A stretch of 64,000 nucleotides of DNA. It comes from Yoonia rosea (GTDB taxonomy: Bacteria > Pseudomonadota > Alphaproteobacteria > Rhodobacterales > Rhodobacteraceae). The stretch covers positions 1,426,001 through 1,490,000 of the forward strand of contig NZ_FTPR01000001.1 in assembly GCF_900156505.1 (NCBI RefSeq). Reading direction: 5' to 3'. Below the pieces are notes generated by a model. That model did not search any database and was not told where the DNA came from. It saw only the letters and a program-made list of their open reading frames with translations. This document shows, piece after piece, positions 1-64,000 of this stretch. The position numbers and the translations under genes are program-made. Position 1 is the first letter of the stretch. The number at the start of each line of letters is the position of its first letter.

Positions 1-1278
1 GGTCTGCGGTGAAAAACTATAGCGGGCATTGGCATTGAGTGTGCCCGTCAGTTCCAGCGTGTCCGACGTGATGAAATCCGCTTTGAACGACGGCGACAGC
101 CCGTAAGTGAAGCGCGGCTCAAAACTGTCCGCGATCAGCCCCTCGGGCCGACTGCGCGGGCTCGCCTCAAAGGACGTGGCGTCCCACGCCAATTCTGCGG
201 CATTGGGCGCACCAACCGCACGATCAAGCCCCGCCCGATCCAGTACCACGACATTGCTGTCAAAGGCCCCTGTGTTCTGTGTCACACGGAATGTCGTGAC
301 GCTGGCAGGCGCGACTGCCGAAAGAATACGCGCAACCCGGCCCGCCGTACGCGCAAAGACAACATCCTTGGCGGATGAGGCCGTCACATCAATCGTGTCG
401 TCCTCCATTGCAAAGCGGCTGATACGGATATCTTCTTTCTCGGCGCGCTCGTTCAAGAGCGCCAAGACCTGCGCGGCGGTCGGTTGGGGCCGGCTGGCGC
501 GCACGGGCGTGTTCGGCACGTAAGGATGCGGACCCCGCCCCATGTTTTCCTGCGCCAGTGACTGTGCGGGATTTGCTGCGAACTGCAATCGCAGGCCCGC
601 GTTGCCTTGGTTGTTGACCAAACCGGTGACGGTCAGCCCGTCCAGAACCTCATAGGACAGGCTAGCAGCGAATGTTTCATCGGCCTCTGCACCGGCGATA
701 TCGCTGTATTCCGCAGCAGCCACAAGGCCCGCGACGCCAGTGTCCCAGACGATATTCGCGAAAGGCGCGGCGTCGCCTTCAAACAGGTGATCCGTCCGGA
801 TGGTTCCGTCATCTGTGCCACGATTTTCCGGCACAGCCAGCGCGTAGCGCCCCCACCCCATGCCGACTGAGGCCGCAAACGCACCAAAGGTCTTGCTGGC
901 CAGCACATATTCACCCGACCCGCGATCATCGCTGCCGAAACCCACGATCCCGACAGTCAGACCGGGCGTGTAGGTGCCCTCTTTCAACAGCCGCACACCA
1001 AAGCTCAGCTCGTTGCCGCTCGAACTGCCTGTGTCATCATCATAGGTCGGAAAGCTGATCCCGATCTCAAACCAATCGCTCGGCTGAAGCCCAAGAGACA
1101 GCGCGCGGTAGTCTTCGCGGAAATCAAAAAGAATAGCGAAATCATCGGCGATGCCACTGGCCGCGCGGGGCGTATCTATTGCCTGTGACAGTCCCCCGAT
1201 GCCCTCTGCAGCGGCGTTGGTCACAAATAGGGATGACAAGATGATAGTAAGGGCGATCCCGTAGGGTTTATGGCGCAT
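1..1278 (-). CDS. YjbH-family outer-membrane/exopolysaccharide protein, 5' part only
   Basis: An open frame on the minus strand starts at an ATG at 1278 and stays open to the left window edge, so only the first 426 residues are present. The first 25 or so residues form a signal peptide (MRHKPYGIALTII..., small residues NAAA before the mature part), so the protein is exported. The rest is rich in short beta-strand patterns with repeated aromatic and glycine residues. It also has a segment like the YjbH family (PRSRPEGLIADSFEPRFTYG), which is linked to exopolysaccharide production and predicted to be an outer-membrane barrel. Family membership is recognised by eye. The C-terminus is outside the window. 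It is divergent from the chemotaxis operon. Confidence 0.7.
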   Translation of the reverse strand, partial: MRHKPYGIALTIILSSLFVTNAAAEGIGGLSQAIDTPRAASGIADDFAILFDFREDYRALSLGLQPSDWFEIGISFPTYDDDTGSSSGNELSFGVRLLKEGTYTPGLTVGIVGFGSDDRGSGEYVLASKTFGAFAASVGMGWGRYALAVPENRGTDDGTIRTDHLFEGDAAPFANIVWDTGVAGLVAAAEYSDIAGAEADETFAASLSYEVLDGLTVTGLVNNQGNAGLRLQFAANPAQSLAQENMGRGPHPYVPNTPVRASRPQPTAAQVLALLNERAEKEDIRISRFAMEDDTIDVTASSAKDVVFARTAGRVARILSAVAPASVTTFRVTQNTGAFDSNVVVLDRAGLDRAVGAPNAAELAWDATSFEASPRSRPEGLIADSFEPRFTYGLSPSFKADFITSDTLELTGTLNANARYSFSPQT

Positions 1279-1485
1279 GTGGTTCTTTCAACCCTTCGGT
1301 AACTGATCCGCAATAGTCAGGGCAAACTAGCCAAGGACGCAGGGCAATGTCGAGGCATTTGCCCGAATTGCATAGAGACCCTGAAAAATGTTGTTCCGCA
1401 TTTACGTGAAATTAAGCCAGCGACCGTCATACGCATTCTGGGCAACAACAGCGACTTTGGCACTATGAAAAGGAGTAGTCCCAGA

Positions 1486-1773
1486 ATGACTGACGACACG
1501 GCAAGTTTTGAACTTCCCAAGATCATGAAGGTTGATGATTGTGAGACGTTGCACGGGTTTCTGGCCGGTGCCCAAGGCAAACACATCGCATTTGATTGTT
1601 CAGCAGTCGAAAGGCTAAGCGGTCTATCGGCGCAAATTCTGGTGATGGCGGCGGGCGTGTGGCGCGGCCAGTCGCTTGACGTTACTTTTGGCAGCCCCTC
1701 GGATGGGTTCGCACAAAGCGTCACGATGCTCGGCCTGAACGATCTTCTTTTCCCAGATCAGGTGACAGCATGA
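1486..1773 (+). CDS. STAS-domain protein, first gene of the chemotaxis operon
   Basis: This small 95-residue single-domain protein has a STAS-like pattern: a beta strand followed by DCSAVERLSGLSAQIL around residues 37-52, with Ser45/Ser48 near the site that is phosphorylated in anti-anti-sigma factors. An upstream in-frame ATG at 1465 exists, but the AAAAGGAG ribosome site at 1467-1474 lies inside that extension and is well spaced from the ATG at 1486, so 1486 is preferred. The last four bases overlap the following cheY gene. In some alphaproteobacterial che operons, such as that of Sinorhizobium meliloti, a protein of similar size (CheS) sits just before cheY1 and acts with CheA on the phosphate sink. 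A comparable role is an inference from position and size. Confidence 0.75.
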   Translation: MTDDTASFELPKIMKVDDCETLHGFLAGAQGKHIAFDCSAVERLSGLSAQILVMAAGVWRGQSLDVTFGSPSDGFAQSVTMLGLNDLLFPDQVTA

Positions 1774-2138
1774 GCGCGCACATCCTTGCCATTGACGATT
1801 CGCGCACGATCCGTGCCTTGCTGACCGCAACACTGGAAAAAGCGGGCTTTGCCGTGACCACCGCAGTGGACGGGGTGGACGGTGTCGAAAAGTTCCAAAG
1901 CGCCAACGCCGATCTGGTGATTACAGATGTGAATATGCCGAACAAAGATGGCTTTGGCGTGATTGAGGATATCCGCCAAGGGGCCGTGAACCGCGCGGTT
2001 CCAGTCCTTGTTCTGACAACAGAAAGCGGGGCCGCACTCAAGGAACGCGCACGCAAGGCCGGGGCGACAGGCTGGATTGTTAAGCCTTTCGATGACGACG
2101 CTCTGGTATCGGTCATCAAGCGGCTGACAGGGGCCTGA
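1770..2138 (+). CDS. cheY: CheY-type response regulator
   Basis: A single receiver domain of 122 residues has all the usual landmarks: the acidic pair Asp9-Asp10, phospho-acceptor Asp53 in ITDVNMP, Thr83/Thr84 in VLTTES and Lys105 in VKPF. There is no output domain, so it should act by binding a partner: the flagellar switch, or as a phosphate sink for CheA. It starts with an ATGA overlap on the STAS gene and lies 3 bases before cheA, so it is co-translated with the kinase. A second receiver gene is found at 5609-5995. Which of the two talks to the motor cannot be told from sequence. Confidence 0.92.
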   Translation: MSAHILAIDDSRTIRALLTATLEKAGFAVTTAVDGVDGVEKFQSANADLVITDVNMPNKDGFGVIEDIRQGAVNRAVPVLVLTTESGAALKERARKAGATGWIVKPFDDDALVSVIKRLTGA

Positions 2139-2141
2139 ACC

Positions 2142-4250
2142 ATGACAGACAGTGCAATTCTTGACGCCTTTTTTGAAGAATGTGAGGACCTTCTGGTCGC
2201 CCTCTCGGACGGCCTGGAAGACATGCGCGAGGGCAAGGCGGACAGTGAAACCGTGAATGCCGTGTTCCGCTCCGTCCACTCGATCAAAGGTGCGGCTGGT
2301 GCCTTCTCGCTCGAGGATCTCGTGAGTTTTGCACACATCTTCGAAACAGTTCTGGACGACGTTCGCGCTGGCAAGCTCGCAACAGATGACACACTCTTGC
2401 GGGTGCTGCAGCGGGCCGGTGACATTCTAGCGGATCTGGTGGATGCCGCCCGTGACGGGCTTCCGGCCGATGCCGATCAGGTGGATCCGGTTGTCGCAGA
2501 ACTGCAATCCTTTTTGGGTGCCGAAGGCCTTGTCGAAGAGGAATTCGTGTTCGAAGCCCTCACTTTGGCCTTTGACAATGCCCCGACTACAGCCACCTAT
2601 CAGGTCCAATTCAGGCCGAGCCGGGAGTTTTACGCCACAGGCAACGATCCGGCTCTGGTGATTGCAGCCCTGCAAGACTTGGGGCCCTGCACGGTGCGCA
2701 CCCTGACCGGCGACGTTCCTCACGATTTTGCCGATTTCCAGTGGGACGAAGGCTATCTGACCTGGCAGGTGGATGTGGCGGATCAACAAAATGATTTGGC
2801 GATCAGAGAGGTCTTCCAGTTTGTTGACGACCTCTGTGATCTGCGTATTGCCGAGGACTTTGGCGACGAAGCGGCCCCCTTGGCCGACGACCCTGCGCCC
2901 GACGTCGCATTATCGACGGAAACCGCAGGACCTCCATATGAAACAGCACAAGAACCAGTCGTAGAGCGTGTCGTACAGCCTGCCGTAATGGAGGACGCCC
3001 CTGCAAAGACTGATAAGCCTGCCAAGCGACCTGCAAGCACGTTGCGCGTCGATCCCGAACGGGTGGACCGGTTGATCAACGCGGTTGGTGAGCTGATTAT
3101 CAACCAGTCCGTTATTTCTCAGCGGATCGACGAAGCGGGCCTGCCCAATAGTGCCGAACTGCACGGTGATCTGGACGACTACAAACTTTTGGCCCGCGAA
3201 ATCCAGGAAGGTGTGATGGCGATCCGCGCACAGCCTGTGAAACCGCTGTTTCAACGGATGTTGCGTATCGCGCGCGAGGCGGCCGATGCCACAGGCAAAG
3301 ACGTCAACCTCGTGACGGAAGGCGACGGAACCGAGGTCGACAAGATCGTTGTCGAACGGCTGGCTGATCCTCTGACCCATATGATCCGCAACGCCATTGA
3401 TCACGGCATTGAAAAGCCGCACGATCGCGTAAGTGCTGGAAAACCCGCGACCGGCACGTTGCGTCTGACAGCCAGCCAGCGATCAGGCAGTATCGTGATC
3501 GAGATTATTGATGACGGGGCAGGTCTTAATCGCAAGCGCATCAAAGAGATTGCAATCAGCAAGGGGCTCATATCTGCAGACCTCCAACTCACCGAACAGG
3601 AAATTGATCACCTGCTGTTTGCGCCAGGGTTTTCCACGGCTGCAGAGGTCACCAATCTGTCGGGTCGCGGTGTGGGCATGGATGTGGTCAAAACGGCGAT
3701 CACCGCATTGGGCGGCCGCATTACGATCAGCAGCATCACGGGCCAAGGAACCACGTTTTCGATCACCCTGCCGCTCACACTGGCAGTCATGGACGGGATG
3801 ATCATTAATGTCGGCGGTCAGACAATGGTCGTGCCAATTTCCAGCATCCTCGAAACCATCCGTCCCACCAAAGCTGATCTTTCGCGGATTGGCCTGCATA
3901 GCCAGTTGCTCCGCATTCGGGGCGACTATGTCCCAATTATTGATTTGGCAGAACGGCTTGGGGTGCGCTCGTCATCAGACACTATGACGGATCGGGTGCT
4001 TTTGCTCATACAAACGGAATCTGTGACGCAATGTGCCTTGGCCGTGGATGATATTTTCGACCAGCGACAGGTTGTCGTGAAAAGCATGCAAGGCAGCTAC
4101 GGAGAAATTGCGGGGATTTCAGGGGCCACGATATTGGGCGATGGCAAGATCGCCCTGATCATCGATCCCGACGCCATTGCCGCAGCACCTACCACCGAAT
4201 TGAAGTTGCAAATCCAAGCCCAAAGAGAGGTCGCACATGCAGCAACATGA
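2142..4250 (+). CDS. cheA: Chemotaxis histidine kinase CheA
   Basis: The kinase has 702 residues with the standard order. P1 is an Hpt domain (1-105; phospho-His46 in SVHSIKGAAGAF). A P2-like region and an Ala/Pro-rich linker run to about 300. P3 dimerisation begins at STLRVDPERVDRLINAVGEL (about 300-360). P4 is an ATP-binding domain with an N-box (MIRNAIDHGIE) and glycine boxes (DDGAGL, GRGVGMDVV). The C-terminal P5 is CheW-like. It takes signals from receptors through CheW and passes phosphate to the CheY proteins and possibly to CheB. It starts 3 bases after cheY; cheW begins inside its last codons (14-base overlap). All catalytic motifs look intact. Confidence 0.96.
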   Translation: MTDSAILDAFFEECEDLLVALSDGLEDMREGKADSETVNAVFRSVHSIKGAAGAFSLEDLVSFAHIFETVLDDVRAGKLATDDTLLRVLQRAGDILADLVDAARDGLPADADQVDPVVAELQSFLGAEGLVEEEFVFEALTLAFDNAPTTATYQVQFRPSREFYATGNDPALVIAALQDLGPCTVRTLTGDVPHDFADFQWDEGYLTWQVDVADQQNDLAIREVFQFVDDLCDLRIAEDFGDEAAPLADDPAPDVALSTETAGPPYETAQEPVVERVVQPAVMEDAPAKTDKPAKRPASTLRVDPERVDRLINAVGELIINQSVISQRIDEAGLPNSAELHGDLDDYKLLAREIQEGVMAIRAQPVKPLFQRMLRIAREAADATGKDVNLVTEGDGTEVDKIVVERLADPLTHMIRNAIDHGIEKPHDRVSAGKPATGTLRLTASQRSGSIVIEIIDDGAGLNRKRIKEIAISKGLISADLQLTEQEIDHLLFAPGFSTAAEVTNLSGRGVGMDVVKTAITALGGRITISSITGQGTTFSITLPLTLAVMDGMIINVGGQTMVVPISSILETIRPTKADLSRIGLHSQLLRIRGDYVPIIDLAERLGVRSSSDTMTDRVLLLIQTESVTQCALAVDDIFDQRQVVVKSMQGSYGEIAGISGATILGDGKIALIIDPDAIAAAPTTELKLQIQAQREVAHAAT

Positions 4251-4704
4251 AGATCCCAAAGCCGCAAAACAGATTGAATTTGTGACACTGGTTGCAGGCG
4301 GACAAAGCTTCTGCATCGAAATCACGCAAATTCGCGAAATCCGGCGTTGGACACCGGTTACCCTGTTGCCGCATTCACCACCCTATGTCCTCGGTGTTAT
4401 CAACTTGCGCGGTGCCGTCATTCCTATTCTAGACCTTGCGGCCAAACTCGGCTTTCGCGCAATCGAGCCGACAGAGCGTCATGTCATCATCATCATCTCA
4501 GTTGAAGAACGCACTGTGGGCCTATTGGTTGAATCTGTTTCTGAAATCTTGGGGATCAGCTCCGACATGGTGCGCGAAACGCCACGCACCGAAGAAGATG
4601 AATCTACCCGCGCAATCAACGGGATCATCCCAACGGGCGATGACATGATAAAAATTCTTAGTCTTGAGGCACTCTTGCCCTCAAAGCTTGCGACGGCCGC
4701 ATGA
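4237..4704 (+). CDS. cheW: Chemotaxis coupling protein CheW
   Basis: This 155-residue protein consists of one CheW domain: VTLVAGGQSFCIEITQIREI at the start, then the conserved PYVLGVINLRGAVIPILDL block at about residues 48-66, a typical CheW signature. It bridges chemoreceptors and the P5 domain of CheA at the membrane arrays. The gene starts inside the end of cheA and shares an ATGA overlap with cheR, so it is translationally coupled on both sides. Nothing is unusual. The window holds no receptor gene, so the receptors it couples to are encoded elsewhere. Confidence 0.95.
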   Translation: MQQHEDPKAAKQIEFVTLVAGGQSFCIEITQIREIRRWTPVTLLPHSPPYVLGVINLRGAVIPILDLAAKLGFRAIEPTERHVIIIISVEERTVGLLVESVSEILGISSDMVRETPRTEEDESTRAINGIIPTGDDMIKILSLEALLPSKLATAA

Positions 4705-5612
4705 TGCAGCGTATCCCGTCCTCATCTGGGGAAACACCAAACGATTTCACGTTTTCGGATCATGATTTTCAGATGATCTCGAATCTCGCGAACGCGCGCT
4801 ACGGACTCTTCTTGCAGCCATCCAAAAAGGCGCTTGTTCACTCGCGCCTCGCAAAGCGCTTGCGCGCTCTCAAACTTGCCAGTTTTGAAGACTACTGCAG
4901 TCTACTCAACAAGACTGAGGGCGATGCGGAGCGTCCACATCTTCTGTCAGCACTCACAACGAACGTGACTCATTTTTTCCGTGAGATACACCATTTTGAC
5001 TTTCTGAAAGACGTGCTGATGCCGCAGTTGATTGAAAAGGCGCAGGCAGGCAATCCAGTGCGGATTTGGTCTTCGGCCTGTTCATCCGGGCAAGAGGCGT
5101 ATTCGATTGCGGCGGCGCTCATTGCCGCCGCACCGAAAGTCTCACAATATGACGTCAAGATCCTTGCCACAGATATCGACCCACAAGTGATTCAAACGGC
5201 AAAACGCGCCGTCTATCCTACCGAGCAGATCGCGACATTACCGCCCTTTTGGCGCGACCTGCTGACCGGTTCCAAGAGATCGCAATCCGGCGAATTCAGC
5301 ATTGATCCGACGTTACAAAACCTCATCTCCTTTGGCGAACTCAATCTGATTGCCGACTGGCCGATGAGGGGCAAGTTTGATGTCATCCTTTGTCGCAACG
5401 CGGCCATTTATTTCGATAAAGCCACGCAAGCGCGCCTTTGGGGGCGTTTTGCCGAAGTGATGGTTGAAGGGGGGCATCTTATGATCGGCCATTCAGAACG
5501 GTTGAGCGGCCCGGCACAGTCAGCATTCAAAAGCGTCGGCATCACGACCTACCAAAAACTGACTGGGGCGTCGGCCCCTTCCAAAATAACGGATAAAGGA
5601 GACAAAAATTGA
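4701..5612 (+). CDS. cheR: Chemotaxis protein methyltransferase CheR
   Basis: This 303-residue SAM-dependent enzyme methylates glutamates on chemoreceptors, the adaptation arm opposed by CheB. An N-terminal helical domain (about 20-100, with TTNVTHFFRE) is followed by a Rossmann-type methyltransferase domain. The SAM-binding motif is IWSSACSSGQEAYSIA (about 112-127), followed by LATDID and DVILCRNAAIYF. Length and motif order fit the family. It begins in an ATGA overlap with cheW. Its stop overlaps the TTG start of the next receiver gene. Confidence 0.95.
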   Translation: MMQRIPSSSGETPNDFTFSDHDFQMISNLANARYGLFLQPSKKALVHSRLAKRLRALKLASFEDYCSLLNKTEGDAERPHLLSALTTNVTHFFREIHHFDFLKDVLMPQLIEKAQAGNPVRIWSSACSSGQEAYSIAAALIAAAPKVSQYDVKILATDIDPQVIQTAKRAVYPTEQIATLPPFWRDLLTGSKRSQSGEFSIDPTLQNLISFGELNLIADWPMRGKFDVILCRNAAIYFDKATQARLWGRFAEVMVEGGHLMIGHSERLSGPAQSAFKSVGITTYQKLTGASAPSKITDKGDKN

Positions 5613-5995
5613 GCCTGAAAGACTCCTTGCGGGTAATGATCGTTGACGACATGGGCGTCAGTCGCGGCCTTTTGGTACAAGCGATCGAAGAGATGGGCAT
5701 CTGGAAAAACCAGGCCGAGAATGACGGGCGCGCGGCCCTCCAAAAACTGATTGCAGATCCGGTGCACCTTGTGCTGTCTGATTACAACATGCCCGGCATG
5801 GACGGGCTGCAACTGTTACAGGCGCTGCGTCAAAATAGATCAACCGCGCGGATCGGCTTTATTCTGGTAACAGGCAACCCGACACCTGACCTGGTCAGCA
5901 AGGGCAAAGCGCTTGGCTTGAACAACATCATTAAAAAACCGTTTACCACAGCGACGATGAAACAGTGCATCGAGAGCGTGGTAGGTCGCTTATGA
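5609..5995 (+). CDS. Second CheY-type response regulator (TTG start)
   Basis: This is a stand-alone receiver of 128 residues with Asp13-Asp14, phospho-acceptor Asp58 in LSDYNMPGMDG, a Thr in LVTGNPT and Lys in IKKPF, so it should be phosphorylatable. The start is a TTG at 5609 that overlaps the cheR stop. A ribosome site (AAAGGA, 5595-5600) sits at the right distance and no better in-frame start exists. Its end overlaps the next gene as ATGA. Alphaproteobacterial che operons commonly carry two CheY proteins, one for the motor and one as a phosphate sink. Which is which is not decided by the sequence. Confidence 0.9.
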   Translation: MSLKDSLRVMIVDDMGVSRGLLVQAIEEMGIWKNQAENDGRAALQKLIADPVHLVLSDYNMPGMDGLQLLQALRQNRSTARIGFILVTGNPTPDLVSKGKALGLNNIIKKPFTTATMKQCIESVVGRL

Positions 5996-6375
5996 ACGTG
6001 TTGCCGCGTAGTAGCCGGAATACAGAGGTCTCACTGAGTCAGGTCTTGCAGCAAACAGGGACCTGTCTGACGCAGTTGAGCGAAAAAATTCTTGATCTGG
6101 AACACACGATTTGGGGGGTGCCCACCTCACTCGGCGAACATGTGACGCACGCCAATGCGTTGCAGGCACTCGATTTCATGAAACAGGCCACCGATGACCT
6201 GGCGGGTCTGCTTGAAAGGTTGGGGAATGCTGTCCCGCCTGCCTTCGCAATAAGCGAGAGTGATGTGATCACCCCTATGAAACTCGAGATTTTGCGCCAA
6301 GTCATCAGTACCAATGCGAATGACTTGAACGCAGTCGAAAATCACATGGAAAAACAGGAGGTGGAATTGTTCTAG
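5992..6375 (+). CDS. Uncharacterised small helical chemotaxis-operon protein with a CheZ-like DxxxQ motif
   Basis: I do not recognise a named family for this 127-residue protein. It starts at the ATG at 5992, four bases before the end of the second cheY. It is predicted almost wholly helical (long runs of Leu/Gln/Glu/Lys, two amphipathic stretches at about 12-40 and 54-78). The second stretch contains Asp61-Phe-Met-Lys-Gln65. This is the DxxxQ spacing used by CheZ phosphatases and noted in the S. meliloti protein CheT. Position directly after a cheY and before cheB fits a role in phospho-CheY turnover or adaptation, but this is inference only. No signal peptide or membrane segment is present. 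Confidence 0.7.
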   Translation: MNVLPRSSRNTEVSLSQVLQQTGTCLTQLSEKILDLEHTIWGVPTSLGEHVTHANALQALDFMKQATDDLAGLLERLGNAVPPAFAISESDVITPMKLEILRQVISTNANDLNAVENHMEKQEVELF

Positions 6376-6548
6376 AACCGCCGCAATCTCATGAAACACG
6401 CTCTTTTGGGATCGGTCGACGTTGAATTTGCAGCATCCTATCGGATGCATGACACCCATAGCACCGATCATTCAAGGGCGCGCAGTAAACACGTGCCAGC
6501 CTAACTTTATCTAACGAAAAACGGCCACTCACCACTTCCGGACCACAA

Positions 6549-7532
6549 ATGAAATTTCTGATCGCACATCAATCTCAGCTTTCCATGGGACGTGTCCGGC
6601 GTGCGATAGCTGCGGCGCATCCACAAGCACAGTTTCTGACAGCAACTTCCCTGACCGAAGCCTACAATTTGTCAGAACATCATGAACCGGACTGCGTCTT
6701 TATCTCGGAAACACTTGCCAGTCTTCCGGAATGCGAGCTTCTCTTGTCTTTATTTGGCATTCTCAAAATCACTTGCGTGGTCTTGACTGAGGCAAACACG
6801 CGCGCCGAAGTCTATGCGCTTCCTGACTCCCTCGCAAAAATCCCTGAAGCAGATTTGGAACAGCACCTTGGCAAGATCGTGAAGGCCGCGGGCCAGGCAA
6901 CCCCCGTTGCACGCGCTGATCCGAAAAAGGAAAGTGCTGTCAGCAACTATGATCCAAACAAGTTTATCCTCATCGGCGCGTCCACTGGCGGGATCGACGC
7001 ATTGATCACAATCGCACAACACTTTGGAGAAAACTGCCCGCCAGTTTTGATTGTACAGCATACCGGCGGCAGCTTTGCCAAAAGTCTGATCCGCCTACTG
7101 AATAGCGCGTGCCGTGCCACGGTGACACCTGCCGAAGACGGGTTAGACATAGAACCAGGACATATCTACCTCGCACCTGACGATAGATTCCATCTCACGC
7201 TTGCCCAACGCAGGAGACCGTCCATTCATCTAAAGTCTCACGATTTGATATCGGGGCATCGGCCTTCGATTGATGCGCTCTTCATGTCGGCCTTGCCACT
7301 GGCTCCACAAGTCACAGCCGCACTTCTCACGGGGATGGGTAAAGATGGCGCAGCCGGTCTGACCGAATTGCGCAGGGCCGGCGCGCATACGATAGGACAA
7401 GATCAGCATACCAGTGTCGTCTACGGCATGCCGCGCGTGGCCATGGAAATGGGTGGCGTGTGCCTGCAACTCCCCCTCGGCAAAATCGGGCCTGCGCTTT
7501 TGAAGGCATCAGCAGGAAAGATGCGCGCATGA
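6549..7532 (+). CDS. cheB: CheB-type receptor methylesterase with a degenerate receiver domain
   Basis: This 327-residue protein is built as receiver plus methylesterase. The C-terminal domain (about 138-322) has the whole catalytic set: Ser145 in GASTGG, His171 in VQHT and Asp266 in TGMGKDGA. It should demethylate and deamidate receptors. The N-terminal domain (1-110) has receiver-like length and pattern but lacks the phosphorylation site. The usual acidic pair is replaced by His-Gln in FLIAHQSQ, and the phospho-acceptor position is Ser53 in VFISETLAS. Control by CheA phosphorylation is therefore doubtful. A 173-bp gap separates it from the gene before. It overlaps cheD by ATGA. Confidence 0.9.
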   Translation: MKFLIAHQSQLSMGRVRRAIAAAHPQAQFLTATSLTEAYNLSEHHEPDCVFISETLASLPECELLLSLFGILKITCVVLTEANTRAEVYALPDSLAKIPEADLEQHLGKIVKAAGQATPVARADPKKESAVSNYDPNKFILIGASTGGIDALITIAQHFGENCPPVLIVQHTGGSFAKSLIRLLNSACRATVTPAEDGLDIEPGHIYLAPDDRFHLTLAQRRRPSIHLKSHDLISGHRPSIDALFMSALPLAPQVTAALLTGMGKDGAAGLTELRRAGAHTIGQDQHTSVVYGMPRVAMEMGGVCLQLPLGKIGPALLKASAGKMRA

Positions 7533-8050
7533 CTTCTACACAGAAAATGATCACAATCATTCAGGGCGACTATGCCGTTTCCAGAGATTCGGCCGTTGTC
7601 ATGTCTACAGTCCTGGGATCCTGCGTCGCGGTTTGCCTGTATGATGCACAGGCCGGTGTGGGTGGTATGAATCACTTTTTACTGGCTGGAACAGGTGCTG
7701 CGCGCGGAAACGATCTCCGCTACGGCGTCAATGCGATGGAACTCTTGATCAACGAACTGCTTCGTGCCGGTGCAGAACGCCACAAACTCACAGCGAAACT
7801 CTTTGGCGGCGCGCGCATGACGGATCATTCCCGCGACATTGGTCAATCCAATGCACGTTTCGCGTCTGATTTCCTGATGCAAGAGGGTATTCCCTGCCTG
7901 TCCAAGAGCCTTGGCGGTGATCAGGCGCGCCGCGTGCAGTTTACACCGACGACCGGTGCCGCACGCCAGTTGCAGATTGCAGGTGTCGCGCCCGAGATCA
8001 TTCCTGAAAAGCCGGTGGCGGCACCTGCGCCGGACATCACGCTTTTCTAG
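7529..8050 (+). CDS. cheD: Chemoreceptor glutamine deamidase CheD
   Basis: This 173-residue protein has the CheD active site: Thr27, Cys32 in STVLGSCVAVCLYD and His49 in GGMNHFLL. CheD converts selected receptor glutamines to glutamates. In some bacteria it also stimulates a CheC phosphatase, but no cheC is seen here. The ATG at 7529 overlaps the cheB stop; the longer in-frame extension back to 7460 lies inside cheB and is rejected. The operon ends here. The TAG stop overlaps the TAG stop of the convergent gene on the minus strand through a shared CTAG. Confidence 0.93.
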   Translation: MTSTQKMITIIQGDYAVSRDSAVVMSTVLGSCVAVCLYDAQAGVGGMNHFLLAGTGAARGNDLRYGVNAMELLINELLRAGAERHKLTAKLFGGARMTDHSRDIGQSNARFASDFLMQEGIPCLSKSLGGDQARRVQFTPTTGAARQLQIAGVAPEIIPEKPVAAPAPDITLF

Positions 8051-8937
8051 TATGAGCCGGATTTTTCATCGATCTCCTGAAGACGCTTCAGCAGGGATGA
8101 CGTGTCCCAACGCCCGCCGCCAAGTTTTTGCACGTCTTTATAGAATTGATCGACCAGTGCTGTCACAGGCAAGCTCGCTCCGTTTTCATCGGCGGCATCA
8201 AGGCAGATACCCAGATCCTTGCGCATCCAATCCACCGCAAACCCGTGGTCCCATTTATCGGCCAGCATTGTCTGATAGCGGTTCGACATCTGCCAACTGC
8301 CAGCAGCACCTTGGCTGATCACCTCGACAACCGCCTCACCATTAAGGCCTGCCTTTTGCGCAAAATGAAGCGCCTCGGATAAACCCTGCACCAGACCCGC
8401 AATCGCAATCTGGTTGCACATCTTTGTCATTTGTCCGGCACCGCTGTCACCGATCCGCCGGCAGAGCTTGGCATAGGCAGCAATCACAGCCTCGGCGCGG
8501 GCATAGCTGTCTTCGGCGCCGCCACACATGACCGAAAGCGCACCATTTTCGGCACCCGCCTGCCCGCCGGATACAGGTGCATCGACAAAAGCAATGCCTT
8601 TTTCGGCAGCCACATCATGCAATTCCCGTGTGACTGCCGCAGAAACTGTCGTGTGATCGACAAAGATGGATCCTGCCGGCATGGCCGCAAAGGCCCCGTC
8701 TTCGCCCAAACACACTGACCGCAGGTCATCATCATTCCCCACGCAGGCCATAACCAACGCGGCCCCTTCCGCTGCTGCACGCGGCGTTTCGCCCAGCGCG
8801 CCACCGTGCTGCGCCACCCATTTTTTTGCCTTGGCCGTTGTGCGGTTATAGACCGTCACATCATGCCCCGCCGCCTGAAGGTGACCTGCCATGGGGTACC
8901 CCATGACCCCGAGACCCAAAAACGCTAGTTTCGTCAT
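8047..8937 (-). CDS. NAD(P)-dependent beta-hydroxyacid dehydrogenase (3-hydroxyisobutyrate dehydrogenase family)
   Basis: This 296-residue enzyme begins with the Rossmann dinucleotide motif GLGVMGYPMAGHL (residues 6-18). It has the family substrate motif FVDAPVSGGQAGAENGALSVMCGG at about 112-135 and the catalytic-lysine block GAGQMTKMCNQ near 170. Members oxidise 3-hydroxyisobutyrate or reduce tartronate semialdehyde and relatives; the exact substrate cannot be read off. An AAGGACA ribosome site supports the ATG at 8937 rather than the longer frame to 8994. It lies 38 bases downstream of an acyl-CoA synthetase on the same strand and could be co-transcribed with it. Confidence 0.88.
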   Translation of the reverse strand: MTKLAFLGLGVMGYPMAGHLQAAGHDVTVYNRTTAKAKKWVAQHGGALGETPRAAAEGAALVMACVGNDDDLRSVCLGEDGAFAAMPAGSIFVDHTTVSAAVTRELHDVAAEKGIAFVDAPVSGGQAGAENGALSVMCGGAEDSYARAEAVIAAYAKLCRRIGDSGAGQMTKMCNQIAIAGLVQGLSEALHFAQKAGLNGEAVVEVISQGAAGSWQMSNRYQTMLADKWDHGFAVDWMRKDLGICLDAADENGASLPVTALVDQFYKDVQKLGGGRWDTSSLLKRLQEIDEKSGSY

Positions 8938-8975
8938 CACAGTTGTCCTTATCTTTCGTGAACTTAGCGCAATAC

Positions 8976-10862
8976 TTAGTCCACCAGCTCCCAAGGTATA
9001 GTGTAGGCGTTCAACGCCGTGCCGATTTCTGCATCAGATGCATCACCTGTCTTGACGATATGGGCAACCAAACCGCGCTTTTTATCTTCGCTCACGTCAC
9101 GTACCTCCGCACCAACATCCTTGAGAGCGGCGTTGAAGACGCGGGTGATCGCCAATCTGCGCAGGTCTGGCTTAAAGATTTTTCCAACCGCCGTTTTTGG
9201 CAATTCATCCAATATTCCCAGATACTTGGGATGCGCCGCGCGTTCGTGTACATGTTCCTTGGCATAGGCCATCAGGTCTTCTTCCGTCACCTCTGCCCCA
9301 TCGACAAGTTCGACATAAACGCAAGGGACCTCACCTGCGTGTTGATCTGGCTGACCAATGGCACCGGCAAAGGCCACAGCCTCATGCCCGGCCAAGGCTT
9401 CTTCGATCTCTGCAGGGTCGATGTTATGACCGCCGCGGATGATCAGGTCCTTGGCGCGCCCCGTGATCCAGAGGTAGCCGTCACTGTCGAACCGCCCCAG
9501 ATCACCCGTCCGTAAATATTGCTGGTCAGATTCCTCACCAGGATAGAAAAGGTTCTTGTTCTTGTCGGCCTCGGTATAAGTCTGGCCGCCAAAGACTCCG
9601 GGGTTGGAAACGCAGATTTCGCCGATTTCATCCACGTCGCGGATTTCGCCATCGGCGGGATTGACGATCTTGATGTCTGTGTAGGGGAAAGGCAAACCAA
9701 TGGAGCCGACGCGCTTTTCACCAGCGGGCGGATTGATCGAGACAAGGCATGTCGCTTCGGTCAACCCGTAGCCTTCACAGATCGTGACACCTGCGGCCTC
9801 TTCAAAGCGGCGATAAAGCTCGAGCGGCAGTGGCGCCGAGCCGCAGAAGGCCAGCCGCAATGTGGAAATATCCGCATCGACCTTGCGCTGCATCAGTGCC
9901 GACATGGCCGTGGGCACGGTGATCATGAAGGTCACTTTGTGCTTTTCGATCAGCTTCCAGAAGTTATCGAACACGCCCTCGCCACGATATCCTTGCGGCG
10001 TGGGGAACACGATCTGCGCCCCCGACCCCAGCGACGCGCCCAATGACACGATCGTTGCAAAGACATGAAACAACGGGAGCGGACAGATTTGCACGTCTTC
10101 TTCGGTAAAGAGCAAACGATCGCCCAGCCACGCATTGTAGATGATACCAGAGTACCTGTGCTGCACGACCTTGGGCATGCCCGTGGTACCGCCGGTGTGG
10201 AAATAGGCGGCGACCCTGTCGGTCTTGCTATCCTCAAAATTCAGCGTCTTGGGCAGTTTGTTCATCTCGGCGTTGAAATCAAGCACCTTGGCCTTGTGGG
10301 CAACGGGGTTCTTGGGGCGGATCAGCGGCACGATCAGGCGCTTAAATCCTGTCAGATAGCGGTGCAGATCAACTTCCAGCACATGGGTGACATTGGGGGC
10401 CAGGCGCACGGCCTCGGCGGCCTTTTGGGCGACATCGGTTTTTGGAAATGCCTTGAGGGTGACAAGCACCTTGGCCTTGGTTTCCCGCAGGATGGCGGCT
10501 ATTTGTTCCGCGTCAAGCAGCGGGTTGATCGGGTTCACGATCCCCGCCACCTGCCCGCCCAGATATGTCAGGACCGTTTCGGTCGCATTGGGCATCAGGT
10601 AGGCCACGACATCATCTTCGCCGACACCCAGACTGCGGAACATGTTGGCGGCTTGTGCCGTCTTGTCGCGCAGGGTGTTCCAGTCAAGCGTTTCGCATTT
10701 CGCATCGGGCTCAGAGAACAGGCTGAAGGTGACAGCTTTTCGTGCCCCATGTTTGGCGGCCGTCCGGCAAAGCAGTTCAAAGGTGGTTGTGGCCTTATCG
10801 CGGGCCTCCCACGGCTTTTCGTTTTCGATAGCGTCCCGGTCCGCGACAGTTGCAAAAGCCAT
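8976..10862 (-). CDS. Acyl-CoA synthetase (AMP-forming)
   Basis: This 628-residue adenylate-forming enzyme activates a carboxylic acid as acyl-AMP and transfers it to CoA. It shows the P-loop HTGGTTGMPK (about 218-227), the GYGLTEATCLVSINPP adenine/acyl-binding motif near 368, the TGDLGRFDSDGYLWITGRAKDLIIRGG hinge region near 452-478 and a C-terminal catalytic lysine in PKTAVGKIFK. Length and the absence of membrane segments fit medium/long-chain or aryl acid synthetases; the substrate is not evident. A strong GGGAGGAG site precedes the ATG at 10862. The hydroxyacid dehydrogenase follows on the same strand. Confidence 0.9.
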   Translation of the reverse strand: MAFATVADRDAIENEKPWEARDKATTTFELLCRTAAKHGARKAVTFSLFSEPDAKCETLDWNTLRDKTAQAANMFRSLGVGEDDVVAYLMPNATETVLTYLGGQVAGIVNPINPLLDAEQIAAILRETKAKVLVTLKAFPKTDVAQKAAEAVRLAPNVTHVLEVDLHRYLTGFKRLIVPLIRPKNPVAHKAKVLDFNAEMNKLPKTLNFEDSKTDRVAAYFHTGGTTGMPKVVQHRYSGIIYNAWLGDRLLFTEEDVQICPLPLFHVFATIVSLGASLGSGAQIVFPTPQGYRGEGVFDNFWKLIEKHKVTFMITVPTAMSALMQRKVDADISTLRLAFCGSAPLPLELYRRFEEAAGVTICEGYGLTEATCLVSINPPAGEKRVGSIGLPFPYTDIKIVNPADGEIRDVDEIGEICVSNPGVFGGQTYTEADKNKNLFYPGEESDQQYLRTGDLGRFDSDGYLWITGRAKDLIIRGGHNIDPAEIEEALAGHEAVAFAGAIGQPDQHAGEVPCVYVELVDGAEVTEEDLMAYAKEHVHERAAHPKYLGILDELPKTAVGKIFKPDLRRLAITRVFNAALKDVGAEVRDVSEDKKRGLVAHIVKTGDASDAEIGTALNAYTIPWELVD

Positions 10863-10970
10863 GTCGTCTCCTCCCTGTTTTCTTTTTTTGCAGCGTGACG
10901 CTGCCTCCCTGAAGGAACAGGGTGGTGAAAAACATAAACAATCACAAGTCTGACGCTACGAAAAACGCAG

Positions 10971-12761
10971 CTATTCCGCCGCGACACCTTCTGTGAACTG
11001 CAGCCGCGCCAACCGCGCGTAGAGCCCGCCTTGGGCGACAAGCGCGTCATGTGTACCTTGGGCCGCGATTTTGCCGTCTTCCAGAACGATGATGCGGTCG
11101 GCCTTTTTGACGGTGGCCAGCCTGTGCGCGACAATCAGTGTCGTGCGGGTCCGCGCCAGTTCTTCGACCGCGCGCTGCACCGCATATTCGCTTTCAGCAT
11201 CCAGCGCGCTCGTGGCCTCGTCCAAGAGCAGGATCGGTGCATCGCGCAGAATGGCGCGCGCAATCGCAATCCGCTGTTTCTGCCCACCCGAGAGCATTAC
11301 ACCGCGTTCGCCGACATAGCTTTCAAAACCATCAGGCAACGCTTTGAGAAAATCATAGGCGGCGGCAGCTTTTGCGGCCTCTTCAACCTCGGCGTCGGTG
11401 GCAGTGGGCCGGCCGAAGCGGATATTTTCGCGCGCCGTATCGGCAAAGATCACAGGATCTTGCGGGACAAGCGCGATGTGCTGGCGGAACTCCGAGCGCA
11501 GAAGCTCTCGCAGATCCATGCCGTCGATTTTGACCGCACCGGATTGCGGGTCGTAGAAGCGCTGCACCATCTGGATGATGGTGCTTTTGCCCGCCCCGGA
11601 CGGACCAACGAGTGCAACGGTCTCACCGGCCTTAATCTCAAGGTTGATGCCATCAAGGGCAGAAACCTGCGGCCGGGACGGATAGTGGAACTGCACGTTC
11701 TCGAATTGCAGCGTGCCTTTGACGGGCTGGGGCAATGTCTTGGGCTCTGCAGGATCCTGCACGGTATCTTCGGCGGTCAGAAGCTCGACCAGACGTTCCG
11801 TAGCACCAGCGGCGCGTTGCAATTCACCCCAAACCTCGGACAGGGCCGCGACAGCGCCGCCGACCATGATGGTGTAGATCATGAACTGCACCAACCCGCC
11901 TTCGGTGATTTCGCCGGCGACCACGTCTTGTGAACCCATTTGCAAAAACAACACGATCGCGGCGAAGACCATGAAGATCACAATGGCCGTCAGCGCCGCA
12001 CGCGTCATGATCCGGCGGCGGGCAGAGCGATAGCTTTGCTCGGTGACTTCGTCGAATTTGGCGCGGCTGAGTTCTTCGTGTGTAAAGGCCTGCACGGTTT
12101 GCGCTGACAAGAGCTGTTCGGACGCATCGCCACTGGATTCAGCAATCAGGTCCTGATTTTCCTTGGACAGGCTGCGGACACGGCGACCGAGAAAGAGGAT
12201 CGGGAACAGGACCACCGGGATAGGCCAAAGGACCATCACACTCATCTTGACCGAGGTCAGCAACATCAGGATTACGCCACCGATGAAGATCAGGATGTTG
12301 CGCAATGCGATCGAAACCGAGCTGCCGATGACCGAAAGGATCAATGTGGTATCTGTGGTTATGCGGCTAAGCACCTCACCCGTCATGATTTTTTCGTAAA
12401 ACGCAGGGCTCATGCTGATCATGCGGTTGAATACGGCCTTGCGAATATCTGCGACAACCCGTTCACCTAGCCGCGTGACTAAGTAATAGCGCAGCGCCGT
12501 TCCGAATGAGAGCAGTACAGCGATAATCAGCATTGTCACGAAGTGCTGGCTGATCTCGCCGCTGGCCAGCCCGAAGGTATCAACAACCTGCCCCGCTGCC
12601 ATTGGCAAGCTCAGCGCGACCATGGCTGTAAAAACAAGCGCAAAGCCTGCCGCGATCATGTTGTAGCGGTAGGTTCTCATGAAAGGCCAAAGGGCTTTCA
12701 GCGCGCTGACACGTTTGCCGACGGGCCGATCTTCGGCGGTGGATTTTTGGGTCTCAGCCAT
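10971..12761 (-). CDS. ABC exporter, fused permease and ATPase (MsbA/LmrA type)
   Basis: This 596-residue half-transporter has about six N-terminal membrane segments (residues 25-320). An ATPase domain follows with Walker A GPSGAGKST (near 388), signature LSGGQKQRIAIARA, Walker B ILLLDEATSALDAESE and a switch His in VAHRLATV. It should work as a homodimer in the inner membrane exporting a lipid, peptide or drug-like compound; the substrate cannot be deduced. A GAGGA site precedes the ATG at 12761. The next gene on this strand begins about 108 bases further on, so it may be read from the same message or its own promoter. Confidence 0.92.
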   Translation of the reverse strand: MAETQKSTAEDRPVGKRVSALKALWPFMRTYRYNMIAAGFALVFTAMVALSLPMAAGQVVDTFGLASGEISQHFVTMLIIAVLLSFGTALRYYLVTRLGERVVADIRKAVFNRMISMSPAFYEKIMTGEVLSRITTDTTLILSVIGSSVSIALRNILIFIGGVILMLLTSVKMSVMVLWPIPVVLFPILFLGRRVRSLSKENQDLIAESSGDASEQLLSAQTVQAFTHEELSRAKFDEVTEQSYRSARRRIMTRAALTAIVIFMVFAAIVLFLQMGSQDVVAGEITEGGLVQFMIYTIMVGGAVAALSEVWGELQRAAGATERLVELLTAEDTVQDPAEPKTLPQPVKGTLQFENVQFHYPSRPQVSALDGINLEIKAGETVALVGPSGAGKSTIIQMVQRFYDPQSGAVKIDGMDLRELLRSEFRQHIALVPQDPVIFADTARENIRFGRPTATDAEVEEAAKAAAAYDFLKALPDGFESYVGERGVMLSGGQKQRIAIARAILRDAPILLLDEATSALDAESEYAVQRAVEELARTRTTLIVAHRLATVKKADRIIVLEDGKIAAQGTHDALVAQGGLYARLARLQFTEGVAAE

Positions 12762-12861
12762 GCACTGTCCTCAGGTTCTGGGGATGACATAAAACTGAAC
12801 CAACTGTTTCACAAGGCAACCCTGCGCATCTGCGATATTTTGGTTGTCAGAAAGTGATTGG

Positions 12862-12932
12862 AGCGGGCGGCGGGAATCGAACCCGCGTCTCTTGCTTGGA
12901 AGGCAAGGGTCTTACCATTACACAACGCCCGC
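12862..12932 (-). tRNA. tRNA-Gly(TCC)
   Basis: A 71-nt tRNA on the minus strand has acceptor stem GCGGGCG paired with CGCCCGC and discriminator T. The anticodon arm is CTTGC-CTTCCAA-GCAAG with anticodon TCC, and the T arm is GCGGG-TTCGATT-CCCGC. CCA is not encoded. It lies between the ABC exporter and the SBP56-like gene and shows no sign of integration nearby. Confidence 0.95.
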
Positions 12933-13186
12933 GCACAGTTAGGCATCTATTGCACCGCGGAATTGAGGTCAAGATGTGCAGGTCTCGTGCGCTCGGAATT
13001 TCCGGACCAAACCCAACAATCGACGGATTGCGGCATTTTGCGCCCCCGACCGCACCAACAATATGACTCGGCGTTAAGGCAACTCTGGTGTTAGCGTCTG
13101 GAGAGTTGCAGTCGCTCTGCGCGCCGCCACGCTTTACAACCGAAAGAGGAATACGAAGACATTCATTTCAAACTGGGAGGAACGAC

Positions 13187-14587
13187 ATGAATCTGAGACC
13201 TGACCCGACATTCCACGCGTCACCCAAACTGGCGATGGAAGCGCCGATCGAGAATTATGCTTTTACCGTCATGCTCAGCCCTGATGGATCGCAGTCTGAC
13301 GGTATCGCCGTCATCGACCTTAAACCGGGTTCGGATACCTATGGCCAGATTGTCCATCAGGTGATTGTTCCCAACAAGGGCGACGAGTTTCACCACTTTG
13401 GCTGGAACGCCTGTTCGTCCTCGCTCTCGCCACTGTCAGGACACGCGTTTCTCGAGCGCCGGTACCTCATCGTCCCGGGTATCCGCTCTTCGCGGATTTA
13501 TGTGATCGATGTCAAAGATCCCCTCAAGGCCCATATCCACAAGACGATTGAGCCTGAAGAACTTTTTGCCAAGACCGGCTATTCGCGCCCCCATACAATC
13601 CATTGCGGACCGGAAGGCATCTATGTGTCCTGCCTTGGCGGCGCAGGCAAAGACGGCACCGACGGACCGCCGGGCATCTTTATCATGGACTGCGAAACCT
13701 TTGACATCATCGGCCAATACGAGATGGATCGCGGCAAGCAGGACAAGCACTATGATTTTTGGTGGAACCTGCCGCAGGACTATATGGTCAGTTCGGAATG
13801 GGGCCTGCCGCCACAGTTCGAGAACGGCATCGTACCCGAGGATCTTTTATCCAACAAATACGGCCACTCGATCCACTTCTGGGACCTGCGGGCGCGCAAA
13901 AATATCCAGACAATCGACTTTGGTGAAAACTACCAGATGGCTCTGGAAATCCGGCCGGCGCATGACCCGACCAAATCTTATGGCTTTTGCGGCGTTGTCG
14001 TTGATACCACCAACCTTCAAGGCGCCATCTTTACGTGGTGGCGCGACGAGGATGGCATCTGGCAGGCCAAGAAGACGATCACGATTGACCCTCGCCCCGA
14101 AGATCCGGCCAACCTGCCGCCCCTTTTGCAGGGCTTTGGTGCCGTACCGCCGCTGGTGACCGACATCGACCTGAGCCTTGATGACAAGTATCTCTATGTT
14201 GCCTGTTGGGGCATGGGCGAGATGCACCAATATGACGTCTCGGACCCCATGAACCCCGTCTTGGCGGGCAAGGTCGAACTGGGCGGGATCGCCAAGGGTC
14301 ACAAGCACCCCAACGGCAAAGGCTTTGCTTACGGTCCGCAGATGGTCGAGATCAGCCGGGACGGCAAACGCGTCTATTGGACAAACTCGCTTTATTCGAC
14401 ATGGGACGATCAGTTCTATCCGGACGATGAAGGCGGGCAGATGGTTATGGCCGACGTGGGCGAAAACGGTGGTCTGAAGTTGAACAAGGATTTCTACATC
14501 GATTTCCCCAAGGGCCTGCGCGCGCACCAGATACGGCTTGAGGGCGGAGACTGCTCGACAGATAGTTTCTGCTATCCTTCCGTCTAA
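13187..14587 (+). CDS. SBP56 / methanethiol oxidase (MtoX)-like protein
   Basis: This 466-residue protein belongs to the selenium-binding protein 56 family, which includes bacterial methanethiol oxidase (methanethiol to formaldehyde, sulfide and peroxide). It is recognised from GDEFHHFGWNACSSSLSP (about 60-77), YLIVPGIRSSRIYVID, the SRPHTIHCGPEGIYVSCLGG block, VSSEWGLPPQFENG, KYGHSIHFWDLR and the C-terminal FPKGLRAHQIRLEGGDCSTD. Conserved histidines in these blocks are candidate metal ligands. The start at 13187 has a GGGAGG site. No signal peptide is seen, unlike periplasmic MtoX proteins, so a cytoplasmic place is likely. The next gene begins at the base after its stop. Confidence 0.85.
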   Translation: MNLRPDPTFHASPKLAMEAPIENYAFTVMLSPDGSQSDGIAVIDLKPGSDTYGQIVHQVIVPNKGDEFHHFGWNACSSSLSPLSGHAFLERRYLIVPGIRSSRIYVIDVKDPLKAHIHKTIEPEELFAKTGYSRPHTIHCGPEGIYVSCLGGAGKDGTDGPPGIFIMDCETFDIIGQYEMDRGKQDKHYDFWWNLPQDYMVSSEWGLPPQFENGIVPEDLLSNKYGHSIHFWDLRARKNIQTIDFGENYQMALEIRPAHDPTKSYGFCGVVVDTTNLQGAIFTWWRDEDGIWQAKKTITIDPRPEDPANLPPLLQGFGAVPPLVTDIDLSLDDKYLYVACWGMGEMHQYDVSDPMNPVLAGKVELGGIAKGHKHPNGKGFAYGPQMVEISRDGKRVYWTNSLYSTWDDQFYPDDEGGQMVMADVGENGGLKLNKDFYIDFPKGLRAHQIRLEGGDCSTDSFCYPSV

Positions 14588-15259
14588 GTGCTGGGTGAAA
14601 TGACATCGGTGGCGGCCCTTTGGGGGGCCGTCATTGTTTCTGGTCTATACCACGGGATCAATCCCGGAATGGGTTGGCCACTGGCGGTCTCTGCCGCCCT
14701 GATGGAGCGCCGGCACAAGGCCATGCCAAAGGCGCTGGCGATGCTTGCCTTGGGTCATTTTCTGGCGATGATCGGCATTTTGCTGCCTTTTTCCGTGATG
14801 ATCGCCTTGATCCAGTGGGAAGTCGAAATTCGCATTGGCGCCGGTCTGCTGGTGATCGCAATGGGGTGTTACCTGCTGATCAATCGCAGACATCCGAAGA
14901 TTCTGGCGCGGGTGCATCCCGCGCGGCTTGCGCTTTGGTCATTCCTTGCTGCGATGGCACATGGTGCGGGGCTGATGCTTGTGCCGATCTATCTGGGCAT
15001 TTGTGCGGTCGGTCAGGAAGAAACAGGGCACTTGGCCGCGCAAAGCCTGATGGGCGACAACATTATGACGGCCTTTGCTGTTGCGGCCGTTCACACATTG
15101 TCCATGACGCTCGCGGGCGGGCTGATCGCCGTGGTGATCTATGTCTGGCTTGGCCTGAAGTTCCTGTCGCGGACATGGTTCAATCTGGATGTGGTCTGGG
15201 CGCTCAGTCTGGTTCTGGTCGGTGCGTTCGGCATTTACGCCGCCAAGCTGGGCCACTGA
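14588..15259 (+). CDS. Polytopic membrane protein paired with the SBP56-like gene
   Basis: This 223-residue protein has about six membrane helices and polar histidine motifs inside them: SGLYHGINPGMGW in the first helix, LGHFLAM, AAMAHGAGLM and AAVHTLSM. The pattern of His/Asn/Gly in membrane helices recalls NicO/UreH/HupE-type metal transporters, but no named family is certain. The frame opens with GTG directly after the TAA of the previous gene; an in-frame ATG at 14600 is a possible alternative start. The tight link suggests it serves the SBP56-like enzyme, for example by metal supply or sulfur-compound transport. That is inference. Confidence 0.7.
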   Translation: MLGEMTSVAALWGAVIVSGLYHGINPGMGWPLAVSAALMERRHKAMPKALAMLALGHFLAMIGILLPFSVMIALIQWEVEIRIGAGLLVIAMGCYLLINRRHPKILARVHPARLALWSFLAAMAHGAGLMLVPIYLGICAVGQEETGHLAAQSLMGDNIMTAFAVAAVHTLSMTLAGGLIAVVIYVWLGLKFLSRTWFNLDVVWALSLVLVGAFGIYAAKLGH

Positions 15260-15266
15260 GCCAGCC

Positions 15267-15297
15267 GCACAAAGCCCTGCGGCACAGGGCTTTGTGC
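15267..15297. terminator. Bidirectional hairpin between convergent genes
   Basis: A perfect 13-bp inverted repeat, GCACAAAGCCCTG with its complement around a CGGCA loop, lies between two convergent stop codons (15259 and 15310). There is no long T run on either side. Its position argues for a shared terminator. Confidence 0.75.
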
Positions 15298-15309
15298 ATT
15301 AGGCGCGTA

Positions 15310-16377
15310 TCAGACAGCCGCCGCGATGGCCTTGCCACATGTCACTGTATCTGCTGTACCGCCGAGGTCACCGGTGCGCAAAGCCGGATCTGTCAGAACG
15401 GTTTCAATGGCTGCCATGATGCCCTGTGCAGCCTCCGGATGCCCCAGATGTTCCAGCATCATCGCACCTGACCAGATCTGACCGATCGGGTTCGCGATGC
15501 CCTTGCCCGCGATATCGGGGGCAGAGCCATGCACAGGCTCAAACAAGGATGGGAACTTGTGCTCGGGGTTGATGTTGCCCGATGGCGCAATGCCGATGGT
15601 ACCGGTGCAGGCCGGCCCCAGATCGGACAGAATATCACCGAACAGGTTCGACCCTACGACCACATCAAAGCGGTCGGGATGCAGCACAAACATCGCCGCG
15701 AGAATATCAATGTGGTACTTATCAACCGTGACATCGGGATAGGATTTCTGCATCTCCAGAACACGTTCGTCCCAATAGGGCATCGTGATCGAAATTCCGT
15801 TCGATTTGGTCGCAGAGGTCAGCTTGCCACCACGCTTGCGCGCAAGATCGAAAGCATAGCGCAAAATCCGGTCCACACCCACGCGTGACATGACGGTTTC
15901 CTGCATCACGATCTCGCGGTCGGTGCCGGGGTACATGCGCCCGCCGATGGATGAATATTCGCCTTCGGTGTTTTCCCGCACGATCATCATGTCGATATCA
16001 CCCGGTCCGCGCCCCGCCAAAGGAGACGTGACGCCCGGCATAAGCTTGGCAGGCCGCAGGCTCACGTATTGGTCGAACTCACGGCGGAACTGCAAAAGCG
16101 ACCCCCAGAGCGAGACGTGATCCGGCACCGTATCCGGCCAGCCCACAGCACCGAAGAAAATCGCGTCATGGCCGCCAATCTGATCTTTCCAGTCATCCGG
16201 CATCATCTGGCCATGCTTCTGGTAGTAGTCGCAGGATGCGAAATCGAATGTATCAAAGTTGAAATCGAGACCGTATTTCACGGCCGCTGCGTTCAGGACA
16301 CGGATACCTTCAGGGACTACTTCCTTGCCGATCCCGTCACCGGGAATAACCGCAATGTTCATCTTGTTCGTGGCCAT
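15310..16377 (-). CDS. Tartrate dehydrogenase/decarboxylase-type (isopropylmalate dehydrogenase family) enzyme
   Basis: This 355-residue metal- and NAD-dependent beta-decarboxylating dehydrogenase shows IAVIPGDGIGKEVVPEG at the start, the VRENTEGEYSSIGGRMYPGTDRE motif (about 135-157), KSNGISITMPYW and the metal-binding VVGSNLFGDILSDLGPACTGTIG near 240-262. The final NAD motif is FEPVHGSAPDIAGKGIANP. The WPDTVPDHVSLW and YVSLRPAKLMPG segments look like tartrate dehydrogenases rather than LeuB, so D-malate/tartrate is the likely substrate class. An AAAAGGA site precedes the ATG at 16377. It has no obvious pathway partner nearby. Confidence 0.85.
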   Translation of the reverse strand: MATNKMNIAVIPGDGIGKEVVPEGIRVLNAAAVKYGLDFNFDTFDFASCDYYQKHGQMMPDDWKDQIGGHDAIFFGAVGWPDTVPDHVSLWGSLLQFRREFDQYVSLRPAKLMPGVTSPLAGRGPGDIDMMIVRENTEGEYSSIGGRMYPGTDREIVMQETVMSRVGVDRILRYAFDLARKRGGKLTSATKSNGISITMPYWDERVLEMQKSYPDVTVDKYHIDILAAMFVLHPDRFDVVVGSNLFGDILSDLGPACTGTIGIAPSGNINPEHKFPSLFEPVHGSAPDIAGKGIANPIGQIWSGAMMLEHLGHPEAAQGIMAAIETVLTDPALRTGDLGGTADTVTCGKAIAAAV

Positions 16378-16918
16378 GATCGTGTCCTTTTACATTGTGA
16401 TGGACAGGCGAGAAGGAGCGCCATAGGGCCTGTGGTAAGGCCCTCAAACTGGTGCGGTCTTGGCCTTGTGACGCATGTCCATGCAGTGATTGCGAAATGA
16501 AAGCGAGATGATGGTGTAATTCACCAAGCCGTCAGGAAATGCAATCCACAGCTAGCAGACCAAAACCAAGCCGTTTGCGCAGCCTTCTCGCTCAGAGGGA
16601 CTGCCGCACGAAATCTGCAATGTCCCGTGCAGGCCCGCGCGCCGGACAAACGCGCGCCTTCGCGGCCTTTGGCATAATCACGGTGCACGCACCCGGATTT
16701 GACAATGATCAATCGCTGCGCGGCCAACGGCCCTAATTTTGTCGCTGGGCATCACTGCGTATACACCGCAGCCCTTTGAAAATGCCGGATATGACCTAAT
16801 TAGAGAAATAGTGATAACAATTTTGCTTTCGCGTCACAGGCGCATTGATGGAGGATAAGCTGCACAAGGGGCATCTCCATCGCACATTTGACGCGGAACC
16901 TCTCGTTTGGAGGCTGAG
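16378..16918. other. 541-bp intergenic region without a recognised gene
   Basis: This is the region between the divergent tartrate-dehydrogenase-type gene and the SGNH hydrolase gene. Short open frames occur on both strands but have no ribosome sites or family resemblance. Some G+C-rich short inverted repeats occur around 16630-16665. The right third is more A+T rich and may hold the promoter of the hydrolase gene. I see no RNA gene. Confidence 0.4.
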
Positions 16919-17638
16919 ATGTTGGACCTTGCTGCGCGTACTCTTTTGTTTCCTGTCCTTGTTGTCCAAGGCGCCCTGGTGCGCCGGTCGGCCCTGCATC
17001 TGGATGATCCGTCCGGACGGCGCCATGGTGTGAGCGGACAGGGACCTGACCTGCGTCTTTTGATCATCGGTGACAGTTCTGCGGTCGGCGTCGGGACATC
17101 GCATCAGGAAGAGGCCCTTTTGGGTCATATGCGCAAACGGCTGTCCCAGACCAACACGGTCTATTGGTCGGTCGATGCCAAGACAGGCGCGACAACGGCC
17201 GAAACGATCGCGCGGCTACAGCAGCATGCGCCTGAGAAATTTGATGTGGTGTCGGTATCACTGGGCGTGAATGACATTACCTCACGCGTGCCTCTTGCCA
17301 AATGGCTACGAAGTGTTTCAACTCTGCTCGATCTGATCGAAGACAGGTTTGAGGCCGATGTGATCTGCGTGTCGGGGATTCCGCCGATCCGGTATTTTCC
17401 TTTGCTGCCACAACCGCTGCGCTGGGTCTTGGGCGCACAAGCCACACGCTTTGATCAGGCGCTGCGCGCGCTTGTCGCTGACCGGTCCGGATGCCGGTTT
17501 GTCGAAATGGATTTTGAACCCGACGTGACAAAAATGAGCCCTGACGGCTTTCACCCTGGGCCAAAGATCTATTCTGAATGGGGCCGAAAGGTCTATCGCG
17601 CGATCCGTCGCGATATCCGGCAGCTGCATAAGACCTGA
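16919..17638 (+). CDS. SGNH/GDSL-family hydrolase
   Basis: This roughly 239-residue esterase-type protein has the family blocks: block I LLIIGDSSAVGVG (catalytic Ser about 47), a Gly in KTGATTAETI, block III Asn in SLGVNDIT and block V Asp/His in SPDGFHPGPKIY. The substrate is unknown (lipid, acetylated sugar or similar). A TTG at 16907 would give a slightly longer form, but a GGAGG site at 16909-16913 fits the ATG at 16919. The N-terminus is mildly hydrophobic and may be a membrane anchor. It stands alone. Confidence 0.85.
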   Translation: MLDLAARTLLFPVLVVQGALVRRSALHLDDPSGRRHGVSGQGPDLRLLIIGDSSAVGVGTSHQEEALLGHMRKRLSQTNTVYWSVDAKTGATTAETIARLQQHAPEKFDVVSVSLGVNDITSRVPLAKWLRSVSTLLDLIEDRFEADVICVSGIPPIRYFPLLPQPLRWVLGAQATRFDQALRALVADRSGCRFVEMDFEPDVTKMSPDGFHPGPKIYSEWGRKVYRAIRRDIRQLHKT

Positions 17639-17741
17639 AGCTGACTTGGCTTGAACTCTAGCTGCCGCTGAGACATCATGAATGCTCCGGCCGGTGTTGT
17701 ACGCCGCCATCAAGTAATTTGCAGAACCAAGGCGATTTTTC

Positions 17742-18701
17742 ATGAGCGGACTACTGGCCCTACTTGACGATGTCGCAGCGATTGCCAAACTCGCTGCCGC
17801 GCAACTTGACGACATCGCAGCACAAGCCAGCAAAGCCGGTGTAAAAGCCGCAGGTGTTGTCATTGATGATGCCGCCGTGACACCAAAATATGTTACCGGC
17901 CTTCCTGCGGCCCGCGAATTGCCGATCGTTTGGAAAATCGCGCGTGCGTCTTTCTTCAACAAGCTCGTCATCCTGCTTCCGGCAGCACTTCTGTTGCAGG
18001 CCTTTGCACCGTGGCTCCTGACCCCGCTCTTGATGCTCGGCGGTGCGTATTTATGTTTTGAAGGGGCCGAGAAAGTCTGGCACCTCTTCGCGCCGCACAA
18101 AGAGCACGGCCCCCAGCAGGCAAAGACGCTTGATGCGGCGCATCTGGAAGAGCAGCGCGTTAAAGGGGCCATCAAGACAGACTTTATCCTCTCTGCCGAA
18201 ATCATGACGATTTCACTTTCGCAGATCGACACTGATAGCTTTTGGATTCAGGCGGCCGCACTGGCAGCGGTCGCGATTGGTATCACGGCACTTGTCTATG
18301 GCGCGGTGGCGCTGCTGGTCAAAGCAGATGACTTCGGGATGTTGCTAAGTGCGCGGGGTCGGCTTTCCCTGACGCGGGCGGTTGGACGCGGGATCGTGAA
18401 ATCAATGCCTGCGACCATGATCGTGATCGCAACCATCGGTACTGTCGCGATGCTCTGGGTGGGGGGCAGCATCCTGGTGCACGGGATCCGCGATCTTGGC
18501 TGGGCTGTGCCCTATGACATGATCAAACATGCCGCACAGGTAGTGGCTGATGGTGCCGGTACAGCACAAGGCTTCCTGCGGTGGTTTGTGACTGCAGGCC
18601 TTGACGGGATCATCGGGCTGGCGGCCGGGTTTGTACTTATTCCGATTGTCCTGAAAGCGGTAGTGCCGACAGTGACATGGCTCTTTCCCGAAAAAGCCTG
18701 A
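17742..18701 (+). CDS. DUF808 (YedI-type) inner-membrane protein
   Basis: This 319-residue protein matches the DUF808 family from the first residues: MSGLLALLDDVAAIAKLAAA followed by DDAAVTPKYVTGLPAARELPIV and KIARASFFNKLVILLPAALLL. It has about six membrane segments (around 75-90, 95-110, 165-190, 220-245, 270-300) and ends in TVTWLFPEKA. The function of the family is unknown. It is flanked by unrelated genes and has about 100 bases of non-coding DNA on either side, so it is probably monocistronic. Confidence 0.88.
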   Translation: MSGLLALLDDVAAIAKLAAAQLDDIAAQASKAGVKAAGVVIDDAAVTPKYVTGLPAARELPIVWKIARASFFNKLVILLPAALLLQAFAPWLLTPLLMLGGAYLCFEGAEKVWHLFAPHKEHGPQQAKTLDAAHLEEQRVKGAIKTDFILSAEIMTISLSQIDTDSFWIQAAALAAVAIGITALVYGAVALLVKADDFGMLLSARGRLSLTRAVGRGIVKSMPATMIVIATIGTVAMLWVGGSILVHGIRDLGWAVPYDMIKHAAQVVADGAGTAQGFLRWFVTAGLDGIIGLAAGFVLIPIVLKAVVPTVTWLFPEKA

Positions 18702-18814
18702 TGTGATGAAAACCGTGCAGCACCCGCGCGATTTTGGGTTGCTGGCGGCGCGTTGATCAGCTTATTCCCAAGGTTAACCTCGTATTTGGCGTGACATGGG
18801 AAGCCCTGGAATAG

Positions 18815-20131
18815 ATGAAACTCACGCTTTTTATGGTCTTCTATCGTCTGCTGTGGGCCCTGCTTTTGCCGCTTGTCCTGCTTTATCTGTGGCGCAGGGG
18901 GCGGCGGGATCCTGATTACACCGCGCACCTGGCCGAGCGCTTCGGGTTCTACAGTACCCCTTTGCCGCAACAGGCCATCTGGTTGCACGCCGTCAGCATC
19001 GGTGAGACGCGCTCGGCCATCGCGCTGATCCGGCGCATCCTTGCACGCGGGGACAAAGTGGTCCTGACGCACTTTACCCCCGCAGGCCGCCGCGACTCGA
19101 CCCGCCAGTTCGCAGCCGAGATCGCCTCGGGGCAGCTGGCCGTTGTTTGGGCCCCTTTCGACATGCTGTGGTGTTACCGGCGTTTCTTTGGCGCGTGTCA
19201 GCCACAGATCGGCTTGCCCCTTGAGGTCGAGGTCTGGCCCGCCATGATCTATGCCTCCCGTGCCGCCGGTGTGCCGCTTTATATGTGTAACGCACAATAT
19301 GCCCCCGGCCCCTTCGCGCGTGACCGCAAATGGCTGCGGTTCCGGCGATGGTGTATCGCCGCCTTTGCCGGTGCTTTTGTAAAGTCCCAAGGTCAGGCAG
19401 AGCGGTTTGCCTTGGTGGGCCTGAAGAATGTGAAGGTCACGGGCGAATTGCGTTTTGATCAGCCGGTCCCGCCGGCGCTGATAGCCGCAGCGCAAGAGTT
19501 GCGCCCTGCCCTTGCGCCAGAGCGCGAGATTGTCACGATTGCCAGCGGGGTTGAACGCGAAGAGGATCTTTATGTCGCGGTGCTGTCACAGCGCATTGCA
19601 ACCTACCGCGCCACAGGCAAAGCGGCACCGTTTTTCATCTATGTGCCACGCGCGCCCGAAAGGTTTGATGCGGTCGCGGCCAAATTGCAGAACGCAGGAC
19701 TGTCGGTGTGCAAGCGTAGCGATGTGCTTGATGAAACACTCAAGCCGCTCACCACGATTGGCGATCACGACGTTTTGCTTGGCGATAGTCTGGGAGAGAT
19801 GTTCTTTTACCTGTCTCTCGCTGACCGCGTGATCGTTGGTGGCGGCTTCACACCGCGCGGGGCGCATAATATTATCGAGCCGCTGTTGCTGAAAAAGCCG
19901 GTCCTGACAGGTCCTTGGGTCTGGCCGATCGAATTCCCCTTTACCGAAGCCGCAGCGGCGGGGGTTGCGATGAGCGTAACCGATCAGGACGCACTCCTGG
20001 ATGCGCTGAATGCACCGCTTGTGCATCAAACCGGACAGATTGACGCTTTCCTTGCCCAGCATATCGGCGCAAGCGAACGCACTTTGCGCGAAATTGATGC
20101 GGTCATCGGTAAAACACCCAGGACTTCATAG
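18815..20131 (+). CDS. waaA: 3-deoxy-D-manno-octulosonic acid (Kdo) transferase
   Basis: This 438-residue protein has an N-terminal membrane anchor (about 4-25: LFMVFYRLLWALLLPLVLLYL) and the GT30 fold. Recognisable blocks are WLHAVSIGETRSAIALI (about 49-65), the QIGLPLEVEVWPAMI block near 130, and GGGFTPRGAHNIIEPLLLKKPVLTGP near 343-368. It transfers Kdo to lipid A precursors at the cytoplasmic face of the inner membrane, building the lipopolysaccharide core. Whether it adds one or more sugars cannot be told. No other lipopolysaccharide genes are next to it. Confidence 0.92.
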   Translation: MKLTLFMVFYRLLWALLLPLVLLYLWRRGRRDPDYTAHLAERFGFYSTPLPQQAIWLHAVSIGETRSAIALIRRILARGDKVVLTHFTPAGRRDSTRQFAAEIASGQLAVVWAPFDMLWCYRRFFGACQPQIGLPLEVEVWPAMIYASRAAGVPLYMCNAQYAPGPFARDRKWLRFRRWCIAAFAGAFVKSQGQAERFALVGLKNVKVTGELRFDQPVPPALIAAAQELRPALAPEREIVTIASGVEREEDLYVAVLSQRIATYRATGKAAPFFIYVPRAPERFDAVAAKLQNAGLSVCKRSDVLDETLKPLTTIGDHDVLLGDSLGEMFFYLSLADRVIVGGGFTPRGAHNIIEPLLLKKPVLTGPWVWPIEFPFTEAAAAGVAMSVTDQDALLDALNAPLVHQTGQIDAFLAQHIGASERTLREIDAVIGKTPRTS

Positions 20132-20816
20132 CGTGGTTGCATGGCCACAACGCATGGCGGAGCCAACAATCTGACAGCAGATTCAGCTTTGAACTGCTGG
20201 CAATTGTGACATGCCCTGTCCTGAACCGCCCAAAAAATGAGATTTTGAGGCGTCCAGAGCCTCATCACGACCCCAATTCCTTGCAAAAACGAACAAGTCT
20301 GGTCCTGCGGACGCGCAAAAAGACCGCCAATCTGGGCGTTGATGCAGTCAAACAACACACGTTTCAGGGTCAGATGACCCTACGTTAGCGGTAACACGCA
20401 GCACCTACCCGAATGCATCTGTCCCATCTCTTGCGCCACCATCGTGGGCGAACGGCACCTGCACAGCGGCATGTATAAACCGTTGTTAAAGCGGTCCATT
20501 TTTTGGATCGTCTTAACCTGCACCCCAAAACGCCAGCCTTACGAGATGCCGAAACCAAGGGCGTTTGCCACTTCCAAGGATCAACCACACCTGCCCCTGA
20601 AACGCACCTCAACCACAGCAAACACAACGAAGTGCAGGTGATAGAGGCTCAAAAAAACTAACAAAGAAACAAGATTTGGACACAAATTGATCCAAATCAG
20701 CTGTTTGTTTCGACATCAGATGAAGGACACGAGAAGGGTGCGCCCATCCATCACAGTGGCTTTGGCTTTTTGTTTGGTCTGAGCCGGGGCAAGAGATTTA
20801 AAGAGGAGAATCAGCA
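20132..20816. other. 685-bp intergenic region, longest non-coding stretch of the window
   Basis: No convincing gene is present on either strand; the short open frames lack ribosome sites and family resemblance. The right half, from about 20640, is A+T rich with several A runs and probably holds the promoter and leader of the phosphate-binding/OmpA gene, whose AGAGGAG-like ribosome site lies just before its start. I could not recognise a Pho box or a structured RNA with confidence. Confidence 0.4.
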
Positions 20817-22415
20817 TTGGCTTACGATCTCAAGAACCAACTTAAGACCTCGGCGGCAGCTGTCGCTTTGGTATCGGGACTTATGTTCCCCGTCGCAGGT
20901 GCGGCAGACCAGATCAGCCTGAAGTCAACAGACGGCACGATTGATCTGGTTGGTGAATTCGTAGAATTTGCCAACGACACATACATTATCCGGACATCGC
21001 TTGGTGACCTGCGCATTTCTGCGCGCAGCGTGGTTTGTGAAGGCGCAGCCTGTCCGTCATTTGAAGACATCACCGCTGACGTCGCGATTGTCGGCTCTGA
21101 CTCGGTCGGTCTTGGTATGATGCCATTGCTGATGACCGGTTTTGCTGCATCCCTTGATGCAGAAGCCGAGATCACCAACCCCTCTGCTGGTGAATCGCTG
21201 GCGTCACTGATTGATGACGGTGGTTTTGGTGACGAGATCGGGACATTCCTTGTGTCGTCCACCAATGACAACAACGCGTTTGAATCCCTGCTTGATCGTA
21301 GCGCGATGATCGGCATGACATCCCGCCGGATCACACAAGACGAAGCGCGCGCACTGCGTGCAGACGGTGCTGGCAGCATGGTAAGCCCCGAGCAAGAGCG
21401 CATCATCGCGGTGGACAGCATGGTTATCGCGACACACGCATCCAACCCGGTTGAGACGCTGACACAGGCGCAGCTTCAGGGCATTTTCTCGGGTCAGATC
21501 ACAAACTGGTCCCAGGTTGGTGGTCCGAACAAGCGCATCACAGTGATCGCACAGGACGAAGACTCTGCCAGCCATGACTACTTCATGTCATACCTGTTTG
21601 GTGAAGAGCGTCCTGACTTCAGCCCACAGGCGATTTCACCTGACGACCAGACCGTTTCCAACGTTCTGTTCCACGACACGAATGCCATCGGCTATCTTGG
21701 CTATGCGTTCCAGCGTGGCGCCAAGCCGGTGACGCTGGTCAACGAATGCGGCATTGCAAACACGCCGGATGCGTTCTCGGCGAAAACCGAAGAATACGAG
21801 CTTGGCCGTCGTATGTATCTGTATAACCGTGCAGACAATCTTGATACGAAAGCGCAACAGTTTCTCGATTTCGCAATCTCGAGCGAGGCCGACAGCGTTA
21901 TCGGTAAATCAGGCTTTATCGACCTGGGCATCCTGCGCCGCAGCCAAGCGGAAGGCGATGCACGCCGTGCCGCACTGAACACCGAAATTGCCCGCTATGA
22001 TGTTGGCTTTGAAGGTGAAGTCATGGGCGACATGCTTGCGCAGATGGACAACTACGACCGTCTTTCCACAACATTCCGCTTCCGCACGGGTTCATCCCGT
22101 ATCGATGAACGCGGTCGTTTGGACATGCAGCGTTTGATCGATTATCTTGAGGATGCTCCTGAAGGCACAGAACTGACATTTGTCGGCTTTACCGATGACG
22201 TTGGTGCCTTTGAAGGCAACCGCCAACTTGCGATCCAGCGCGCAGAAGCCGTGCTGGAAGAAGTTCGCGCTGTTGCTGATGACCGCCTGAACAACGTCAC
22301 AATGAAAACCCTTGGCTATGGTGAGATTGCACCATCGGCTTGTAACGTGACCGAGCGTGGCCGTGCGATCAACCGCCGTGTTGAAGTATGGGTCTCCAAG
22401 ACACAAGAGAGCTAA
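20817..22415 (+). CDS. Fused PstS-like phosphate-binding and OmpA-type protein (TTG start)
   Basis: This 532-residue exported protein has a signal peptide to about residue 29 (AAVALVSGLMFPVAGAA). A PstS-like periplasmic binding domain follows (about 85-380; IVGSDSVGLGMMPLLMTGFAASL, IFSGQITNWSQVGGPNKRITVIAQDEDSASHDYF, NAIGYLGYAF). The C-terminal OmpA-type peptidoglycan-binding domain (about 415-530) carries TFVGFTDDVGAFEGNRQLAIQRAEAV. The start is TTG at 20817 with a good ribosome site; there is no in-frame ATG before the signal. The fusion would tether the phosphate-binding part to the cell wall. No pst transport genes are adjacent. Confidence 0.9.
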   Translation: MAYDLKNQLKTSAAAVALVSGLMFPVAGAADQISLKSTDGTIDLVGEFVEFANDTYIIRTSLGDLRISARSVVCEGAACPSFEDITADVAIVGSDSVGLGMMPLLMTGFAASLDAEAEITNPSAGESLASLIDDGGFGDEIGTFLVSSTNDNNAFESLLDRSAMIGMTSRRITQDEARALRADGAGSMVSPEQERIIAVDSMVIATHASNPVETLTQAQLQGIFSGQITNWSQVGGPNKRITVIAQDEDSASHDYFMSYLFGEERPDFSPQAISPDDQTVSNVLFHDTNAIGYLGYAFQRGAKPVTLVNECGIANTPDAFSAKTEEYELGRRMYLYNRADNLDTKAQQFLDFAISSEADSVIGKSGFIDLGILRRSQAEGDARRAALNTEIARYDVGFEGEVMGDMLAQMDNYDRLSTTFRFRTGSSRIDERGRLDMQRLIDYLEDAPEGTELTFVGFTDDVGAFEGNRQLAIQRAEAVLEEVRAVADDRLNNVTMKTLGYGEIAPSACNVTERGRAINRRVEVWVSKTQES

Positions 22416-22428
22416 AACCTGCGCAGCG

Positions 22429-22497
22429 ATACGGGCAACGATTGCCCGTATCCTTGCATCGGAAAAACAAAACGGGCCCTTTGGGGCCCGTTTTTTT
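22429..22497 (+). terminator. Tandem hairpins ending in a T run
   Basis: There are two hairpins just after the phosphate-binding/OmpA gene. The first is ATACGGGCAA paired with TTGCCCGTAT (22429-22451). The second is a G+C-rich ACGGGCCC/GGGCCCGT stem with a TTTG loop (22472-22491) followed by seven Ts, a classic intrinsic terminator. It also lies before the end of convergent proB. Confidence 0.9.
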
Positions 22498-22570
22498 GTG
22501 GTGAACTTTCCAATGCGCCGGAAACGACGATCAGTGCCACTCACCTGCAGCGGGGCAAGAAATCTGTGGT

Positions 22571-23731
22571 CTATGCAGGAATGACAAGCTTTAGGTCATC
22601 TTCTGGCGCATCAAGCGGCAGATGGTTCTCTTCAAGAACCAGCAAATTCTCGATGCCGATCACATCGCTCTTGGTTTTATAGCCGATCAGGTCTTCGACA
22701 TTCATATCGAGGTGCCGCGCCATCAGCATCGTTTCTTCCGAGGAAAAGTTGGTCAGCCCGCGCGCTACCTCGGCGCCCTCCTCGTCATAGACATGCAACA
22801 CATCACCCTTTGTGAAATCACCTTGAATCGAGATCACATCATGCCGCCCGACGCCGCAGTCCCCTGCAACAAGAGCGGCAGCAACGGCGTTTGGCACCAC
22901 CAAGGTGCCCGAGACCTGCAATCTATTGCTGAGCCAGACCATAAGCGGCGACGCTGTCTTGCCCGTGACAAGGCAGCGGGTGAACCGACGCTCGTTTTCA
23001 AGAACCGATGAAATTGGGCGCTCAATGATACCCTCGGCGATAATGGTCTCGACACCCGCGTTCTGCGCCATGTTTGCCGCTTGCATCTTCGTCAACATAC
23101 CGCCGCTGCCCAGCGCGCTGATGGCAGTGGTAGACTCCAGATGTTCGCTGACGTCGTTAATTTCGGCGATGAACTTGGCATTTGGTTCGGACGGGTCACG
23201 ATCATAGAGGCCCTCAACGCTGGTCAGAATGACCAAGAGATCTGCATCCACCATCTGCGCCACTTTGGCGGACAGGCGGTCGTTGTCGCCCACACGCAGG
23301 TCACGGGTTGCGACAGAATCGTTCTCGTTGATGATGGGCAGAATGTCGTTTTCGAACAACCGTAGCATCGTGTTTTTGATGTTCAGAAACCGGCGTCGAT
23401 CTTCCATGTCATCGACTGTCACAAGCATCTGTGCGACGTCCATATTATGCTCTGAAGCGATCTGTCGGTAGGCATTCATCAACAGCGGCTGACCACAGGC
23501 AGCGGCCGCCTGCTTGTCCAAAATGCCCGCATCTTCGGGGCGTTTTCCGACCATGTTCAGGCCCAAAGCAACCGATCCGGAAGAGGTCAGGATGACATCA
23601 TGTCCCTCTTTTTTCAGCGCGGCCAAATCGCTGAGCAGGCCATTGATAAAGGCATAGCGCAGGGTCAGGTTTTCGTCATTCGCAAGCAGACTTGAACCGA
23701 TTTTGACGACAATCTTTTTCTTCTTTGGCAT
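22571..23731 (-). CDS. proB: Glutamate 5-kinase with PUA domain
   Basis: This 386-residue protein catalyses the first step of proline synthesis, ATP-dependent phosphorylation of glutamate. The amino-acid kinase domain (1-260) shows IVVKIGSSLL, ILTSSGSVALG, PIINENDSVA and VGDNDRLSAKVAQ. The C-terminal PUA domain (about 285-365) has GTLVVPNAVAAALVAGDCGV. The start is the ATG at 23731 behind a GGAGGC site; the longer frame to 23815 is rejected. It is divergent from proC-proA across 273 bp, so the three proline genes form one locus with a shared regulatory region. Confidence 0.93.
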   Translation of the reverse strand: MPKKKKIVVKIGSSLLANDENLTLRYAFINGLLSDLAALKKEGHDVILTSSGSVALGLNMVGKRPEDAGILDKQAAAACGQPLLMNAYRQIASEHNMDVAQMLVTVDDMEDRRRFLNIKNTMLRLFENDILPIINENDSVATRDLRVGDNDRLSAKVAQMVDADLLVILTSVEGLYDRDPSEPNAKFIAEINDVSEHLESTTAISALGSGGMLTKMQAANMAQNAGVETIIAEGIIERPISSVLENERRFTRCLVTGKTASPLMVWLSNRLQVSGTLVVPNAVAAALVAGDCGVGRHDVISIQGDFTKGDVLHVYDEEGAEVARGLTNFSSEETMLMARHLDMNVEDLIGYKTKSDVIGIENLLVLEENHLPLDAPEDDLKLVIPA

Positions 23732-24004
23732 GGAAGCCTCCGGTAAATTATTGTTTTTAATGAATGAAAAGCTATCGGTTTGCGTCACACGACGCAGCCC
23801 TGTAGCACTGCTCATTCAATGATTCGCCGACGTATAACATGTACTGCGCCCCTGAACGCAAACAGGTCGCCGCATAGAGCTGCCGATACGCAGGCCTGTA
23901 CCGAACCGGTGATTGACAAAAAATAGTCCGGCTGATGCGCGATGCGATGCTGCAGAGCAGCAACCAAGAAGTGCGTCCCGTCAGCTCGGAAGAAGGAGAC
24001 GAAA

Positions 24005-24784
24005 ATGAACATACTTTTGATTGGCTGCGGAAAGATGGGCGGTGCGATGCTGCGGCAGTGGACAAACCACGGCGGGAACAGTTTTACGGTCGCCGATCCT
24101 GCGGCAAGTGACCTTCCCGACGGTGTGGCGCATGTGTCAAAAGCGACAGATTTGCCTTCACAGGAATTCGACGTGGTTTTGATCGCAATCAAGCCACAGA
24201 TGATTGCAGATGTGCTGCCCGCCTACACACATGCGCTCAAAGACGGCGGCATCTTTGTCTCGATTGCGGCGGGCACCAGTGTTGCGTCTTTGGAAAAGGT
24301 CGTGGGTGACGCGGCGATTGCGCGGGTCATGCCGAATATGGCCGCACTTGTCGGCATGGGCGTATCGGGGCTTTACGCCAACGGCCGCTGCACTCCCCAG
24401 CAGACACGCGACATCGTGGCACTTATTGACCAGACCGGCACGTGCATTGCCGTTGAAAGCGAAGACGAGATCGACCGCCTGACCGCTGTCAGCGGCAGCG
24501 GGCCGGGCTATGTCTTCGAGATATTGCGCAACTATGTCGCCGCCGCCGAGACGCTTGGTTTTGACCATGAGACAGCGCGCACGCTGGTATTTGATACCGT
24601 CACCGGTACGGTCGAAGCCGCGCGCCAGTCTGAGTTGAATTTGGAGGAACTGCGCAATTCTGTGACCAGCAAGAACGGCACAACGCAGGCCGGGCTGGGT
24701 GCATTGATGCAGGACGGGACGCTGGACACCCTGCTCCACGGCACGTTGCAAGCGGCCTACGCCCGCGCAGAGGAACTAAGATAG
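24005..24784 (+). CDS. proC: Pyrroline-5-carboxylate reductase
   Basis: This 259-residue NAD(P)H-dependent enzyme makes the last step to proline. The Rossmann motif is [14 protein letters not shown] (residues 3-16). The middle holds LIAIKPQ and [20 protein letters not shown]. The family signature is [25 protein letters not shown] at about 162-186, followed by [25 protein letters not shown] just before the ATG at 24005 sets the start; the longer frame from 23942 is rejected. proA follows 17 bases later in the same direction. Confidence 0.94.
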
Positions 24785-24801
24785 GACGGAAAGGGAACAC
24801 A

Positions 24802-26082
24802 ATGAACGATATGAGCACCGAACCGAAAGGGTCCGACATCGCCACCATCGTGGCCGATCTTGGCCAGCGCGCCAAAGCAGCCGCCCGCGATCTGTCCATG
24901 GCCACCACTGCGCAACGCAATCTGGCACTGACCGAGGCGGCCAAGGCCCTGCGCGCGAAGACCGCCGATATTCTGGCCGCGAATGATAAAGACCTTGAGA
25001 GCATCCGCGACAGTGGCAAGGATGCCGCGTTCATCGACCGGCTGAAACTAACCGATGACCGCGTGGCCGCCATGGGAGATGCGCTCGATGCGATTGCGGC
25101 ACAGGATGATCCGCTTGGCCGCACACTGGCCACCTTCGACCGTCCGAACGGCCTTAGGATCGAGCGCATCAGCGTGCCAATCGGCGTGATCGCCATGATC
25201 TATGAATCGCGCCCGAATGTGGGGTCCGACGCTGGTGCACTATGCATCAAATCCGGCAATGCGGTTATTCTGCGTGGCGGTTCAGAAAGCCTCCATTCTT
25301 CGCGCGTGATCGTCGCGTGTCTGGCGCAGGGCCTTGCCGCTGCGGGCCTGCCCGAAGATGCCGTGCAACTGGTCGACACCCGCGACCGCGAAGCGGTGAA
25401 GGCGCTGCTGCACAGCACAGACACGGTTGATCTGGTTATTCCGCGCGGCGGGCGCGGTCTTGTGTCCCTTGTGCAGCGCGAGGCACGCGTGCCGACGCTG
25501 CTACACCTTGATGGCAACAACCATACCTATGTGCATGAAAGTGCCGATATCGAAAAAGCCATCGGCATCATCCAGAACGCCAAAATGCGCAGAACAGGTA
25601 TCTGTGGCGCGACCGAATGCGTTGTCGTCGACGCCAAGATCGCTTCACAGGTCCTGCCCTTGATGGCCGTGGCTTTGAACGATTGCGAATTGCGTGGCGA
25701 TGACGCGGCACGGGCGATCCTGCCGGACATGGTGCCCGCAACGGATGACGATTGGCACACGGAATACCTAAGCAATATCCTGTCCGTGAAAATTGTGGAT
25801 GATGCCGATGCGGCCATCGCATTCGTTCAGGCCCACTCCTCGGGCCACACCGATGCAATCGTCGCCGAGGACGCGCAAGCCGCGAAACGCTTTATGACGG
25901 CGATCGACTCAGCGGTAGTCATGCACAACGCCTCGACCCAGTTTTCGGACGGCGGTGAGTTTGGCATGGGTGCAGAGATCGGGATCGCCACCGGCAAGAT
26001 GCATGCGCGCGGCCCCGTCGGTGCAGAGCAGCTGACCAGTTTCAAATACTTCGTTCATGGTGACGGGCAGCAAAGGCCCTGA
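24802..26082 (+). CDS. proA: Gamma-glutamyl phosphate reductase
   Basis: This 426-residue enzyme of the aldehyde-dehydrogenase superfamily reduces gamma-glutamyl phosphate to glutamate semialdehyde. It shows [43 protein letters not shown], the catalytic Cys in [15 protein letters not shown] (about 265) and [27 protein letters not shown] near the end. It sits just behind proC. With proB across the divergent promoter region this completes the glutamate-to-proline route. A G+C-rich hairpin follows the gene. Confidence 0.95.
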
Positions 26083-26110
26083 GGCCAGCAAGAAGCGCCA
26101 AATGATTGCG

Positions 26111-26131
26111 GGGCCCCTATCACGGGGGCCC
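26111..26131 (+). terminator. Probable terminator after proA
   Basis: A 7-bp G+C-only stem (GGGCCCC with GGGGCCC) around TATCAC lies 29 bases after proA and is followed by a short T-containing stretch (TTATCT). The stem is short but strong. It separates proCA from yaeQ. Confidence 0.6.
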
Positions 26132-26197
26132 TTATCTGCTTTCACAAAGCCGCCATAGGCATTAGGCAGGCCTATCTTCGCTATTCCGGGGCATACC

Positions 26198-26746
26198 ATG
26201 GCGCAAAAATCCACGATCTATAAAGTCGAGCTTTCTGTCTCCGATATGGATCGTCACTACTACGAGACCCATAAACTTACCGTTGCCAAACATCCCTCAG
26301 AGACGGACGAGCGGATGATGATCCGTCTTGTGGCCTTTGCGCTGAATGCCGGTGAACATCTAGAAATGACCAAGGGCATTTCCACCGATGATGAACCCGA
26401 TATCTGGCAGAAGAGCCTGAGCGGCGAATTGGAGTTGTGGGTCGCGCTCGGCCTACCCTCTGAAAAGATCATCCGGCAATCCTGCGGCAAAGCCAAAGCC
26501 GTGCGCATCTACGCCTACGGCGGCAAACCAGCCGAGATGTGGTGGGAGAAGGTCAAGAACAGCACCACCCGCTTTGATAACCTGCAAGTGATGAATTTCG
26601 TGGAAGAAGAGACCAAGGCGCTTGGCGAACTGGCCAATCGCGCGATGAGAATTCAGGTGAATATTCAGGACGAGGAGGTGATGGTCAGCGTGGATGATAC
26701 CATCGTCTATGTGACCCCACAGGAATGGAAGCGCGCCCAAGACTGA
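26198..26746 (+). CDS. yaeQ: YaeQ-family protein
   Basis: This 182-residue protein matches YaeQ throughout: MAQKSTIYKVELSVSDMDRHYYETHKLTVAKHPSETDERMMIRLVAFAL at the start and TLAK-like blocks with ELWVALGLPSEKIIRQSCGKA and RFDNLQVMNF later. YaeQ proteins are related in fold to PD-(D/E)XK nucleases. In enterobacteria yaeQ was linked to suppression of rfaH defects, but the true activity is unknown. It stands alone between the proline locus and a convergent aminotransferase gene. Confidence 0.9.
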   Translation: MAQKSTIYKVELSVSDMDRHYYETHKLTVAKHPSETDERMMIRLVAFALNAGEHLEMTKGISTDDEPDIWQKSLSGELELWVALGLPSEKIIRQSCGKAKAVRIYAYGGKPAEMWWEKVKNSTTRFDNLQVMNFVEEETKALGELANRAMRIQVNIQDEEVMVSVDDTIVYVTPQEWKRAQD

Positions 26747-26768
26747 ATCGGCGCGCCACCAGAGAATA

Positions 26769-28142
26769 TTATCCCAAAACCGTGGTGACCGCCTGCACAG
26801 TTGCCGCAACCACCTGATCGGCTTCGTCATGGGTCAGACAGAACGGGGGTGCAAAACCCAGAATATCGCCCTGGGGCATCGCACGGGCAATCACACTGTT
26901 CTGCTCCAGCAGCTTGGCTGCAATTTGTGGGCCGATTTTGTCGCCCGCGTCATAGAACGTCCGGCTGTCTTTATCGGCCACGAACTCGACCGCGCAGATC
27001 ATGCCTGTGCCGCGCACGTCGCCCACATGGGGATGATCGGCGAGTGCGGCGCGCATCTGATCATTCAGGTAGTTGCCGACAGTCCCCGCGTTCTCGACCA
27101 GCCCCAACGTGTCGATCAGCGCCAGATTGGCGACACCCGCGGCCGCACCGATCGGATGCGCCGAATAAGTCCAGCCGTGGCCGATGGGCCCGTTCTCGTC
27201 CGTGCCTCTTTCAAGCACAGACCACATCTTGTCAGAGACAATAGAGCCCGACAGCGGCGCGTAAGCGGATGTCAGCCCTTTTGCGATCGTGATCAAATCG
27301 GGGCGCATCCCATAGTGATCAGACCCGAACATCGTGCCAAGGCGCCCGAAACCGGTGACCACTTCGTCTGCGACCAGCAAAATATCATGGCGGTCCAGAA
27401 CGGCCTGAATGGCTGGCCAATAGCCTTCGGGGGGCGGCACAATCCCGCCTGTGCCAAGCACAGGTTCACCGATAAAGGCCGCGATTGTGTCAGCCCCTTC
27501 GCGGTCAATCATCGCCTCCAGTTCGGACACACAATGCGCCACAAACGCGGCCTCGCTTTGTGCCTGATCCGCGCGGCGGAAATAGTATGGTGCCTCTGTG
27601 TGAATGACCTGCGCCAGTGGCAGATCAAACTTTTTGTGGAACAGCTCCAACCCCGTCAGCGATCCGGTCATCAGGCCAGACCCGTGATACCCCCGCCAGC
27701 GCGAAATGATCTTCTTCTTTTCGGGACGGCCCAGAATGTTGTTGTAGTACCAGATCAGTTTGATGTTGGTCTCATTCGCATCCGACCCCGACAGACCGAA
27801 ATAGACCTTGGACATATGATCCGGCGCACGGTCCAGCACCATCTTTGCAAGGGTGATTGACGCTTCGGTGCCATGCCCCACATAGGCGTGGTAATACGCC
27901 AGTTCCTTGGCCTGTTCCGCAATAGCCTCGGCAATCTCAGGCCGCCCGTAGCCGACGTTCACGCAGTAAAGGCCGGCAAATGCATCCAGCATGCGATTGC
28001 CGTCGCGGTCCTCGATGTAACAGCCCGAACCACCCGTAATCACCCGGTGCGGCAGGTTTCCGCGCGCAAATTCGGCTAGGTGGGTGGAGGGATGAAAGAA
28101 GTTCTCACGGTCCCATTGTTGCAGCTGATCATTATGTAGCAT
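26769..28142 (-). CDS. Class III PLP-dependent aminotransferase
   Basis: This 457-residue enzyme of the omega-aminotransferase group has an N-terminal substrate loop ([12 protein letters not shown]), [20 protein letters not shown] for cofactor phosphate binding (about 118-137), [30 protein letters not shown] with the cofactor-binding Asp, and the Schiff-base Lys in [14 protein letters not shown] (near 285). It resembles pyruvate-dependent amine transaminases of Rhodobacterales; the amine donor cannot be named. An AGGGATAAG site supports the ATG at 28142. It has no obvious pathway partner. Confidence 0.88.
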
Positions 28143-28386
28143 GACTTATCCCTTCGCGTGGCGGCGCGCCGCCTCATGATTATTGAAAGGAGCCTGTGTG
28201 CACGCTGCGGGTCAGAGTTGACGCCGCCAATGAGCAGAAAAGGCTCCGCTCACCCAAGCAGCAGCGCGCAATGCCTTTATTGCCAAGGTCGTATGATCGT
28301 TGAACCATGGCCCAACATGCAAGATCAACCATAATCTTCGGCGCAGAGGCCGAAACCGACACGCAGCGCGGCCTGCAATCACGTCA

Positions 28387-29103
28387 TCAAACCAGCCAAC
28401 GCACAAGAAGCGGCACGATCAGGCTTGTCAGCAGCGCATTCAATGCCATTGCGATGCCAGCGTAGGCACCCGCAACCGGATTTACCTGAAACGCACGCGC
28501 CGTCCCGATACCATGGGCGGCCACGCCCACCGCAAATCCGCGCGCACGCCAGTCCGTGATGCGCAGCAGGTTCATGACAGGTGTGACTGTCACGGCCCCG
28601 ATGATCCCCGTCAGGATCACCAGAACAGCCGTCAGCGCCGGTAGCCCGCCGATGGCTTCCGATATCCCAAGTGCCACGGGTGCGGTCGTGGATTTCGGGG
28701 CCAATGACAGCAGCACCTCCATCGGAAGAGAAAAGGCACGCGCCAACAAAATCGCTGACCCGGCCGCCACGAGAGACCCTGCAATCAAGGCCAGGACAAT
28801 CGGTGCAACCGAGGTGCGAATGGTTTCACGATTTTCCCAAAGCGGCAAAGCCAACGCGACCGTCGCGGGGCCCAGCAGAAAATGGATGAACTGCGCCCCC
28901 TCGAAATAGGTCGGGTAGTCCGTATTGGTCAGCCAGAGAACAGGTGCGATCAAAAGAACTGACAGCAGCACCGGATTGGCCCAGGGTGGGTTGCCAAGCC
29001 TGCGCGCCAGCCCATCCGCGACCAGATAAGCCAGCGTCGTTGTCGTGAGCCAGATCAGCGGCGTTGTGGACAGATAGCTCCAAAGCTCGGCAACGTCGGT
29101 CAT
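28387..29103 (-). CDS. lrgB: LrgB-family membrane protein
   Basis: This 238-residue polytopic protein has the LrgB hallmark blocks: FLLGPATVALALPLWENRETIR (about 72-93), SLAPKSTTAPVALGISEAIGG near 136-156 and FAVGVAAHGIGTARAFQ near 190-206. It pairs with LrgA, its partner four bases upstream. LrgAB/CidAB proteins are implicated in murein hydrolase control and, in plants and some bacteria, in glycolate/pyruvate transport. Which role applies here is open. Confidence 0.92.
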   Translation of the reverse strand: MTDVAELWSYLSTTPLIWLTTTTLAYLVADGLARRLGNPPWANPVLLSVLLIAPVLWLTNTDYPTYFEGAQFIHFLLGPATVALALPLWENRETIRTSVAPIVLALIAGSLVAAGSAILLARAFSLPMEVLLSLAPKSTTAPVALGISEAIGGLPALTAVLVILTGIIGAVTVTPVMNLLRITDWRARGFAVGVAAHGIGTARAFQVNPVAGAYAGIAMALNALLTSLIVPLLVRWLV

Positions 29104-29453
29104 GTGGTCTTGCCTTCAATAAGATAGCGCACACCAATAAACGTGCCGACCGCCGCCAGCATGGAAAGCACGGTCGATACAGTCAGGATGAACAGCAATA
29201 CCAGCCCGTCATCTGAAAACACCTGCAAGTTGCCGATCACACCGACACCTGCAGGGACAAAGAGAAACGACAGATTGGCCAATATGACCGTTGTTGTGGG
29301 CCTCAGCTGTTCCGTGAGTGCGGGCCTCAGGCTCAGGAGCAGGACCAACAACGCAAGCCCGAGCACCGGACCGGGGATCGGCAGGCCCGCGCCACGGACA
29401 GTAATTTCACCCAAGAGCTGGCAGCCTAACAGAAGACCAAGTGTCTGAAGCAT
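29100..29453 (-). CDS. lrgA: LrgA/CidA-family holin-like membrane protein
   Basis: This 117-residue protein has four membrane segments and the family pattern LGLLLGCQLLGEITVRGAGLPIPGPVLGLALL at residues 4-35, then LSFLFVPAGVGVIG. It overlaps lrgB by four bases, so the two are made together as the usual LrgAB pair. A GGAGAA site precedes the ATG at 29453. No LytTR or LysR regulator lies beside the pair. Confidence 0.92.
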   Translation of the reverse strand: MLQTLGLLLGCQLLGEITVRGAGLPIPGPVLGLALLVLLLSLRPALTEQLRPTTTVILANLSFLFVPAGVGVIGNLQVFSDDGLVLLFILTVSTVLSMLAAVGTFIGVRYLIEGKTT

Positions 29454-29532
29454 GAGAATTCTCCGCTGAAGGTACTTGCCCTTTCAGTCTGATCGCAAAC
29501 ACGCTGCAGGACCAATGGAAATGTTCAGGTCT

Positions 29533-30369
29533 TTAGACGGGGATGCGCTTGCAGGCGTTCGTGAAAACCGAAATGTCTTTGGCAAAACGCTCAGGTGCCT
29601 CAAGGAACGGCGCATGGCCGATCCCTTCATATGGCACGTATTGCCCGTTTTGCATGGCATGCGCCGCCGCCTCTCCTGTCGCTGGCGTGACAACCTCATC
29701 CTGCGTGCCGTGGATCACCAGAGCGGGGCAGTTCATCTTGCCAAAGACGGGCCGTAAATCCACATCGGCGCGGAACAAGGCCCTGCGGACATGGGCAGGG
29801 CAAAGCATGTTTGCGCCCACCATTTCCGCATAAGTCCTGCGGTCCAATGGCGCGGAAGTGCAGGCATCGACAAAACGCGCCGTGGCGGCAAGTCGGCGGG
29901 GCACGTCATCGGTGTAAAGATCACGGTCGAGGCCCGGGCTTGCGGGCCCCGCCATCCAACTTTCGCGGTGGGCTCCGATAGCGAGAACGCCACCTGCAAG
30001 GACGACACCAGCGATATCGGCATCGCCCTTGACGTCAAGATAGGCCGCAATCACACGCGCGCCGTAAGACCACCCCACCAGCACGGGCATATCCAGTTTT
30101 GCCGCATCCATTACCGCCTGAACATCCTCTGCCCAAAGGGCAGTGTCGGTATAGGCCGCCTCGTTTTCCGGTTTATCTGAGCTTCCATGCCCCCGAAGGT
30201 CCATTGCGACGACAAAGTAGTGATCTTGCAGTCTTTCCCAAAGGGGTTGCCAACACATCCACTGCTGGGCCCAGCCATGGATGAGCAAAATAGAAGGACG
30301 TGTCGCGTCACCAAAACAGGTGAATGCGATACGCGTCCCGTCCGATGAGATGGCATGTGACGTTGACAT
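29533..30369 (-). CDS. Alpha/beta-fold hydrolase
   Basis: This 278-residue hydrolase has the oxyanion segment LLIHGWAQQWMCW (about 30-42), DLRGHGSSDKP, the nucleophile elbow VGWSYGARV (Ser about 96), an acid in VIHGTQDEVVTP and His in EGIGHAPFLEAPERF. It acts on an unknown ester, lactone or similar. The ATG at 30369 is chosen because the longer frame to 30483 adds a basic, low-complexity leader; the ribosome site is weak, so the start is not firm. It is the last host gene before the left junction of the genomic island. Confidence 0.85.
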   Translation of the reverse strand: MSTSHAISSDGTRIAFTCFGDATRPSILLIHGWAQQWMCWQPLWERLQDHYFVVAMDLRGHGSSDKPENEAAYTDTALWAEDVQAVMDAAKLDMPVLVGWSYGARVIAAYLDVKGDADIAGVVLAGGVLAIGAHRESWMAGPASPGLDRDLYTDDVPRRLAATARFVDACTSAPLDRRTYAEMVGANMLCPAHVRRALFRADVDLRPVFGKMNCPALVIHGTQDEVVTPATGEAAAHAMQNGQYVPYEGIGHAPFLEAPERFAKDISVFTNACKRIPV

Positions 30370-30544
30370 AAGGTTCGGTAACAGCGTTCGCTGCAAAGGA
30401 AAAGGCGCGGGCCTTCGCAGGGTCGGACGAGGCTGTATCAATATCGACAGGCTTTTTCGCGCACGGCAATACAAATCGCGCATTAAAGACGCACATCTTG
30501 TTGCGTTTCACCAACAACACAACATGTCTGGCTCTTAAGAAAAA

Positions 30545-30591
30545 TGGTGCCCCCACACGGACTCGAACCGCGGACCTACTGATTACAAATC
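30545..30591. repeat. Left attachment repeat (tRNA-Thr 3' fragment)
   Basis: These 47 bases are identical to 40291-40337. They cover the encoded CCA, acceptor 3' strand, T arm and the anticodon arm up to the anticodon loop of tRNA-Thr. Homology stops after ...ACAAATC, and the 5' half of a tRNA does not follow, so this copy is not a functional tRNA. It marks the left island junction. Confidence 0.95.
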
Positions 30592-30613
30592 TCTTTTGCC
30601 GGAAATACCACCA

Positions 30614-30729
30614 TTTACCGAAACGTGGCCATCTTATTGACTTGTTTACCGAATATCAATTTGATTTACCGATTTGGAAGCATCGATTTACTGCAATTTC
30701 CCGAACAGACGCGTCCTATATGCGTCCTA
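30614..30729. repeat. Direct repeats inside the left end (candidate integrase/excisionase sites)
   Basis: Three exact TTTACCGA copies lie at 30614, 30645 and 30664, with a variant TTTACTGC at 30686. Two copies of GCGTCCTA lie 11 bp apart at 30710 and 30721, just before the integrase start. The second pair recurs at the right end (40206-40227). The one-helical-turn spacing fits arm-type recombinase binding sites, which is an inference. Confidence 0.6.
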
Positions 30730-30745
30730 GGGTGTAAGGTGAAAA

Positions 30746-31936
30746 ATGGCGAACCGTAACAAAACACCTGCAAAAGCGCGCCTCAGTGCAAAATTTATCA
30801 ATAGTCTCGTTGCAGGTGACAGAGACTACTGGATAGCTGAAGAAACCTTCCCAAAGCTGAAGCTCAAAGTAACGCCTTTGGGTAATCGGAGTTTTGTTTT
30901 GCGGTACCGCAACGCGCAGGGAACGGAAAGAAAGCTAAAGCTTGGGGACTTTCCTGACATCAACGCCGACCAAGCCAGACAGCTCGCGAGCCGCTATGCT
31001 GCTGAAGTTGCCAGCGGCGGCGATCCGGCGGCACAAAAGCAGGAAACTCGCCATGGCCTCACGCTGTCTGATCTAGGACAACGCTTCCTTGAGGAACATG
31101 GCGAGTTGCACCTAAAAGCCACAACGCTTCAAAACTACAGACAGATATTGAAAGCCGTTATCGATCCGAGCCTTGGTAAGCAGCCCATTGTCAGTATCTC
31201 GCGGGCGCAATTGCTAACGCTTCAGAAAAGCATGGCGAACAGACGGTATCAGGCCAACCGAACAATCGGTTTCATTCGTACGCTCTATAATTGGGCTAAG
31301 AAGAACGGACTTTATCAGGGCACAGATAATCCTGCACAAGGCATACCGCCATATAGGGAGCGTAAGGTTGAGAGTTTGTTATCAAAGGAGCAGACCGCCG
31401 AACTCTGGGAGGCCATCAAGCAAATTCGGCGAACGCATCCGGGACGAGAAACTGCCCTAAACGTCATAACCTTTTGCTGGCTTACTGCATGTCGTCGAGG
31501 CGAAGCCTTCAAACTCCGCTGGGAAAACGTCGACTTCGAGCGTTCGGAAGTACACTTTGTCGAGGCAAAAGCTGGCAGTCGCAAGCAAAAGATGTCGACG
31601 CAGCTAAAAGCATTTCTAAGTCAGCTCAGTAGTCACGGTAGCGATGCTTATGTGTTCCCAGGAATCAAACGCGATACTCCGTTGACTGACATTAAGAAGA
31701 CTTGGGACCTTGTTAGACAGACCGCGGGGCTCCCAAATTTCCGCCTACATGACATACGGCATAACGTTCTAAGCGATATTGCCGCGGAGTATGACCTTGC
31801 AACGGCTGCTGCTGTCGGCGGACATCAAAGCATCCGATCCACGATGAGGTATGCTCAGGCAAGGCAGCAAACAACGGCTGATGCACTCGAGAGGTTAGGA
31901 AGCAATATTGCAAGGTATACAGAGGAAGATAGCTAA
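30746..31936 (+). CDS. P4-type tyrosine recombinase (island integrase)
   Basis: This 396-residue protein has the N-terminal DUF4102-type arm-binding domain (about 10-95; FINSLVAGDRDYWIAEETFPKLKLKVTPLGNRSF...) and a core-binding helical region (about 105-195). Its catalytic domain carries Arg250 in TACRRGEAF, a beta-hairpin Lys in the 275-282 area, His335-Asp-Ile-Arg338, His360 and Tyr369 in MRYAQA. All catalytic residues are present, so it should be active in integrating and excising the island at tRNA-Thr. It lies next to the left repeat. Its stop overlaps the start of the small HTH gene, a likely partner. Confidence 0.95.
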   Translation: MANRNKTPAKARLSAKFINSLVAGDRDYWIAEETFPKLKLKVTPLGNRSFVLRYRNAQGTERKLKLGDFPDINADQARQLASRYAAEVASGGDPAAQKQETRHGLTLSDLGQRFLEEHGELHLKATTLQNYRQILKAVIDPSLGKQPIVSISRAQLLTLQKSMANRRYQANRTIGFIRTLYNWAKKNGLYQGTDNPAQGIPPYRERKVESLLSKEQTAELWEAIKQIRRTHPGRETALNVITFCWLTACRRGEAFKLRWENVDFERSEVHFVEAKAGSRKQKMSTQLKAFLSQLSSHGSDAYVFPGIKRDTPLTDIKKTWDLVRQTAGLPNFRLHDIRHNVLSDIAAEYDLATAAAVGGHQSIRSTMRYAQARQQTTADALERLGSNIARYTEEDS

Positions 31937-32238
31937 TGCCGCTACCCAAACGTCGAATTCGTCTTCGCCATATTGAAAAGAACAAGACAGGTGTGAAAAA
32001 AGAACAAGCCGCCAAAGTGAAGAAGACTAGGCGTCCGGTTCATACCGCAGCTGGCGAGTTGAATGAGATTGCTGCAGCCGAGTTCTTGAACAAGTCAGTT
32101 CAAACGCTTCGAAACCGTCGCAGCCTCGGAAAACCACCAAAATTCAAACGCGTAGGAAGGTCTGTATATTACATGCTGTCTGATCTTGAAGATTTTCGAA
32201 CAGCAATCACAAGAAACGGAACCATTATTTCGGAATGA
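31936..32238 (+). CDS. Small helix-turn-helix protein (AlpA/excisionase-like)
   Basis: This 100-residue basic protein has a lysine/arginine-rich N-terminus followed by a MerR/AlpA-type wing-HTH: EIAAAEFLNKSVQTLRNRRSLGKPPKFKRVGRSVYYMLSDLEDF (about 45-88). Proteins of this type next to P4-like integrases serve as excisionase or activate int. The ATG overlaps the TAA of the integrase gene (TAATG), so it is translated from the same message. Function as a directionality factor is inferred from position and fold. Confidence 0.8.
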   Translation: MPLPKRRIRLRHIEKNKTGVKKEQAAKVKKTRRPVHTAAGELNEIAAAEFLNKSVQTLRNRRSLGKPPKFKRVGRSVYYMLSDLEDFRTAITRNGTIISE

Positions 32239-32636
32239 TGCGTTAGCACCCCCGGGGCATTGCTAACTGTCGGAAAAATTTTGAGTGTCTATCAAAATCA
32301 CCATCTCACTTTGCCCGGCATCACAGATTGATAGGTCACTTTTTCCTCTCAGTACCGTCACACCCGCTACCCTAGTAGTTCTGTATAACGAATTAAGAAC
32401 TAAGTATCTGACAAGAAACAGTAAATGTTCATTTTAACGTCAATAGCCCGACCAACTCTATCACTACAATCGATTGTAACTTTTTATACAAACATATCAG
32501 CCACTTAGCGGTTTTGAATCAAATATGTATTCACACGCGTAAAAAACCCCTCATTTCCTGAAAGCACCTTTACGGAGAGCGTGCAGATTCCCAGATGTTC
32601 TGTACACAAGCGAACCAACATTCGTAGGAGCACAGC
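32239..32636. other. 398-bp non-coding region with inverted repeats
   Basis: An A+T-rich spacer lies between the HTH gene and the serine recombinase gene. It has a stem GTTAGCA (32242-32248) with its complement at 32261-32267 around a CCCCGGGG core, which could end the int message. It also has a perfect 14-bp palindrome TACAATCGATTGTA at 32465-32478, which could be an operator or part of a recombination site for the downstream recombinase. No gene is seen. Confidence 0.5.
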
Positions 32637-33335
32637 ATGGATTTTTCGGACAAATATATTTCTTACATTCGTGTCTCGACTGACCGACAAGGAAAAAGCG
32701 GCCTTGGGCTAGAAGCACAAAAAGCGGTTGTCGACGGATTTGTAGAACAATCTGGAGGTCAACTAATTAATGAGTATGTCGAAGTAGAAAGCGGCAAGCG
32801 CAATTCACGGGCACAACTCCAAGCCGCTCTCGAAGAATGCAAGCACAAACACGCCACTCTCATCATCGCCAAGCTAGACCTGCTTGCCCGCAACGTCTAC
32901 TTTATATCCGGTTTGATCGAAAGTGGCGTTCCCTTCCGTGCTGTGGATATGCCCGAAGCAAACCGCTTTGTTCTCCATATCATGGCCGCAGTTGCTGAAC
33001 ACGAAGGCAGGGCAATCTCGGAACGTACCAAAGCAGCCTTGGCAGCAGCAAAAGCTAGGGGTGTTAAACTTGGCAGATCATGCCAAGCACTTGCGGATCG
33101 CAAAATTGCAGATGCCGATGATTTTAGCGATAAGCTGGGGCCTTTGATCAAACAACACAAGATTGACGGGCTGTCGGTTAGAAAAATTGCGAAAAGGCTT
33201 AATTTCGACAAGGTGCCGTCTTACAATGGTGGAAAGTGGTACTCTTCTACAGTTCAACGGGTATGGAAGCGTTACACTAGTCGCAATTCTATAACCATCG
33301 GGAAAACCCCCAGCCCCCCATGTCAAATCCTATAG
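32637..33335 (+). CDS. Serine recombinase (resolvase/invertase family)
   Basis: This 232-residue protein has a catalytic domain (1-145): YIRVSTDRQGKSGLGLEAQ with the nucleophile Ser about 13, the conserved LARN arginine block near 83, and EHEGRAISERTKAALAAAKARGVKLG at the E-helix. A C-terminal HTH region (about 165-222; LSVRKIAKRLNFDKVPSYNGGKWYSSTVQRVW) follows. Length fits small resolvases/invertases rather than large phage integrases. The start has TAGGAG at the right distance. Its last 16 bases overlap the next gene. There is no Tn3-type transposase, so its job (inversion, dimer resolution, a second mobility function) is unknown. Confidence 0.9.
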   Translation: MDFSDKYISYIRVSTDRQGKSGLGLEAQKAVVDGFVEQSGGQLINEYVEVESGKRNSRAQLQAALEECKHKHATLIIAKLDLLARNVYFISGLIESGVPFRAVDMPEANRFVLHIMAAVAEHEGRAISERTKAALAAAKARGVKLGRSCQALADRKIADADDFSDKLGPLIKQHKIDGLSVRKIAKRLNFDKVPSYNGGKWYSSTVQRVWKRYTSRNSITIGKTPSPPCQIL

Positions 33336-34666
33336 TAAGAAGAGACAGTTTTGTTCGATCACTGTCCGCCCAAACCCAGATCACAGCTGAAAATGCTTTT
33401 ATTGATCGCATCCGCCTTGATGTGGGTGATTGGGCGCTTTCCGGTGATACAGATCAAATATGTGATGCTCTCACAAATCTTCGAGAAGCTGAAACCTATA
33501 CGGCTAATGGTGAGTGCGTACAGCTTTTCAACAATCATATCATTGAAGCGATTTGGAATGTCCGAGGGCTAAAATTCAACTCCAACCCAAACAGAGACAA
33601 TTTAGCGCAAAATGCTCCGCTGCTGTCTGGAAAAGTTGACCTAGCAATGTGGCAATATCGACCTGTGAGCCGCCAACCCGGCGAGCAAGCTCGTATCGTT
33701 TTTGAAACCCAATTAAACCTAACCCGTTTCATTCAAGCTCAGCGACTGAAGCGAATAACCCGACTTGATCGGCCAAAACTTGCATCAGAGTATATACTTG
33801 CGATTTCTCCAGAAGAAAGCTGGTATGAAACCGAAACCCCACTGAGACCGGCAACCAACCTGATTATTGGTCCCAATAAAAAGTATGCATTTGCACTTAG
33901 CCAGTCGATGACACAACAACTCGAACACTATTTAACCGTTGCATGTGACACTTTATCGAATGTGATGTTGGAGGCATTTGATGGGTCCAGAGCAACCGCT
34001 ACCCACATCCCCTACTTATCGCTCAAGGAAATTGAGTTTTATTGGGAGTTCGATTCCGATGCGCCAATTGATTGGGTGCTTTCAATGAGGGAAATACTCG
34101 CGCAGCAAAGCGAAAGCTTCGGCGAGGATATGTATCAGACGACACACCCTTCCTTACAAACCCAAAATCAAAGCCCTTGTTTCACACTCCGGATGACACA
34201 ATTCATCAGGATAAAGGTATACGCCAAAACCAATAGACGAGTTCGATTCGAAGTCAAACTGAAAGAAAATGCGATAAACAATACGGCTGGTCGACGAACG
34301 CATGACAGTATCGACGGCGTTTTATCCATGATTGCTCCACTCGCTCAGGAGGCAGCAAAAAGACTGCGACCAGTCCTGCAATCGATTGCAGCGGAGCCTC
34401 AACCGCGGGGCAGTTTTACAGCAGTCGAGCTGATGCACCAAATTCTCCGTGCATCTGACGATCCACACGTCTCCGAGACGATCATCGCGTCCCTTGTAAC
34501 GTTTGGCCGTATCGCACCTTACAATAACGATCCGATCCGTCACGCGATCAAGAAATTAAAAGAACTCAAAGTCCCGATTCTTCGCCCTCGTATCCCACGC
34601 AGCCGAATTTGCGTGGTTACAGACGAATATCGCGACGCTTTGGCCAGCCTTCGGCTTTATCGATAG
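33320..34666 (+). CDS. Uncharacterised 448-residue island protein
   Basis: I do not recognise the family. There is no signal peptide or membrane segment. The segment FIRIKVYAKTNRRVRFEVKL at about 294-313, and earlier ARIVFETQLNLTRFIQ, recall beta-sheet blocks in replication initiators of small phages and plasmids, but no HUH or Tyr motif could be pinned down. The C-terminal part (about 370-440) looks like a winged helix. The gene starts inside the serine recombinase gene, so the two are coupled. It could be an initiator, a partner of the recombinase or a defence component. Confidence 0.75.
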   Translation: MSNPIVRRDSFVRSLSAQTQITAENAFIDRIRLDVGDWALSGDTDQICDALTNLREAETYTANGECVQLFNNHIIEAIWNVRGLKFNSNPNRDNLAQNAPLLSGKVDLAMWQYRPVSRQPGEQARIVFETQLNLTRFIQAQRLKRITRLDRPKLASEYILAISPEESWYETETPLRPATNLIIGPNKKYAFALSQSMTQQLEHYLTVACDTLSNVMLEAFDGSRATATHIPYLSLKEIEFYWEFDSDAPIDWVLSMREILAQQSESFGEDMYQTTHPSLQTQNQSPCFTLRMTQFIRIKVYAKTNRRVRFEVKLKENAINNTAGRRTHDSIDGVLSMIAPLAQEAAKRLRPVLQSIAAEPQPRGSFTAVELMHQILRASDDPHVSETIIASLVTFGRIAPYNNDPIRHAIKKLKELKVPILRPRIPRSRICVVTDEYRDALASLRLYR

Positions 34667-35085
34667 GTTTCATCCGACAACTGAACTGCTATATGCCGCC
34701 TTCTCTAATCCAAACACCACCCGTTCTGCGGAAACCGGCACCAAAATCAATGCTCGGCGACCGAAGCACCCTAGCATCGCCAAAGCCCACGAGACGGCTC
34801 TCCAGGTTGCCAACTATTCCCATGATGGCCGCGGAGCACAAACCGCTAGGTTGGATTGTCAAACAAGGCTACAGCTCGGAAGGCGGTAACATTAGACTCC
34901 TAGCAATCGGAATTGCTTTAGACATGAGCTGATCCCAACGCACAAAGGGGAACAAAGATGGAACAATATTACCGTTCCTAACGTTTAACCGTGGTCAACC
35001 GCGCAACATCTAGCTATCATAAATATGGCAAGTACCTTATGACGGGCGTTCGCCGCTACACACGTACTTTGACCTGAGGGCCAAA
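34667..35085. other. 419-bp region before the methyltransferase genes
   Basis: No convincing gene is present. A frame overlapping from 34609 to 34932 has no ribosome site and odd composition. The A+T-rich stretch from about 34960 to 35060 is the likely promoter region of the two methyltransferase genes. A possible seven-codon frame with a good ribosome site (AAAGGGGA) begins at 34958; whether it is a leader peptide is unknown. Confidence 0.4.
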
Positions 35086-36267
35086 ATGAACCAGAACAGA
35101 ACTATCGTCAGCTTGTTTTCCGGCATCGGTGGGTTCGAAGTAGGATTTGCGAAAAGTGGTATTCCAACCTCTTTGGCCTGCGAGATTGAACCCACTGCGC
35201 AACTTGTGCTGAAGTCTCACATTGCCAATACTCGGATCTATGACGACGTGTCCGAGCTGAAGTCCATCCCATCCGCATTTGCTGTTACCGCTGGATTTCC
35301 GTGTCAAAACTTGAGCTTGGTTGGCGATAATAGTGGCATTCAGGGGCGTGATACCAAAATCGTCTTCGACATGTTTTCGCTTGTTGCGAAGTCACCAGAT
35401 CATGAATGGTTAGTTCTTGAAAACGTTCCTTTCATGCTCTGGCAGAGAAAAGGCGAAGCTATTCGTTTTGTAACAGAAAAACTATCCAGTTTGGGCTACA
35501 AATGGGCATACCGAGTGGTCGATGCTAGGTCATTTGGGATACCTCAGCGCAGGAGGAGAGTAGTAATTGTTGCTTCGAAAAAACACGACCCAAGAGATGT
35601 TCTTTTTTCCACGGACTGCGACTCGCCTTCATGGATTGAAGATGATGGCAAAGTTCCTTGCGGTTTCTCATGGACCGAGGGTCGGTATGGTCTAGGGTGG
35701 GCTCCTAATGGTGTGCCAACAATCAAAGGCGGTTCGAGGATAGGAGTGCCTTCTCCTCCCGCGATTTGGTTTCGAGATACTGGCCTGATTGGCACACCAT
35801 CCATTGAAGACGCAGAAAGGCTTCAGGGTTTTGATGCGCATTGGACAAAAGCTGCAACAGGCCCGAAAGGGCAACTTGGAGCCCGATGGAAACTGGTGGG
35901 AAACGCCATACCTGTGGGAATCGCTGATTGGGTCGCTCGGCAACTTGTTAGCCCAGGGACATTCTTGCTGGATGATCGAGTTAAAGTTTGGAAAAGTAGG
36001 ATCTGGCCGAATGCTGCATACGACGTCGGCGATGGTGTCATGAAGGTAGACATTGGTGAGTTTCCAGAAAAACACCAATGCGAAGGGCTCAGCAAATTTC
36101 TTTGCTTCCCAGTTAAGGAGCTTTCAGAGCGCGCATCCCTAGGATTTCTCAAGCGAGCTAGAGAAGGAAAGCTTCGGTTCAAGGATGGCTTCTTAGACGC
36201 AGTAGAGCAGCATGCTAACACAATGTCTCAGAAAAATTATGTAGCTGCCCGTACTGCGGCAGAATGA
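35086..36267 (+). CDS. DNA (cytosine-5) methyltransferase 1
   Basis: This 393-residue C5 methyltransferase has motifs in order: I IVSLFSGIGGFEVGF (7-21), IV AGFPCQNLS with catalytic Cys73, VI LENVPF (Glu112), VIII GIPQRRRRVVIVA (151-163), a target-recognition region of about 165-240, IX RLQGF (245-249) and X VGNAIP (271-276). About 110 residues follow motif X, an unusual tail that may contact a partner or DNA. It lies 12 bases before a second C5 methyltransferase on the same strand. Together with the convergent McrB/McrC-like genes this looks like an LlaJI-type system, in which each enzyme would modify one strand of an asymmetric site. Confidence 0.93.
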   Translation: MNQNRTIVSLFSGIGGFEVGFAKSGIPTSLACEIEPTAQLVLKSHIANTRIYDDVSELKSIPSAFAVTAGFPCQNLSLVGDNSGIQGRDTKIVFDMFSLVAKSPDHEWLVLENVPFMLWQRKGEAIRFVTEKLSSLGYKWAYRVVDARSFGIPQRRRRVVIVASKKHDPRDVLFSTDCDSPSWIEDDGKVPCGFSWTEGRYGLGWAPNGVPTIKGGSRIGVPSPPAIWFRDTGLIGTPSIEDAERLQGFDAHWTKAATGPKGQLGARWKLVGNAIPVGIADWVARQLVSPGTFLLDDRVKVWKSRIWPNAAYDVGDGVMKVDIGEFPEKHQCEGLSKFLCFPVKELSERASLGFLKRAREGKLRFKDGFLDAVEQHANTMSQKNYVAARTAAE

Positions 36268-36279
36268 CGGGTCGTTCTT

Positions 36280-37581
36280 ATGAATTACGAAAGTAAACGG
36301 GACTTTGCTACAGAAAAACCCGGCGTTCTGAAAGAGTCATTCACTACCGACGGCCAACGTATCTTTCGGAGAGTTCACGATACGGATGGAAACGAACTTT
36401 CTCGAAGCGCTGTCGGGTTAAACTGCTCTTTGGAAGGGAAAACTCAACTAGAGCTTTCAGGGTTGTTTTACCAGCATTGGTTGCGCCTCAAGAATCCAAT
36501 CGAAAGCAATCCTCAACGGGGGGCAATGCGAATAGTTGATCTTTTTGCTGGTTGCGGAGGGCTTTCACTTGGAATTGATGAAGCCGCAAAAGCGTGCGGT
36601 TTTAGACCCCAGCACCAGTTCTTTTCCGAGATTGATAGCAAGATTGCAGACGTCTTCTCAGAGAATTTCTCCACGTTGAACGGGCATGTTGGTGACATAT
36701 CGGAACTTATCGACGGTGTTATAGGAGAGCGCCCGACCTCCGCAGAAAATCATTTTATTAGTCACGTAGGTAGCGTTGACTTGCTTTGTGGAGGGCCTCC
36801 TTGCCAAGGTTATTCTGACCTAAACAATTATACTCGCCGCGACGATCCAAGGAACTCACTTTATTTCTTAATGGCTCGCGCCGCCGAGCTTTTGAAACCA
36901 AAGGCACTTCTAATTGAAAATGTTCCGGGCGTCTTGAAGGATCGGACAGGGAGCTATCAGTCTACGATCTCAAATCTAATTGCGCTTGGCTACAAAATTG
37001 AAACTATCACCCTCAATGCATCTAGTTTTGGAGTTCCTCAAAGCAGGAAAAGAACATTCTTGTTTGCTGCACGATCAGTTGAGCAAGCTACCAACTGGCG
37101 AAGGTCAATTGAAGAACTCAAAAGTAGCAATCTGCGAAACCCGCTTTGGGCTATTTCCGATATTTCGGAATACACAGAGAGCCAAGGCTTTCGGGCCCCA
37201 TCCAAGCTCTCAGCAGAAAGCAAAATGCGGGTAGACTGGCTTTTTGAAAACGATGAGCATGAGTTGCCCGATCGACTTCGACCGGACTGTCATCGTTTGA
37301 AATCCCATAGCTATAACTCAGTTTACGGCAGGATGTATGCGGAAGGATTGGCACCAACGATCACGACGGGCTTCTTGGTCATGGGACAGGGACGTTTCAT
37401 TCACCCCACAAAACGAAGGACCTTAACCCCTCATGAAGGCGCTCGGTTACAGACATTTCCTGACTACTTCAAATTTGGAACACAGATACGGTCAAAATAC
37501 GCAAAGATGATCGGAAATGCAGTCCCACCGCTATTCGCATATTATGTTGGCTTGGCTACGATTCATGCGGCCATTGACTAA
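36280..37581 (+). CDS. DNA (cytosine-5) methyltransferase 2
   Basis: This 433-residue C5 methyltransferase has an N-terminal extension of about 80 residues before motif I (MRIVDLFAGCGGLSLGID, 83-100). Then come IV GGPPCQGYSD with catalytic Cys175, VI LIENVPG (Glu213), VIII FGVPQSRKRTFLF and X IGNAVPP near 408. It differs clearly from the first enzyme, so the pair is not a recent duplication. Its last 51 bases overlap, in antisense, the end of the convergent McrC-like gene, which ties expression of modification and restriction genes together physically. Confidence 0.93.
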   Translation: MNYESKRDFATEKPGVLKESFTTDGQRIFRRVHDTDGNELSRSAVGLNCSLEGKTQLELSGLFYQHWLRLKNPIESNPQRGAMRIVDLFAGCGGLSLGIDEAAKACGFRPQHQFFSEIDSKIADVFSENFSTLNGHVGDISELIDGVIGERPTSAENHFISHVGSVDLLCGGPPCQGYSDLNNYTRRDDPRNSLYFLMARAAELLKPKALLIENVPGVLKDRTGSYQSTISNLIALGYKIETITLNASSFGVPQSRKRTFLFAARSVEQATNWRRSIEELKSSNLRNPLWAISDISEYTESQGFRAPSKLSAESKMRVDWLFENDEHELPDRLRPDCHRLKSHSYNSVYGRMYAEGLAPTITTGFLVMGQGRFIHPTKRRTLTPHEGARLQTFPDYFKFGTQIRSKYAKMIGNAVPPLFAYYVGLATIHAAID

Positions 37582-38607
37582 TAGTAGTAGCTCGCCTTCT
37601 ATTTCGTTCCATTTTTTGTTTAGGTTGATTGTACAGACGGAAAAGTGGTGCCCAAGAGTTGAGAAATCTAACCTCAAATCCTCATCAATCCTTGGGTAAA
37701 GCAACATTCCAGAAACTGAAAGATCGGAACTAAGCGTACTTTGATGCGATACATAAGCCTGGATCTGATAAAAGTGATCTGATCTAATACGTTTTGAGCC
37801 AAATCTTTTCTGGAAAATTGACCCTGAAAACTTTGTATCTATAATCAGTACGCAGTGGTCGCCGAAAACGGAAACATCCGTTTGCATTGACGGAATCAGA
37901 CTTCGAAGCCGAGGTAGAACCTCCAACCCCACAGGTGCAAAACGCTTGGATGCAATCGAATATCTCGACCCTAACTTTGCCTTCAAAAAATTTCGAACAA
38001 ATGCCTCAAACAGTCTCCGCATCGCCAATTCATCATTTATGTAGTCGCTAAACCAACGCAATCCTTTACCATCGGACACGTACATTTGGTCAAATAGAAG
38101 CTCACATAGCGCCAAAGGAAACCGATAGCGTCGCATAGAACGATCTAGGTTAATTGCCGCAAACCGGCGCTTTGAAAGCGGAACATCAGCAACAACTTTG
38201 AGCATTTTGAATATTTTAGCGGCCTGTTCTCGGATGCCCTGATCGATTGATCGATTGGACACAAGGGCCTTGAATGTTGCTTTAATTATTTGGTTTTCTA
38301 TACCATCCACTTCCATGCTTGGATAATGACAAATCAGCATCCCAGCTCTGAAATCCGGGAGTAGAGTGGACCGCGTTACGTCAATTTTGCCACGTACTCC
38401 ATGCATGCGCTCAGTCCTAAAACCGTGCTTCTTAGCTAGAGATTCACGAAGAATTTCTTGTGTCGCCTCGCACAGCATGGATGCAAGGAAGTCAACCGGG
38501 GCCTCAATGTCAGACGCTTGAAGTGTCTTGAGGCTGCCCGGTCGAAACTCTCCCCATGCATAAACAAACATGTGAAAGAAATTGAGAACTGGGATTTGAA
38601 CAGCCAT
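37531..38607 (-). CDS. McrC-like restriction nuclease subunit
   Basis: This 358-residue protein is of the McrC/5-methylcytosine restriction type. The N-terminal part (VLNFFHMFVYAWGEF..., 8-20; HGVRGKIDVTRS, 69-80) matches McrC-like proteins that activate the McrB motor. The C-terminal PD-(D/E)XK nuclease core has Asp244 in MQTDVSVFGD and Asp257-Thr-Lys259 in VLIIDTKF. It starts 5 bases after the McrB-like stop, so both subunits come from one message. In LlaJI the matching R2 protein is the cleavage subunit. The 3' end overlaps methyltransferase 2. Confidence 0.9.
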   Translation of the reverse strand: MAVQIPVLNFFHMFVYAWGEFRPGSLKTLQASDIEAPVDFLASMLCEATQEILRESLAKKHGFRTERMHGVRGKIDVTRSTLLPDFRAGMLICHYPSMEVDGIENQIIKATFKALVSNRSIDQGIREQAAKIFKMLKVVADVPLSKRRFAAINLDRSMRRYRFPLALCELLFDQMYVSDGKGLRWFSDYINDELAMRRLFEAFVRNFLKAKLGSRYSIASKRFAPVGLEVLPRLRSLIPSMQTDVSVFGDHCVLIIDTKFSGSIFQKRFGSKRIRSDHFYQIQAYVSHQSTLSSDLSVSGMLLYPRIDEDLRLDFSTLGHHFSVCTINLNKKWNEIEGELLLLVNGRMNRSQANIICE

Positions 38608-38612
38608 CCGCG

Positions 38613-40088
38613 TTAAACCTGCGGGTCGCTTTCTTCGCCTAATGGCGACTCTGGAACAATTACTAACGGTTCTTTTAGCAATGCCAGTTGTTCAGTTACT
38701 CTTTCTTCATCATCCATCCAATAATCGCGCAGAAGCGGTTCTATTTCATGTTTGACTATGTTGGAGTACCAGTCCTCTGGCGACTGATCCTTGGGTATAA
38801 AACCACAGAAATAGCTATGACCCAATTCAAACCCCGGGCCCAGCGCTCGCGTATCTTCCGTAATTACTCTGTTCAGATTCAAAAATCGCTCCGACACTTC
38901 GTCTATTAGTCCAGAGGGCACACAATTGCGGGACAAGAATTCATGAAACTCAGCAGTCCCGTATGCGGGCTCTAGATCAATAAAAGAGAAACGGCGGCGC
39001 AACGCATAGTCGATAATCGAAAGTGACCGATCCGCAGTGTTCATAGTAGCCACAACGAATACGTTCTTCGGTACAAAGAACGTTCGCTCGTTTTCAGGGT
39101 CCGTGTAAGCTAAAGAGACGGCAAACTCGCCATCTCTTTTTGTAGCTTCAATTAGTGACAAGACTTCGCCAAAAACTTGTGAGACATTCGCCCTATTGAT
39201 TTCATCGATGAACACAACATATGGGTCGCCTTGGTTTTCTCTGGCTATATCACAAAACTTTAAGAAGGCCCCCTCCAAGACGCGGAGATTGCCCTCACTT
39301 GAGGGCCTCCAACCGACAACAAAATCTTCATACGAGTAAGCCTGATGAAACTGTAAATTTAGAACCCGACTTTGATCAAGTGCCGTTTCATTTGAAATGC
39401 TTTTCCCGACCACAGTCTTGCCAGTGCCGGGCGGGCCTTGGAGACAGATGCACTTTTTGCGCATCAACTCTGATCGAATAGTCCGTCTTGTTTTCTCTAA
39501 AAGAAATACTCCATCGGCCACTGGATCATCGTAGTCACTGAGATTCTTTGTTAGGTTCCTCCGATCACGGACTTTTACTTCTTTTGCTTTTGAAAAATCG
39601 TAGTCTAAGAATTCACAAATACCTTGAGCAGTTTTACGTTGATCTTTGTCGAAGTAGACCCCAATGACCCGCCAATCTGGTTTGGCGCCAATAAAAACGG
39701 AAATGCCACCTAAAATATACGCGTTTCGATCCATGTAGCTGAGGATTTTTGAGTAGGTTTCGGTCTCACCAGTACATCTACCGACAAACACCCAATCAAG
39801 CATTTCGACATCAGACCGGACTCGCTCAGCGATTGTTTCACTTGCAGCCCTTCCAGTCTGTTTGTCATCATTGAGTGCACGGATACTGATATGATTTCGA
39901 GGTATGCCAACTGCTTTCGCGAGGGGCCCAGCAAACGCGTCTCTTTGGCTGTCCGTTAACTGGTTCCGGCCACTATCACTTGTACCACTTCCTCCGAGAT
40001 TTTCGTAAAGGTCTCTCAGGTTAATTTTGGGCTCTGTTACTGCTTCGTTTCCGCCTCCCACCAAATCAGCCTCAGTCTGTTCATTCAT
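38613..40088 (-). CDS. McrB-like AAA+ GTPase restriction subunit
   Basis: This 491-residue protein has an N-terminal specificity-type region of about 190 residues that I cannot assign. A McrB-type AAA+ motor follows: Walker A GPPGTGKT (218-225), Walker B VVFIDE (291-296), the McrB signature MNTADRS (349-355) and an arginine-rich sensor YALRRRFSF. A frame extension to 40106 exists, but GGGAG in that stretch is well spaced from the ATG at 40088. Next to two C5 methyltransferases the protein is closer in context to R1 of LlaJI, which cuts unmodified sites, than to the methylation-dependent McrB of E. coli. Confidence 0.9.
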   Translation of the reverse strand: MNEQTEADLVGGGNEAVTEPKINLRDLYENLGGSGTSDSGRNQLTDSQRDAFAGPLAKAVGIPRNHISIRALNDDKQTGRAASETIAERVRSDVEMLDWVFVGRCTGETETYSKILSYMDRNAYILGGISVFIGAKPDWRVIGVYFDKDQRKTAQGICEFLDYDFSKAKEVKVRDRRNLTKNLSDYDDPVADGVFLLEKTRRTIRSELMRKKCICLQGPPGTGKTVVGKSISNETALDQSRVLNLQFHQAYSYEDFVVGWRPSSEGNLRVLEGAFLKFCDIARENQGDPYVVFIDEINRANVSQVFGEVLSLIEATKRDGEFAVSLAYTDPENERTFFVPKNVFVVATMNTADRSLSIIDYALRRRFSFIDLEPAYGTAEFHEFLSRNCVPSGLIDEVSERFLNLNRVITEDTRALGPGFELGHSYFCGFIPKDQSPEDWYSNIVKHEIEPLLRDYWMDDEERVTEQLALLKEPLVIVPESPLGEESDPQV

Positions 40089-40190
40089 CCCTAATGCTCC
40101 CAGCATTGCGTCAACACATTTATCTGCGCAAGTATGCGAGATTGCTACGATAGTTGCAGGTACGGTTGCAATTCCTTTATAGGAACGACT

Positions 40191-40227
40191 GCGTCCCTTA
40201 GATTTACGCGTCCTATGTACGTCCTGA
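40191..40227. repeat. Right-end direct repeats matching the left island end
   Basis: GCGTCCC (40191), GCGTCCTAT (40208) and ACGTCCTGA (40219) lie here. The 22 bases at 40206-40227 agree at 18 positions with 30708-30729 near the integrase gene, in the same orientation and with the same 11-bp period. They are candidate right-arm binding sites of the integrase. Confidence 0.55.
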
Positions 40228-40290
40228 CGGATCGCTCAAAGATGCCGCACTCAGGCCTTCAAACTAAAGCATTGTTTTTAAATGATAAAT

Positions 40291-40337
40291 TGGTGCCCCC
40301 ACACGGACTCGAACCGCGGACCTACTGATTACAAATC
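40291..40337. repeat. Right attachment repeat within tRNA-Thr
   Basis: This is the 47-bp copy identical to 30545-30591. It forms the 3' part of the intact tRNA-Thr gene, so integration restored the tRNA. The crossover must lie within these bases. Confidence 0.95.
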
Positions 40338-40366
40338 AGTTGCTCTACCAGCTGAGCTATAGGGGC
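40291..40366 (-). tRNA. tRNA-Thr(TGT), island integration site
   Basis: A 76-nt tRNA on the minus strand begins GCCCCTATAGCTCAGCTGGT. Its anticodon arm is ACTGA-TTTGTAA-TCAGT (anticodon TGT), with a normal T arm and encoded CCA (plus-strand TGG at 40291-40293). Its 3' 47 bases are duplicated at 30545-30591 by island integration. Confidence 0.96.
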
Positions 40367-40573
40367 ACTGGTGCACCGTCGGTGGCGCATCGGATCGTCC
40401 GAATGCGCGGCGTATAGCAGGGACAAACGGCGGTGTGCAATGGTGTTTTCGCATCGCCCGCAGAAAAAATTGTCCTCAGGCGACGTCCGCACCACTGATG
40501 CTATGATACCTGCTTTCGCGCAGGGCAAATCGCCCTATGATGGCGCCACCCCGAACCCGCAAAAGGACCCTTT

Positions 40574-41455
40574 ATGCAAATCGCATTTCATATCGGCGCG
40601 AATTGCACGGATGAAGACCGGCTTCTGAAATCTGTTTTCAGGAATGCCGATGCCTTGCTGCAGCAAGGTATCGCGGTTCCGGGCCCGGGGCGGTATCGCA
40701 AACTGCTGCGCGAGGCCATCGACGGTCTGGATGGCGCGCGCCCAACATCTGACGCCCGCGATGTGCTGCTGGATGCGATTGTCGAGGACGACAAGATCAC
40801 TCGCCTTGTTTTGAGCAACGACAATTTCCTGACGATTCCACGCCGGATTTTCGATCACGGCGTCTTTTATCATCAGGCCGAAAAGAAGGTGCGCGGTCTG
40901 CACAGTCTCTTTCCGGATGATGACATCTCGCTCTTCATGGGGATGCGGCACCCTGCAAGCTTTCTGCAGGAAACCGCAACGCGTGCCGGTGTGACAAATC
41001 TGGGGGAGTATCTTGGCCTGCTTGCGCCGCTTGACTTGCGCTGGTCAGACGTGATCCGCAGGATCAAAAGGGCCGCACCGCAGATCCCGCTTTATGTCTG
41101 GTGCAACGAAGACACGCCATTGATCTGGGAAGAGCTGATCCGGCTGTTTTCCGGCGTTCCCGCGGATATGCCGGTTGCGGGCCAGTTCGATGTGCTGTCC
41201 GGCATCGTCACTGCCGAAGGACTTGAGCTGCTGACATCAGGGATCGCAGCGCTGGACCATAACGATGTTGACGCGCGGCAGGACCTGATTGCCGATATAC
41301 TGGAAACCCACGCCCTGCCCGAGCAGGTGGAAGATCGCATCGACCTGCCCGAACTGAACGACGCGGTGGTTCAGGCCATGACGGCGTCCTATGAGGCCGA
41401 TCTTGATCTGATTGGCCAGATGGAAGGGGTGGCGCTGATCCTCCCCTTCGATTGA
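40574..41455 (+). CDS. Conserved-looking hypothetical protein
   Basis: This is a 293-residue cytosolic protein of unknown function. It opens MQIAFHIGANCTDEDRLLKSV, with a GKR-like segment PGPGRYRKLLREAIDGL near 36-52, VLSNDNFLTIPRRIF and LFMGMRHPASFLQETA. The pattern of an N-terminal beta strand and later LRNPASFLQS-like motif is reminiscent of sulfotransferase-like hypothetical proteins of Rhodobacterales, but no catalytic motif could be assigned. AAAAGGA before the ATG supports the start. It is the first host gene to the right of the island. Confidence 0.8.
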   Translation: MQIAFHIGANCTDEDRLLKSVFRNADALLQQGIAVPGPGRYRKLLREAIDGLDGARPTSDARDVLLDAIVEDDKITRLVLSNDNFLTIPRRIFDHGVFYHQAEKKVRGLHSLFPDDDISLFMGMRHPASFLQETATRAGVTNLGEYLGLLAPLDLRWSDVIRRIKRAAPQIPLYVWCNEDTPLIWEELIRLFSGVPADMPVAGQFDVLSGIVTAEGLELLTSGIAALDHNDVDARQDLIADILETHALPEQVEDRIDLPELNDAVVQAMTASYEADLDLIGQMEGVALILPFD

Positions 41456-41458
41456 GGC

Positions 41459-41716
41459 CTACATGCCCAAAGCGGCCAGATACATTTCCATAACAGCTTC
41501 TTCTTCGGCCAGATCATTGGCGTCGCGCTTGCGGATGGCGACGATCTTGCGCAGGACTTTGGTGTCATAGCCACGGCCTTTGGCTTCGGCCATCACCTCT
41601 TTTTGCGCGTCTGCGATGTCTTTCTTTTCCGCCTCAAGCCGCTCGTAGCGCTCAACAAACTGCCGGATTTCCTGGCCTGCGACGGTGCTTGCGGTATCGG
41701 TCACTGAATCGTTCAT
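41459..41716 (-). CDS. GapR-like DUF2312 nucleoid-associated protein
   Basis: This 85-residue helical protein matches the DUF2312 family: VAGQEIRQFVERYERLEAEKKDIADAQKEVMAEAKGRGYDTKVLRKIVAIRKRDANDLAEEEAVMEMYLAALGM. In Caulobacter the family member GapR binds overtwisted DNA ahead of replication and transcription forks. The ATG at 41716 with AGGAGA upstream is chosen over the longer frame to 41794. The gene is convergent with the hypothetical protein on its left, 3 bases apart. Confidence 0.9.
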   Translation of the reverse strand: MNDSVTDTASTVAGQEIRQFVERYERLEAEKKDIADAQKEVMAEAKGRGYDTKVLRKIVAIRKRDANDLAEEEAVMEMYLAALGM

Positions 41717-41823
41717 CAAAGCTCTCCTGAAAAGTTGCCTTTCACTAGCCCCTGCCCCCGAAACCCGCAACCCTTGCGCCGACACCTGTGGCACGCTAGG
41801 TCCGGCAAAAAGAGGTATTGATC

Positions 41824-42039
41824 ATGGAAATCGTTGTTTGGATTGGTGCGGGTCTTTCGGTCATCGGGCTATGCGGGATCGTCTATAGCATTGTGGCTGT
41901 CACACGGGCCAAACGCGCGAACCTGCCCGATGAGGAACTGCGCGCGCGCATCGCAAAGGTCTTGCCGGTCAACCTTGGGGCGCTACTGATTTCCGTCATT
42001 GGCCTGATGGCTGTCGTGATCGGGGTGATGCTGGGCTAA
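41824..42039 (+). CDS. Small two-helix membrane protein
   Basis: This 71-residue protein has two hydrophobic helices (about 4-24, IVVWIGAGLSVIGLCGIVYSI, and 49-70) joined by a charged loop with AKRANLPDEELRARIAKVLP. The ATG at 41824 fits AGAGG eight bases upstream; a TTG at 41818 is too close. No function can be assigned. Its stop overlaps the stop of the convergent kinase-like gene by 4 bases. Confidence 0.75.
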   Translation: MEIVVWIGAGLSVIGLCGIVYSIVAVTRAKRANLPDEELRARIAKVLPVNLGALLISVIGLMAVVIGVMLG

Positions 42040-43085
42040 AGGTCTGCCCCTTCGTGCATGACAATCGTGGCCATTGCCGCCAGCGCCGGAACCGCTGCCC
42101 CGTATTTGCGCGCCATTGCAGGGTTTGAAGCATTGCCAGCCGCGGCACGTGCCGCAACCCCCGCCAGAATTGCCGCCAGCCGGAAGAAGGCGAACACCAG
42201 ATAGAAAGGCCAGTTGTCGATAGCACCCAAGCCGCGCCGTGCCGCATAGGCGGCCACATATTGCGCCTCATCCGGCAGGCCGCAAGCTGCGCGGTCGATC
42301 CCGGCCAACCCGCGCATGTCGCCCGCGTTGGGCAGCCGCCACTGCATGCATTGATAGGCCAGATCAGCCATCGGATGGCCCAGCGTTGACAGTTCCCAAT
42401 CCAGCACGCCGATGATTTGCGGCGTATCAGGCGCAAACATGATATTGTCGAGCCGGTAGTCCCCATGCACCAGCGCCACCTGTCCGTCATCGGGCGGCAT
42501 ATGGGCGCCAAGCCATGCCATGATATCTGTCATTGCCTCTGATGGGGTGTCGGTTGAGGCTAGATATTGCTGGCTCCAGCGATCCAGCTGGCGGGCGAAG
42601 TAATTGCCCGGCTTGCCGAAATCAGCCAGACCAACTGCCGCGGGATCGATATCATGCAAAGCCGCCAAGGCCGCATTCATCGCGTCATAGATCGCCGCGC
42701 GTTCATTGCGGTCACTCTCGGGCAAGGCCGGATCCCAAAAGATTCGGCCCGGCAGATAGCGCATGACGAAAAACGCGCGTCTGCTGGGCGACATCTCGGC
42801 CTCTGCAAGATGCAGCACCGCAGGGACCGGCACATCCGTGTCTGCCAAGGCCTGCATCACACGAAATTCACGGTCCACAGCATGGGCCGAGGGTAAAAGC
42901 CGCCCAGGCGGTTTGCTGCGCAAGACATAGGTGCCGCTGTCGGCAGTGAGCTGATAGGTCGGGTTTGACTGGCCTGTGCCGAATTTCGTCACCGCCGTCA
43001 GTCCCGCAAATTCGGGGATCGCATTGCTTAGATATACATCCAGATCAGGCAGGCTGATCCCAAGGTTTTTTGCGGCTTCTTTCAT
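42036..43085 (-). CDS. APH-family phosphotransferase (ACAD10/11-type kinase)
   Basis: This 349-residue protein has the aminoglycoside-phosphotransferase fold: a nucleotide-binding N-lobe (TKFGTGQSNPTYQLTADSGTYVLRSKPPG), catalytic loop VHGDYRLDNIMF (Asp about 199) and metal-binding GVLDWELSTLGHPMADLAY. It belongs to the branch fused or linked to acyl-CoA dehydrogenases, proposed to phosphorylate 4-hydroxyacyl-CoA. The divergent neighbour is exactly such a dehydrogenase, supporting that role. The ATG at 43085 is chosen by family length; its ribosome site is weak. Confidence 0.88.
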   Translation of the reverse strand: MKEAAKNLGISLPDLDVYLSNAIPEFAGLTAVTKFGTGQSNPTYQLTADSGTYVLRSKPPGRLLPSAHAVDREFRVMQALADTDVPVPAVLHLAEAEMSPSRRAFFVMRYLPGRIFWDPALPESDRNERAAIYDAMNAALAALHDIDPAAVGLADFGKPGNYFARQLDRWSQQYLASTDTPSEAMTDIMAWLGAHMPPDDGQVALVHGDYRLDNIMFAPDTPQIIGVLDWELSTLGHPMADLAYQCMQWRLPNAGDMRGLAGIDRAACGLPDEAQYVAAYAARRGLGAIDNWPFYLVFAFFRLAAILAGVAARAAAGNASNPAMARKYGAAVPALAAMATIVMHEGADL

Positions 43086-43183
43086 GACCGCATTAGGGCT
43101 GGCCGCTTGCGAAACTGCAAGCCTTTGATTGACACCCCGCCCCCACGGTGCACGATAGCGTAACACAAATACGGGGCGCGAAA

Positions 43184-44413
43184 ATGGACCTTGGACATAC
43201 CGAGCGGCTTTTGCCGGTACTTGCGGCAGTGAAAGCGATGATCACCGATGAGATCGCCCCTTTGGACGAAGAGTTCCTGTCCGAAGTCAGCATCGGCGAC
43301 CGTTGGACATTCACGCCACGCCAGACCGAAATTCTTGAAGGCCTCAAGGCCAAGGCAAAGGAACGCGGGCTTTGGAATTTCTGGGACACTTTCCGCGATG
43401 GACCGCAGCTGAATACAGTTGAATATGCCTATCTGGCCGAGGAAATGGGCAAGAGCCATCTGGCCGCCGAGGTCTTTAACTGCAACGCGCCTGATACCGG
43501 CAATATGGAGGTCTTTGCCCGCTACGGCACTGACGCCATGAAAGAACAGTGGTTGAAACCGCTGATGGCGGGCAGGATCCGCTCGGCCTATCTGATGACA
43601 GAGCCGGATATCGCGAGTTCGGATGCCACAAACATCGCCATGCGCTGTGAGCGCGACGGGGACAGCTATGTCTTGAATGGCCAGAAATGGTGGGCGACGG
43701 GTGCAGGTGATCCGCGCTGTGCCGTGCATATCGTGATGGTACGCACCGCCTATGAAGGACCAAAGCATCAGCAACACTCCATGATTGTCGTGCCTGCCGA
43801 TACCCACGGCATCACGAAACTGCGCCCGATGGAGGTTTACGGCCATGACGATGCCCCCCACGGCCATATGCATTTCCGCTATGACGATGTGCGTGTGCCT
43901 GCTGAGAATATGCTGCTTGGTGAAGGGCGCGGTTTCGAGATTGCGCAAGGGCGGCTTGGACCAGGACGTATTCACCACTGTATGCGCGCGATCGGACAGG
44001 CCGAGAAGGCGCTGCAATTGATGTGTGAACGGTCATTGGCACGCGAGGCCTTCGGCAAACCATTGGCGCAACTTGGCGAGAACTTCGACATCATCGCCAA
44101 GGCGCGCATGGATATCGAACAGGCACGGCTTTTGTGCCTGAAAGCCGCTTGGATGATGGATCAGGGCGACAAACGCGCCGCGGCCCCTTGGATCAGCCAG
44201 ATCAAGGTGGTCGCCCCGCAAATCGCACTCGATATCACGGATAAGGCCGTGCAGATGTACGGGGCAGCCGGCGTGTCACAAGATACCCCGCTGGCACGGC
44301 AATGGACCCATCTGCGCACCTTGCGGCTTGCGGATGGGCCGGATGCAGTACATCGCAGGCAGGTCGCACGGGCCGAACTGGCCCGTTACTCGGTGGGGCA
44401 GAACAGCTCGTAA
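43184..44413 (+). CDS. Acyl-CoA dehydrogenase family protein (ACAD11-like)
   Basis: This 409-residue flavoenzyme has a helical N-domain, the beta domain with AYLMTEPDIASSDATNIAMRCERDGDSYVLNGQKWWATGAGDPRC (about 125-170) and a C-terminal domain with the FAD-binding block RGFEIAQGRLGPGRIHHCMRAIGQAEKALQLM and the ending YGAAGVSQDTPLARQWTHLRTLRLADGPDAVHR. It faces the APH-type kinase across 98 bp. Together they fit 4-hydroxy fatty acid breakdown, inferred from ACAD10/11 systems. Its end overlaps the convergent ArsR-type gene by 28 bases. Confidence 0.9.
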   Translation: MDLGHTERLLPVLAAVKAMITDEIAPLDEEFLSEVSIGDRWTFTPRQTEILEGLKAKAKERGLWNFWDTFRDGPQLNTVEYAYLAEEMGKSHLAAEVFNCNAPDTGNMEVFARYGTDAMKEQWLKPLMAGRIRSAYLMTEPDIASSDATNIAMRCERDGDSYVLNGQKWWATGAGDPRCAVHIVMVRTAYEGPKHQQHSMIVVPADTHGITKLRPMEVYGHDDAPHGHMHFRYDDVRVPAENMLLGEGRGFEIAQGRLGPGRIHHCMRAIGQAEKALQLMCERSLAREAFGKPLAQLGENFDIIAKARMDIEQARLLCLKAAWMMDQGDKRAAAPWISQIKVVAPQIALDITDKAVQMYGAAGVSQDTPLARQWTHLRTLRLADGPDAVHRRQVARAELARYSVGQNSS

Positions 44414-44703
44414 ACCCGTTCAAGCAGAGGGCGGATGCGCGGGTCGGAAAGGCTATACCGCATGCTACGGCCGTTGCGCTGACAGGACACAAGCCCCTCG
44501 TTGCGCAGACGCAAAAGTTGCCCAGAGACATACGACTGGCTCGCGCCAAGCGCTGTTTCCAATTCGCTTACACTCAGATCACGCGGAACTAGCGCACATA
44601 GAATGCGCAATCGGCCAGGATTGGAAAGCGACTTGAAAAGGTCAGCCGCTTCCGCTGCTGCCTCGTCCATTGGGTCTGCGAGTTCTTGAACCGGATTTGT
44701 CAT
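44386..44703 (-). CDS. ArsR-family persulfide-type repressor (SqrR/BigR-like)
   Basis: This 105-residue winged-helix regulator has recognition region LGASQSYVSGQLLRLRNEGLVSC. Cysteines at 36 (RILCAL), 74 and 102 (ELFCPTE) are present. The first and last match the positions of the cysteine pair that forms a polysulfide bridge in SqrR and BigR. It is divergent from a persulfide-dioxygenase-like gene followed by two YeeE/YedE genes and a DUF442 gene, the usual target operon. A perfect inverted repeat lies between them. Repression lifted by reactive sulfur is the inferred mode. Confidence 0.88.
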   Translation of the reverse strand: MTNPVQELADPMDEAAAEAADLFKSLSNPGRLRILCALVPRDLSVSELETALGASQSYVSGQLLRLRNEGLVSCQRNGRSMRYSLSDPRIRPLLERVYELFCPTE

Positions 44704-44730
44704 GCGAAATAAAATACCTCATCGTTAAAT

Positions 44731-44750
44731 ACATTTCAACATTGAAATGT
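44731..44750. promoter_or_regulatory. Inverted repeat, probable operator for the SqrR/BigR-like repressor
   Basis: ACATTTCAA and its exact complement TTGAAATGT are separated by CA, a 20-bp perfect dyad. It lies 28 bases upstream of the regulator start and 41 bases upstream of the persulfide-dioxygenase-like start. A site here could control both directions. Confidence 0.75.
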
Positions 44751-44790
44751 GTTTCGAACTCCCTATTTTGTACTCCAAAGGAGATTCGAT

Positions 44791-45654
44791 ATGACCCCTC
44801 ATGTAAAAGCATTCTTCGACGACGCAACCAACACAGTGTCATATGTCGTCCGCGAGCCGGAAGGTCGCACCTGTGCGATTATTGATAGCGTGTTGGATTA
44901 TGATCCCGCCTCTGGGCGCACCAACATGAAATCCGCCGATGAGATCATCGCTTGGGTGAAGGCCGAGGACCTGCAGGTTGCATGGATTCTGGAAAGCCAT
45001 GTCCACGCCGATCACCTTTCGGCGGCGCCTTATCTGCAAGAGCATTTGGGCGGCAAGATCGGGATTGGTGCGAATATCACCATCGTGCAGGACACATTCG
45101 GCAAGGTCTTCAACGAAGGCACCGAATTCCAGCGGGATGGGTCGCAGTTCGATGCGCTGTTTGAAGATGGTGACAGTTTCCACATCGGACAAATGCGTGC
45201 TGACGTGCTGCATACACCCGGCCACACACCTGCTTGCCTGACCTATGTCATCGGCGACGCGGCCTTTGTGGGTGATACACTCTTTATGCCTGATTTTGGC
45301 ACCGCCCGTTGCGACTTCCCCGGTGGCTCTGCCAAGGATCTCTACACCTCGATCCAGAAAATCCTGTCCCTGCCTGATGAGACCCGCATTTTTGTGGGCC
45401 ACGATTATAAGGCGCCGGGGCGTGATGAATTTGCGTGGGAAACGACTGTCGGCGAGCAAAAGGCGCTGAACGTCCACATCGGTGCAGGCCGCCCGATGGA
45501 AGAGTTCGTATCCATGCGGCAGGAACGGGATGCAAAACTTGGCATGCCACGGCTGATCTTGCCGTCATTGCAGACAAATATGCGCGCGGGGAACCTTCCC
45601 GAGCCGGAAGACAACGGGCAACGCTACTTCAAAGTGCCCATCAACACACTGTAA
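44791..45654 (+). CDS. Metallo-beta-lactamase-fold persulfide dioxygenase-like protein (Blh/ETHE1 type)
   Basis: This 287-residue hydrolase-fold protein has the metal motif His70-Val-His72-Ala-Asp74-His75, then HTPGHTPACLTYV, VGDTLFMPDFGTARCDFPGGSA and VGHDYKAPGRD. These match ETHE1/Blh proteins that oxidise glutathione or protein persulfides to sulfite. AAAGGAG fixes the ATG at 44791. It is the first gene of an operon with YeeE/YedE transporters and a DUF442 protein, controlled by the divergent ArsR-type repressor. Confidence 0.9.
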   Translation: MTPHVKAFFDDATNTVSYVVREPEGRTCAIIDSVLDYDPASGRTNMKSADEIIAWVKAEDLQVAWILESHVHADHLSAAPYLQEHLGGKIGIGANITIVQDTFGKVFNEGTEFQRDGSQFDALFEDGDSFHIGQMRADVLHTPGHTPACLTYVIGDAAFVGDTLFMPDFGTARCDFPGGSAKDLYTSIQKILSLPDETRIFVGHDYKAPGRDEFAWETTVGEQKALNVHIGAGRPMEEFVSMRQERDAKLGMPRLILPSLQTNMRAGNLPEPEDNGQRYFKVPINTL

Positions 45655-45680
45655 AACCACGGAATGGAATAGGACTAAAC

Positions 45681-46106
45681 ATGCCAATAGATTGGATCAT
45701 GGGGCTTGTCGGTGGCGTGCTTATCGGGACGGCCGCTGCGATTTTCCTGCTTGTGAACGGGCGGATCATGGGCGCATCGGGTATCATCGGCGGCCTCGTC
45801 GATGGCAGCGGGCGCAGTGACTGGCAAGAGCGTGCGGCGCTGATTGCGGGGCTGTTTGTCGTTCCCGGCGTCGCGGCACTGGCGATGGGCGGATCAGAAA
45901 CAAACCTGACCGGCAACTGGGCCATCATCATCGTGGCCGGCCTTCTGGTGGGCGTTGGGACGCGTTTTGCCAATGGCTGCACCTCGGGCCACGGCGTCTG
46001 CGGGATTTCGCGGCTGTCTTTGCGCGGCATCGTCGCAACCGCCTTCTACATCGGTGCCGGCGGCCTGACCGTCGTTCTCTTCAAACATATTCTGGGAGTG
46101 ATCTGA
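45681..46106 (+). CDS. YeeE/YedE-family half-transporter 1 (PmpA-like)
   Basis: This 141-residue membrane protein has four helices and the family motif TRFANGCTSGHGVCGISRLSLRG (about 95-117), whose cysteines are thought to pass sulfur compounds such as thiosulfate or sulfide species. The ATG at 45681 starts 26 bases after the previous stop. It overlaps the second half-transporter in TGATG. Together the two equal one full-length YeeE. The exact sulfur substrate is not known. Confidence 0.88.
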   Translation: MPIDWIMGLVGGVLIGTAAAIFLLVNGRIMGASGIIGGLVDGSGRSDWQERAALIAGLFVVPGVAALAMGGSETNLTGNWAIIIVAGLLVGVGTRFANGCTSGHGVCGISRLSLRGIVATAFYIGAGGLTVVLFKHILGVI

Positions 46107-46537
46107 TGCGCACCTTCGTTTCTTTCCTTGTCGGGTCACTCTTCGGCCTTGGCCTGTTGATTTCCGGCATGACAAACACGGCCAAAGTGCAAGGTTGGCT
46201 TGATATCTTTGGCGATTGGGACCCGACGCTTGCCTTCGTGATGGGCGGCGCGATCATTCCGATGGCCGTCGCATGGCGGTTCACAATCGGGCGCAAACCG
46301 GTGCTGGCCGAAGCCTTCCCGCCCGCGCCCGAGCAGAAGCTGGGGCGGAACCTTGTGCTGGGCTCAACACTCTTCGGCATGGGCTGGGGGCTTGCAGGAC
46401 TATGCCCTGGACCGGCCATCGCCTCGCTGGGTTTCGCAGGTCCTGGCGGTTGGCTCTTTGTCGGTGCGATGATTGCTGGCATGTTGGCGGCACCTTCCTT
46501 GCGCGCACGTATGGACCAGCGGGCTGTGGCGGTTTAA
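46106..46537 (+). CDS. YeeE/YedE-family half-transporter 2 (PmpB-like)
   Basis: This 143-residue membrane protein complements the previous gene. It shows LFGLGLLISGMTNTAKVQGWLDIFGDWDPTLAFVMGG (about 12-48) and the motif GWGLAGLCPGPAIASLG with one conserved Cys. The start overlaps the upstream stop, typical of the PmpA-PmpB pair found behind Blh genes. It probably moves a sulfur species across the inner membrane; the direction is unknown. Confidence 0.88.
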   Translation: MRTFVSFLVGSLFGLGLLISGMTNTAKVQGWLDIFGDWDPTLAFVMGGAIIPMAVAWRFTIGRKPVLAEAFPPAPEQKLGRNLVLGSTLFGMGWGLAGLCPGPAIASLGFAGPGGWLFVGAMIAGMLAAPSLRARMDQRAVAV

Positions 46538-46546
46538 AGAACGCTT

Positions 46547-46972
46547 ATGGATATTCGCCAGATCAGCCCGACCTACGCCGTCACGCCACAAATCGCAGTG
46601 GAGGATATCCCTGCGATTGCCGAAGCCGGCTTTCAAACAATTATCTGCAACCGGCCGGATGCAGAAATCCCGCCATCCCACCACGCCAGTGTGATTGAGG
46701 CCGCGGCCAAGGCCGCAGGGCTGAACTTTGTGATCAACGAAGTGACGCATCAAACGCTGAACATGGATATGGTCGCCGCGCAGAAGGCCGCGATGGACGC
46801 ATCAAGCGGTCCTACCCTTGCCTACTGCGCGTCGGGCACGCGGTCGACGATTGTTTGGGCGCTGGGACAGGCCAGCGAGATGTCGGCAGACGACATTCTG
46901 TCTGCCGCATCGGCGGCAGGCTATGATCTTGGCGGGATGCGGCCACAGTTGAATGCGCTTGCAGGCAATTAA
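46547..46972 (+). CDS. DUF442/TIGR01244 sulfur-transfer protein
   Basis: This 141-residue protein has a phosphatase/rhodanese-like fold: ISPTYAVTPQIAVEDIPAIAEAGFQTIICNRPD (6-38) and the active loop Cys94-Ala-Ser-Gly-Thr-Arg99, a rhodanese-like CxxGxR pattern. In many bacteria this domain is fused to the Blh dioxygenase; here it is a separate gene at the end of the same operon. It probably hands sulfur to the dioxygenase or removes it from persulfides. The convergent FliM/FliN-type gene overlaps its last 4 bases. Confidence 0.88.
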   Translation: MDIRQISPTYAVTPQIAVEDIPAIAEAGFQTIICNRPDAEIPPSHHASVIEAAAKAAGLNFVINEVTHQTLNMDMVAAQKAAMDASSGPTLAYCASGTRSTIVWALGQASEMSADDILSAASAAGYDLGGMRPQLNALAGN

Positions 46973-48051
46973 AGCGGGTCTGGATCGAAAGACACATCCG
47001 GGAAATCCGGCATATCCGCACCCGTAACATCAAGCGCCTCTGCTGCGTTCGGCAGATCAAGCATTTCTGATGACGTTTCTGGTAAATCTGCCGGAAGCGT
47101 CATTGCGTCAACATCCATGACATCGGGCATCCCGAGATGCGCTGCGGTTGTTTGATGCGGTAGTTCTGAAAGCTGAGGCGAAGGGGCGGCTTCGAGCCGC
47201 ACAGCACGATAGCCGCCGATTTGACCCAGCTTTGCCTGCGCCACCTCATGCCCGTCAGGGGACAAAAGCCGGACCGAGTTCACCGTACATCCGGGCAGCG
47301 GCAGCACAGTACCCACCTTCAACGCCTGTGCGGTCGCCAGTGAAATCGGCGCGCGATACAAAAGCGCTTCAAGACAGGCGGGCGCATCATGGACATTTTC
47401 GCGAAAGATCTGATGCCAATCAACGGGCACAGGCGGTGCCGCCTCTGGCACGGCCGCAACTTCGACTAGCGGCAGCGCGATCACCAATTGCGCGCGACGG
47501 TCCGCAACCCCAAGATCAACGCTCATCCTGACAACCCGATAAGTGCAGTCCACCAAAACAAGCCCGGCGGCACGCGCGCTTTCCACCTTTGCGCCAATAG
47601 CGATACCATCCATCCAGCCTTCCAGCGGGGTTCCAAGAACAGCCTGTGGAAAAGCGCCAAGAAAACTCTGCAGCACAGGATCGCAAAGCGCCTTGTCCGT
47701 CTGCGTGGGGGCCCGCGTATCCGCTGGCCGTGTCAGGACCGCCCCGATGGTTTCCATTTCAAGCACGGCCGCGCGCATTTCCATATCAAGCGCAATCAGA
47801 CCGGACAGCGCCCCGTCGCGTTCCAGCCCCACAAGCATTAGATCCGCCCCCAGGGTCGCCAGCATATCATCCAGTGCGATCACCTCTTCGCCCACGCTTT
47901 CGACCGTGAGCACCAGACCCACACTGTCATTCGCGGCCTTTGTTAGCGCCAGTCGCACAGCCCGCGAAGAGGTCAGCGGGTTTTCAGTCTCCCCCTGCCC
48001 TTGCGGACGGGTCATCCGCCGCAGCAATGTCACTTGTGTGCCTGTCGTCAT
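46969..48051 (-). CDS. FliM/FliN-family protein with C-terminal SpoA domain
   Basis: This 360-residue protein has a FliM-like middle region (about 20-190) and a SpoA/FliN-type domain near 240-290 (LKVGTVLPLPGCTVNSVRLLSPDGHEVAQAKLGQIGGYRAVRL). A tail of about 60 residues rich in Asp, Pro, Leu and Met follows. The N-terminal CheY-binding motif of classical FliM is not seen. It is likely part of, or accessory to, the flagellar switch. No other flagellar gene is in the window, and the neighbours are unrelated. Confidence 0.8.
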   Translation of the reverse strand: MTTGTQVTLLRRMTRPQGQGETENPLTSSRAVRLALTKAANDSVGLVLTVESVGEEVIALDDMLATLGADLMLVGLERDGALSGLIALDMEMRAAVLEMETIGAVLTRPADTRAPTQTDKALCDPVLQSFLGAFPQAVLGTPLEGWMDGIAIGAKVESARAAGLVLVDCTYRVVRMSVDLGVADRRAQLVIALPLVEVAAVPEAAPPVPVDWHQIFRENVHDAPACLEALLYRAPISLATAQALKVGTVLPLPGCTVNSVRLLSPDGHEVAQAKLGQIGGYRAVRLEAAPSPQLSELPHQTTAAHLGMPDVMDVDAMTLPADLPETSSEMLDLPNAAEALDVTGADMPDFPDVSFDPDPL

Positions 48052-48094
48052 TTGCCTGCCACAGATATTGAAACTCTCTGATAGGCAAAATTGG

Positions 48095-50791
48095 TTACGT
48101 CTTTTCTAACGCCGCCGTTGTTTTCGCTTGCGGCAACCGAACCCGAAACGCGGCGCCGCGGCTTTGGGCAAGATAGAGCACTTCGCCACCCAAGCGCTGC
48201 ATGATTTCGCGGCAAATCGCGAGCCCAAGCCCCGCACCGCCCGCCTTGGACCCATCCGCCACCCGCGAGAATTTCTCAAAGATCAGGTCCTGCTTGTCAG
48301 GCGCAATGCCGCTTCCGTTGTCGATGAAATCAATGAGGTAACCGGTGTCATCCTCGCTGACCTTGATCGTCAAATGCGGGGCCTTTGCATCACAGTATTT
48401 TTGCGCATTCGCGATCAAATTAATAAAGACCTGCCCCAGCCGGTCGATATCTGTGGTCAGGGTCACATCCTCGGACGCAGGGTCACGACTTACTTTCAAA
48501 GGGCCTTCATGCAGCCCTGCCGCCCGCACCGCACGGTCAAGCAAATCCGACAAATGCCCTGTCTGCTCGCGCAGTTCGACCTGCCCATTCTCAAGCACCG
48601 ACAGATCGAGCAAATCATCCAGTAGCCGTGTCAGGCGCACGGCCTCGTCATAGATAATGCCTGCATATTTCTCATGCTCTGCATCACTTGTGACCCCATC
48701 ACGCAGAATGTCCGAAAAAGACCGGATCGAAGTCATGGGCGTACGCAGTTCATGGCTGATCTGGCTGAGAAACGAATCCTTCTGGATCGACAGCGCCGTC
48801 AGCTTGTCGTTCGCTGCGCGAAGGGCGCGCGCGGTGCGTTCCTGCTCTTTGGATTTGGCCTCAAGCCGGTTCGAATATTCCAGAATTTGCGCAGCCTCAT
48901 CTGCCACTGCGATCAGGTCTTCCACGGACACGCTGCTGCCACCAATCAATTGGCCGATCATTGCGTGGGCGGTCGCCGCCCCCACAGAGCCTGCAAGACT
49001 TCGCTCGAGCCTTTCGATGAAATCCGAGGTCACCTCGGGCAAATATCCGACCTTGCCTTGGCGCAGTGCCTCTGCCTCAAAGATCGCCTGCGCTTCTGCG
49101 CCGCCAAGAATGCGCTGGGACATGATCAACAGATCCTCGGCTCCTGTTGCGGCACCAGTCCAGGCCGGCGCGGCGGAAGAGTGATCAAACACATTCACGA
49201 ATTGCGCGCCCTGCAAGCGTTCCAGCGGGGCGGGGAACGTGACCAGTGAAAACAGGATAAAGGCGGCAGTATTCAACAGCATGGACCAGACGATCCCGTG
49301 GACCAGCGGATCAAGACCGTTCGCGCCAAAAAGCGCTTGTGGTCTCAGCCACGACAACCCGTATGGGCCCTGCTCCATCACCGTCTGGCTGATAAAAGCA
49401 TCAACACCAAAGCTTGGCAGGAAAAGGGTCCACATCCAGATCACCAAGCCGGTGATCAGCCCCGCTGCAGCGCCGATGCCCGTTGCACCGCGCCAGAAGA
49501 TGCCCCCGATCATCGCGGGCAGCATCTGCACCGACCCGGTAAAAGAAATCAAACCAATCGCCGCAAGCGCTGCACCGCCACCGGAGAGACGGTAGTAGAC
49601 AAACCCCAGCAGCAGAATACCCGCAACCGAAAGCCGCCGAGACAACAAGATCACGTGGCGCACGTCACCAGACATGACTGCCTGCTGGTTACCTTGCAAA
49701 TATAGCCAGAAGGGTACGACCATATGGTTAGAGACCATTGTCGCCAAGGCAATCGTCGCCACGATGACCATGGATGTGGCCGAAGAGAACCCCCCAAGGA
49801 ACGACAGCACCGCCAAACCGCCGCGCCCTTCGCTGAGCGGAACAGTCAGAACAAAAAGGTCGGGGTTGCTTCCGGCAGGCATCAGATCAAGACCGATGAC
49901 AGCGATGGGCACCACGAAAAGGCTCATCATAAAAAGATAAAGTGGAAAGGCCCAGCTTGCGATATGCAGGTGGCGTTCATCCGCATTCTCGATCACCAAG
50001 ACCTGGAACATGCGCGGCAGGCACAGGAACGCAGCGCCTGAGAGAAAAATAAGGCTGATCCAGCGCCCGCTTTCCTGATTCCAGAGCACAATGTCGGACT
50101 GATCAATCCGCGTCAGCATCTCGCTTGGTCCACCCGCGATACCCCAGACGACAAAAATGCCGACAGCAACCAGCGCGCAGAGCTTGACCACCGCCTCAAC
50201 CGCGATGGCGATGACAACGCCGTGGTGGCGCTCGTTGGCATCAAGGTTGCGGGTGCCAAAGATTACGGTAAAGACAGCAAGACCGATCGCGACCCAAAAG
50301 GCCGCAAAGTTAAAGTCGTTTCGCTCCCAGCCGACTCCTTCGGTCTGCGCAAAAACGGCAAAGGACAAGGTGACGGACTGCAATTGCAGCGCAATATAAG
50401 GCATGGCCGCGATCACCGAGATCACGGTTACGATCACACCCAATTGCGTTGATTTGCCGAACCGCGATGACACCATATCCGCGATTGATGTAATCCGCTG
50501 CGCCCGCCCGATCCGCACCAGGCGGCGCAAGACCCACCACCAGCCAACCATAACCAAAGTGGGGCCAAGGTAGATGGTGACAAACTCAAGTCCGGAACGC
50601 GCGGCATAGCCAACGGCGCCATAAAACGTCCAGCCGGTACAATAGATGCTGAGCGAGAGTGTGTAGATCCAAGGCGAGGTCAGCCAATTGGAATGCCCTC
50701 TGGCCGCGCGGCGTTCCGCCATAAAGGCGATCGTAAAGAGCAACAGCACGTAAGCTAAAGCAATGACAATCAGGGCGTTGAAGGACATCAT
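48095..50791 (-). CDS. Sodium/solute symporter-histidine kinase fusion (CbrA-like)
   Basis: This is an 898-residue membrane sensor. Residues 1 to about 540 form a sodium:solute-symporter-type unit with 12-13 helices (for example GYAARSGLEFVTIYLGPTLVMVGWWWVLRRL and SFLGGFSSATSMVIVATIALATMVSN). A linker with coiled coil (about 640-670) precedes the kinase core, with H-box QISHELRTPMTSIRSFSDIL (His about 680), N-box INLIANAQKYC and G-boxes DNGSGIAPDK and AGGAGLGLAI. It probably senses a carboxylic or amino acid through its transporter part. It overlaps the small membrane gene before it by ATGA; a receiver gene lies further upstream. Confidence 0.92.
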   Translation of the reverse strand: MMSFNALIVIALAYVLLLFTIAFMAERRAARGHSNWLTSPWIYTLSLSIYCTGWTFYGAVGYAARSGLEFVTIYLGPTLVMVGWWWVLRRLVRIGRAQRITSIADMVSSRFGKSTQLGVIVTVISVIAAMPYIALQLQSVTLSFAVFAQTEGVGWERNDFNFAAFWVAIGLAVFTVIFGTRNLDANERHHGVVIAIAVEAVVKLCALVAVGIFVVWGIAGGPSEMLTRIDQSDIVLWNQESGRWISLIFLSGAAFLCLPRMFQVLVIENADERHLHIASWAFPLYLFMMSLFVVPIAVIGLDLMPAGSNPDLFVLTVPLSEGRGGLAVLSFLGGFSSATSMVIVATIALATMVSNHMVVPFWLYLQGNQQAVMSGDVRHVILLSRRLSVAGILLLGFVYYRLSGGGAALAAIGLISFTGSVQMLPAMIGGIFWRGATGIGAAAGLITGLVIWMWTLFLPSFGVDAFISQTVMEQGPYGLSWLRPQALFGANGLDPLVHGIVWSMLLNTAAFILFSLVTFPAPLERLQGAQFVNVFDHSSAAPAWTGAATGAEDLLIMSQRILGGAEAQAIFEAEALRQGKVGYLPEVTSDFIERLERSLAGSVGAATAHAMIGQLIGGSSVSVEDLIAVADEAAQILEYSNRLEAKSKEQERTARALRAANDKLTALSIQKDSFLSQISHELRTPMTSIRSFSDILRDGVTSDAEHEKYAGIIYDEAVRLTRLLDDLLDLSVLENGQVELREQTGHLSDLLDRAVRAAGLHEGPLKVSRDPASEDVTLTTDIDRLGQVFINLIANAQKYCDAKAPHLTIKVSEDDTGYLIDFIDNGSGIAPDKQDLIFEKFSRVADGSKAGGAGLGLAICREIMQRLGGEVLYLAQSRGAAFRVRLPQAKTTAALEKT

Positions 50792-51063
50792 TCCTCTGAT
50801 GTTTCCTTATCAACCTGCTGCGGGTTTGACCGGATCAGACCAGACAGCACCGCCGTCAACCCGATCAAAACGATCCAGACCCCGAAGATATAGACCAAGG
50901 CAGACGCGTTTGTTGTGGCACCTTGTGCATCGTCCTGCCAAGTCAGCGGTATCATCAGCAAGACCGCGCCAAACACAGGAACAAGCTTGGCCGCGTCACG
51001 CACCCGCCGCTGGCGATAACTGGCCTTTTGAAAGACAACGGGCGTTTGGGGGCGTTGGCTCAT
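50788..51063 (-). CDS. Small membrane protein accompanying the symporter-kinase
   Basis: This 91-residue protein has a basic N-terminus (VFQKASYRQRRVRDAAK) and two helices (about 25-41 and 54-77). It overlaps the receiver gene upstream and the symporter-kinase downstream by four bases each, so all three are translated as a unit. Sodium:solute symporters of the acetate-permease group often have a small accessory membrane subunit; this protein may play that part here. I do not recognise a named family. Confidence 0.8.
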   Translation of the reverse strand: MSQRPQTPVVFQKASYRQRRVRDAAKLVPVFGAVLLMIPLTWQDDAQGATTNASALVYIFGVWIVLIGLTAVLSGLIRSNPQQVDKETSEE

Positions 51064-51428
51064 GCCTCCATCAGGTTACGCACCTGGTTGCGCACCTCTT
51101 CATTTGAAAACGGCTTCGTCATAAACAGCGATGCGCCAAGGCGCATGGCAAGTTCGCGATCCTTATCCTGCCCCCGCGCCGTCAACATCATCACCGGCGT
51201 TGCCTTGGTCACTTCGTTGCCGCGCAGGTCGCGCAGAATATCAAAGCCGCTGCGCCCGGGCAGCATGACATCCAGGATGATCATATCGGGTGGCAAGGCC
51301 AGCACCTTGGCCATCGCGGATGTGCCATCTTCATGTGTATGCACAGTCCACCCATCGCGTGACAATATGAAGCTGATTGCCTCGATGATGTTCGGCTCAT
51401 CCTCGATCAGCAGGACACGTTTGCCCAT
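51060..51428 (-). CDS. Stand-alone receiver-domain response regulator
   Basis: This 122-residue receiver has Glu9-Asp10, phospho-acceptor Asp53 in IILDVMLPGRSG, a Thr in MMLTARGQDKD and Lys in FMTKPF; there is no output domain. The start at 51428 has a strong GGGGAGG site; the longer frame to 51464 is rejected. It is the first gene of a unit with the small membrane protein and the symporter-kinase, so the kinase is its likely donor. How it acts downstream is unclear. Confidence 0.9.
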   Translation of the reverse strand: MGKRVLLIEDEPNIIEAISFILSRDGWTVHTHEDGTSAMAKVLALPPDMIILDVMLPGRSGFDILRDLRGNEVTKATPVMMLTARGQDKDRELAMRLGASLFMTKPFSNEEVRNQVRNLMEA

Positions 51429-51506
51429 CTCATCGCCTCCCCTTGCGATATTCTCTTTTTGCAAAGAGCCCCTTGGTTGAAACTATCACGGCAAACACGG
51501 CAACTG

Positions 51507-52808
51507 TCAAAGTTCTGATTTCGGTCCGACGCCCCCGATTGCAGGTTCACGGCGGCTGCGACATGCCGTACGCGGGCAAATCCGGCATGACAAACCGACG
51601 CCATGCGGTTCTGAGCCAGATTCAGGCGGATCCGGCAAAAGAAGCATCACGCTTTGCAACGCAGATGGCACATCGAAAACAACAGGCCCTATAGGTTCCG
51701 CCAAGGCAAAACACAAAAACCTTGTCGCGTTGGGGGCCGGCAATTGCACCTCCATCCGGATCGGCTGATGCGGCCGGCTGAGCGCCCCGTAAAGCGGCCA
51801 GAGCGGACAGGCCCCACCTGTGCGCGGCATGGTGAAACCTGGCACGGATTTAATGAATATCAGCGCCCCGGATGCATCGCACACCACAAGCGCCATCGGC
51901 GGGTGTCCCTGTTGGGGCGGAAGCTGTGCCAAACGCCGCATCACCTGTGGCAAGCGCGCGTCAAGGCTTTGGGCAATGGCGGCGGGATCATAGTTCAGGG
52001 TGCGCGCTGTCTTCTCAAAGGCTGCCAGCGGCAGCGCGGCGGCATCGTCGGCATAGATCTCAAGTATGCGAAGCAGCACTTTTTCCGCAGGGCCTGGCAA
52101 GCCTGCCTCTTTTGCGACGACCAAGGGATCGGCACCGCTCTCGAGTGACGCCACATGAAAACCCGACTTTGCCAGATAAGCCTCGACCGCCTCAAAGGGC
52201 GAACCGGAATGTTCCAGCACCGCCTCGGGCGCCTCAAGGTAGGTGATCAGGGCTTCACTGCTGTCGGCCAGCCGCAAGCTGTCACTGTGGATATTTTCGT
52301 GAAACCTGCGTTGCCAGTCCCGGTCGATATCTTCGGGACCGACCAGAATGGACGCGGTTGAACGGATCGCGGACACGGCCGAGATCACCTCGTGCAGCGA
52401 GCCTGCAAGTTGCGGATCATAAGAGATGCGATCCGTCAGGATCCGGCTTTTTTCCTCGAGTGCAGCGATCCTGCGTGCCTGCGTGGCGATCAGTGCCCCC
52501 CACCCCGGGTACCGCGCGGCAAGCTCTTCGGTGCGTTCAACCTCGACACGATCGCCCATGCTGGCCGCCGCACTGCGCATTTCATCCAGCATCTCCCGCT
52601 CGGCACCATCAGCCAGAAGCGCTGTGTCCACTTCCAGCACGCGCGCAAGGTCGGCAAGGAGTTTTCCACCGATTCTGCGCCTATTGTGTTCAATCAAGTT
52701 CAAATAAGATGGGGAAATACCGACTGTTTCTGCAACAGCAGCCTGCCGCAATCCGCGATCCAACCGCTTCTCACGTATACGGGACCCGACAAGGCTATCA
52801 CTGGACAC
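51507..52808 (-). CDS. XRE-family regulator of the short-chain fatty acid type (ScfR/RamB-like)
   Basis: This 433-residue regulator has an N-terminal HTH (about 5-60; GSRIREKRLDRGLRQAAVAETVGISPSYLNLIEHNRRRIGGKLLADLARVLEVD), a long middle domain, and the C-terminal cysteine motif GLSCRICPRTACRSRREP of the DUF2083/ScfR group. Relatives control acetate and propionate (glyoxylate, methylcitrate) genes in response to acyl-CoA. A GTG start at 52808 is preferred: GGGAGA lies eight bases before it and the N-terminus then has family length. An ATG at 52823 is the alternative. It is upstream of and parallel to the receiver/symporter-kinase genes. Confidence 0.85.
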   Translation of the reverse strand: MSSDSLVGSRIREKRLDRGLRQAAVAETVGISPSYLNLIEHNRRRIGGKLLADLARVLEVDTALLADGAEREMLDEMRSAAASMGDRVEVERTEELAARYPGWGALIATQARRIAALEEKSRILTDRISYDPQLAGSLHEVISAVSAIRSTASILVGPEDIDRDWQRRFHENIHSDSLRLADSSEALITYLEAPEAVLEHSGSPFEAVEAYLAKSGFHVASLESGADPLVVAKEAGLPGPAEKVLLRILEIYADDAAALPLAAFEKTARTLNYDPAAIAQSLDARLPQVMRRLAQLPPQQGHPPMALVVCDASGALIFIKSVPGFTMPRTGGACPLWPLYGALSRPHQPIRMEVQLPAPNATRFLCFALAEPIGPVVFDVPSALQSVMLLLPDPPESGSEPHGVGLSCRICPRTACRSRREPAIGGVGPKSEL

Positions 52809-53030
52809 TCGGAATTCTCCCATAGGTTTCAGATGGTTTCTGCGCGCGCAAGAAAAGTCATTGACAGAATTTCACGATTATCTGTTCATGAATTTACAAA
52901 TAAGTCCAGCCCCAAGAATGCCTTATTGTCGAAACGGGGCATCGTCTCTGACACTGTCGCAAGTACTGTAAAGTGCTCGACGGCTGGGAGAAGTGGATCG
53001 ACCAGCTTCAACCTTTAAGGGAGGATATTT

Positions 53031-54374
53031 ATGTCCAACAATAGTTTCTCGCGTCGTGGCGTGCTGAAAACTGGCATGGTTGCCAGTGCCGGTCTCGCTT
53101 TGCCGCAGTATTTGCGTGCACAAGAGTCAGGTTTCACCAATGCGCCGGGCGCAAGCGAAGTCATTCTTGGCTTCAACGTGCCCCAGACGGGTCCATATGC
53201 AGACGAGGGTGCAGACGAACTGCGCGCCTATGAACTTGCAGTCGAGCACCTGAACGGTGAAGGCGACGGCGGCATGTTGAGCACGTTCTCGTCCAAGGCG
53301 CTTGAAGGTGCGGGTATTCTCGGCCGTCGTGTCGGCTATGTGACAGGTGACACGCAGACCAAGTCTGACGCCGCCCGCGCATCTGCCCGTTCGATGATCG
53401 AAAAAGACGGCGCAATCATGATCACCGGTGGTTCTTCCTCTGGTGTGGCCGTGGCTGTGCAGGCGCTTTGCCAAGAGGCTGGCGTTATCTTTATGGCTGG
53501 TCTGACGCACTCCAACGACACAACAGGTAAAGACAAGCGGGCCAACGGTTTCCGCCACTTCTTTAACTCATACATGTCCGGTGCGGCACTCGCGCCTGTG
53601 TTGCAGGCAGCATACGGCAGCGACCGTAAAGCCTATCACCTGACAGCGGACTACAACTGGGGTTACACCACAGAAGAAGCTGTGCGCACATCCACAGAAG
53701 CCATGGGTTGGGAAACTGTGAACACGGTCCTGACACCGCTGACACAGACCGACTTTTCGTCCTACATCGCACCAGTTCTGAACTCGGGTGCCGACGTTCT
53801 GGTTCTGAACCACTACGGCGGGAACATGGTGAACTCGCTGACGAACGCTGTTCAGTTCGGTCTGCGTGAAGCACAAGCCAACGGCAAGAACTTTGAAATC
53901 GTTGTTCCGCTCTACTCGCGTCTGATGGCACGTGGTGCGGGTTCTGCGGTTGCAGGCATCTTCGGTTCGACAAACTGGCACTGGTCGCTGCAGGACGCAG
54001 CATCGCAAGCCTTCGTGCGTTCGTTCGGCACAAAGTACGGCTTCCCGCCATCTCAGGCGGCGCACACATGCTACGTGCAGACCCTGCTTTATGCAGACGC
54101 CGTAACACGTGCAGGGTCGTTCAACCCATGTGCGGTTGTTGAAGCCCTCGAGGACTTCGAGTTTGACGGCTTGGGCAACGGCCCAACGCTGTACCGTGGC
54201 GAAGACCACCAGTGCTTCAAGGACGTGCTGGTCGTGAAGGGTAAAGAAAACCCAGAAAACGAATTCGACCTTCTCGAGATCGTTGAAGTTACACCAGTCG
54301 CTCAGGTCACATACCCTGCAGACCACCCGCAGTTTGCTGGTGGCGCATTGGGTACATGTAACCCAGGCGCATAA
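53031..54374 (+). CDS. ABC importer substrate-binding protein (HAAT family), Tat-exported
   Basis: This 447-residue periplasmic binding protein has a twin-arginine signal (SRRGVLKTGMVASAGLALP, residues 7-25). The mature part is a Leu/Ile/Val-type type I binding fold: VILGFNVPQTGPYADEGADELRAYELAVEHLN, YVTGDTQTKSDAARASARSMIEKDGAIMITGGSSSGVAVAVQAL and VLNSGADVLVLNHYGGNMVNSL. It is followed by two permease and two ATPase genes, making a complete importer. The substrate (amino acid, amide, urea-like or carboxylate) cannot be named. A GGGAGG site precedes the ATG. Confidence 0.93.
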   Translation: MSNNSFSRRGVLKTGMVASAGLALPQYLRAQESGFTNAPGASEVILGFNVPQTGPYADEGADELRAYELAVEHLNGEGDGGMLSTFSSKALEGAGILGRRVGYVTGDTQTKSDAARASARSMIEKDGAIMITGGSSSGVAVAVQALCQEAGVIFMAGLTHSNDTTGKDKRANGFRHFFNSYMSGAALAPVLQAAYGSDRKAYHLTADYNWGYTTEEAVRTSTEAMGWETVNTVLTPLTQTDFSSYIAPVLNSGADVLVLNHYGGNMVNSLTNAVQFGLREAQANGKNFEIVVPLYSRLMARGAGSAVAGIFGSTNWHWSLQDAASQAFVRSFGTKYGFPPSQAAHTCYVQTLLYADAVTRAGSFNPCAVVEALEDFEFDGLGNGPTLYRGEDHQCFKDVLVVKGKENPENEFDLLEIVEVTPVAQVTYPADHPQFAGGALGTCNPGA

Positions 54375-54388
54375 GCCATACACATGAT

Positions 54389-54412
54389 CAGGTCACCCTT
54401 CGGGGTGGCCTG
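54389..54412 (+). terminator. Intra-operon hairpin after the binding-protein gene
   Basis: CAGGTCACCC pairs with GGGTGGCCTG around a TTCG tetraloop (one G-T pair), 15 bases after the binding-protein stop and 93 bases before the permease start. There is no T run, so it is more likely an attenuator or mRNA 3'-stabilising stem that keeps binding-protein levels high. Confidence 0.65.
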
Positions 54413-54504
54413 AACCCATCCGGGTCAATTCACGCCATCTGCTGGCAGTGGAATGGCAAAGAGCACCCGCAGCTCACCCCCAATAACTGATCAGAGGTCA
54501 CACG

Positions 54505-55536
54505 ATGGACCAGTTCATTCTTCAAATTCTCAACGGGTTGGACAAAGGCTCGGCATATGCGCTGATCGCGCTTGGTTTGACGCTTATCTTCGGCACACTT
54601 GGTGTCGTGAACTTTGCCCACGGCGCACTTTTCATGCTTGGCGCCTTTGTGGCCGTCACGATGAGCAATCTGCTGACGCTGAGCCATAAAGTGGTGGACG
54701 AGACGCGGACAGACTTTCTGGGCAACCCGCTGCAAGTCGATGTGCCCTATCTTTACGACATCTTCGGACAGGCCGCCGGTGATACGATCATTGATTGGGC
54801 TGTCCCGATCTCGATCCTTGTCGCCATCCCGATCATGGTCGCTATCGGTTTCGCCATGGAGCGCGGCCTGATCAAGTACTTCTACAAGCGTCCGCATGCG
54901 GACCAGATCCTTGTGACCTTTGGTCTTGCCATCGTGATCCAAGAGATCGTCAAGTATTTCTACGGTGCAAACCCGATCCCGACCCCGGCACCTGAGGCCT
55001 TTGTCGGCAGTTTCGATTTCGGTGTTGTGCTTGGATTTGATCCGAACGCGATCATCTATCCCTACTGGCGTCTGGTCTATTTCTTCTTCTCGGTCGTCGT
55101 GATCGGTGCAGTTTTTGCCTTCTTGCAGTTCACCACCTTCGGCATGGTTGTGCGGGCCGGCATGGCCGACCGCGAAACCGTGGGTATCCTCGGGATTGAT
55201 ATCGACAAGCGCTTTACGATCATGTTCGGCATTGCGGCGGCCGTCGCGGGGCTGGCGGGCGTCATGTATGCACCAATCAATTCACCCAACTACCACATGG
55301 GCATGGACTTTCTTGTGCTGAGCTTTGTGGTGGTCGTTGTGGGCGGCATGGGCTCTTTGCCCGGTGCGGTCGCAGCCGGGTTCATGCTGGGTATTCTGGA
55401 AAGCTTTGCCTCTATGTCGGCGGTCATCGACCTGCTGCCAGGCATCAACCAGATCATCATCTACCTGGTCGCAATTATCATTTTGTTGACACGTCCGCGA
55501 GGCCTGATGGGTCGCAAAGGCGTGATGGAGGAATAA
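54505..55536 (+). CDS. Branched-chain-type ABC permease (LivH family)
   Basis: This 343-residue inner-membrane permease has about eight helices. It starts in the family manner (FILQILNGLDKGSAYALIALGLTLIFGTLGVVNFAHGALFMLGAFVAV) and carries GILGIDIDKRFTIMFGIAAAVAGLAGVMYAPI and VVVVGGMGSLPGAVAAGFMLGILESFASM for ATPase contact. It has an unusual central insertion with hydrophilic sequence (residues about 60-90). It forms the pore with the next gene product, 3 bases downstream. Confidence 0.93.
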   Translation: MDQFILQILNGLDKGSAYALIALGLTLIFGTLGVVNFAHGALFMLGAFVAVTMSNLLTLSHKVVDETRTDFLGNPLQVDVPYLYDIFGQAAGDTIIDWAVPISILVAIPIMVAIGFAMERGLIKYFYKRPHADQILVTFGLAIVIQEIVKYFYGANPIPTPAPEAFVGSFDFGVVLGFDPNAIIYPYWRLVYFFFSVVVIGAVFAFLQFTTFGMVVRAGMADRETVGILGIDIDKRFTIMFGIAAAVAGLAGVMYAPINSPNYHMGMDFLVLSFVVVVVGGMGSLPGAVAAGFMLGILESFASMSAVIDLLPGINQIIIYLVAIIILLTRPRGLMGRKGVMEE

Positions 55537-55539
55537 GCA

Positions 55540-56739
55540 ATGCTTGGTCTCGAAAAGAAAGACTTCCGGCTGCTCCTGATCGTCATCGGTCTGACGGCGT
55601 TCGCCCCATTCCTGCTTAATCCCTTCCCCGAAGGCTCGGATTTGGCACAATTCAACGCAGGCTACCCTGACCTGATGCAGCGTTTTGTGATCTTTGGTAT
55701 CTTCGCCATCGGTTTCAACATCCTGTTTGGTCTGACCGGCTATCTCTCATTTGGCCACGCCGCCTTTTTGGGCGCGGGGTCATACGGGGCGGTCTGGATG
55801 TTCAAACTGCTCAGCATGAACGTGCTGCCGGCGATCGCGATCAGTGTTGTGATTGCGGGCCTCTTCTCGCTGCTGATTGGCTATATCTCGTTGCGGCGTT
55901 CAGGCATCTATTTCTCAATCCTGACACTGGCCTTTGCGCAAATGTCCTTTGCGCTGGCCTATTCGGTGCTGACACCGATCACAGGCGGCGAGACAGGCCT
56001 GCAGCTGGCATTAAACGATCCACGGATCTTTGGTGCCGCGCAGACAGCGACAGGCAACATCCCTGTCCCTGCTCTCTTCGGGCTCGAGATGCGCTCAAGC
56101 TTTGAGTGGAACGTGGGTGCATGGCTGTTCACGTTCAATGCGGGCTACTATCTGGCTGCATTCTTCATGATCATCGCCTTCTATATCTCGATCCGGATTT
56201 TCCGGTCACCCTTTGGCATGATGCTGCGTGCGATCAAGTCCAACCAGACCCGGATGAGCTATACAGGTCTGAACGCCCGTCCCTATACGCTTGCGGCCTT
56301 TGTGATCTCCGGCATGTATGCGGGTCTGGCCGGTGGTCTGATGGCATCAATGGACCCTCTTGCAGGGGCCGAGCGGATGCAGTGGACAGCATCGGGCGAA
56401 GTCGTTCTGATGACGATCCTCGGCGGCGCAGGGACCTTGATCGGTCCGGTGCTTGGCGCGGGTATGATCAAGTACTTTGAAAACATCTTCTCCAAGATCA
56501 ACGAAACGATCCTGCACGGGTGGTTTGCCTTCCTGCCGGATGGTCTTGAGGATGTGGTTGTCGCGATGATCTATCCGTTCATCGGCAAAGGCTGGCACCT
56601 GACCCTGGGTATCATGTTCATGCTGGTCGTGATCTTCCTGCCCGGTGGCCTTGTGCAAGGTGGCCAGAAAATCGGGGCTCTCTTCAGCCGCAAGAAACCC
56701 GCAGAGACCAAGCCAAACGCCACTGAACCGGCCGAATAA
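55540..56739 (+). CDS. Branched-chain-type ABC permease (LivM family)
   Basis: This 399-residue second permease has family blocks [35 protein letters not shown] (about 50-85), [21 protein letters not shown] and [28 protein letters not shown] followed by [19 protein letters not shown], which couples to the ATPases. The C-terminus is polar and Lys/Pro-rich. It pairs with the LivH-type permease to form the transmembrane channel. Confidence 0.93.
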
Positions 56740-56750
56740 GGAGACAGACG

Positions 56751-57509
56751 ATGGGTTTGTTAGAAGTAAAAGGCATCAACAAGCGGTTTGGTGGTTTGCA
56801 AGCGCTGGGTGACGTGAACCTGAGCATCAAGGAAAACACCACCCACGCGATCATCGGGCCCAACGGTGCGGGCAAATCGACCCTGCTGAACGTGCTGGTG
56901 GGCAAGCTGATCCCCGATAGCGGATCGGTGATGTTTGACGGTCAATCCGTGCTGGGGCGCGCCCCGCATGAGATTAACCAGATGGGCATCAGCCGCGTGT
57001 TCCAGACACCGGAGATCTTCAGCGATCTGAGCGTATTTGAAAACGTGATGATCCCCTGCTTTGCCAAACGCGATGGCGCGTTCCGGCTGCATGCGATCGA
57101 AAGCATCTTCGCGGAAAAAGGGATCCAGCAGCAGGCCGAAGCGATCCTTGATGACGTCAACATGCTTGAGAAACGCGATATGCTGGCATCGAGCCTGTCA
57201 CGCGGCGACAAGCGGCGCCTAGAAATGGCGATGTGTCTGGTGCAGGATCCCAAACTCTTGCTCTTGGACGAACCCACTGCGGGCATGGCGCGGGCGGATA
57301 CGCAGAACACGATCGCTCTGCTGAAAGAAATCCGCGAAAAGCGCGGGATCACGATGGCCATCATCGAGCATGACATGAATGTGGTGTTCTCATTGGCCGA
57401 GCGGATCACCGTGCTCGCGCAGGGCACCCCGCTTGTGGAAGACACCCCTGACAACATCAAAGGGCACCCAAAGGTGCGCGAGGCATATCTGGGCGAGGCG
57501 CAAGTCTAA
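56751..57509 (+). CDS. ABC importer ATPase (LivG type)
   Basis: This 252-residue ATPase has Walker A GPNGAGKST (about 35-43), Walker B KLLLLDEPTAGM and the switch His in IIEHDMNVVFSLAERITVLAQG. The signature is SLSRGDKRRLEMA rather than the common LSGGQ. Such departures are seen in LivG/UrtD-type subunits and need not affect activity. It works with the LivF-type ATPase encoded 54 bases downstream. Confidence 0.93.
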   Translation: MGLLEVKGINKRFGGLQALGDVNLSIKENTTHAIIGPNGAGKSTLLNVLVGKLIPDSGSVMFDGQSVLGRAPHEINQMGISRVFQTPEIFSDLSVFENVMIPCFAKRDGAFRLHAIESIFAEKGIQQQAEAILDDVNMLEKRDMLASSLSRGDKRRLEMAMCLVQDPKLLLLDEPTAGMARADTQNTIALLKEIREKRGITMAIIEHDMNVVFSLAERITVLAQGTPLVEDTPDNIKGHPKVREAYLGEAQV

Positions 57510-57563
57510 TACCAGCGGGTCCTAGCAATAGGGCCCGGCGAGCCCAATACCGGAGTTACAAAC

Positions 57564-58313
57564 ATGAACGCACCTTTCAACAAGAACGCCAATAACGCCG
57601 CCACCCACCCTGCTTTCCTGAGCCTATGGGAGGTCGAGGCCTATTACGGCGAAAGCTACATCGTCCAGAACGTCAGCTTCAACGTCCACGAGGGCGAGAT
57701 CCTCGCGCTTTTAGGGCGTAACGGCGCTGGCAAGACTTCAACGCTGCGGACCATCGCCCGTCTGGATGATCCGGCATTGACCCATGGTGAAATCTGGCTG
57801 GATCATAAACCCCTGCACGAGATGAAATCCCATCAGGCGGCGCAACACGGTATTTCCCTTGTGCCAGAGGACCGCCGCATCATCCCCGGCCTGACGGTGG
57901 AAGAAAACCTGCAACTGGCCCAGATCGCCCCGCCCAAAGGCTGGTCTTTGGAACGGATTTACGAGCTGTTCCCGCGTCTGGGTGAGCGCCGCAAGCAAGA
58001 GGGTGTCACCCTGTCGGGTGGTGAGCAGCAGATGTTGGCGATTGCCCGTGCGCTTGCCCGTGACATCAAGGTGCTGCTGCTGGACGAACCCTATGAGGGT
58101 CTCGCCCCGGTCATCGTGCAGGAAATCGCCAAAACACTGGGCGTGATCCGTGATCAGGGCATCACGACCGTGATCGTGGAACAAAACGCGGTTGCCGCGC
58201 TCAAACTGGCGGACCGCGCGGTGATCCTCGACATTGGCAAGGTCGTTTTTGACGGCTCTGCCAAAGAAGTTCTCGAAAATACCGCGCTGCGCGAGCAATA
58301 CCTCGCCATTTGA
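57564..58313 (+). CDS. ABC importer ATPase (LivF type)
   Basis: This 249-residue ATPase has an N-terminal Asn/Ala-rich lead of about 20 residues, Walker A GRNGAGKTS, Q-loop region GISLVPEDRRIIPGLTVEENL, signature LSGGEQQMLAIARALA and Walker B VLLLDEPYEGLAPV. It is the last gene of the importer. A 54-bp spacer with a weak hairpin separates it from the LivG-type gene; a strong hairpin follows its stop. Confidence 0.93.
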   Translation: MNAPFNKNANNAATHPAFLSLWEVEAYYGESYIVQNVSFNVHEGEILALLGRNGAGKTSTLRTIARLDDPALTHGEIWLDHKPLHEMKSHQAAQHGISLVPEDRRIIPGLTVEENLQLAQIAPPKGWSLERIYELFPRLGERRKQEGVTLSGGEQQMLAIARALARDIKVLLLDEPYEGLAPVIVQEIAKTLGVIRDQGITTVIVEQNAVAALKLADRAVILDIGKVVFDGSAKEVLENTALREQYLAI

Positions 58314-58329
58314 TCCAGCGTTAATCTTA

Positions 58330-58357
58330 AATCGCAGAGATATTTATCTCTGCGATT
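58330..58357 (+). terminator. Hairpin at the end of the ABC importer operon
   Basis: A perfect 13-bp stem (AATCGCAGAGATA with its complement) around TT lies 16 bases after the last importer gene. There is no marked T run, but the stem is long and the next gene belongs to another group. Confidence 0.7.
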
Positions 58358-58423
58358 AAGGTTTCAGTAATCCGGAAAAGCGATTCTTGAGGTGTCAACT
58401 TCACGCTTTTCGGAGCCTTGATT

Positions 58424-58756
58424 ATGGAAATACCACTTTCTTTTCCTGCGCCTGCCGCCGCCACTGCCGTTGGTCCTATCCTTCCCCGCGCAATCACGAC
58501 CAAAGTGCAGGCCATTGAACCAACAGACCCCAGCGCGACACTGCCTGACAACAAACACTATGTGGCGCAGGTTGTGACGGCGCGGCTATCCGGTGCGGAA
58601 TATCCTAATAATCCGTCGGAAATAGCCCCACCAGAGCGGACGTTGCGCCCTTATGACGTGCCCATGCTCCCGTATGAGGGCGAGAGCGAGACCAACCTAC
58701 CAACCGCAGCAGACGCAACGACCGCAGCGGATGATGGTGACGAAACGACAGCATAA
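58424..58756 (+). CDS. Small hypothetical protein, Pro/Ala/Thr-rich
   Basis: This 110-residue protein has low-complexity Pro/Ala/Thr composition (FPAPAAATAVGPILPRAITTK at the start, a Thr/Ala/Asp-rich tail) and a middle segment HYVAQVVTARLSGAEYPNNPSEIAPPERTLRPYDVPMLPYE. It is probably disordered. The ATG at 58424 sits behind GGAG; an upstream TTG at 58418 is too close. No function can be assigned. It precedes accB by 118 bases on the same strand. Confidence 0.6.
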   Translation: MEIPLSFPAPAAATAVGPILPRAITTKVQAIEPTDPSATLPDNKHYVAQVVTARLSGAEYPNNPSEIAPPERTLRPYDVPMLPYEGESETNLPTAADATTAADDGDETTA

Positions 58757-58874
58757 GCGTTTTTCGAGATCGCTGCGCTTTCCACCTTCGTTGGCTTGCC
58801 CTATAAGAACGCTGATGCTTTGTGACGTAACGTCGCTAAAGCCAGAATAATATGGGCAACCGGCCGAGGAAAAC

Positions 58875-59369
58875 ATGGGCAACAAAACTTCTCACGATAG
58901 CGACGTCAGCTTTATTGCGGCATTGGCCGAGCTGTTGCGCGAAAATGATCTGACTGAACTGCAAGTTAAAAGGGACTATGGCGAAAACGACAGCCTGAAC
59001 GTGCGCGTCAGTCGCCAGACCCAGACAATCGTGCAAGCCAGTGCGCCTGCGGCCGCAGCACCAGCAGCCCTCGCCCCTGCGGCACCGACTGCGCCTGCAG
59101 CGCCCGCGGCTGATATGTCCGACCCATCTAATCACCCCGGTGCGGTGACATCCCCCATGGTCGGCACAGTCTACATGGCCCCCGAGCCAGGAGCGGCCCC
59201 TTTTGCGACAGTCGGCGCGACAGTCAAGGAAGGCGATACAATCCTGATTATCGAAGCCATGAAAACGATGAACCACATTCCTGCGCCACGCGCCGGCACG
59301 ATCAAGCGCATTCTGGTCGAAGATGGTGGTCCGGTCGAATTCGGCGCACCTCTTGTGATCATCGAATAA
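58875..59369 (+). CDS. accB: Biotin carboxyl carrier protein of acetyl-CoA carboxylase
   Basis: This 164-residue protein has a helical N-terminus ([21 protein letters not shown]), an Ala/Pro linker (about 54-80) and a C-terminal biotinyl domain with Lys130 in [11 protein letters not shown], the biotin attachment site. With AccC 10 bases downstream it forms the first half of acetyl-CoA carboxylase, which makes malonyl-CoA for fatty-acid synthesis. A GAGGA site precedes the ATG. Confidence 0.96.
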
Positions 59370-59379
59370 GGGCAGACCC

Positions 59380-60726
59380 ATGTTCGATAAAATCCTTATC
59401 GCGAACCGGGGCGAAATCGCCTTGCGCGTCGTGCGCGCCTGCCGCGAAATGGGCGTCAAATCCGTTGCAGTGCATTCCACCGCTGACGCTGACGCCATGC
59501 ACGTGCGCATGGCGGATGAGGCGATCTGCATCGGCCCCCCTTCTTCCGCGCAAAGCTATCTGTCATTTCCCGCCATCATTTCTGCGTGTGAAATAACCGG
59601 CGCGCAGGCCATTCACCCCGGTTACGGCTTTCTGTCCGAAAACGCGGCCTTTGTGCAGGCGGTCGAAGACCACGACCTGACATTCATCGGCCCTACAGCC
59701 GAACATATCCGCGTCATGGGCGATAAAATCACCGCCAAAGACACGATGAAAGCATTAGGCGTGCCTTGTGTGCCCGGCTCAGACGGCGGCGTGCCAACTT
59801 TGGCTGATGCCAAGCGCATCGGCGAGGAAGTCGGCTATCCGGTCATCATCAAAGCCACCGCTGGCGGCGGTGGCCGCGGCATGAAAGTGGCGCAAACCGC
59901 TGCTGACATGGAGCAGGCGTTCCATTCGGCCCGCGCCGAAGGCAAAGCCGCTTTCGGCAATGACGAAGTCTATATCGAGAAATATCTGACCACGCCGCGC
60001 CACATCGAAATTCAGGTCTTTGGCGACGGGAAAGGCAACGCAGTCCACCTTGGTGAACGTGATTGCTCGCTCCAGCGCCGCCACCAGAAAGTCTTTGAAG
60101 AGGCCCCGGGCCCTTGCATCACACCCGAGTTGCGCGCACGGATCGGTAAGGTCTGTGCCGATGCTGTCGCCAAGATCAACTATATCGGCGCGGGCACGAT
60201 CGAGTTTCTCTTTGAAAACGACGAGTTCTACTTCATCGAAATGAACACGCGTTTGCAGGTGGAACATCCTGTGACCGAAGCCATCTTTGGCGTCGATCTG
60301 GTGCGTGAACAGCTGCGCGTGGCGTCAGGTCTGCCTATGTCGTTCACGCAGGACGATTTGCAAATCAACGGGCATGCCATTGAAGTGCGGATCAACGCGG
60401 AAAAACTGCCAAACTTTTCGCCCTGCCCCGGCACGATTACGCAATATCACGCGCCCGGTGGCTTGGGTGTGCGGATGGATTCAGCGCTTTATGACGGCTA
60501 TCGCATCCCGCCCTACTACGACAGTCTGATCGGCAAGCTGATCGTGCATGGCCGCGACCGCCCGGAGGCGCTTGCGCGATTGGAGCGTGCGTTGGGAGAG
60601 TTGATCGTTGACGGCGTCGATACCACCATCCCGCTCTTCCACGCGCTCTTGGCCGAAAAAGCCGTTCAAACCGGTGACTATAACATCCACTGGCTTGAAC
60701 ACTGGCTTGAAGACCACCTCCACTAG
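59380..60726 (+). CDS. accC: Biotin carboxylase of acetyl-CoA carboxylase
   Basis: This 448-residue ATP-grasp enzyme carboxylates biotin on AccB. It shows [24 protein letters not shown] at the start, [15 protein letters not shown], the glycine-rich loop [32 protein letters not shown] and [16 protein letters not shown]. Length and motifs fit AccC exactly. The accBC pair is followed by aat, the standard order in Rhodobacterales. Confidence 0.97.
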
Positions 60727-60732
60727 CGCGCC

Positions 60733-61383
60733 ATGAAAGATAATGCGCCCACCCTGACCGCCGATCTGCTTTTGCAGGCCTATCAGGTGGGCGTATTTCC
60801 GATGTCAGAGGGGCGCGACGACCCCGAGGTCTTCTGGGTCGATCCACGCATGCGCGGCGTGTTCCCTTTGGACGGTTTCCGCATTTCCCGCAGTCTGGCG
60901 CGGCGGATGCGGCAAAGCACCTATACTGTCACATTTGATTCGGCTTTTGCCGATGTTGTGCGCGGATGTGCGGACCGCGATGAGACATGGATTAACGCCA
61001 CGATCTTTGAGCTTTACTGCGAATTGCACGCAACCGGCTTTGCCCATTCCATTGAGGTTTGGGACAAGGAGCGGCTTGTCGGCGGGGTTTACGGTGTGAC
61101 CATCGGGGCGGCGTTCTTTGGCGAAAGCATGTTCAGCCGTGCCACAGACGCATCAAAAATCGCCCTCGCCTATCTGGTGGACCGGCTGCGTCTCTCGGGG
61201 TTTCAGCTTTTTGATACGCAGTTCATTACACCGCATCTGGCCAGTCTGGGTGCTGTTGAAATTCCGCGCGAGCACTATCATGCGCTCTTGGCGCAAGTCC
61301 TATCACAGGACGTTTCTTTTGATGCAAAGAGTTCCGTTCCGAAAGCTCAGGACGTGATACAGCGCAACGCCCAAACGTCATAG
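60733..61383 (+). CDS. aat: Leucyl/phenylalanyl-tRNA-protein transferase
   Basis: This 216-residue N-end-rule enzyme attaches Leu or Phe to proteins starting with Lys or Arg. Recognised blocks are LLLQAYQVGVFPMSEGRDDPEVFWVDPRMRGVFPLD (about 12-47), GVYGVTIGAAFFGESMFSRATDASKIALAYL and DTQFITPHLASLGAVEIPREHY. It starts 6 bases after accC. Its end overlaps the convergent DUF2155 gene by 37 bases. Confidence 0.95.
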   Translation: MKDNAPTLTADLLLQAYQVGVFPMSEGRDDPEVFWVDPRMRGVFPLDGFRISRSLARRMRQSTYTVTFDSAFADVVRGCADRDETWINATIFELYCELHATGFAHSIEVWDKERLVGGVYGVTIGAAFFGESMFSRATDASKIALAYLVDRLRLSGFQLFDTQFITPHLASLGAVEIPREHYHALLAQVLSQDVSFDAKSSVPKAQDVIQRNAQTS

Positions 61384-61832
61384 CGGGGGTGGTCCATCGC
61401 GTTCAGTGCGGGGGATGAGGCCAGCATCCAGCCGCTGAAAAGCGGCGTGGTTTCGCGCGTATCCCGCACCAGAAGTTCCGCAAATGCATCGCCCGACGGG
61501 TTTTCGACAGGATAACGGCAGTCGTTCATCGTGACCGTAAGAAAGCCAAGACTGGCGGTTTCGCCTGTCCCAAGGGTAAGGTCGGTGACGTAACCGGTCA
61601 GCTTGTCCAACACGCGCAGCTCGCCGGATGTGGCACTGGCCACCTGCAACGTGATGGCCTCTCTGACGGTCGTCAGCAGCTCTTCTTCTTCCTCATTGGG
61701 AACTGTCGTCAGCTGACCAATCAATTCATCAAGCGGGATCTGCTCAATCGGGGTTGTCACAATGTCCTGCGCGCCAAGCGGTGCTGCGATCAGGGACAGG
61801 CCAAGAAGAGAAGATGCAAAAAATGACCGCAT
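61347..61832 (-). CDS. DUF2155 exported protein
   Basis: This 161-residue protein has a signal peptide (MRSFFASSLLGLSLIAAPLGAQD) and the DUF2155 block ASATSGELRVLDKLTGYVTDLTLGTGETASLGFLTVTMNDCRYP followed by AFAELLVRDTRETTPLFSGWMLASSPALNAMDHPRYDVWALRC. The function is unknown. The family sits beside NDUFA12 genes in alphaproteobacteria. The ATG at 61832 is chosen for the signal peptide; the longer frame to 62024 overlaps the NDUFA12 gene. Confidence 0.9.
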   Translation of the reverse strand: MRSFFASSLLGLSLIAAPLGAQDIVTTPIEQIPLDELIGQLTTVPNEEEEELLTTVREAITLQVASATSGELRVLDKLTGYVTDLTLGTGETASLGFLTVTMNDCRYPVENPSGDAFAELLVRDTRETTPLFSGWMLASSPALNAMDHPRYDVWALRCITS

Positions 61833-61842
61833 GACAGCGCGC

Positions 61843-62226
61843 CTATTCTGGCGTCCACGCCTCATAGTCCGAGCGTGCAACGGGTGCTTTCCTGCGGATG
61901 GACCCCGCAGGAGCATAGGCCGCCATCGTGCCGGTCTGGTTTTCCTGATGCGGTTTTTCCCAAGCTTTGTGCGCAACGGGCACTTCGGTCGGTGGCTGGT
62001 CCCATGTGTGGTGGAGCCAACCATGCCATTCGGGGGTCACGCGTGTGGCTTCATTGTCGCCGTTGTAAATCACCCAGCGGCGGCTATCGTCCTTGTTGCG
62101 GTAATAGATATTACCCTCGGCATCTTCACCGACCTTGTTGCCATTGCGGCTTGTCCAAAGCTGGGTGCCAAAAGACTGGCCGTCCCACCATGTGAAAATA
62201 CGTTTGATGTTGTGACCGAGGCTCAT
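61843..62226 (-). CDS. NDUFA12/B17.2-family NADH dehydrogenase subunit
   Basis: This 127-residue supernumerary complex I subunit is kept in alphaproteobacteria and mitochondria. It shows IKRIFTWWDGQSFGTQLWTSRNGNKVGEDAEGNIYYRNK and RRWVIYNGDNEATRVTPEWHGWLHHTWDQPPTE. It binds at the peripheral arm of complex I at the cytoplasmic face. The ATG at 62226 gives the conserved N-terminus. It precedes the DUF2155 gene by 10 bases. Confidence 0.93.
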   Translation of the reverse strand: MSLGHNIKRIFTWWDGQSFGTQLWTSRNGNKVGEDAEGNIYYRNKDDSRRWVIYNGDNEATRVTPEWHGWLHHTWDQPPTEVPVAHKAWEKPHQENQTGTMAAYAPAGSIRRKAPVARSDYEAWTPE

Positions 62227-62285
62227 ATCACGTCTCCGATTGATCGCCCTTTCATGCACGAATGACGCAGAAAGGTCCAGTGGGT

Positions 62286-62669
62286 TCAGGCGGCAACCCG
62301 CGCAGTCACCTCGATTTCGATCTTCATTTCCGGCGCTTGCAGGTCCGCCGAAATCATCGTCGCGGCAGGCCTTGCCTGCGCGAATGCCTGCGATGTGATG
62401 GGCCAGCACTTGGGCCATTCAGATTTGTCCGGCACAATATAATTGACCCGCACCACATGATCGAGCCCGCTGCCCGCCTCTTTCAACGCTTTGGCGATCG
62501 TTGCGAGCGCGTTTGTGCATTGCTCTTCAATGGTCTCGGGCATGACCATAAGGGTATAATCGTATCCCGTGGTGCCCGCCACAAAAACCCAGCCATCAGC
62601 AACAACAGCACGGCTATAGCCGATTTGGGCTTCGAAAGGGGATCCAGTGCTGATGTGACGGACGCTCAC
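62286..62669 (-). CDS. RidA-family (YjgF/YER057c) protein, GTG start
   Basis: This 127-residue trimeric-barrel protein of the Rid family begins SVRHISTGSPFEAQIGYSRAVVADGWVFVAGTTGYDY and has a later HVVRVNYIVPDKSEW segment. The usual RidA arginine (of the GQIP-type region) is not in the expected context, so deaminase activity on imines is uncertain. The GTG at 62669 lies 4 bases after the clpX stop and gives family length; an ATG run at 62714 inside clpX is the alternative. Confidence 0.8.
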   Translation of the reverse strand: MSVRHISTGSPFEAQIGYSRAVVADGWVFVAGTTGYDYTLMVMPETIEEQCTNALATIAKALKEAGSGLDHVVRVNYIVPDKSEWPKCWPITSQAFAQARPAATMISADLQAPEMKIEIEVTARVAA

Positions 62670-62673
62670 GGTC

Positions 62674-63939
62674 TTAGCTTGCGGTCGCAGATTCTTTCTT
62701 TCTGCCATCATCATGGATCATCAAGGGGGCGACATCAGATGTGACCGCCTCTTCGTTGACGACCACTTCGGTCACAGTATCCATGCCGGGCAAATCAAAC
62801 ATGGTATCCAGCAGAATATCTTCCATAATTGACCGCAATCCGCGTGCCCCCGTCTTGCGCTCGATCGCGCGTTTGGCAATCGCGCTCAGGGCATCCTCGG
62901 TAAAGCTCAGCTTTGTGTCCTCAAGCTCGAACAAGCGCTGGTACTGTTTCACCAAAGCGTTCTTTGGCTGGGTCAGGATCGTGATCAGCGCGTCCTCGTC
63001 CAGATCCGTCAGCGTTGCAATCACTGGCAAACGACCGACGAATTCCGGGATCAGACCAAACTTCAACAGATCCTCAGGCTCCAGATCCTTGAAAATCTCG
63101 CCAACGCCGCGGTCGTCTTGCTCACGGACATCCGCACCAAAGCCCATGCCGGACCCTTTGCCGCGCTGTGCGATGATTTTATCAAGGCCTGCAAACGCAC
63201 CGCCGCAGATGAACAGAATGTTCGTTGTGTCCACCTGCAGGAATTCCTGCTGCGGATGCTTGCGCCCGCCCTGCGGCGGCACAGAGGCAACCGTGCCTTC
63301 CATGATCTTCAGCAGCGCCTGCTGCACACCCTCGCCCGACACATCACGTGTGATCGAGGGGTTGTCGGACTTGCGCGTAATCTTGTCGACCTCGTCAATA
63401 TAAACGATGCCGCGCTGTGCGCGTTCCACATTGTATTCAGAGGCCTGCAGCAGTTTGAGGATGATGTTTTCCACATCCTCGCCCACATAACCCGCTTCGG
63501 TCAGGGTCGTTGCATCGGCCATGGTGAAGGGCACATCCAGAATCCGCGCCAGCGTTTGCGCCAAGAGTGTCTTACCACAGCCTGTCGGCCCGATCAGCAT
63601 AATGTTCGATTTTGCCAATTCGATATCGGTCTTATCGGCGTGGTTCAGGCGCTTGTAATGGTTATGCACCGCCACGGACAGCACACGCTTGGCGTGCATC
63701 TGGCCAATGACATAATCATCCAATACGCCACAAATCTCGGAAGGTGTCGGAACGCCGTCGCCTGCTTTCAGGCCTGCGGTCTTGGTCTCTTCGCGGATAA
63801 TATCCATGCAAAGTTCGACACATTCGTCACAGATAAAGACGGTCGGACCGGCAATCAGCTTACGCACCTCATGCTGGCTTTTGCCGCAAAAGCTGCAGTA
63901 CAGCGTGTTCTTGCTTTCGGTGCCGCTCGTATTCGCCAT
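62674..63939 (-). CDS. clpX: ClpX ATP-dependent protease specificity subunit
   Basis: This 421-residue AAA+ unfoldase has an N-terminal zinc domain ([30 protein letters not shown], about 15-45), Walker A GPTGCGKT, Walker [10 protein letters not shown], pore loop region GYVGEDVE and sensor/arginine block [18 protein letters not shown]. It feeds substrates to ClpP, whose gene would be expected beyond the right edge of the window. The RidA-like gene follows directly on the same strand. Confidence 0.97.
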
Positions 63940-64000
63940 TTCAAACCTCTTGACCGGTCAGGTCATTCAAACATCATTCGGACTGCTTCTGCAACAACAC

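Follow-up and report, generated by a model that had tools for sequence, protein, structure and literature searches.

The 64,000-nucleotide stretch of the Yoonia rosea genome analysed here (the window) carries two cytosine methyltransferase genes beside genes for McrB- and McrC-like proteins, which raises the question of whether this McrBC cuts DNA that lacks methylation and, if so, whether it belongs with the LlaJI systems, among which an earlier note had filed it. We consider it fairly probable that a McrBC of the canonical branch has been turned, separately from LlaJI and BsuMI, into a mobile, self-protecting restriction system that is blocked by modification.

Both methyltransferases belong to the cytosine-C5 DNA methyltransferases, with a PF00145 (DNA_methylase) match and the PCQ, ENV, and QxRxR motifs. 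M1 (393 aa; 35086..36267, forward strand) scores 139 bits with PF00145 and 379 bits with the PADLOC model MTase_II, and M2 (433 aa; 36280..37581, forward strand) 194 and 353 bits, respectively. The catalytic cysteines are intact (Cys73 in GFPCQ of M1, Cys175 in GPPCQ of M2), as are the ENV, QRRRR/QSRKR, and GNA(I/V)P motifs across the two proteins. They are two different enzymes, as the earlier note had stated, with 26% identity over 187 residues. The McrC-type nuclease subunit (358 aa; 37531..38607, reverse strand) matches McrBC PF10117 with 82.8 bits (cut-off 23.9) and the E. coli McrC chain 6hz4_M at E 4e-43, and scores 242 bits with PRK09736 (McrC), below the equivalog cut-off of 338. Its PD-(D/E)xK residues are present (D244...D257-x-K259), and E. 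coli McrC presumably carries them under the same numbering. The McrB-type GTPase (491 aa; 38613..40088, reverse strand, or 497 aa from an in-frame upstream ATG at 40106) matches AAA_5 with 78 bits and the E. coli McrB chain 6hz4_A at E 3e-73, and has the motor motifs GPPGTGK, IDE, and MNTADRS, with the NxxD signature. A separate fold search with the whole protein bears on the motor only. The pair therefore has what defines a canonical McrBC, namely an E. coli-related NxxD McrB and a PF10117 McrC with PD-(D/E)xK, and the earlier reading of McrB-like (Walker A/B, MNTADRS) and McrC-like genes beside the methyltransferases stands, all four frames being open. Among the PADLOC protein models, McrC has no match and the best McrB match reaches 39 bits at E 0.001, so that such systems may be under-counted.

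The same four genes occur in the same convergent order, in different surroundings, in Peteryoungia ipomoeae (Rhizobiaceae), the one complete locus that could be read besides the window. The 3' ends of M2 and mcrC overlap tail to tail in both loci, by 51 bp in the window and 76 bp in Peteryoungia. This recurrent order and overlap suggest that M1, M2, McrC, and McrB form one unit, and the claim of a complete set is upheld. The nearest M1 relative with readable neighbours (62% identity), which is the Peteryoungia one, is linked to mcrBC. Identity to the other Peteryoungia proteins is 55% for M2, 32% for McrC, and 43% for McrB; the nuclease-side subunits have diverged further than the methyltransferases, which argues against our reading. 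The part of M1 that separates motif VIII from motif IX, the expected place of target recognition, argues for it: residues 176-239 (an interval of our own cutting; the conserved RLQGF starts outside it, at 245) are 78% identical to Peteryoungia M1 and 84% to the relative P0192, the catalytic part only 62 and 67%. In three Vsr-linked relatives the same stretch is 44-50% identical. No M1- or M2-like match occurs at the eight McrB loci without the N-terminal domain of the window McrB, and the Peteryoungia locus has both. Two of 18 metagenomic McrB clusters with this N-terminal domain, one of them with P0192, pair with an M1 relative by exact longest-contig size, a number reached by 7 of 400 shifted controls; the absence of such a pairing in 16 of the 18 clusters counts against our reading.

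The McrB N-terminal domain (about residues 20-175) is of unassigned family. Pfam gives nothing wholly inside residues 1-195 at E 1, no convincing Pfam or PDB sequence match was found for them, and none of the PDB chains compared clearly resembles the predicted model, a missing match that excludes nothing. The N-terminal ~190 residues thus proved as unrecognisable to us as they had been before, and the fold comparison that had been suggested yielded no clear counterpart. Profiles showed no likeness either: hhalign gave about 0.1% against the N-terminal regions of eight DUF3578-type proteins (small profiles) and about 0.1% against those of four LlaJI R1 proteins. Eleven N-domains searched against Pfam gave no methyl-reader family (DUF3578, YTH/EVE) at E 1. 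The domain is rare in surveys that relied on short patterns and may miss relatives: the own genome is the only carrier found among 385 genomes of the class and among 299 of the phylum, the genome-contig collection gave two loci with it, one of them a remnant, and a short-pattern scan of the viral-contig collection found none.

In the mechanism that we propose, M1 and M2 would methylate cytosines at position C5 in both strands of a single target site, which is probably asymmetric because two different methyltransferases have been kept. The McrB N-terminal domain, if it binds DNA, would read this site in its unmethylated state, the McrB ring would translocate using GTP, and McrC would then cut, so that unmethylated invading DNA is probably cleaved while host DNA is marked as safe. 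Methylation would thus block cleavage, and the system may serve in phage defence. In favour of such self-protection, a genome that acquires the methylation recognised by McrBC can cost the host its life (PMC2614495). The convergent M2/mcrC overlap might damp nuclease expression when the genes enter a new host.

This proposed logic is that of LlaJI, which restricts unmethylated DNA, has two methyltransferases, and takes its specificity from R1 (PMC1459862), and the window locus has the gene composition of LlaJI from Lactococcus pNP40 (our reference), BsuMI, and H. pylori LlaJI: two C5 methyltransferases, a McrB-like specificity and motor subunit, and a McrC-like PD-(D/E)xK subunit. True membership of the LlaJI/BsuMI subfamily is nevertheless very improbable, even though an M1 relative with 55% identity is named 'putative BsuMI modification methylase subunit YdiP' by its source. 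The pNP40 R2 belongs to RE_LlaJI (PF09563, 109 bits), whereas the window McrC belongs to PF10117, does not match PF09563 at E 1, and does not align with pNP40 R2 at E 10; PF09563 is also absent from the one own genome searched (0/1) and present in the B. subtilis control. The McrB motor shares about 40% of its residues with canonical McrBs but 25-32% with four LlaJI R1s, and a tree of 35 motors (12 of the 18 N-domain clusters were taken in, and the tool warned of long branches) separates these four from the 31 others, the window McrB among them, with 100/100 support. M1 and M2 share 22-29% identity, and 32% in one short alignment, with six C5 enzymes from four LlaJI-family loci (BsuMI proteins left out), and so resemble them only in generic C5 terms. 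H. pylori LlaJI.R1 contains a B3 domain (PMC7680126, PMC12707154); the N-terminal region of the window McrB showed no profile likeness to those of the four LlaJI R1s. The LlaJI genes are similarly oriented, in contrast with the convergent, overlapping window genes. The proposed comparison of all four proteins with LlaJI subunits thus failed to place them in that subfamily, and the label "LlaJI-like" fits the gene composition and the probable logic but not the ancestry. Since neither GTPase activity nor cleavage was observed for LlaJI in vitro (PMC1459862), that precedent does not imply GTP use here.

Motor and nuclease resemble those of E. coli K-12 McrBC (type IV, DUF3578), with which the window system also shares MNTADRS and, presumably, D244/D257/K259, and from which it differs by a McrB without a DUF3578 match and by two accompanying 5-methylcytosine writers. 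In a rival reading, which we regard as rather unlikely, this McrBC, with motor and nuclease of the canonical type IV branch, would depend on modification and simply accompany two methyltransferases without recognising their marks; the pair would compete with other methylation systems. McrBC genes are often linked with methyltransferases, and the same idea has been proposed (Genome Biol 2008, PMC2614495); the association recurs on several McrB branches (eLife 2024, PMC11090510), and other methyltransferase genes are annotated near three of our eight control McrB loci, a fourth (L023) having a class I SAM-dependent methyltransferase annotated without a target. However, many of the linked enzymes in PMC2614495 are type I and some type IIG, whereas the two here write 5-methylcytosine, the very mark that canonical McrBC reads. 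The unlikeness of the N-terminal part to DUF3578, small as the profiles are, also speaks against this reading. Still less likely, in our view, is that two independent methyltransferases of Vsr-linked origin merely lie beside a McrBC whose N-terminal domain senses a signal other than a DNA site, a view with which the N-domain fold, having no clear PDB counterpart, would agree. The M1 family extends to Vsr-linked C5 methyltransferases (Nocardia, Burkholderia, and Sinorhizobium loci; 41-47% identity), and at ten fetched loci of such relatives Vsr matches eight times and mcrBC never, unlike here, where mcrBC adjoins M1 and M2; distant M2 relatives likewise sit with Vsr, some of these loci with helicase genes, and without mcrBC. 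The methyltransferases thus appear to have been recruited and could be passengers, which also weighs against our main reading, but the recurrence of all four genes, arranged alike and with M2 and mcrC overlapping, in the window and a Rhizobiaceae genome counts against independent parts. No Vsr gene was found in the window or the own genome; the Peteryoungia locus does have one.

Methyltransferase-associated McrBC systems are already known in outline from the 2024 census. The NxxD branch with predicted DNA methyltransferase neighbours, which the census defers to a later publication (PMC11090510), may well include the window locus; in the literature searched we found no account of a C5 enzyme pair with such a McrB N-terminal domain. 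Tentatively, McrBC restriction of unmethylated DNA could have arisen at least twice, on the LlaJI/BsuMI branch and on the canonical one, here by exchange of the methyl reader for a site reader of new fold and capture of two Vsr-linked C5 methyltransferases. If true, the McrBC motor-nuclease would be a modular chassis that has changed its polarity (methylated versus unmethylated target) on more than one occasion, through a reader swap plus added writers. The McrB N-terminal domain, of unassigned fold, is a candidate reader domain for structure solution.

The locus had also been placed on a tRNA-Thr island, and this is confirmed by 47-bp direct repeats, an integrase, low G+C, and an empty site. 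The island (~9.7 kb) extends beyond the span 35086..40088 of the earlier note, with four further genes left of M1: a tyrosine integrase (396 aa; 30746..31936, forward strand; Phage_integrase PF00589 60 bits, Arm-DNA-bind_3 57 bits), a small HTH protein (31936..32238, forward strand; HTH_17 23.7 bits, under the curated cut-off of 27) that may be excisionase/AlpA-like, a serine recombinase of resolvase type (232 aa; 32637..33335, forward strand; Resolvase PF00239 87 bits), and a 448-aa protein without assigned function (33320..34666, forward strand), for which Pfam, PADLOC, and NCBIfam searches gave no match and which has a family of 67 proteins, itself counted. One relative lies in an element of another genome (G557) in which tblastn with M1, M2, McrB, and McrC found no match; we therefore dropped the 448-aa protein as a restriction-modification component, and it is probably a core gene of the element. 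The idea of a phage-type replication initiator, suggested by a motif, found no Pfam and no convincing PHROG support in 17 members. The left attachment repeat (30545..30591), a copy of the 3' part of tRNA-Thr(tgt) (40291..40366, reverse strand; ARAGORN), matches exactly the right one within this integration site (40291-40337). G+C is 47.2% in the island and 56.6 and 58.3% in the flanking DNA, and a congener has the empty site, with the 47-bp repeat present as a single copy.

The four ORFs lie where the earlier note placed them, with the strands and key residues that it described: M1 (35086-36267) and M2 (36280-37581), two different C5 methyltransferases (26% identity over 187 residues), read rightwards, and mcrC (37531-38607) and mcrB (38613-40088) leftwards, with a 51-bp tail-to-tail overlap between M2 and mcrC. 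Direct repeats of 47 bp flank the island (30545-30591 and 40291-40337); the right copy is the 3' part of tRNA-Thr(tgt). The G+C content of the island is 47.2%, against 56.6% and 58.3% in the adjoining DNA. In a congener (G006) the island flanks abut with 0 bases between them (right, C3:699178-700341; left, C3:700342-701352) and one repeat copy at the junction, which is the empty site of the island. When 60 genomes, its own included, were searched with an alignment of McrB, a full-length match was found in its own genome only; 34 others gave weak partial matches that fell in the motor part and did not exceed 55 bits. The tRNA-Thr(tgt) site (40291-40366) is variable within the genus (loci L064 and L063): next to a copy of the 47-bp repeat, G002 carries an integrase (27% identical to that of the window) and a type ISP restriction enzyme, and in G018 a stretch of ~14 kb holding other genes separates the flanks, no integrase being seen among its ORFs of at least 150 aa.

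The nuclease and the motor both depart from the LlaJI affiliation proposed in the earlier note. Our references were LlaJI of Lactococcus pNP40 (L025) and three further loci that carry a LlaJI-family annotation: L022, with a C5 enzyme and an Eco57I-type enzyme, L026, and L027, with one annotated C5 enzyme. McrC gave no alignment with the McrC-like R2 of pNP40 at E 10 and matched a Roseomonas McrC adjoining a McrB with the canonical methyl-reading domain DUF3578 at E 1e-52. In Pfam it belongs to PF10117 (82.8 bits), PF09563 being absent at E 1, whereas pNP40 R2 belongs to PF09563 (109 bits). Likewise, McrB is 41% (E 3e-71) and 42% (E 1e-70) identical to two canonical McrBs, but 25-32% (E 1e-8 to 2e-16) to the four LlaJI R1 proteins, and a maximum-likelihood tree of 35 motors, for which the tool gave a long-branch warning, split these R1s from the other 31, the window's among them, at 100/100. 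The nearest solved relative is E. coli McrBC. When M1 and M2 were compared with six C5 enzymes from these four reference loci, identities were 22-29%, except for one 96-residue alignment at 32%. The tree included 12 of the 18 metagenomic clusters of McrBs sharing the unassigned N-terminal domain of the window's protein (N-domain; P0002-P0018 and P0074). The window motor groups with ten N-domain McrBs (97/91) and P0074 adjoins this group (92/92); P0017 and P0018 are placed elsewhere, so that domain and motor perhaps have not always been inherited together.

Readable examples of the complete unit are few. Scanning genome contigs with the N-domain alignment reduced 50 pattern matches to two loci. 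In Peteryoungia ipomoeae (Rhizobiaceae; L010), mcrB (10025-11437) and mcrC (11434-12540) are followed on the opposite strand by M2 (12465-13748) and M1 (13745-14920), in the same order as in the window and again with an M2/mcrC overlap, here of 76 bp; identities are 62% for M1, 55% for M2 (372 residues), 32% for McrC and 43% for McrB. The Ruegeria atlantica locus (L009) retains only a truncated McrB front (10001-10327, matching query residues 22-126), then an integrase-like ORF on the opposite strand; nothing within 20 kb matched M1, M2, McrC or the McrB motor. For metagenomic protein clusters, the size of the longest contig is given without gene context. In two of the 18 N-domain clusters this size was identical to that of an M1 relative among 119 of the 120 listed (P0009/P0192, 19,146; P0018/P0223, 21,425), and the other 16 shared none; sizes shifted by 1-200 either way gave a mean of 0.23, with 7 of 400 shifts reaching two. 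This lends weak support to McrB-M1 linkage, since the contigs are short and clusters hide their members.

The closest M1 relatives reach 72% identity, the gene neighbourhood among them being read at the Peteryoungia locus only. At 41-47% identity we took ten loci (six of ten plasmid records with M1 coverage of at least 80%, and all four of the other genomes that a survey of 385 genomes of the class yielded): eight have a Vsr match (~2 kb off in L016) and none a McrB or McrC match, L071 being a short contig. Directly upstream of the Peteryoungia mcrB, and divergent from it, lies a Vsr-like stop-to-stop frame (9460-9891, minus strand) that shares 36% identity with an annotated Vsr across 113 residues; there was no significant Vsr match in the window and none over E 0.001 in its own genome. 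The frame and the Vsr-linked relatives hint that the 5mC of these methyltransferases may need mismatch repair. At eight control McrB loci without the N-domain, from 331 plasmid records, no M1- or M2-like match was found at E 1e-5; other DNA methyltransferase genes are annotated near three of them (L024, type I; L076; L080), and a fourth, L023, has a class I SAM-dependent methyltransferase whose annotation names no target. On two Bosea plasmids (L012 and L014, ~4.8-8.1 kb), an M1-family methyltransferase stands beside hypothetical genes in a like arrangement on the opposite strand. Neither Vsr nor mcrBC was matched there, and these genes may form a different restriction system.

M1 residues 176-239, which we delimited as the stretch between motifs VIII and IX, were compared with residues 1-175. 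Identities are 78 vs 62% for L010, 84 vs 67% for P0192, 61 vs 54% for P0223, 77 vs 75% for P0188, 58 vs 55% for P0238, and 44-50% vs 42-49% for three Vsr-linked relatives; M2 has a like tendency (L010, 59 vs 54%; L017, 46 vs 43%). The presumed specificity region is thus conserved no less than the catalytic part, and this is clearest in relatives tied to an N-domain McrB, which suits a shared site.

E. coli-type McrBC cuts DNA carrying 5mC. In a host with two resident 5mC enzymes, either 5mC would be written where McrB does not look, or McrB would be blocked by it. The former case was argued for McrBC-linked methyltransferases in a 2008 paper, where many of these are type I and some type IIG (PMC2614495). 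We favour a McrB blocked by 5mC, because the two 5mC writers appear co-conserved and the putative reader shows no profile likeness to DUF3578. LlaJI is the experimental precedent for such logic: it has two methyltransferases and restricts unmethylated DNA, R1 binds probes with the LlaJI site, and both R1 and R2 are needed in vivo, but in vitro the study observed neither cleavage nor GTPase activity (PMC1459862). The convergent overlapping ends of M2 and mcrC further suggest that transcriptional interference could delay the nuclease on entry. Methyltransferase-linked canonical McrBC is already known in outline, since the 2008 paper set LlaI, BsuMI and LlaJI apart in the McrB tree as a subfamily that is type II R-like (PMC2614495), and a 2024 census associates NxxD branches with predicted DNA methyltransferases, calls the association likely ancestral and leaves these branches to another publication (PMC11090510). 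We found no description of this particular gene set or of the N-domain in the open-licence literature.

The integrase, serine recombinase and 448-aa protein of the island (30746-34666) recur together in a genome of the same family (G557; L021, 3435-10090), with identities of 50%, 54% and 31%. The cargo there differs, including a DUF6994 gene and showing no match to M1, M2, McrB or McrC; these may be small integrative elements of one family that vary in what they carry. For the 448-aa protein (33320-34666), 67 family members were found, the window's included, with the organism given for 11 (Roseovarius, Sulfitobacter and Ruegeria are among the genera); these relatives suggest that the genome of the window belongs to the Roseobacter group. 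In 17 members there was no Pfam match and no convincing PHROG match, and the family conserves a YAKTNRRVRFE stretch.
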